IMG/VR virus record: IMGVR_UViG_3300047562_000058
Location: 1-20,246 of that record
Reading direction: 5' to 3' (one strand)
DNA length: 20,246 nucleotides
Source of the DNA: a virus
Shown here: positions 1-20,246 of the stretch, piece after piece
Layout: each line of letters begins with the position of its first letter
Position numbering within the stretch: the first letter of the stretch is position 1
Translations under genes and position numbers: made by a program
The notes under the pieces: generated by a model
Told to the model about the DNA's origin: nothing
Databases searched by the model: none
What the model saw: the letters and a program-made list of their open reading frames with translations, nothing else

Positions 1-857
1 AAGATTTAGAACGTAAGGTTCGTCTTGCTACAATCTTAGGGACTATTCAGTCTACGTATACTAAGTTCCCTTACCTTCGTAAGATCTGGCAGAAGAACAC
101 AGAAGAAGAACGTCTGTTGGGTGTAAGTCTTACAGGTATTATGGACAACCCTCTCATGACCACAAAGAATGCGGGTCTGGATAAAACATTGGAGCACCTA
201 CGTAATGTTGCTGTTACTACTAATGCTGAATGGGCTGAACGCCTTGGTATCCCTGTTTCTGCTGCTATCACTTGTGTCAAGCCCAGTGGCACTGTCTCCC
301 AGCTTGTCGATAGTGCTAGCGGTATTCATGCCCGTCACTCTCATTATTACATTAGGACTGTTCGTGGTGACAATAAAGATCCTCTAACACAGTTCATGAA
401 GGATCAGGGTATTCCATCTGAGCCATGTGTCAGGAAACCAGATACAACTACAGTCTTCTCATTCCCTATGAAGTCTCCTGATAATGCTGTAGTAACTGAA
501 GACCTGTCAGCTATTGATCAGCTAAAGATGTGGTTGGCTTATCAACGTAACTGGTGTGAACACAAACCATCTGTAACTATCAACGTCAAGTCTAACGAAT
601 GGTTCGAGGTAGGTTCATTTGTGTATGAACACTTCGATGAAATGTCAGGTGTATCCTTCATGCCCTATAACGAACACACCTATCAGCAACCACCCTATCA
701 GGATTGTAGTAAGACTGACTACGAAACTTTACTAGCTGTCATGCCTTCTGCTATTGACTGGTCTAAACTATCAGGCTATGAGCAAGAGGATAACACTTCT
801 GGTAGTCAGACACTTGCTTGCTCTGGTGACTCATGCGAAATCGTAGACCTAACGTAG
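1..857 (+). CDS. nrdJ: Class II (adenosylcobalamin-dependent) ribonucleotide reductase, C-terminal part
   Basis: This is the 3' part (284 residues) of a B12-dependent ribonucleoside-triphosphate reductase, which makes deoxynucleotides for phage DNA synthesis. The frame is open to the left edge, with its first full codon at base 3, so the gene is cut by the window and has no start here. Visible family motifs are NTEEERLLGVSLTGIMDN, then CVKPSGTVSQLV (substrate phosphate-binding region), then SGIHARHSHYYIRTVR. The extreme C terminus has a C-x4-C pair (ACSGDSCE), the swinging redox cysteines that re-reduce the active site in this class. The thiyl-radical cysteine region (NPCGE type) would lie upstream of the window. 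The next gene starts inside its last 25 bases. A monomeric Lactobacillus-type class II enzyme is the best match. Identity is firm; the exact subclass is less so. Confidence 0.95.
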   Translation, partial: DLERKVRLATILGTIQSTYTKFPYLRKIWQKNTEEERLLGVSLTGIMDNPLMTTKNAGLDKTLEHLRNVAVTTNAEWAERLGIPVSAAITCVKPSGTVSQLVDSASGIHARHSHYYIRTVRGDNKDPLTQFMKDQGIPSEPCVRKPDTTTVFSFPMKSPDNAVVTEDLSAIDQLKMWLAYQRNWCEHKPSVTINVKSNEWFEVGSFVYEHFDEMSGVSFMPYNEHTYQQPPYQDCSKTDYETLLAVMPSAIDWSKLSGYEQEDNTSGSQTLACSGDSCEIVDLT

Positions 858-1042
858 GTAAAGTTCCATCACCCTGCATTTTAGTGTGTCGTATTGAACA
901 CGGTTATTGTGCAGGGTGTAAACGAACCATTGACGAGATACGAGAGTGGAGTATAATGAGTGAATACGAACAAACAAAATTAAAACATGAGTTAATATGG
1001 AGACAACAGAATGTGGGTAGTAATAAGCCGAAACCAATGTAA
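833..1042 (+). CDS. DUF1289 family cysteine-motif protein
   Basis: A 69-residue protein with the DUF1289 signature SPCILVC..., followed by YCAGCKRTIDEIREWS. Four cysteines lie at residues 15, 19, 26 and 29 (C-x3-C-x6-C-x2-C), and W39 falls in the conserved WS position. DUF1289 proteins are short and common in Proteobacteria. Their biochemical role is not established, and the cysteine layout suggests a metal or Fe-S site (inference). The gene begins 25 bases before the nrdJ stop and ends 32 bases inside the glutaredoxin gene, so it is locked between two genes of ribonucleotide reduction and is probably translationally coupled to both. A redox or cofactor role linked to the reductase is possible but not shown. 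The C-terminal tail after residue 55 is basic and unlike the family core. Confidence 0.85.
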   Translation: MRNRRPNVGKVPSPCILVCRIEHGYCAGCKRTIDEIREWSIMSEYEQTKLKHELIWRQQNVGSNKPKPM

Positions 1043-1241
1043 CTTTTGTGATGATGCTAAAGCTTTATTAAAAGGCTCTGGTAAACAATACGTAGAATAT
1101 AATATTCAAAGTGGTAGTAGTAAATGGTTATTGAATCTTTTAAAACTATCTGGTATACAAACAGTACCACAGATATTTGATAGTGAGGGAAAACATATTG
1201 GTGGCTATACAGAACTGAAACAATTTTTAAATCCACAATAA
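1011..1241 (+). CDS. grx: Glutaredoxin
   Basis: A 76-residue single-domain glutaredoxin with all the main parts of the fold. The dithiol active site is C10-N-F-C13 after the first strand (MWVVISRNQC), the cis-proline loop is TVPQIF (T51-V52-P53), and the glutathione-binding GGY is at residues 64-66. The length is typical of a minimal phage or bacterial glutaredoxin. Its likely job is to pass electrons to the C-terminal cysteines of the NrdJ encoded just upstream, using host glutathione. That pairing is inferred from the operon. A GGAGA Shine-Dalgarno lies about 8 bases before the ATG, inside the overlapping DUF1289 gene. The CNFC motif differs from the classical CPYC, with Asn replacing Pro, which would be expected to shift its redox potential. 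Confidence 0.93.
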   Translation: MWVVISRNQCNFCDDAKALLKGSGKQYVEYNIQSGSSKWLLNLLKLSGIQTVPQIFDSEGKHIGGYTELKQFLNPQ

Positions 1242-1252
1242 AGGAGTACACA

Positions 1253-1708
1253 ATGACAGTACGTAAGCAATTTAGCCGAGCACTTTATGATGCATATGAT
1301 GCACCAGCAAAAGATAAACTAGTAGTATATCTAGAAAGTGTAGGGCATGAAATTAAAAACACAGAGGAGAATTACTTTGTAGATGTAGTCTCTACAAAGA
1401 AAGACTATACATACTTTAATGAGGCAGAGGTCAAGGTTGCATGGAGTGGTGACTGGCCTACACACTGGGAAGACATACGTATCCCTGCACGTAAGGGACG
1501 GTTGTTGGAAAAGTACGAAGGCGAGAATGGTGTACTAAACTTTTACATTTTTCGTAAAGATCTCAAGCAAGCATGGCGCATTAAAGATACTAGCCTAACA
1601 GATGACAGATTACGTGAAGCATTCGGACGTAACATCATGAAGGGTGAACAGTTCTATCACATACCTTACACAGAAGCGGAGTTAATTATTATAGGAGAAG
1701 CAGCATGA
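1253..1708 (+). CDS. Unknown phage protein, possible PD-(D/E)xK nuclease fold
   Basis: A 151-residue protein I do not recognise by name. The ATG is preceded by a clear AAGGAG 9 bases upstream. The arrangement D44, then about 15 residues, then E59-V-K61 (in YFNEAEVKVAW), followed by DIRIPARK with R76 and K81, resembles the core of PD-(D/E)xK nucleases: an acidic residue on one strand and ExK on the next. The C-terminal half has hydrophobic strands (NFYIFRKDLKQAW) and a YHIPYTEAEL segment. If it is a nuclease, it could process DNA or recycle host DNA into nucleotides, which would fit the nucleotide-metabolism operon. The fold call is weak because it rests on spacing alone. The stop codon overlaps the next gene by 4 bases (ATGA). 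Confidence 0.8.
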   Translation: MTVRKQFSRALYDAYDAPAKDKLVVYLESVGHEIKNTEENYFVDVVSTKKDYTYFNEAEVKVAWSGDWPTHWEDIRIPARKGRLLEKYEGENGVLNFYIFRKDLKQAWRIKDTSLTDDRLREAFGRNIMKGEQFYHIPYTEAELIIIGEAA

Positions 1709-1935
1709 ACACTACTACTAAACGATTAACAAGATTAGAACGTGGACTAGGTAAATACGATGCACCTTTACGTATGCAGTACGATAAAGGATACGCAGAT
1801 TTTAATAAGGGACGTGTAGGCAATCCCTTTGCAGAAGACACGATGCAGTATCGTGAATGGGAACGAGGGTTCAACGATGCCTACTACGAGCAATTAAAGA
1901 GGGTACAACAGTATGACATTAGAGGAAGAGGCTAA
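1705..1935 (+). CDS. Small RMF-like protein (putative ribosome-modulation-factor fold)
   Basis: A 76-residue basic protein translated from an ATGA overlap with the previous gene, with AGGAGA upstream of the ATG. Residues 28-62 have the pattern of ribosome modulation factor and related small proteins: DKGYADFNKG (aromatic-Gly helix), a short loop containing NPF, then REWERGFNDAY (Trp-x-x-Gly-Phe helix). RMF in enterobacteria pairs ribosomes into inactive 100S dimers, but many RMF-like phage proteins have no tested role. Here it sits between the unknown protein and mazG and overlaps mazG by 23 bases. Both genes might act on growth-state physiology of the host (inference). The alternative is simply a conserved hypothetical phage protein. 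It is certainly coding, judging by the overlaps and codon use. Confidence 0.75.
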   Translation: MNTTTKRLTRLERGLGKYDAPLRMQYDKGYADFNKGRVGNPFAEDTMQYREWERGFNDAYYEQLKRVQQYDIRGRG

Positions 1936-2275
1936 ACAGTACATGGAACAGAAGTACGAAAACCTAAACTTCAGATCATACCAAGACATGGCAGCTGAGA
2001 CTGCTATATATAAATCCGAACATCAGGTAATATATCCTGCACTAGGACTGGCAGCAGAGGCAGGTGAGGTAGCCAACAAAGTAAAGAAGATCTTACGTGA
2101 TGGTAAGTTTGATAGGAATGCTATTGCAGATGAAGTGGGGGACTGTCTGTGGTACATTGCTGCACTATGTCGGGACTTAAATGTTGACTTGAAGGAACTT
2201 GCAACAAACAATTTACGTAAATTGCATGATCGTAAAGTCAGGGGAGTCATTCAAGGTAGTGGTGATAGTAGGTAA
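1913..2275 (+). CDS. mazG: MazG-like nucleotide pyrophosphohydrolase
   Basis: A 120-residue single-domain MazG-type enzyme of the all-alpha NTP-PPase superfamily. The metal-binding motif is complete: E49-x2-E52 with K56 in the first helix (LAAEAGEVANKVKK), then E74-x2-D77 in AIADEVGDCLWYIA. The C terminus (NNLRKLHDRKVRG, then GSGDSR) is typical of phage MazG-like proteins. The family hydrolyses nucleoside triphosphates to monophosphates and pyrophosphate. In marine phages it has been proposed to adjust (p)ppGpp or clean nucleotide pools, and the real substrate is debated. It starts 23 bases inside the RMF-like gene and is the last gene of the rightward operon. Its stop lies just before the inter-operon hairpin. 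Confidence 0.93.
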   Translation: MTLEEEAKQYMEQKYENLNFRSYQDMAAETAIYKSEHQVIYPALGLAAEAGEVANKVKKILRDGKFDRNAIADEVGDCLWYIAALCRDLNVDLKELATNNLRKLHDRKVRGVIQGSGDSR

Positions 2276-2304
2276 AAAAATAGGGGGCTGTGATGGCCCC
2301 CTTA
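2276..2304. terminator. Bidirectional terminator between convergent operons
   Basis: A perfect 7-bp stem, AGGGGGC at 2282-2288 and GCCCCCT at 2296-2302, closes a 7-base loop. On the - strand the stem is followed by seven T (the A7 run at 2274-2280), a strong intrinsic terminator for the long leftward operon. On the + strand only a weaker T-rich run (TTATTTG, then a T6 a few bases further on) follows. The last base of the hairpin is also the last base of the leftward TAA stop, and the A7 run begins inside the mazG TAA. Confidence 0.85.
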
Positions 2305-5300
2305 TTTGTATGCTTTTTTGTATGAATCACCAATGGCTTTCAGTCGTTGTAAGTCTTTAGTGCTTAAAGGATCTGGTGTTCTACCGTACCGATCTACGAA
2401 GTCAGTACCTGCTTGCTTACGATACTCTGGCGTTAAACGACGATAGCTAATCATTGCCCTTGTATAATCATCGCCCTGCGTAATACTGCCTTCACTGACT
2501 TTAGTTTTTATTTTATTTATTTGTTCAGTTATAAACGGTTTAATATTATTATTCACAAACTCTTGTTCTGTATATTCAGACTTCAATGTTTCTGGTTTAT
2601 CTTTGTAGATTTCACGTAAACGTTTCTCACGTTTCTTTGCAACATCTACTACAGTAGGAACGTACTCACGAAGCAATGCATTTTCAAATCTACGAATAGA
2701 TGGTACATTACTACGACTACCTAACAGATAATCTTGAAAGCCAAGGTTACGTAGATATTCACCTTCTTCTGAATCCTTAGTGCTAAGGTTAAGACCTAAG
2801 AATACACGAGACAGTGGTGACACACGTTCCTTTGATTCAGCAAACAGAAACTCACGTGAAGGTGCAGCAGCTTCTTCCTCTGCACTCACACCAAATCCAC
2901 GTTGTTTGAACGGACGTGACAGTTCATTCATAAGTGTTGTTTCAAAGTCTAGTGTAGGATCACTAGCCATGTCTTTATACTCAGTGCCACGATGTCCTGT
3001 AGCACGTTCAGCTTCTACCACCTGTGCAAATGGCACTAGCCACGTAGACAGATAGTTACCTAGTGGTCTACCAAGTGCACGACCAGCAGTTTCACCCACA
3101 CTTAAGTCCTCACCACTAGCAATGCTAGTGATTTCTTCTAGAATAGAATTACCAACTCCAGTACGAACATTTGTACCAACAAACAATTCAACAAACTCTT
3201 GTGAGTTAAACCAGTCATCAAACGTACCGTCCATTAATCGCTTGGTTGCTTCACCAAGATACATAAACTGTGGTAATGGGTACAGTGCAGTACTGTCCAT
3301 CTGTGTATCATCACTGATGCTAATCTGATTATACTCAGCAGGTGCTTCATCAGATGTACGGTACATGTAAGCTGCACCTATAGCAGCCATGCCCTGTAAG
3401 TTACGTGATATACGTTGACGATCTTTAGCAGTCAGTGGACCACCGCCAACCTTTCCCAACGTCACAAGGGATGTCAGCTTACGTGTTAATGGAATGGATG
3501 CACCAGCAGTATACTGACCCATTAGTTCCATACTATTAAACATAAACCGTGGGAAAGGTGCAACAACAGTAAGGTGATTACGTACAATAAAGTTAGATGT
3601 CTCTCTAAAAAAATCTACATCAGGCTGTTTAGCATAGGTAACGTCTAGTGCTTTAGTAACAGAATCATCTACAAGATTAATGAAACTACGTTTACCTTCT
3701 GGCTTAACTGTAGATGCATCATTGATAAGATCACGAAGCTTACCCTGTTGTAGTAAATCAATTAGATCAGCGCCATATTCATTGCGTACTTGTCGTTGCA
3801 GTTCAGCAAAGAATTGACCACGACGTATCAAGTATTCCTGCCAACGGTTAGGTGTGTTAATTACATCAACAGCATTTTCCATAGTGGTAAGTATAGAATC
3901 AGTGATACCACCCTCACCACGACCCATACCTTTCTGGATCTCGTTGATGTTGTTATACATCCTATCTAGTTGTTTAGCAAATTCAGGTTGTTCCAAAATA
4001 AAATCAGAATAACCTTTAGCTATGTCAGGACGTGAGAACATATAACTCATATGCCTAAAGCTATCACGCCAGTTCTGTCCAGATATAAGTTGACCAGCAC
4101 CCTTTAACATAGCAGTGTCCATGACATTGCCTAAACCTTCAAGAGGTGCACGAATAGCAGCAGAGGAAAGGTTACGTGCAGCAGTAGCAATTTGTGATAC
4201 TAACCCACCACGACGAATACCTTCAATACGCTGCGCAGCTTTACGTATATTACCCTGAGCTTCTAACAGCTTCTTTTGATCAGCATCTAGCTTCTCTGTT
4301 AGTGGCCGTGCACGTTTAATCTGCGACAACTTGTTCAGCATCTTACCCGCTTCAGAACCAGATCCTACTACAGTAAGAACATAATCTTCAAACGATAAAC
4401 CGTATTTGTTTAGATCATCAATCAACGCCTGACCATCTAGTTCCTTGTTAACTGTAAGTTCAAACAGATTATCAATGACAGACTTTTTGTCATTCCATGC
4501 AGTTGGATTACGTTTCTTTAGATCACTAGCAATAGCTACAATACCATCAAACTTTTCTGGCTTTAGTAGTGGTTGAAACAATGTGTCGTCACCAGCAGCT
4601 AACTCTCTAAAGATTGGAGCAACTTCATCACCCATAGCATCAATAGCTGTATCTTTACCTGCTTGTTTAGCCAGTTCAGGATCAAGTACTTTACGACCAT
4701 TAACTTCGACAGATACAGTCTTACCTGTTCTCTCTTCAAACTCTATGATTAACTGTTCAGATATATCTTTATTCTGTTCAGCAGCCTTACGTGCAGTCTG
4801 ACGTGCTTCTTCTTGTGCTTCTAGTGTAGCTAGTTCAGCACTTTCAAAAGAGTTACGTCGTGCAGTTTCAAGTGCTTTCTTATCGAGAGGTATTTGTTTG
4901 GCTAGTCCAGCAGCATCTTTAGTTGCTGTACGACGTACAACATCAGCAGCACCAACTATGTTACCTAGTGCAGGTACAGTCTCTGAAAACTCCAGACCAG
5001 CACCTGCCATATTCATGATGCGATCAGTTAATTCACGTTCATCTTTAGCCTTGCCAGATCTGCCACCAGCTACTGCCACATCTACAAAGTCGTATAGATA
5101 GCTACCGACCTGTTGTCCTTTAGCTTTCTTTAAAAAACTTTCTATTTGATCGCCAGTATACGCTGTTACATTCTGTACTATGTCAGCAAAACCAAATAAT
5201 AATTTAGTACCAGTACCACTTGAACCAGCAGCAGTCATAATTGATCTTGATATAGGATCAATACCTGTCATACTTTTACTTTGTTCTTCTATTATCTGGC

Positions 5301-5682
5301 CCATACCTGCGGCGATCTGTTCATAGTCTTCATCTGTTAAGTCAGGACGTTCAGCAGCCACACGTTCAACACGTGTCATACGATCTGTCTGTTCTAATGC
5401 ACCACTCTCTAGTGCACCATCAGGTACAGGCAACATACGTTTAACATAGTAATCTACGTAACGATCATCATCTTCAAATGGAGATAATTCATCTGCTACT
5501 TCAGGTTCACTGGTATCAGGAATGTCTTCTTCATATGCTGGTGCAGCAGTCATACTATCAAAGAACGCATCAACAGATACAGAAGAAGTGGGTACAGGTT
5601 TATCCTGCCCCACTGTAGGTTGTTCTGGTTGTTGTTGTGTGACTACACCATCATCTTCAAAGAATGCATCGAAATTATCCAC
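2302..5682 (-). CDS. Putative internal virion / DNA-ejection protein (1126 aa)
   Basis: The largest protein of the leftward operon and its last gene. The N terminus is acidic and low-complexity, with a DAFF motif twice (residues 5-8 and 38-41). Residues 275-315 are rich in Ala, Glu and Gln and look like a coiled coil. Around residues 490-525 a basic GIRRGG is followed by amphipathic Ala/Ser helices. The rest is mostly helical, with no catalytic motif that I recognise and no lysozyme or transglycosylase signature. Size, position at the end of the structural operon and helical amphipathic composition resemble the large internal or ejection proteins of podoviruses (T7 gp15/gp16, P22 gp16), but I see no direct sequence match. 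The start is a GTG with TTGGAG 7 bases upstream, just 2 bases after the stop of the preceding gene. Confidence 0.9.
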   Translation of the reverse strand: MDNFDAFFEDDGVVTQQQPEQPTVGQDKPVPTSSVSVDAFFDSMTAAPAYEEDIPDTSEPEVADELSPFEDDDRYVDYYVKRMLPVPDGALESGALEQTDRMTRVERVAAERPDLTDEDYEQIAAGMGQIIEEQSKSMTGIDPISRSIMTAAGSSGTGTKLLFGFADIVQNVTAYTGDQIESFLKKAKGQQVGSYLYDFVDVAVAGGRSGKAKDERELTDRIMNMAGAGLEFSETVPALGNIVGAADVVRRTATKDAAGLAKQIPLDKKALETARRNSFESAELATLEAQEEARQTARKAAEQNKDISEQLIIEFEERTGKTVSVEVNGRKVLDPELAKQAGKDTAIDAMGDEVAPIFRELAAGDDTLFQPLLKPEKFDGIVAIASDLKKRNPTAWNDKKSVIDNLFELTVNKELDGQALIDDLNKYGLSFEDYVLTVVGSGSEAGKMLNKLSQIKRARPLTEKLDADQKKLLEAQGNIRKAAQRIEGIRRGGLVSQIATAARNLSSAAIRAPLEGLGNVMDTAMLKGAGQLISGQNWRDSFRHMSYMFSRPDIAKGYSDFILEQPEFAKQLDRMYNNINEIQKGMGRGEGGITDSILTTMENAVDVINTPNRWQEYLIRRGQFFAELQRQVRNEYGADLIDLLQQGKLRDLINDASTVKPEGKRSFINLVDDSVTKALDVTYAKQPDVDFFRETSNFIVRNHLTVVAPFPRFMFNSMELMGQYTAGASIPLTRKLTSLVTLGKVGGGPLTAKDRQRISRNLQGMAAIGAAYMYRTSDEAPAEYNQISISDDTQMDSTALYPLPQFMYLGEATKRLMDGTFDDWFNSQEFVELFVGTNVRTGVGNSILEEITSIASGEDLSVGETAGRALGRPLGNYLSTWLVPFAQVVEAERATGHRGTEYKDMASDPTLDFETTLMNELSRPFKQRGFGVSAEEEAAAPSREFLFAESKERVSPLSRVFLGLNLSTKDSEEGEYLRNLGFQDYLLGSRSNVPSIRRFENALLREYVPTVVDVAKKREKRLREIYKDKPETLKSEYTEQEFVNNNIKPFITEQINKIKTKVSEGSITQGDDYTRAMISYRRLTPEYRKQAGTDFVDRYGRTPDPLSTKDLQRLKAIGDSYKKAYK

Positions 5683-5684
5683 GG

Positions 5685-6809
5685 TTATTCTCCAACAAAT
5701 GGCAGTCCTGTCTCAGGGTCAGGTACACCCGTATAGATCACAAGACGTGTGCCACCTTGTGCTGTAGTAACTTGGATAACATCGCCAACTTTGTATGCAC
5801 CTGATTCTAGGTTAGTTTTAAACGTATCTTTATCCACTGTGTCTTTCAAGTAGCTAGTCTTCAGTTCTGCATCCATACCCATAGCAACTTGTCTACGTCC
5901 ATATTGCAGTAATCCTCTACGAGCATCATCACGAATAGTCTTAATGTTATCTGCCATAGTTGGATCTTGCAACGCACCATACGTACCATTAAGGTAATTA
6001 GCAGTATCTAATTCAGCAGAATAGTATGCACCCTCACGTCCTTCAAGTTCACCTTCAATGTTACCCTCAAGGTCAGTCTTAAAACCAACGGAGTTTAGTT
6101 TAGTTTTACGTGCAGCAGTAGTCGCAGATGCAATAGTACCATAAGTAAAGGAAGGTGTATTACCCCCTGTTTCTTCTCGTTCATTATCTTTCATGCGTTT
6201 AAGATCTGCAAGCAATTGGTTCTCTTCTAGTTCAAGAGCTTTCAGTTTTTCGGGATTAGATGTACGTACCTTTTGCTGAGAGATCTTTGCAAGACGTGCA
6301 CTAAATGTAGTCTCATACTCATTGGGAGAAGCGTACAACTGTGTAAACATTTCTTGGTTAAGGCCAAAACCACCACCTGTTTTTTCTATTGTACCTGTAG
6401 TAAGTGGTGTCTGCATTACACGTTCTTCACCTGTAAGTGTTTCATCAATAATCTTCTGATCATCGACATCCATGTTTCCACTTACACTAGGCAACGTCCA
6501 TAGTGCATTAACATCCATCTTACCAAGGGCTTTCTCTCCAGTAGAGATAGCAAACTTAGTTGCACCTTTACCCTTCTTCATGATCTCGCCAATGATCTCG
6601 TCATTGTAACCAAGCATAGAAAGCATACCAGATGTCTCTTCAACATATGCTTTTTCTTTTTCACGAGATGCAGCACGTGCAGCACGTTGACGCATTGCAA
6701 GCTGACGTTCTTCCTCTAAACGTTTTTCTAGACGTGCCTCTTCATCTTCAATACGTTCAGTAAGCTTAGACGAGAAACCACCAATAAATCCACCAAGATT
6801 AAATGCCAT
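5685..6809 (-). CDS. Unknown virion-associated protein with N-terminal coiled coil (374 aa)
   Basis: It opens with a short hydrophobic glycine-rich segment (AFNLGGFIGGF), followed by a highly charged helix at residues 16-55 that is rich in Glu, Arg and Lys and is a likely coiled coil. The middle has a second charged helix (LKALELEENQLLADLKRM). The C terminus ends in beta-like sequence (VGDVIQVTT, then TRLVIYTGVPDPETGLPF), which reads like a small terminal domain. I do not recognise a named family. It lies between the 170-residue protein (1-base TAATG overlap) and the large putative ejection protein, so a virion or ejection role is inferred from position. A strong GAGGAG precedes the ATG. Confidence 0.85.
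   Translation of the reverse strand: MAFNLGGFIGGFSSKLTERIEDEEARLEKRLEEERQLAMRQRAARAASREKEKAYVEETSGMLSMLGYNDEIIGEIMKKGKGATKFAISTGEKALGKMDVNALWTLPSVSGNMDVDDQKIIDETLTGEERVMQTPLTTGTIEKTGGGFGLNQEMFTQLYASPNEYETTFSARLAKISQQKVRTSNPEKLKALELEENQLLADLKRMKDNEREETGGNTPSFTYGTIASATTAARKTKLNSVGFKTDLEGNIEGELEGREGAYYSAELDTANYLNGTYGALQDPTMADNIKTIRDDARRGLLQYGRRQVAMGMDAELKTSYLKDTVDKDTFKTNLESGAYKVGDVIQVTTAQGGTRLVIYTGVPDPETGLPFVGE
5690..5695 (-). promoter_or_regulatory. Shine-Dalgarno site for the GTG start at 5682
   Basis: TTGGAG on the - strand lies 7 bases before the GTG at 5682 and inside the last codons of the preceding gene. No ATG is in a comparable position, so this site decides the non-ATG start of the 1126-residue protein. 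Confidence 0.7.
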
Positions 6810-7321
6810 TATGATCTCCTCGCCATTAGACCACTTTTAGGTGTGGTCATTTCTTCTTCGCCTACTAGTTCTTCAAGTGACATTTCTTTTTCAGCGGGTT
6901 CACTACGTTTGTCTTTAGCTTTCTTTAATGCCAAAGCAATCTTACTTTCACTGATTTTGTCACTGTCTACACGTTTCTCAGTACCCATACTGTATTCAAT
7001 GCCAGCGTCATCCGCAATGAATGCAATCATTTCTATGATCACAGGCATTACAAGCATACCCACATCAATTGTGTGTAGCCCCTGCATGACACCACCAATC
7101 TGTAGACTGTTAGCAATTGTAGTTACAGGCACACCCATTTCAAGTACGTCAAGTAATTGGTCTTGTGCATCTTCGTCTGTTAAACGAGGAATGTAATGTT
7201 CAATGGCTTGTTCTACAGTACTGTAACGTGGCGGTTGTTGCCACGGCCTATTACCCACTTCTGTTGTAAGTGATTGCCCAGCAATAGGAGCATCAAAACT
7301 AATCTCAGGTGTCTTTGCCAT
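6809..7321 (-). CDS. Conserved marine-phage structural-region protein of unknown function (170 aa)
   Basis: It has a proline-rich N terminus (PIAGQSLTTE, then RPWQQPPRY), an acidic helical part (LTDEDAQDQLLDVLEMGVP) and a hydrophobic stretch at about residues 86-103 (DVGMLVMPVIIEMIAFIA). The C-terminal tail is charged. The order PG/AG-x-SLTTE, PW..PP, LTDEDA, GVMQG-x-H-x-IDVG is one I associate with an uncharacterised family found near the tail genes of many marine phages (from memory, not a search). The hydrophobic part could be a buried helix or membrane segment of an ejected protein. It starts 17 bases inside the preceding 70-residue gene and ends in a TAATG overlap with the next. Confidence 0.85.
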   Translation of the reverse strand: MAKTPEISFDAPIAGQSLTTEVGNRPWQQPPRYSTVEQAIEHYIPRLTDEDAQDQLLDVLEMGVPVTTIANSLQIGGVMQGLHTIDVGMLVMPVIIEMIAFIADDAGIEYSMGTEKRVDSDKISESKIALALKKAKDKRSEPAEKEMSLEELVGEEEMTTPKSGLMARRS

Positions 7322-7517
7322 TGTTTAACTTTCTACGTTGTTCACGAATCTGTGATACATAACGAGATACACGCATCAATGCATCATCCTTACGTTCCAT
7401 ACTCTTGTCACGTACATCACGTTTAGGTGCAAGTAGACCCTTACGTTCTGATTTCTTATCTATGATTTCTTCTGTAACTGGAAGATTCATGTAGGTACGT
7501 TTAGCTTGATTATACAT
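7305..7517 (-). CDS. Small basic protein of unknown function (70 aa)
   Basis: A 70-residue, strongly charged protein rich in Lys and Arg, with KKSERKG near residue 22 and RVSRYVSQIREQRRKL towards the C terminus. It has no hydrophobic segment and no cysteine. The ATG follows an AAGGT Shine-Dalgarno shortly after the stop of the 640-residue gene. It overlaps the next gene by 17 bases, which supports real translation. It could be a small DNA-binding or virion-packaged protein given its charge, but nothing in it identifies a family. Confidence 0.8.
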   Translation of the reverse strand: MYNQAKRTYMNLPVTEEIIDKKSERKGLLAPKRDVRDKSMERKDDALMRVSRYVSQIREQRRKLNNGKDT

Positions 7518-7526
7518 TATATTACC

Positions 7527-9449
7527 TTACCCAAATACAAACTTCTTAGCGATGTCTGATGTAAGAACAGTTGCAATCAAACCACCAAATGCTGCAGAAG
7601 ATTGATAGTCATTACGCATTTGTTCAATGTTTGCATTACTGTCTGCACGTAGCTGTTCAATAGCTAGATTAACAGTACGTTCACGTTCATTCTCGGCAGA
7701 TGTCCATGCCCATTCCATACTGTCAGAATAATATTGCCACAGATTATTATATGCAGTATTAGAAATATCTAGGAGTGCACTTGCATTCAATTCATTGGCA
7801 CGGTTAACAGCAGCAGTATCTGCCGTAGCAACTTCTCTACGCCACTGTGCGTTAGCCTGATCAATTACCAAACGGTTCTGCGCATTAAACTGATCACGTT
7901 GATTATTAATCTCAGCATTAAAACGTTCAACTGTATTTATCTGACCAGCATTAAACTGTGCTTGAGCATTTGCTTGTGACGCATTAAACTGTGATGTCTG
8001 ACTTGCAAGATTAGAAAAGAATTGTGTGACTTGATTTTCAGATGTAGCATTAAACTGACGAGCAGCATTCTCTGCAGCTTGGTCTGTAAACAATGACTGA
8101 ATACGTTCTTGTGCCTTAAACAGTTCTGTCTGTTGAGCATTAGTTAGATTAGTCATGTCCATGTTCAAGAACGATTGAGCATTTTGTACAGCAGCTTGTT
8201 GGCGGTTATTTAAGTTAGCCATGTCTAACTGTGCAAGAGCAGCTACCTCACCCATAACAACAGCTTGACGATTGCTTAGGTTCTCAAGGTTCATTGTGTT
8301 AGCAATACGACTATTTTCAAGGGCTATTTGCTGTTCAGCAGTAAAGTTCATGTTAGCAACATCACTAACTTTAGCTGCGTTAGCTACACGTGCCTGAAAC
8401 TCTTGATCAAACTCTTGTCCTAAGAACGTTGCACGTTGTTGTGCTGCAAGCATAGCACGTTGTTGTTTATTTGACAAGTTCTGTTGTTCAAATTGTGCTA
8501 ACGTTGCTGCATCTGCCTGAGCAATAGGTAATGCAGATTCCATTGCGGCCTGAATAATAGCTTGACCTGCCATGCTCGACGCACCCAAACCACGTGCAGC
8601 CATCTGTGCAGCAGCATTACGCATAGCACCAGCCGCCCATGTAGGTGTAGCACCACCAGCAAAGTCTTGCATAAGACTATCTAGCTGACCCTGTACCATA
8701 GCCTGTTTAGTTGGGGTAGCTGTAGCTGCCTGTACTTGTTCAGTAAACTGTGCAGCTGTCTGAGCATTAGCAGCACCACTTACAAGCTCACCAGATTGAA
8801 TCTGTCTCTGTACAGGATTAGTCATCATAATACCTGCACCTTGAGCAGCTTGCATTCCAGATACCATAGACTGGTTTTCTGTTTGTGCTTGCACCTGTGC
8901 TTGTTGTGACACTTGACCTTTTTGAGCCTGTGTTTGATCAGTTACTTGCTGTACCGCTTGCTGTGATGTAGCAGCTTGTGTAATAGCTGCAGATGTAGGC
9001 TGCTGCATACCTGCCATTGCTGTACCAGCCATCGCTGTAGGAACAGCTACTTGTCCAGTAACCTGTCCAGATGTAGGCGCAACAAACTGATCTTGTGTAA
9101 GCTGTGTACCAACAGGAACAACAGTACTACCAGTTGGTAATCCTGGGTTAATAGCTTGAGTAGCACTTACATCTGTAAGCATCAAACCTGACATATCTTG
9201 TTGTTGTGGAATATACTGTTGTTGTAGTGCACGAGGATCAGTTTGTGTAGTTGTTGCACCACCATCTGCATACTTCTTAACTACACCACCTTTAGCCATT
9301 TGCATGGCTTTATTAAAGTAACCATCCATGACTTTCTTTTTATCTGGATTACTATTTAAGTATTGATCAAAGCCATTCATATCGCCTTGATACCCAAGAG
9401 TACCTGCAATACGCTTTAATGAATCTGGTTTGAATCCTTGAAACTGCAT
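7527..9449 (-). CDS. Ala/Gln-rich virion protein with long hendecad repeat (640 aa)
   Basis: Residues 1-65 form a compact N-terminal part with LKRIAGTLGYQGD and the motif MAKGGVVKKYADGG. Residues 66-245 are a low-complexity Gln, Ala, Thr and Val linker. Residues 285-320 contain ARGLGASSMAGQAIIQAA and ESALPIAQADA, which I associate with a protein common in marine phages. From about residue 390 onward the chain is built of NLSNRQ/NLNNRQ/NLTNAQ units 22 residues apart (391, 413, 435). A run of QFNA-like motifs follows every 11 residues (465, 476, 487, 498, 509, 520, 531). An 11-residue period fits a long right-handed coiled coil. The C terminus (SAAFGGLIATVLTS) is hydrophobic. It is probably an elongated virion or internal protein. 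Function is inferred from context only. Confidence 0.88.
   Translation of the reverse strand: MQFQGFKPDSLKRIAGTLGYQGDMNGFDQYLNSNPDKKKVMDGYFNKAMQMAKGGVVKKYADGGATTTQTDPRALQQQYIPQQQDMSGLMLTDVSATQAINPGLPTGSTVVPVGTQLTQDQFVAPTSGQVTGQVAVPTAMAGTAMAGMQQPTSAAITQAATSQQAVQQVTDQTQAQKGQVSQQAQVQAQTENQSMVSGMQAAQGAGIMMTNPVQRQIQSGELVSGAANAQTAAQFTEQVQAATATPTKQAMVQGQLDSLMQDFAGGATPTWAAGAMRNAAAQMAARGLGASSMAGQAIIQAAMESALPIAQADAATLAQFEQQNLSNKQQRAMLAAQQRATFLGQEFDQEFQARVANAAKVSDVANMNFTAEQQIALENSRIANTMNLENLSNRQAVVMGEVAALAQLDMANLNNRQQAAVQNAQSFLNMDMTNLTNAQQTELFKAQERIQSLFTDQAAENAARQFNATSENQVTQFFSNLASQTSQFNASQANAQAQFNAGQINTVERFNAEINNQRDQFNAQNRLVIDQANAQWRREVATADTAAVNRANELNASALLDISNTAYNNLWQYYSDSMEWAWTSAENERERTVNLAIEQLRADSNANIEQMRNDYQSSAAFGGLIATVLTSDIAKKFVFG
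7848..8057 (-). repeat. In-frame 33-bp-period repeat encoding QFNA hendecads
   Basis: Seven consecutive units encode QFNA, QFFS, QFNA, QFNA, RFNA, QFNA and QANA, with the motif recurring at exactly 11-residue (33-base) intervals. Units differ at the DNA level, so the period is kept by protein selection rather than by recent copying. Confidence 0.85.
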
Positions 9450-9464
9450 TGTGTTATTTTCCTA

Positions 9465-9938
9465 TTACCACTTACCTTGATTTCTACCAATGAGCCAGAG
9501 TATTCCTCCGACAAGGCCAAGTCCTGATGCACCAGCTAATATTCCAACAACCCATTCTATGATTGTTTCTTGTATTTCTTGCCTACGGTACAATTCTTCT
9601 TTACGTTGTTTACGCATCTGTGCTTCTATATGAAGTACTTCTTCCCAAGCCGATGGTCCATAATTCCAACTAATAAAATCTTTAATCTCTTTGCGCATCT
9701 TTTCCATCTTCTTGCGTTGTGCAAAGACTTCAAGTGCTGTCTCTTGGTCTGATCCTTTAAAGGTATACCAAGGTGGGTTAATCTTTTTATCAGCAGCATA
9801 ACTAAAATCAGAGAATGCTTTACCCCACTGAGCAAGTTGACCAGACATGTCCTGTATGTCACGACCAACAGATATACCGTGCTTAATGGCGTTAAATGCT
9901 GACGTAGCTAGACCTACTGCTGTAACTGGATCAATCAT
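9465..9938 (-). CDS. Membrane-anchored charged protein (157 aa)
   Basis: I place the start at the ATG at 9938 rather than at the GTG at 9965. The ATG gives MIDPVTAVGLATSAFNAIK, a form I associate with similar marine-phage proteins. It also overlaps the tiny upstream gene by only 8 bases. Residues 1-25 are an Ala-rich amphipathic helix. The middle is charged (RKKMEKMRKEIKDF, then AQMRKQRKEELYRRQ). The C terminus carries one membrane segment at about residues 126-150 (EWVVGILAGASGLGLVGG, then ILWLI), ending in a short basic tail. This topology and the small neighbours suggest a role in DNA ejection or in lysis, but no family is clear. Confidence 0.85.
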   Translation of the reverse strand: MIDPVTAVGLATSAFNAIKHGISVGRDIQDMSGQLAQWGKAFSDFSYAADKKINPPWYTFKGSDQETALEVFAQRKKMEKMRKEIKDFISWNYGPSAWEEVLHIEAQMRKQRKEELYRRQEIQETIIEWVVGILAGASGLGLVGGILWLIGRNQGKW

Positions 9939-10023
9939 TTTGTTGACTGACCCACCAGACACCACCAGTAAGCTGTATAGTTATTGCTGAAACTAATGCC
10001 ATTGGTAGATTAAGGTCTTCCAT
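9931..10023 (-). CDS. Tiny single-span membrane protein (30 aa)
   Basis: A 30-codon frame that starts with ATG overlapping the stop of the 91-residue gene by one base (TAATG) and ends 8 bases inside the next gene. The product is one hydrophobic span (ALVSAITIQLTGGVWWVS) with a short acidic start (MEDLN) and end (QQND). Its Q-x4-VWWVS part matches the membrane segment of the 91-residue neighbour (Q-x4-VWYVS) at identical spacing, so it looks like a truncated paralogue or a stand-alone copy of that segment. It fills what would otherwise be a 57-base gap in a tightly packed operon. A decayed gene remnant is the alternative. Confidence 0.55.
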   Translation of the reverse strand: MEDLNLPMALVSAITIQLTGGVWWVSQQND

Positions 10024-10298
10024 TACTTAGTATTCCTACTTTCAGCCATCTTCTCTACTAGATCACGAATAGCTTTAATGTTTTCATCTATACGAGCTAC
10101 AGCTACAGCTTGTGTCTGTACCGTTTTCTCAAGAGTCTCTATACGTGTCTCATGCTTAGTAAGATCACGAGTGTTTGTTCTAATGGCAGAGTCAAGAGTT
10201 GACACATACCAAACCAATGCAATTGTTTGCATTAAAATACCAATAATAAAACTAATAGGTACAGATTTAGATAAGTGCCAACTTGTATCAGTATTCAT
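10023..10298 (-). CDS. N-terminal membrane anchor plus coiled-coil protein (91 aa)
   Basis: It has one membrane segment at residues 13-33 (VPISFIIGILMQTIALVWYV) and then a soluble part of heptad character to about residue 83 (RIETLEKTVQTQAVAVARID, then ENIKAIRDLVEKM). There is no signal-peptidase or lipobox site. This layout is shared by inner-membrane spanins, by XhlA-like phage membrane proteins, and by many small uncharacterised marine-phage proteins. The order here (glycine-rich adhesin, 47-residue protein, this gene, 30-residue protein, 157-residue protein) could be a lysis or ejection cluster, but no endolysin is nearby to anchor that. Start and stop both overlap neighbours by one base in TAATG signals. 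Confidence 0.85.
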   Translation of the reverse strand: MNTDTSWHLSKSVPISFIIGILMQTIALVWYVSTLDSAIRTNTRDLTKHETRIETLEKTVQTQAVAVARIDENIKAIRDLVEKMAESRNTK

Positions 10299-10441
10299 TA
10301 TACTACTGCTCCGTAGATTGTACCAATATTGTTTAAAAATCCAATAGCTGTTCCAGAGATAGCTGCACCCCCTGCGCCACCACGTCTAGCGGCACGGTCA
10401 AGCATAGCCTCTAATTCATCTGATGTCAAGTTTACGCTCAT
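10298..10441 (-). CDS. Small Gly/Ala-rich protein (47 aa)
   Basis: A 47-codon frame joined on both sides: its ATG overlaps the stop of the glycine-rich gene in an ATGA, and its TAA overlaps the next ATG in a TAATG. The N-terminal half is a charged helix (LTSDELEAMLDRAARR). It is followed by GGAGGAAISGTAIGF and a mildly hydrophobic end (IGTIYGAVV). The split into a charged helix and a glycine-rich hydrophobic tail could suit a small membrane-active or virion protein, but the hydrophobicity is borderline for a membrane span. The perfect coupling signals and absence of stops across the whole gap are the main evidence. No family is recognised. Confidence 0.75.
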   Translation of the reverse strand: MSVNLTSDELEAMLDRAARRGGAGGAAISGTAIGFLNNIGTIYGAVV

Positions 10442-11238
10442 GATGGCACCGTGAATGTATGTGTTCCTGTAGCTGTGTAGATATAGTCTGTGCCATTTAC
10501 AGTAAGTTTACAGTAGCCGTTAGCACCTGCACGACCATCAGTACCAGGATCAGGACTAATGTTTGTGCCAGCTACACCAATGTAGATAGAGACGGTTTGA
10601 CCAGGGGTGACCAAGACGGTTCCTGTGGATGGCATACCTACATAGCGAGTTAGGTACGTACTAGAGTTCCAAGCATACACATTGTAGGCGGTTCCATTAG
10701 TACCACCAGCAAAGCCACCCTCACCACCGTTTCTGGCAGAGAATGGGTTAGCACCACCACCGCCGCCACCTGCGCCATAGCTTGTGGATGGGGCTGGATA
10801 GCCAGCCGTTTGGTTACTACTGTCTGAGTTTGCGCCACCTGCACCACCAGAGCCGTAGTATGAGTTAGAGCCAGCACCCCAGCCCGTCTGAATACCACCA
10901 CGACCACCACGGCCACCCGGTGATGTAATAGTGGTAGAAGATCCACCCGCAGGTGTGTAAGTTAGAGTACTTGCTTGACCATCAGTACCGTTGTTTGCAG
11001 TAGTCCACCCTGAACCGCCGCCACCACCAGCACCAATAATCTCATAGGTCATGTAGACACCTTTGGTAGCACCACGAAAGCTACCCATGTTAATCAAACC
11101 ACTTGTGGGTACGTTTGTGTTATTTGCAGTTGTGTAAGGGCCATTACGATAATATTCAGATAAGCTAATGAATCCTGTACCACCGAACTCATTCTCCAGT
11201 GTCTGAAACGAAAAAGATCCTGTGGATGGTATAGTCAT
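10438..11238 (-). CDS. Glycine-rich tail fiber tip / adhesin-like protein (266 aa)
   Basis: The N-terminal 60 residues have a pattern found at the start of many phage tail proteins: IPSTGSFSFQTLENEFG, SLSEYYRNG, then VPTSGLINMGSFRGA. Residues 70-185 are extremely glycine-rich (GAGGGGGSG, GGRGGRGG, GAGGGGGG, GGEGGFAGG), separated by short Asn/Ser/Tyr stretches. This resembles the polyglycine-II sandwich adhesins at fiber tips, such as gp38 of T-even-like Salmonella phages. The C terminus returns to beta sequence (VTPGQTVSIYIGVAG, then YIYTATGTHTFTVPS). The likely role is receptor contact or a fiber cap. It follows the repeat-rich fiber gene with a 3-base gap. The composition makes this region visibly richer in G+C than its surroundings, which is a consequence of Gly codons. 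Confidence 0.85.
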   Translation of the reverse strand: MTIPSTGSFSFQTLENEFGGTGFISLSEYYRNGPYTTANNTNVPTSGLINMGSFRGATKGVYMTYEIIGAGGGGGSGWTTANNGTDGQASTLTYTPAGGSSTTITSPGGRGGRGGIQTGWGAGSNSYYGSGGAGGANSDSSNQTAGYPAPSTSYGAGGGGGGANPFSARNGGEGGFAGGTNGTAYNVYAWNSSTYLTRYVGMPSTGTVLVTPGQTVSIYIGVAGTNISPDPGTDGRAGANGYCKLTVNGTDYIYTATGTHTFTVPS

Positions 11239-11241
11239 TCG

Positions 11242-13254
11242 TTAAATACCTGTATCAAAAGCTGTAATATCACCACGAACGTTTAGGTTACCAGAAGAAT
11301 CTAATTTAAATAACTTGGTTGCACCGTAGTAAATGTTTAACTCGTTAGACGCACCTACTTCAAACTTCCAATTTGAAGCCCCTGCTGACATAATAATATC
11401 GTTGCCTACATTCATATTATTATTTGCAGTAACATTATTATTTGCAGTAATGTCAGCTTCTGCATAAATGTCATTATCTGTTGGTACACCAGTAACGGAA
11501 CCTACATATAAACCATTTTGCACCGCCATGCCACTAGAGGTTAGACGCATTTCTTCTGTAGTACCTGCACTAAATTTAAGCGTACTTGCAGTAGCTATGT
11601 CAATAGCACCTCTTTGGACACCATCGTCCTTGAAATAAATCACACCGCCGCCAGCGTCTAAAGTGATACTACTACTTGCATCAACCGTAAAGGTAGAAGA
11701 CCTAAGAGTGAGCGCTTCTGCCGCACCTGTACCTATAGATTGTATTGTGGCACCTGATGATGTCAGGTCAATATCTACACCAAGAATGGGATCTCCCATA
11801 TCTGCGTCATTCCATACACGGAAAGTACCACCACCTGTACCAGTAAATGGAACATTATAAATGTACCCACTGCTGTTGCCTATGATCCGTCCGGGGTAAA
11901 TACTACCAGCATAAAAAGTATCACTTCCAACAGACCACCTGTCATTGGTTTCATCCCAGATAAATGATTTGTTAGCAAGAGTACCACGTTCAATCTCAAT
12001 ACCACCATTCTCTGTTGGGGAAGAGCCTGTGTAGTTACTATTAAGAAGAATCAGATTGTCTGCAATGTTTACTGTCTCTGTGTTTACTGTAGTAGTTGTA
12101 CCAGAGATAGTTAGGTTGCCGCCTACTACAACATTTCCTGTAGTAGTCAGGCTTGCCATAGTATTGGCACCTGTAGATGTTACGTTACCTGTGATATTGC
12201 CTGTAACATTACCAGTCAAATTGCCTGTTACGTTACCTGTAATACCAGCAGGGGCAGATACAGCACCAGTAAGTGTACTTGCACCTGTGACAGCTAGAGT
12301 GCCGCCTACAGTAGTATTGCCAGTTACACCTAGTGTGCCACCGACAGTAGTATTACCTGCAGCAGCAAGAGTACCTGCTACAGTGGTATTACCTGTTGTT
12401 GCAGCTACAGTGAACTTGTTTGTATTGATATCAAAGTTACCATCAATGCCAGCGTTACCTGTTACGTTCAGACCGCTTGAGCCATTGATGTTGCCTGTTA
12501 CAGCTAGAACACCTGCAACGTTTGTGTTACCTGACTGTGAGTCTACAGTAAACTTGTTTGTAGCTACATCAAAGTTACCGTCTACGCCTGTAGTACCAGT
12601 CACATTCAAAGCACCACCAAGGTTGGTTGTACCTGTAACACCTAGTGTGCTAGACAGAGTAGTAGCACCAGTAACGCCAAGCGTACCAGCTACTGCTGTA
12701 TTACCTGTAGTGGCATTAACAGTGAACTTATTGGTATTAATATCAAAGTTACCATCAATACCAGTAGCACCAGTTACAGCTAGTGTACCTGCTATAGCAG
12801 TGTTACCTGTGCTAGACGCTACAGTGAACTTATTAGTGTTGATATCAAAGTTACCATCAATACCTGTAGCACCAGTTACATTAAGATTGTTACTAAGAGT
12901 AGTAACACCAGTAACACCTAGTGTACCGCTTACAGTAGCATTCTCGTCTACAGAGAGTGTGTCTGTATTAACTAAGCCATCAAAGTACGCATTCTTGTAT
13001 TGTACTTCTGCAGAGCCTAGATCAAGAGTGTTTGTACTCTTCGGCATTACAGCACCAGAAGACACAATAAGATCTTGTACTGGTCCTACCTTGGTAATAG
13101 GCGCACCTTCACCAGATGTACCGTCATGTGTGTGTCCAGATGTACTATTAAAAGCACCTTCAATAGAGTTATACTCTGCATCAAAGTCATCAGCATCAAT
13201 AACATTACCGTTAGCGATATTGTTTGCTGTATCCTGACGTGTATATCCAGCCAT
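11242..13254 (-). CDS. Repeat-rich tail fiber protein (670 aa)
   Basis: The N terminus (GYTRQDTANNIANGN, then DADDFDAEYNSIEGAF and GHTHDGTSGEGAPI) is a conserved virion-attachment type found in marine phage fibers. Residues 105-330 are a beta-repeat shaft of GTLGVTGATTL-like units, with GIDGNFDINTNKFTV or close variants at residues 131, 165, 223 and 269. A GNVTGN run (residues 340-358) follows. Residues 385-470 (NIADNLILLNSNYTG, then GGIEIERGT and WDETNDRWSVGSDTF) form a globular part often seen in such fibers. The end (WKFEVGASNELNIYYGATKL, then GNLNVRGDITAFDTGI) is a beta-rich tip without an S74 chaperone. AAGGAT lies before the ATG. The likely function is host contact or a shaft; the exact position on the virion is unknown. 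Confidence 0.9.
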   Translation of the reverse strand: MAGYTRQDTANNIANGNVIDADDFDAEYNSIEGAFNSTSGHTHDGTSGEGAPITKVGPVQDLIVSSGAVMPKSTNTLDLGSAEVQYKNAYFDGLVNTDTLSVDENATVSGTLGVTGVTTLSNNLNVTGATGIDGNFDINTNKFTVASSTGNTAIAGTLAVTGATGIDGNFDINTNKFTVNATTGNTAVAGTLGVTGATTLSSTLGVTGTTNLGGALNVTGTTGVDGNFDVATNKFTVDSQSGNTNVAGVLAVTGNINGSSGLNVTGNAGIDGNFDINTNKFTVAATTGNTTVAGTLAAAGNTTVGGTLGVTGNTTVGGTLAVTGASTLTGAVSAPAGITGNVTGNLTGNVTGNITGNVTSTGANTMASLTTTGNVVVGGNLTISGTTTTVNTETVNIADNLILLNSNYTGSSPTENGGIEIERGTLANKSFIWDETNDRWSVGSDTFYAGSIYPGRIIGNSSGYIYNVPFTGTGGGTFRVWNDADMGDPILGVDIDLTSSGATIQSIGTGAAEALTLRSSTFTVDASSSITLDAGGGVIYFKDDGVQRGAIDIATASTLKFSAGTTEEMRLTSSGMAVQNGLYVGSVTGVPTDNDIYAEADITANNNVTANNNMNVGNDIIMSAGASNWKFEVGASNELNIYYGATKLFKLDSSGNLNVRGDITAFDTGI
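12175..12924 (-). repeat. Irregular in-frame repeats in the fiber shaft
   Basis: The segment holds many short units encoding GTLxVTG and four longer units encoding G(I/V)DGNFD..TNKFTV. The copies near 12411, 12722 and 12824 are nearly identical as DNA over about 40 bases, and the copy near 12548 has diverged. The end nearest 12175 is a run of GNVTGN-type hexapeptides. Confidence 0.85.
12221..12237 (+). repeat. 17-base sequence shared with the S74 fiber gene
   Basis: TTGCCTGTTACGTTACC occurs here and again at 20032-20048 in the same orientation. Both copies encode the GNVTGN repeats of two different fiber genes about 7.8 kb apart, so they could serve as a short homology for recombination. Confidence 0.7.
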
Positions 13255-13263
13255 GTTAAATCC

Positions 13264-14802
13264 TTACTGTCTATCGTTTTGTCTGAACTCTAGTATAGCT
13301 GTGTCCAGAGTAAATCTTGGGTTAGTGGAACTGTCTTCCATACGTATAGCTACTGTCTTGCCTGATCCAATAACGTTTGAGTTATATACTTTATCTAACT
13401 CACCACCAAATGTAGCAGTACCAAATACAGATGCAGTACCACCATAAAAGAATACAGAGTTACCCGCACTTGATACCGTAAATGTGTTAGGCTGTATAAT
13501 ACCTGTATTGGTAGATGCATCAAAGTCATATTTAAAGTTAACATCTAACTCCATAGGACCACTAGGATCTGCATATAAAGTCATCTTATAGAATGTCTTA
13601 CGTGTTTGCGGATCTGTAATAGGCATATATGGAGACTCATAGATAGCCTCAATAATGTCGCCATCAAAGTCACTGCCTGTATCTAGCTCATATACGTAGC
13701 CATCTTCATTAGCAAATATTACTGTTTCAGTATACGAAGATGTGTACTTACTGTCTGTGCAATATGCTTTAATACCTTTAGTAGTAGCCCAAGCAAAGCC
13801 ACCAGCACCTTGAGATACAAACTTAGTAGTAAGTAATCCTTTAGAAACACTTGCTTGTTCAGATGGAACATAAGAAAATACACGGTACTGTGCTTTCTCA
13901 CGTATAACCAAAGAACAAAAGTGTGCGCCTGTAGAAAGTAATTCAAAAGCATCTTTAGCAATAGGATCAGATGCAATGTCCAAACCAAAGTCACCGATAC
14001 GATCCGTAGCACTCAGTAGTCGTATACCATCAGGTGCAGCATACATAATGTCACCACCGACCTCTTGGATAGTACCTCCGCTAATACAGCCGATACGATC
14101 TGTAATAGGTTGCAATGTAATGTCTGAGATTGTAGAACCTGTTAGGCGTTTAATACTGTTACGACAAAAAATAATTAACTGATCACGGAAAACAGCTAGA
14201 CCTGTAATGGTGTTGCCTACATTGATAACACCACCACCATTAGCAGGACTAAAGTCATCGTATGTAGATGGAGCAGTAAAGTACAAGCTATTGTCTTTGG
14301 CATAGAAGGTAGTTGTTTTGTACACAGCTACATATTCTGCACCTAGTACATCTGCAGATGAAGTAATGGAGGTGGCTGTATTAGTTGTATCATCAAAGAC
14401 TACAGGATAGTTTACACTATCTACCATTAATACTTTATTGCCACCCCCAAAGTTTAACTCTTCAAATCTAACTAGGCTTCCGTTAGCAGCCATAGTTAAG
14501 ACAGGAGTCCAGCCACTACCTGCGCTATGATATACTACACTTGATGTATTGTTACTTCTTATAGCTACAACTTCACCGTCACTTACTACTTTAACGCCTA
14601 GCACTGGACCAGATCCTGGTACAACATTAGGCTCCCACTTCGTGTAGCCTTGTATTTTGGTATAACCACCAGCTTTGTCAGGCTCAAAGTTCTGCAATAC
14701 AGTAGCAGAACCTACAGCATTAGTACCGTGCTGTAGTGGTGATAGGTTAGATATCAAACCACCCTTAAACTCAATAGGAAATGTCTGCCACTGTGTTGCC
14801 AT
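13264..14802 (-). CDS. Tail/head-completion protein, stabilization-protein-like (512 aa)
   Basis: The N terminus reads FPIEFKGGLISNLSPLQHG, then NFEPDKAGGYTKIQGYTKW. This is the pattern at the start of phage neck or tail stabilization proteins such as P22 gp10-type and tail-tubular-B-type proteins, where a chain enters the virion and then forms a beta-propeller. The middle has repeated beta blades (VLGVKVVSDGEVVAI, then YVAVYKTTTFYAKDNSLYF and GLAVFRDQLIIFCRNSIKRL). FCRNSIKRLTGST and IGCISGGTIQEVGGDIMYAA match the hallmark 'what is displayed on startup' loops of that family. The C-terminal part is more variable. It follows the gp4-like adaptor with a TAATG overlap, the expected order of neck genes in podoviruses. 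The exact homologue remains uncertain. Confidence 0.85.
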   Translation of the reverse strand: MATQWQTFPIEFKGGLISNLSPLQHGTNAVGSATVLQNFEPDKAGGYTKIQGYTKWEPNVVPGSGPVLGVKVVSDGEVVAIRSNNTSSVVYHSAGSGWTPVLTMAANGSLVRFEELNFGGGNKVLMVDSVNYPVVFDDTTNTATSITSSADVLGAEYVAVYKTTTFYAKDNSLYFTAPSTYDDFSPANGGGVINVGNTITGLAVFRDQLIIFCRNSIKRLTGSTISDITLQPITDRIGCISGGTIQEVGGDIMYAAPDGIRLLSATDRIGDFGLDIASDPIAKDAFELLSTGAHFCSLVIREKAQYRVFSYVPSEQASVSKGLLTTKFVSQGAGGFAWATTKGIKAYCTDSKYTSSYTETVIFANEDGYVYELDTGSDFDGDIIEAIYESPYMPITDPQTRKTFYKMTLYADPSGPMELDVNFKYDFDASTNTGIIQPNTFTVSSAGNSVFFYGGTASVFGTATFGGELDKVYNSNVIGSGKTVAIRMEDSSTNPRFTLDTAILEFRQNDRQ

Positions 14803-15482
14803 TAGAAATAAACTCTTGTATCACGTAGATACTCTGTACGGTTAATATGAAGACTACGTAACTGTTTAATACCTTGCTCAAACTTATCAAAGGCTAACTG
14901 TGCTGCTTGCATGTCACCACGGAATTGGTAAACATTGTACATAGCACCATCAATAATAACATAACGATATTGTTCTGGTAGGCTTGGTACGTCGCTGTAA
15001 AGCTCTAAATCATAACCATTACGATAGTATTCATATACTACTTCATATGCTTTGTCTGGTTTTGGATAAAAGATAAGCTCACGGCTAGGGGTGCGTACTA
15101 CATGTGTTGGTACTGTATTACTAGAGTTATACTCAGAATCGGCATACTTGTCAAGATATTCTTCGTAAGATAGTACTTTTAACTTAACTGTTTCAATATT
15201 TAAGGTGCTATTACGCTTAATACGAAATGTATTCATGTTAATTGTCTTACAATCGTAAGGCATACTATAACGTGCAACACCTGCTACAAGTATCTCAGAC
15301 TCTTCAACATGGTTCCAAGGCCACTCAAACTCTTCCTGTTGGATGTGACGAATAGCTTGATTAACAGAATCTTTAGCAAAGCTGTAATAGCCTGTAGCTC
15401 CAGCAAAGTTACCAGCAGTAAGTTCTACCTCATTCAAGCGGCGGTTAACGTCATTAACCAGTCCTAGATAATTATAGGCCAT
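14802..15482 (-). CDS. Head-to-tail adaptor / tail accessory factor, gp4-like (226 aa)
   Basis: A mostly helical N-terminal half (LVNDVNRRLNEVEL, then YYSFAKDSVNQAIRHIQQEEFEWPWN) leads into a beta part (LVAGVARYSMPYDC, RTPSRELIFYPKPD, YEVVYEYYRNG). It ends in a helix containing YVIIDGAMYNVYQFRGDMQA. This architecture matches P22 gp4-type and tail-tubular-A-type adaptors, which bind under the portal and close the neck. The EFEWPWN motif and the DG-x-MY-x-VY-x-FRGD end are the family-type signatures. A portal gene should lie upstream in the leftward operon, beyond the window. A strong AAGGAG precedes the ATG, and the preceding gene's stop is 2 bases away. Confidence 0.85.
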   Translation of the reverse strand: MAYNYLGLVNDVNRRLNEVELTAGNFAGATGYYSFAKDSVNQAIRHIQQEEFEWPWNHVEESEILVAGVARYSMPYDCKTINMNTFRIKRNSTLNIETVKLKVLSYEEYLDKYADSEYNSSNTVPTHVVRTPSRELIFYPKPDKAYEVVYEYYRNGYDLELYSDVPSLPEQYRYVIIDGAMYNVYQFRGDMQAAQLAFDKFEQGIKQLRSLHINRTEYLRDTRVYF

Positions 15483-15484
15483 TA

Positions 15485-15802
15485 TTATTTCTCCTTAACA
15501 CGCAGGAAGATAGAGCGTTCATACTGCAAACCTTCATTTGTGTTGACTCTGCATGTAACATTATAACGCACATTGTTTGTACCTAAACTAAACCGTGCTG
15601 TAGCTACAGTAGTAGTATTTGTACCAGTAACAAACTGCAAACCATTCACAACGCTAGAGTCTGCCACCTCTGTCTTAACACCGTCTGCATCATCTACATA
15701 CCATGTAACAGCAGATATAATATCATCACCAAGAAAACGTGACCAGTCTACGCTATAGTCAAGCATCTCATCTTTATCTTTATCAGGCCACTTATATGAC
15801 AT
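15485..15802 (-). CDS. Small beta-rich tail or fiber-associated protein (105 aa)
   Basis: The N terminus (MSYKWPDKDKDEMLDYSVDW, then SRFLGDDIISAVTWYVDD) is a pattern seen in small phage proteins beside neck and fiber genes: 'P.KDPDE.LDY..DW...L..D.I', followed by an Ig-like sheet. The rest (GLQFVTGTNTTTVATARFSL, then VRYNVTCRVNTNEGLQYERS) is consistent with a single beta-sandwich, ending FLRVKEK. Proteins of this pattern are sometimes annotated as fiber-tail adaptors. That name is from memory and not tested. It sits between the 22-residue-repeat protein and the adaptor, which suits a joining role. AAGGA lies 8 bases before the ATG. Confidence 0.82.
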   Translation of the reverse strand: MSYKWPDKDKDEMLDYSVDWSRFLGDDIISAVTWYVDDADGVKTEVADSSVVNGLQFVTGTNTTTVATARFSLGTNNVRYNVTCRVNTNEGLQYERSIFLRVKEK

Positions 15803-15811
15803 GGTTATTCC

Positions 15812-16705
15812 TTATGCTGCAATATTGACAGTATAACTACCGCCTGTCTTTTCTATGTAAACGGTTCGATTTTCAGGATTAATTTGTACTGTTCTGTTTT
15901 CATCATAGGATACTAAGTACAGAGTCCTATTTCTATCGTAACTGTCTGTGAATGGTGTAAAGTCAAACCTTACTGCTGTAGGATCTTCTAAGTTTTGGCT
16001 TAGAATTAAGCTATCTAAAGTACTAAAGTTTGCTGTGGCTTGTGCGTCTACATCATAGAAATTATTTATAGATACATTAGCAATTACAGTACTTGTAGTT
16101 ATATTCGCTTTTGCATTATAGTCAACTTCTGATACTTCTAAGTTGGCATCTACAAAACTGATAAACGTAGTTGCTTTTGCGTCAAAGTCTACATCAACGT
16201 TACCTACCGCAACAGCAGGTGACATGAATGCTCTGGCTTGTGCATCTTCGTCTGCAAAGTCTGTGAGGTATATTGTCAGGTATGCAGAGGTGGAAGACAG
16301 TGTTGTATTAGCTTGGGCATCTACATCAGCCAAATTGTAAGCAAGGATGTTAGACGTAACGGACCCTAGTGTAAGGTTTGCTTTAGCGTCATAGCTTAGT
16401 GTATCAGCACTAAAAGTAGCAACCACTGCGCTGGGCGATGTAGTAGCCTGTGCATCAACGTCAAGTAAATCATTAATAGAAAGACTTGATAGCACAGACA
16501 CTACATTAGTTGAGGCTTTAGCGTCAAACTCTATTGCAACTGCAGTGCTGGATACTACAGGATTAAGAGTATAGACGGCTTTAGCGTCATACCCAGAAAC
16601 ACCTGCATAGCCCTGAGATGTAACAGAAGCCATAAAAGCTAGGGCTGCTAAAGATGTAACAGACTGTGCAAAAGGTGTTTCAGAGAATGCGGTAAAGCCT
16701 AACAA
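15812..16705 (-). CDS. 22-residue-repeat protein with DAKA/DAQA motifs (297 aa)
   Basis: I do not recognise this as a named family. After an opening segment (GFTAFSETPFAQSVTSLAAL), the chain has nine repeats of about 22 residues, each marked by DAKA or DAQA (or NAKA) at residues 40, 61, 84, 106, 129, 154, 175, 197 and 220. Spacing is 21-25. The intervening sequence is rich in Ser, Thr, Val and Ala with alternating hydrophobics, as in beta strands, so a beta-solenoid or strand-rich stalk is plausible. The C-terminal part has three NRTxx units (NRTLYLVSYDENRTVQI, then ENRTVYIEKTGGSYTVNIAA) that read as a beta sheet. The start is TTG with AAGGGGG 7 bases upstream, overlapping the previous stop. 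No cysteines or membrane segment are present. A virion decoration or fiber role is inferred. Confidence 0.85.
   Translation of the reverse strand: MLGFTAFSETPFAQSVTSLAALAFMASVTSQGYAGVSGYDAKAVYTLNPVVSSTAVAIEFDAKASTNVVSVLSSLSINDLLDVDAQATTSPSAVVATFSADTLSYDAKANLTLGSVTSNILAYNLADVDAQANTTLSSTSAYLTIYLTDFADEDAQARAFMSPAVAVGNVDVDFDAKATTFISFVDANLEVSEVDYNAKANITTSTVIANVSINNFYDVDAQATANFSTLDSLILSQNLEDPTAVRFDFTPFTDSYDRNRTLYLVSYDENRTVQINPENRTVYIEKTGGSYTVNIAA
16037..16588 (-). repeat. Nine-copy 22-residue protein repeat
   Basis: The units are in frame and about 66 bases long (63-75). They encode a DAKA or DAQA motif followed by a Ser/Thr/Val-rich strand region. DNA copies have diverged, apart from the short core TTTAGCGTC or TGTGCATC that encodes the motif, so the array is old. 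Confidence 0.85.
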
Positions 16706-16712
16706 TACTTAA

Positions 16713-16719
16713 CCCCCTT
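16713..16719 (-). promoter_or_regulatory. Shine-Dalgarno site for the TTG start at 16705
   Basis: AAGGGGG on the - strand lies 7 bases before the TTG at 16705 and runs into the TAA stop of the upstream gene. There is no in-frame ATG until residue 25, so this site fixes the TTG start. Confidence 0.7.
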
Positions 16720-17035
16720 ATTCTGGCTTTGTTGGCCAAGTGATTTCTGTTGGAAACCCAGACTGACTTGGAATATCCCGAAGGGCTTGGCGATAGTCTT
16801 TCTCAGCTTGGGTCATAGTGCGGTCTTGTACAGCCCACCAATCGGTTTCAGATAATTTTACGTTACGAATGGCTCTGTTTTTATTTTCAAGTTCGTCAAC
16901 AGAAGGACGACCCCATGGATAATCCTTATCCGCCACAGGAATAACACTAATAACTGTCTCTACTCCATCTGTATCAACAGAAATATGGTCAAAGTCTCCA
17001 TCGCTTCTTTCTTTTAAATAATAATAACCACTCAT
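16718..17035 (-). CDS. Tail fiber assembly chaperone-like protein (105 aa)
   Basis: I start this gene at the ATG at 17035, one base after the stop of the fiber-like gene, with GGGGG 6 bases upstream. A longer frame from 17122 would overlap that gene by 86 bases without need. Residues 68-105 carry the tail-assembly-chaperone (Phage_tail_APC-type) signature: LSETDWWAVQDRTMTQ, then YRQALRDIPSQSGFP and a terminal ITWPTKP. Such proteins help fold or attach fiber tips and are usually encoded next to the fiber they serve. The N-terminal part (SGYYYLKERSDGDFDHISVD) is more variable and may recognise its client. Its client is probably the fiber-like protein directly upstream. Not found in mature virions in the best-known examples, so probably non-structural. 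Confidence 0.85.
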   Translation of the reverse strand: MSGYYYLKERSDGDFDHISVDTDGVETVISVIPVADKDYPWGRPSVDELENKNRAIRNVKLSETDWWAVQDRTMTQAEKDYRQALRDIPSQSGFPTEITWPTKPE

Positions 17036-17036
17036 T

Positions 17037-17651
17037 TTATACCCCCACACTATATACTTTAACTCTATAGAAACCAAGGTTTCCAGATTGTGCCGAAAAG
17101 AAAACCCTACCAACAGGTCCATTAGTAGTTAAGGCCCGTGCGCTATAATTAGCTATACACGAATTTGAAGATGTATCAAACCAAGTACTTGTGCCATAGA
17201 GCATAGGTGTATTAAAGGGTAACGAAGTTACTTGAGGAGAATGCACATAACAAGCAGTTATTAATCTTTCACCTGCATATGTTGTGGAATTTACAGACCC
17301 CATATCCCAGTAATTTAGCGCCGTAGAAGGACTGTTATTGCTAAAATAAGTGTTTGTCGTGCTATTTGCCATGGTACGATATGCAACGTTAATTGTAGTT
17401 CCAGAACTGTTTTGTAGTGCTACACTCATATTAAAGTTAGCTGCTGTTGCCTCTGACAATTCTGCAATGATATAGTGTAGGTTTGCGGCAGAGTTTAGTG
17501 CCACCCAAACCCCACTAACATTTTGACCACTCGTGTCCGTGACTAGTTTAAACCCTGGAATGTTGTTCTTTGATGTTTGGTCTAGCCCAGCAATATTATT
17601 TAGTACTCTCGTATCATCAATAACCGTTGTATTGTTTACTTTGATAGCCAT
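17037..17651 (-). CDS. Fiber-like / receptor-binding candidate protein (204 aa)
   Basis: The N terminus (MAIKVNNTTVIDDTRVLNNI) is a short conserved module found at the start of many marine phage fiber and tail proteins and probably serves attachment or trimer registration. The remaining 175 residues are beta-rich, with many Asn, Ser and Thr (GVWVALNSAANLHYIIAELS, VALQNSSGTTINVAYRTM, GFYRVKVYSVGV), and resemble a compact globular tip. No catalytic motif is visible. It is followed directly by a chaperone-like gene and preceded by the S74 fiber, so together the three may form the host-recognition part of the virion. GGAGG lies 9-10 bases before the ATG. Confidence 0.82.
   Translation of the reverse strand: MAIKVNNTTVIDDTRVLNNIAGLDQTSKNNIPGFKLVTDTSGQNVSGVWVALNSAANLHYIIAELSEATAANFNMSVALQNSSGTTINVAYRTMANSTTNTYFSNNSPSTALNYWDMGSVNSTTYAGERLITACYVHSPQVTSLPFNTPMLYGTSTWFDTSSNSCIANYSARALTTNGPVGRVFFSAQSGNLGFYRVKVYSVGV
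17042..17046 (-). promoter_or_regulatory. Shine-Dalgarno site supporting the start at 17035
   Basis: GGGGG on the - strand lies 6 bases before the ATG at 17035, within the last codons of the preceding gene. It supports the shorter 105-residue product over the frame opening at 17122. Confidence 0.6.
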
Positions 17652-17669
17652 CTTCGTGTACCTCCACTA

Positions 17670-20246
17670 TTAGCCATTGAGTTTACGTTTTAGATCATCA
17701 ATCTGAATTTGCTGTTCCTTGATTGCTTCGATCAGCAAACCGACCATGTTGCCATAGGCCACGTTCTTGAAGCCTGTCTCTTCGTTTGTGCGCACGGCCT
17801 CTGGCAGAACCTTTTCGACTTCTTGGGCAATTACACCTGTAGCACGTTCCGTAAAGTTAGGCTTCTTGGTGCTTTCATTCTCAGCAAAGGCATCGTTATC
17901 CCAATCAAACGTCACGCCACGCAGTGCTTTAACCTTATCAACGGCGTTGTCGATCTTTTCGATGTTCTTTTTATACCGAATGTCTGACGTGCTATTAACG
18001 TCACCAGTTACAGTAACGCCAGTGTTGGTGGTCTCAACCTTTGATGCCCCGTTGTAGTACATGCGGGTATAGCTGTTGTGTACGCCGTAGAACAGCCACT
18101 CATTATCTACATCATTATAGATGCCTGTCGCTGTGCCGTTGTTGTGCATGAATACCACACGACCACCAATGCTGTAGCCCTCGTAACCACCATGCGCACC
18201 GCCGCCAATCTGGATGGAGCCATAGCTGCCACTCACAGGCTGGAAGTAGCCATTGCCTGTGTCACCTAAGCGCACACCTGTTGTGTTAATTGTGACTTCG
18301 GCAGAACCCCCTGTGGCTAGGGTAATAGTGTCTGTGCCAAAGCCTATATAAGTGTCAGTGTCACCTGTGTGGGCGATGTAGTCTGGAACAGATATGCCGC
18401 CGCTTATTGTCTCAAGCACTTGGGCGCTATCATAATACAAACGCACATAAGGTGTAGTCGTGTCGTTGTGCATGGAAATTAGGTTGTGGTTGACCCCACC
18501 TGTGCCTTCGCCTTGCCAATAGAAACTACCTGCCGCATGTAAGTAGTTGCGGAAGTATGTATTTGTTCCGTCATGCCACATTTGGAAATCTTCGCCAGTG
18601 CCCAGACGTATGGCTTGGTTGTCACTCCAAGTGGTTGTTGCGCTAACGGTGTCATTAGCATCACTACGCAAGAAGCTACCACTATCAATGCCATCCAACG
18701 TGTCAGCATCTAAGCCAGAGCCAGAGCCGTCATTGCCAGCATCCCAAACTTTATTGTTATTTCTACGAAGTTCTGCTGCATTCCCAAAATTCATGATGTT
18801 GTCATTGGCATCATCAATAGCGTAAAGAGTGACGTTATTTGTTCCAGTAAAGACAATACCTTCGCCAGGGTCATTAATGGTGATTTGGTTAACACCAGTA
18901 ATGTCAGAATTGCTCATATTAATATTGTTAGCGCCCATGTTAAGAGCGCCAGTTAATGTACCACCAGACAGGTTCAACTTCCCATCCAATGCAGTCTGCA
19001 AGCCATCGACGTTAGAGATAACGTGATTGTGACTATCATCAGCCACCGTCACACTTAGTGTAGCATTAGCAGAGCCATCCCAAGAGACAGAACCAGATGC
19101 GTCACCTGAGAGTGACAGCGTTCTAGCGGTAGTCCATTTGTCAGCGTTAGGGTGGTAGCCATCGTGGAATATGTTTTGGTTAGTACCAGTTGCACCTACA
19201 CGATAATGCAACACCCCTGCATCAGTAAAACCCATACGACCCAGTTCACCAACAGCATTGGTGTACTTGATTGTAGAGTAGTACGCACCATCACTACGGT
19301 TAATAGTAAGTTGATCTGCATAACCACCAGAAGCAAGTGTAAGGGTGCCAGTCATAGTATCGCCAGAGGCATTCACAAAGCGACTATCAGCTTCTGTCTC
19401 AGTATAGTAACGACCGTCTAAGTCAAACGATGCAAGACCTGTTACATGCCCATATGTATCAAGAGTAATATCTTGAATGACTGTGCCATTAGAGTTGTTC
19501 ACAGATGCTTGGCTAGAGGTGTCAGCATGTGAGATAGTCACATCACCAGTACCACCACCAGTAAGACCAGATCCTGCTGTAATAGTCTGGTCAGCAGTAG
19601 CGTTAGTCTCACCAGTATAGCCAAGATCTGCTAGGGTCATATTACGTGTAGCTAGTGCTGTGACGTGACCATATGTGTCTAGATCTACATCACTTACTAC
19701 AGCAGCACCTGTAAGCGCTGTAAGGCTTGCTTGAGTCGATGTATCAGCATGACTAATGGTGCGGTTAACACCGATGCTACCGCCACCTGTAAGGCCACCA
19801 CCTGCGCTGATAGTGGTAGTGTCATCTGCTTTGGCATCTAGTGCAGCTTGTAGTCCATCTACGTTAGAGATAACGTGTGCGTGAGAGTCGTCACCTACAG
19901 TAGCTGTAATGTTGATGTTGGCAGAACCATCAAAGGTAGCACTACCTGTTACGTCACCTGATAGCTGAATAGTACGTGCTGTGGCTAGTTTAGTGGCTGT
20001 ACCAGCATTGCCCGTCACGTTACCCGTTACGTTGCCTGTTACGTTACCAATGATAGCCGCTGTTACTTGGTTAAATGTAACGTTAGCTGTAGTACCTACA
20101 TCCTGCCCAATAGAGAATGTAGTTCCAGAAAGTGTAATACCTGTCCCAGCACTATAGACTGCTGTTTCAGCAATAACCGTAAAGTTAATGGGCGTAGTAC
20201 CGAATACAATAGTACCACTTGTATTCATTACGTAAAGTTCACCAGC
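17670..20246 (-). CDS. Large tail fiber with C-terminal S74 intramolecular chaperone (5' end cut by window)
   Basis: The frame is open to the right edge. An internal ATG at 20228 has no good Shine-Dalgarno, and the codons before it read AGELYV, so the true start is probably outside. Counting from that ATG, residues 60-75 are GNVTGN units. Two duplications follow: LATARTIQLSGD...DAK (81-133) recurs as TTARTLSLSGD...DGK (365-417), and the GLTGGG...SHADTS...DTYGHVT block (139-197) recurs at 215-270. LDADTLDGIDSGSFLRSDA at 507-524 is a common fiber motif. The C-terminal 105 residues are a peptidase S74 chaperone: S748-D749 starts the domain in TSDIRYKKNI, then VTFDWDND, TGVIAQEVEKVLPEAV and a final coiled coil. 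In related endosialidases the domain trimerises the fiber and then cuts itself off before the conserved Ser-Asp. Codons of the C-terminal half are notably G+C-richer than the rest. Confidence 0.92.
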   Translation of the reverse strand, partial: AGELYVMNTSGTIVFGTTPINFTVIAETAVYSAGTGITLSGTTFSIGQDVGTTANVTFNQVTAAIIGNVTGNVTGNVTGNAGTATKLATARTIQLSGDVTGSATFDGSANINITATVGDDSHAHVISNVDGLQAALDAKADDTTTISAGGGLTGGGSIGVNRTISHADTSTQASLTALTGAAVVSDVDLDTYGHVTALATRNMTLADLGYTGETNATADQTITAGSGLTGGGTGDVTISHADTSSQASVNNSNGTVIQDITLDTYGHVTGLASFDLDGRYYTETEADSRFVNASGDTMTGTLTLASGGYADQLTINRSDGAYYSTIKYTNAVGELGRMGFTDAGVLHYRVGATGTNQNIFHDGYHPNADKWTTARTLSLSGDASGSVSWDGSANATLSVTVADDSHNHVISNVDGLQTALDGKLNLSGGTLTGALNMGANNINMSNSDITGVNQITINDPGEGIVFTGTNNVTLYAIDDANDNIMNFGNAAELRRNNNKVWDAGNDGSGSGLDADTLDGIDSGSFLRSDANDTVSATTTWSDNQAIRLGTGEDFQMWHDGTNTYFRNYLHAAGSFYWQGEGTGGVNHNLISMHNDTTTPYVRLYYDSAQVLETISGGISVPDYIAHTGDTDTYIGFGTDTITLATGGSAEVTINTTGVRLGDTGNGYFQPVSGSYGSIQIGGGAHGGYEGYSIGGRVVFMHNNGTATGIYNDVDNEWLFYGVHNSYTRMYYNGASKVETTNTGVTVTGDVNSTSDIRYKKNIEKIDNAVDKVKALRGVTFDWDNDAFAENESTKKPNFTERATGVIAQEVEKVLPEAVRTNEETGFKNVAYGNMVGLLIEAIKEQQIQIDDLKRKLNG
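18978..19988 (-). repeat. Duplicated blocks in the S74 fiber
   Basis: A block at 19830-19988 recurs in diverged form at 18978-19136. Between them, a second block at about 19638-19814 recurs at about 19419-19586. Protein similarity is clear (for example SNVDGLQAALD versus SNVDGLQTALD), but the DNA copies differ, so the duplications are not recent. Confidence 0.75.
20032..20048 (+). repeat. 17-base sequence shared with the repeat-rich fiber gene
   Basis: Second copy of TTGCCTGTTACGTTACC, identical to 12221-12237. It lies in the GNVTGN-coding stretch near the left part of the S74 fiber protein. Confidence 0.7.

What the first reader, a model, noticed from the sequence alone, without database searches (positions are those of the whole stretch)
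15812..16705. Unrecognised virion-region protein built from nine 22-residue DAKA/DAQA repeats
Motif positions 40, 61, 84, 106, 129, 154, 175, 197 and 220 give a steady 21-25 residue period. The motif varies between a Lys form (DAKA or NAKA at 40, 61, 106, 175, 197) and a Gln form (DAQA at 84, 129, 154, 220), usually as DVDAQA or DEDAQA in the Gln units. I know no named repeat family with this signature. The acid-Ala-(Lys/Gln)-Ala core and Ser/Thr/Val-rich strands suggest a regular solenoid or a string of small strand pairs, with the Lys/Gln choice marking two faces or two unit types. The NRT-rich C terminus looks like a separate sheet. Placed between a fiber chaperone and the neck genes, it is a candidate for a new type of stalk or decoration protein.
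Basis: partly seen in the sequence, partly recalled or inferred. Interest (0 to 1): 0.62.

Follow-up and report, generated by a model that had tools for sequence, protein, structure and literature searches.

The report
Repeat-built phage tail appendage protein
A marine phage carries a tail protein made of a variable number of about 22-residue repeats, with a striped end piece, and genes of this plan sit directly beside the gene for the ring that holds tail fibres in many unrelated phages, so it is probably an overlooked kind of tail appendage or stalk.

Summary
The 297-residue ORF at 15812-16705 (minus) has nine [DN]A[KQ]A motifs, 21-25 residues apart, and no Pfam, PHROG, NCBIfam or PDB match. 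The Lys/Gln 'two-face' idea fails: unit type follows unit length and the residue before the motif. The gene lies directly upstream of a Gp77-like (PF23148) fibre-tail adaptor gene. In over 140 related marine viral contigs the same place holds a protein of the same plan: conserved N-terminus, a varying number of 22-23-residue units (DAKA or GVSATG dialect), and a C-terminal ladder of R/N-T-V-Y-I strands. Outside this clade (Burkholderia, Pseudomonas, Agrobacterium, Microcystis and uncultured phages) the gene directly upstream of Gp77 again tends to encode a 20-residue-period repeat protein with a C-terminal R-x-phi-x-phi ladder (75/100 versus 43/905 other ORFs), often between homologues of phage GP4 fibre I (Gp80) and Gp77. 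Most likely it is a variable-length tail appendage or stalk docking by its C-terminal ladder on the Gp77 ring. Architecture, position and purifying selection are shown. Fold, oligomer, virion location and docking are inferred: AlphaFold failed (pLDDT 38 and 45), and homology of marine and non-marine forms is unproven.

The parts
15812..16705 (-). repeat protein gene (297 aa, TTG start)
   Evidence: purifying selection against close homologues, dN/dS about 0.24-0.41
16589..16705 (-). conserved N-terminal segment, residues 1-39 (MLGFTAFSETPFAQ...)
   Evidence: M1, G3, S8 invariant and L2, F4 nearly invariant in 39 sequences
15983..16588 (-). array of nine 21-25-residue units, residues 40-241
   Evidence: motif positions and shuffles; alignment gaps between homologues cluster at 22-23, 44-46 and 66-68 residues
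16247..16321 (-). 25-residue unit, residues 129-153 (DAQANTTLSSTSAYLTIYLTDFADE), part of the most conserved stretch 129-174
   Evidence: D149, F150, D152, A155 nearly invariant; residues 129-174 have the highest median identity, 0.59
15815..15982 (-). C-terminal module, residues 242-297 (containing VRFDFTPFTDSYDRNRTLYL...)
   Evidence: F247 and Y256 invariant; shared with the GVSATG-dialect relatives
15815..15928 (-). strand ladder RTLYL / RTVQI / RTVYI / YTVNI, residues 260-297
   Evidence: sequence; ladder statistics
15485..15802 (-). Gp77-like fibre-tail adaptor, directly downstream
   Evidence: PF23148 E 1.6e-16; profile match to PDB 8jou chain D E 3.4e-9
14802..15482 (-). SU10-type adaptor (connector)
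   Evidence: PF24175 E 1.4e-20
16718..17035 (-). tail-fibre assembly chaperone (MSGYYYLKE... is the likelier start than the listed 17122)
   Evidence: PF16778 E 8e-18; the longer ORF overlaps 17037-17651

Best explanation
It is a virion protein of the tail-appendage module. The C-terminal ladder of short beta strands docks on the Gp77-type fibre-tail adaptor ring around the connector. The repeat array forms an extended, all-beta spacer or stalk whose length changes by gain and loss of whole units. The N-terminal segment caps the free end or contacts a partner. Shown: the repeats, the conserved termini, length variation in steps close to whole units, purifying selection, and fixed position beside Gp77. 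Inferred: presence in the virion, polarity (C-terminus anchored), docking on Gp77, and the stalk role.
For: Nine regular units. Direct Gp77 neighbour. Same plan in front of gp77 in essentially all of 77 distinct upstream ORFs of marine loci. Outside the marine clade, the ORF at -1 of gp77 has the C-terminal ladder in 75 of 100 loci versus 43 of 905 other ORFs, and strong periodicity, mostly 20 residues, in 62 of 98, almost never at other positions. A homologue of GP4 fibre I (Gp80) sits at -2 in 64 of the 69 distant loci that have one, so the order is Gp80 - repeat/ladder protein - Gp77. The counterpart in BcepIL02 is annotated 'virion-associated phage protein' and its PHROG as 'virion structural protein'. 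Homologue lengths run from 207 to 442 aa, with gaps near multiples of 22-23 residues. In mycobacteriophages the ladder protein is a large 'minor tail protein' with a Gly-rich N-terminal domain, which suggests a distal N-terminus.
Against: No structure model of use. Profile comparison does not connect the marine family with the Burkholderia-type family (0.2-1.5% probability), so the broad parallel may be convergence. The counterpart in Burkholderia phage JC1 (gp54) was not among virion proteins found by mass spectrometry, although its neighbours gp53 (Gp80-like) and gp55 (Gp77-like) were (PMC9144972). No solved chain of GP4 (PDB 8jou) matches the Burkholderia counterpart. No clear Gp80 homologue was found in the marine clade.
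Confidence: 0.55

Rival explanations
1. The repeat protein is the string of a bead-on-string fibre: each unit or pair of units binds one subunit of a small Gp80-like bead protein, making the chain-like fibre I, and the ladder ties the string to the Gp77 ring.
For: Gp80 - repeat protein - Gp77 gene order in 64 of 69 distant loci with a Gp80 homologue; regular unit length; whole-unit length variation.
Against: No detectable Gp80 homologue in the marine clade (Pfam none; hhalign 1.8%). The 145-aa CRP proteins may or may not be equivalents.
Confidence: 0.17
2. It is an assembly factor or chaperone for placing fibres on the Gp77 ring and is absent, or nearly absent, from the finished virion.
For: Position next to a fibre chaperone; counterpart not detected in JC1 virions (PMC9144972).
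Against: BcepIL02 counterpart annotated virion-associated; long multi-repeat forms with Gly-rich or other large N-terminal domains look structural.
Confidence: 0.15
3. It is a flexible, largely disordered low-complexity linker; the repeats are spacing only, with no ordered fold.
For: Ala/Ser/Thr/Val-rich sequence; AlphaFold2 pLDDT 38 and 45.
Against: Nearly invariant D/A/F positions in several units and dN/dS 0.24-0.41 point to a fold or binding site. Low pLDDT is common for intertwined trimers and shallow alignments (general knowledge).
Confidence: 0.13

Closest known systems
CRP-207 gp50, CRP-345 gp55 and CRP-603 gp57 (Roseobacter phages, HMO-2011 type; 'hypothetical protein')
   Same: Same position directly or almost directly before Gp77; same plan of N-terminus, repeats and C-terminal module (CRP-207 28% identity over the full length).
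   Different: GVSATG-dialect repeats instead of DAKA/DAQA; CRP-345 carries a ladder on a separate 37-aa ORF (gp54).
phrog_19041 'virion structural protein' (BcepIL02 gp56, BcepMigl gp57, JC1 gp54, Itty13)
   Same: In the Gp80-Gp77 interval; about 20-residue repeats; C-terminal R-x-phi-x-V ladder.
   Different: No profile-level homology to the window protein; different unit signature; different N-terminus.
Podophage GP4 Gp77 / Gp80 tail-fibre apparatus (PF23148, PF23140; PDB 8jou)
   Same: The partner genes of the module.
   Different: The repeat protein itself has no matching solved chain.
Gly-rich 'minor tail proteins' of mycobacteriophages BobsGarage gp24 and prophiGD54-2 gp42
   Same: Repeat stretch plus C-terminal ladder, two genes from a Gp77-like gene and next to a Gp80-like gene.
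   Different: Actinophages of another family (Vilmaviridae); large N-terminal Gly-rich domain; located downstream of Gp77.

Membership tests
Gp77-linked repeat/ladder protein (class proposed here) | directly upstream of a PF23148-type adaptor gene, same strand | tested here: met
   15485-15802 is PF23148 E 1.6e-16; 9-base gap
Gp77-linked repeat/ladder protein (class proposed here) | tandem units of about 20-23 residues | tested here: met
Gp77-linked repeat/ladder protein (class proposed here) | C-terminal ladder of short strands spaced 7-14 residues | tested here: met
   RTLYL/RTVQI/RTVYI/YTVNI; marine form of the motif, at least 3 rungs in 49 of 69 upstream ORFs versus 1 of 428 others
Gp77-linked repeat/ladder protein (class proposed here) | Gp80-like (fibre I) gene next to it | tested here: inconclusive
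   no hit in CRP relatives; the corresponding region of this phage lies beyond the contig end
phrog_19041 virion structural protein | profile match | tested here: not met
   no hit; hhalign 0.2%
same family as CRP-207 gp50 and the GVSATG-repeat proteins | profile homology | tested here: met
   tblastn 1e-5; HMM E 1e-11 to 1e-32; hhalign 99.7%, strongest over the C-terminal module
any named repeat family (Pfam, NCBIfam, PDB) | significant match | tested here: not met
virion protein | found in purified virions | not testable with these tools
   indirect and conflicting: BcepIL02 annotation against JC1 proteomics

The most novel reading that the evidence does not exclude
Tailed phages with Gp77-type adaptors share an unrecognised class of ring-docked appendage: a stalk of fast-evolving 20-23-residue repeats, adjustable in whole units, anchored by a C-terminal beta-strand ladder that may add strands to successive subunits of the adaptor ring, with exchangeable distal N-terminal domains.
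Probability: 0.35. Interest if true: 0.65.

Novelty: new variant of a known kind. Interest (0 to 1): 0.47.

Why it matters
Genes of this plan are annotated 'hypothetical' in HMO-2011-type marine phages, a group described as among the most abundant and widespread in the ocean (PMC9038755), and no family model covers them. If the ring-docked stalk reading holds, it gives a role to a gene sitting next to the fibre-tail adaptor across podophages, actinophages and uncultured marine phages, and it offers a natural set of phages differing in stalk length by whole units, which makes the effect of appendage length on adsorption testable.

Tried and rejected
Lys/Gln as unit-type marker: rejected. Known repeat family: none. 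Weak PHROG hits phrog_9864 and phrog_23849 (E about 0.1): chance level. Two AlphaFold2 runs (full length with 39 sequences; last 123 residues with 62) gave no usable model, so no fold search was run. Search of 84,980 bacterial and archaeal genomes found no relative (one peptide pattern only). An N-terminal motif shared by marine and podophage forms (FSETPF / LNETPING) looked tempting but is found in only a minority of the distant proteins by regular expression (16 of 101 against 50 of 616 controls): dropped. CRP 145-aa proteins as Gp80 equivalents: not shown. Full-length hhalign rows for the PelF set repeat one output and are ignored. No GP4 record under the accession tried; GP4 gene order is therefore inferred from BcepMigl.

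Full report
What is there. The ORF at 15812-16705 (-) encodes 297 residues with nine [DN]A[KQ]A motifs at exactly the positions given. Shuffled sequences have 0.04 motifs on average and at most 2, and the three-unit self-similarity exceeds all shuffles. The repeat does not appear at DNA level. The TTG start is backed by a good ribosome-binding stretch and by an invariant first residue in the 38 relatives aligned. Close homologues show dN/dS of about 0.24-0.41, so the reading frame is real and constrained.

The unit. From 248 motif-centred windows in the family, the consensus is roughly F-x-D-V-DA[QK]A-N-T-T-L-S-S-V-x-A-S-x-x-x. Units are of two lengths: short (21-22 residues) lead into an aromatic before DA (29 of 32) and long (23-25) into V, E or I (64 of 65). 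Lys or Gln in the motif does not follow this significantly (p = 0.076). Homologues range from 207 to 442 residues, and gaps in their alignment cluster at one, two and three unit lengths; aligners favour such gaps in repeats, so this is supportive rather than conclusive.

Relatives. Scanning IMG/VR with the protein gave 80 loci; anchoring on the downstream Gp77-like gene gave 80, partly the same contigs. Of 77 distinct ORFs directly upstream of Gp77, essentially all but the mycobacteriophage one have the same plan: a short N-terminus usually of the MLGF-xFS-xTPF type, repeats, and a C-terminal module V-x-F-[DP]-[YF]...Y-x-R-x-R followed by a ladder of NRTVYI-like strands (some are cut by contig ends). 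Many use another repeat dialect, VxAKANVxLTGVSATGxVxSV. The DAKA profile finds these (E 1e-11 to 1e-32; hhalign 99.7%), so the two dialects are one family, related to 'hypothetical' genes of Roseobacter phages CRP-207, CRP-345 and CRP-603; CRP-207 and CRP-603 are listed among the HMO-2011-type phages of that study. In CRP-345 a ladder sits on its own 37-residue ORF between the repeat protein and Gp77. The window's connector genes and Gp77 are 42-79% identical to CRP proteins.

Beyond the clade. The Gp77 partner is a recognised family named after the fibre-tail adaptor of podophage GP4 (PF23148; a profile of six members matches PDB 8jou chain D at E 3.4e-9). I collected distant Gp77 loci. At the position directly upstream, 75 of 100 ORFs end in a ladder of R-x-phi-x-phi strands against 43 of 905 other ORFs (p about 1e-59, not corrected for relatedness), and 62 of 98 are strongly periodic, mode 20 residues, against 10 of 365 at the five other nearby positions. 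In an earlier, smaller control the only four ORFs that scored high turned out to be the same kind of gene: an unannotated ORF before Gp77 in Agrobacterium phage Atu_ph08, and large tail proteins of three actinophages. A homologue of GP4 fibre I, Gp80, lies exactly one gene further upstream in 64 of 69 distant loci that have one. The ladders of the two non-window groups are related by profile (96.7%). The window's group is not shown to be related to them (1.5%); only a weak excess of cross-hits exists. So the general statement 'Gp77 genes are preceded by repeat-plus-ladder proteins' is firm; common descent is open.

How it most likely works. A gene fixed beside the fibre-tail adaptor, encoding an all-beta-looking, Ser/Thr/Ala/Val-rich repeat of adjustable length with a conserved C-terminal end piece, reads best as an appendage or stalk. 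I place the anchor at the C-terminus because the ladder is the feature common to all groups, while N-termini differ by lineage and in mycobacteriophages carry a large Gly-rich domain. Short R-T-V-Y-I strands repeated every 9-11 residues would suit strand addition to neighbouring subunits of a ring; this last step is inference. DEV, another podophage, has a C15 collar on a C12 connector, compared there with GP4 (PMC10925440), which gives a precedent for multi-subunit docking of appendages at this place.

Caveats. Virion presence is untested here, and evidence for the distant counterpart conflicts (annotation in BcepIL02; absent from JC1 mass spectrometry, PMC9144972). Structure prediction failed twice. 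The primary GP4 structure paper was not in the library; statements on GP4 rest on Pfam names, the PDB hit and citing papers.

Verdict. Real, regular, unnamed, and part of a wider pattern; probably a tail appendage protein of the Gp77 module. It is a new variant of a known kind rather than a new category.

Noticed in passing
L084:5885-5998 (CRP-345 gp54): A 37-aa ORF that is almost only the R-T-V-x-V ladder, between the repeat protein and the Gp77-like gene: the ladder as a separate peptide.
   Followed up: partly
L161:4363-4983 (Agrobacterium phage Atu_ph08): Unannotated ORF with repeats and C-terminal ladder directly before the Gp77-like gene; the record annotates a reverse-strand ORF (AUZ95466.1) there instead, probably spurious.
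   Followed up: yes
window 16718-17122: Listed chaperone ORF overlaps its neighbour by 86 bases; an internal ATG at 17035 (MSGYYYLKE) is the likelier start.
   Followed up: no
window 11242-13254: Tail fibre with its own array of NLNVTGATGIDGNFDINTNKFTV...TGNTAVAGTLGVTG repeats; the 393-aa plus-strand ORF 12056-13237 looks like its antisense shadow.
   Followed up: no
window 10438-11238: Gly-rich protein (GAGGGGG...), possibly a fibre tip; the mycobacteriophage ladder proteins carry a Gly-rich N-terminal domain of similar look.
   Followed up: no
L002:2381-3466 versus window 15812-16705: 77% identical homologue; nearly identical C-terminal two thirds but strongly diverged first 100 residues with a 64-residue (three-unit) insertion, a mosaic boundary inside the repeat array.
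   Followed up: partly
L085:744-1421 (Microcystis phage Mae-JY22): Another repeat dialect (DATHAHPVDxxALTQxHxLxV) with a RALVI ladder, three genes before Gp77.
   Followed up: partly
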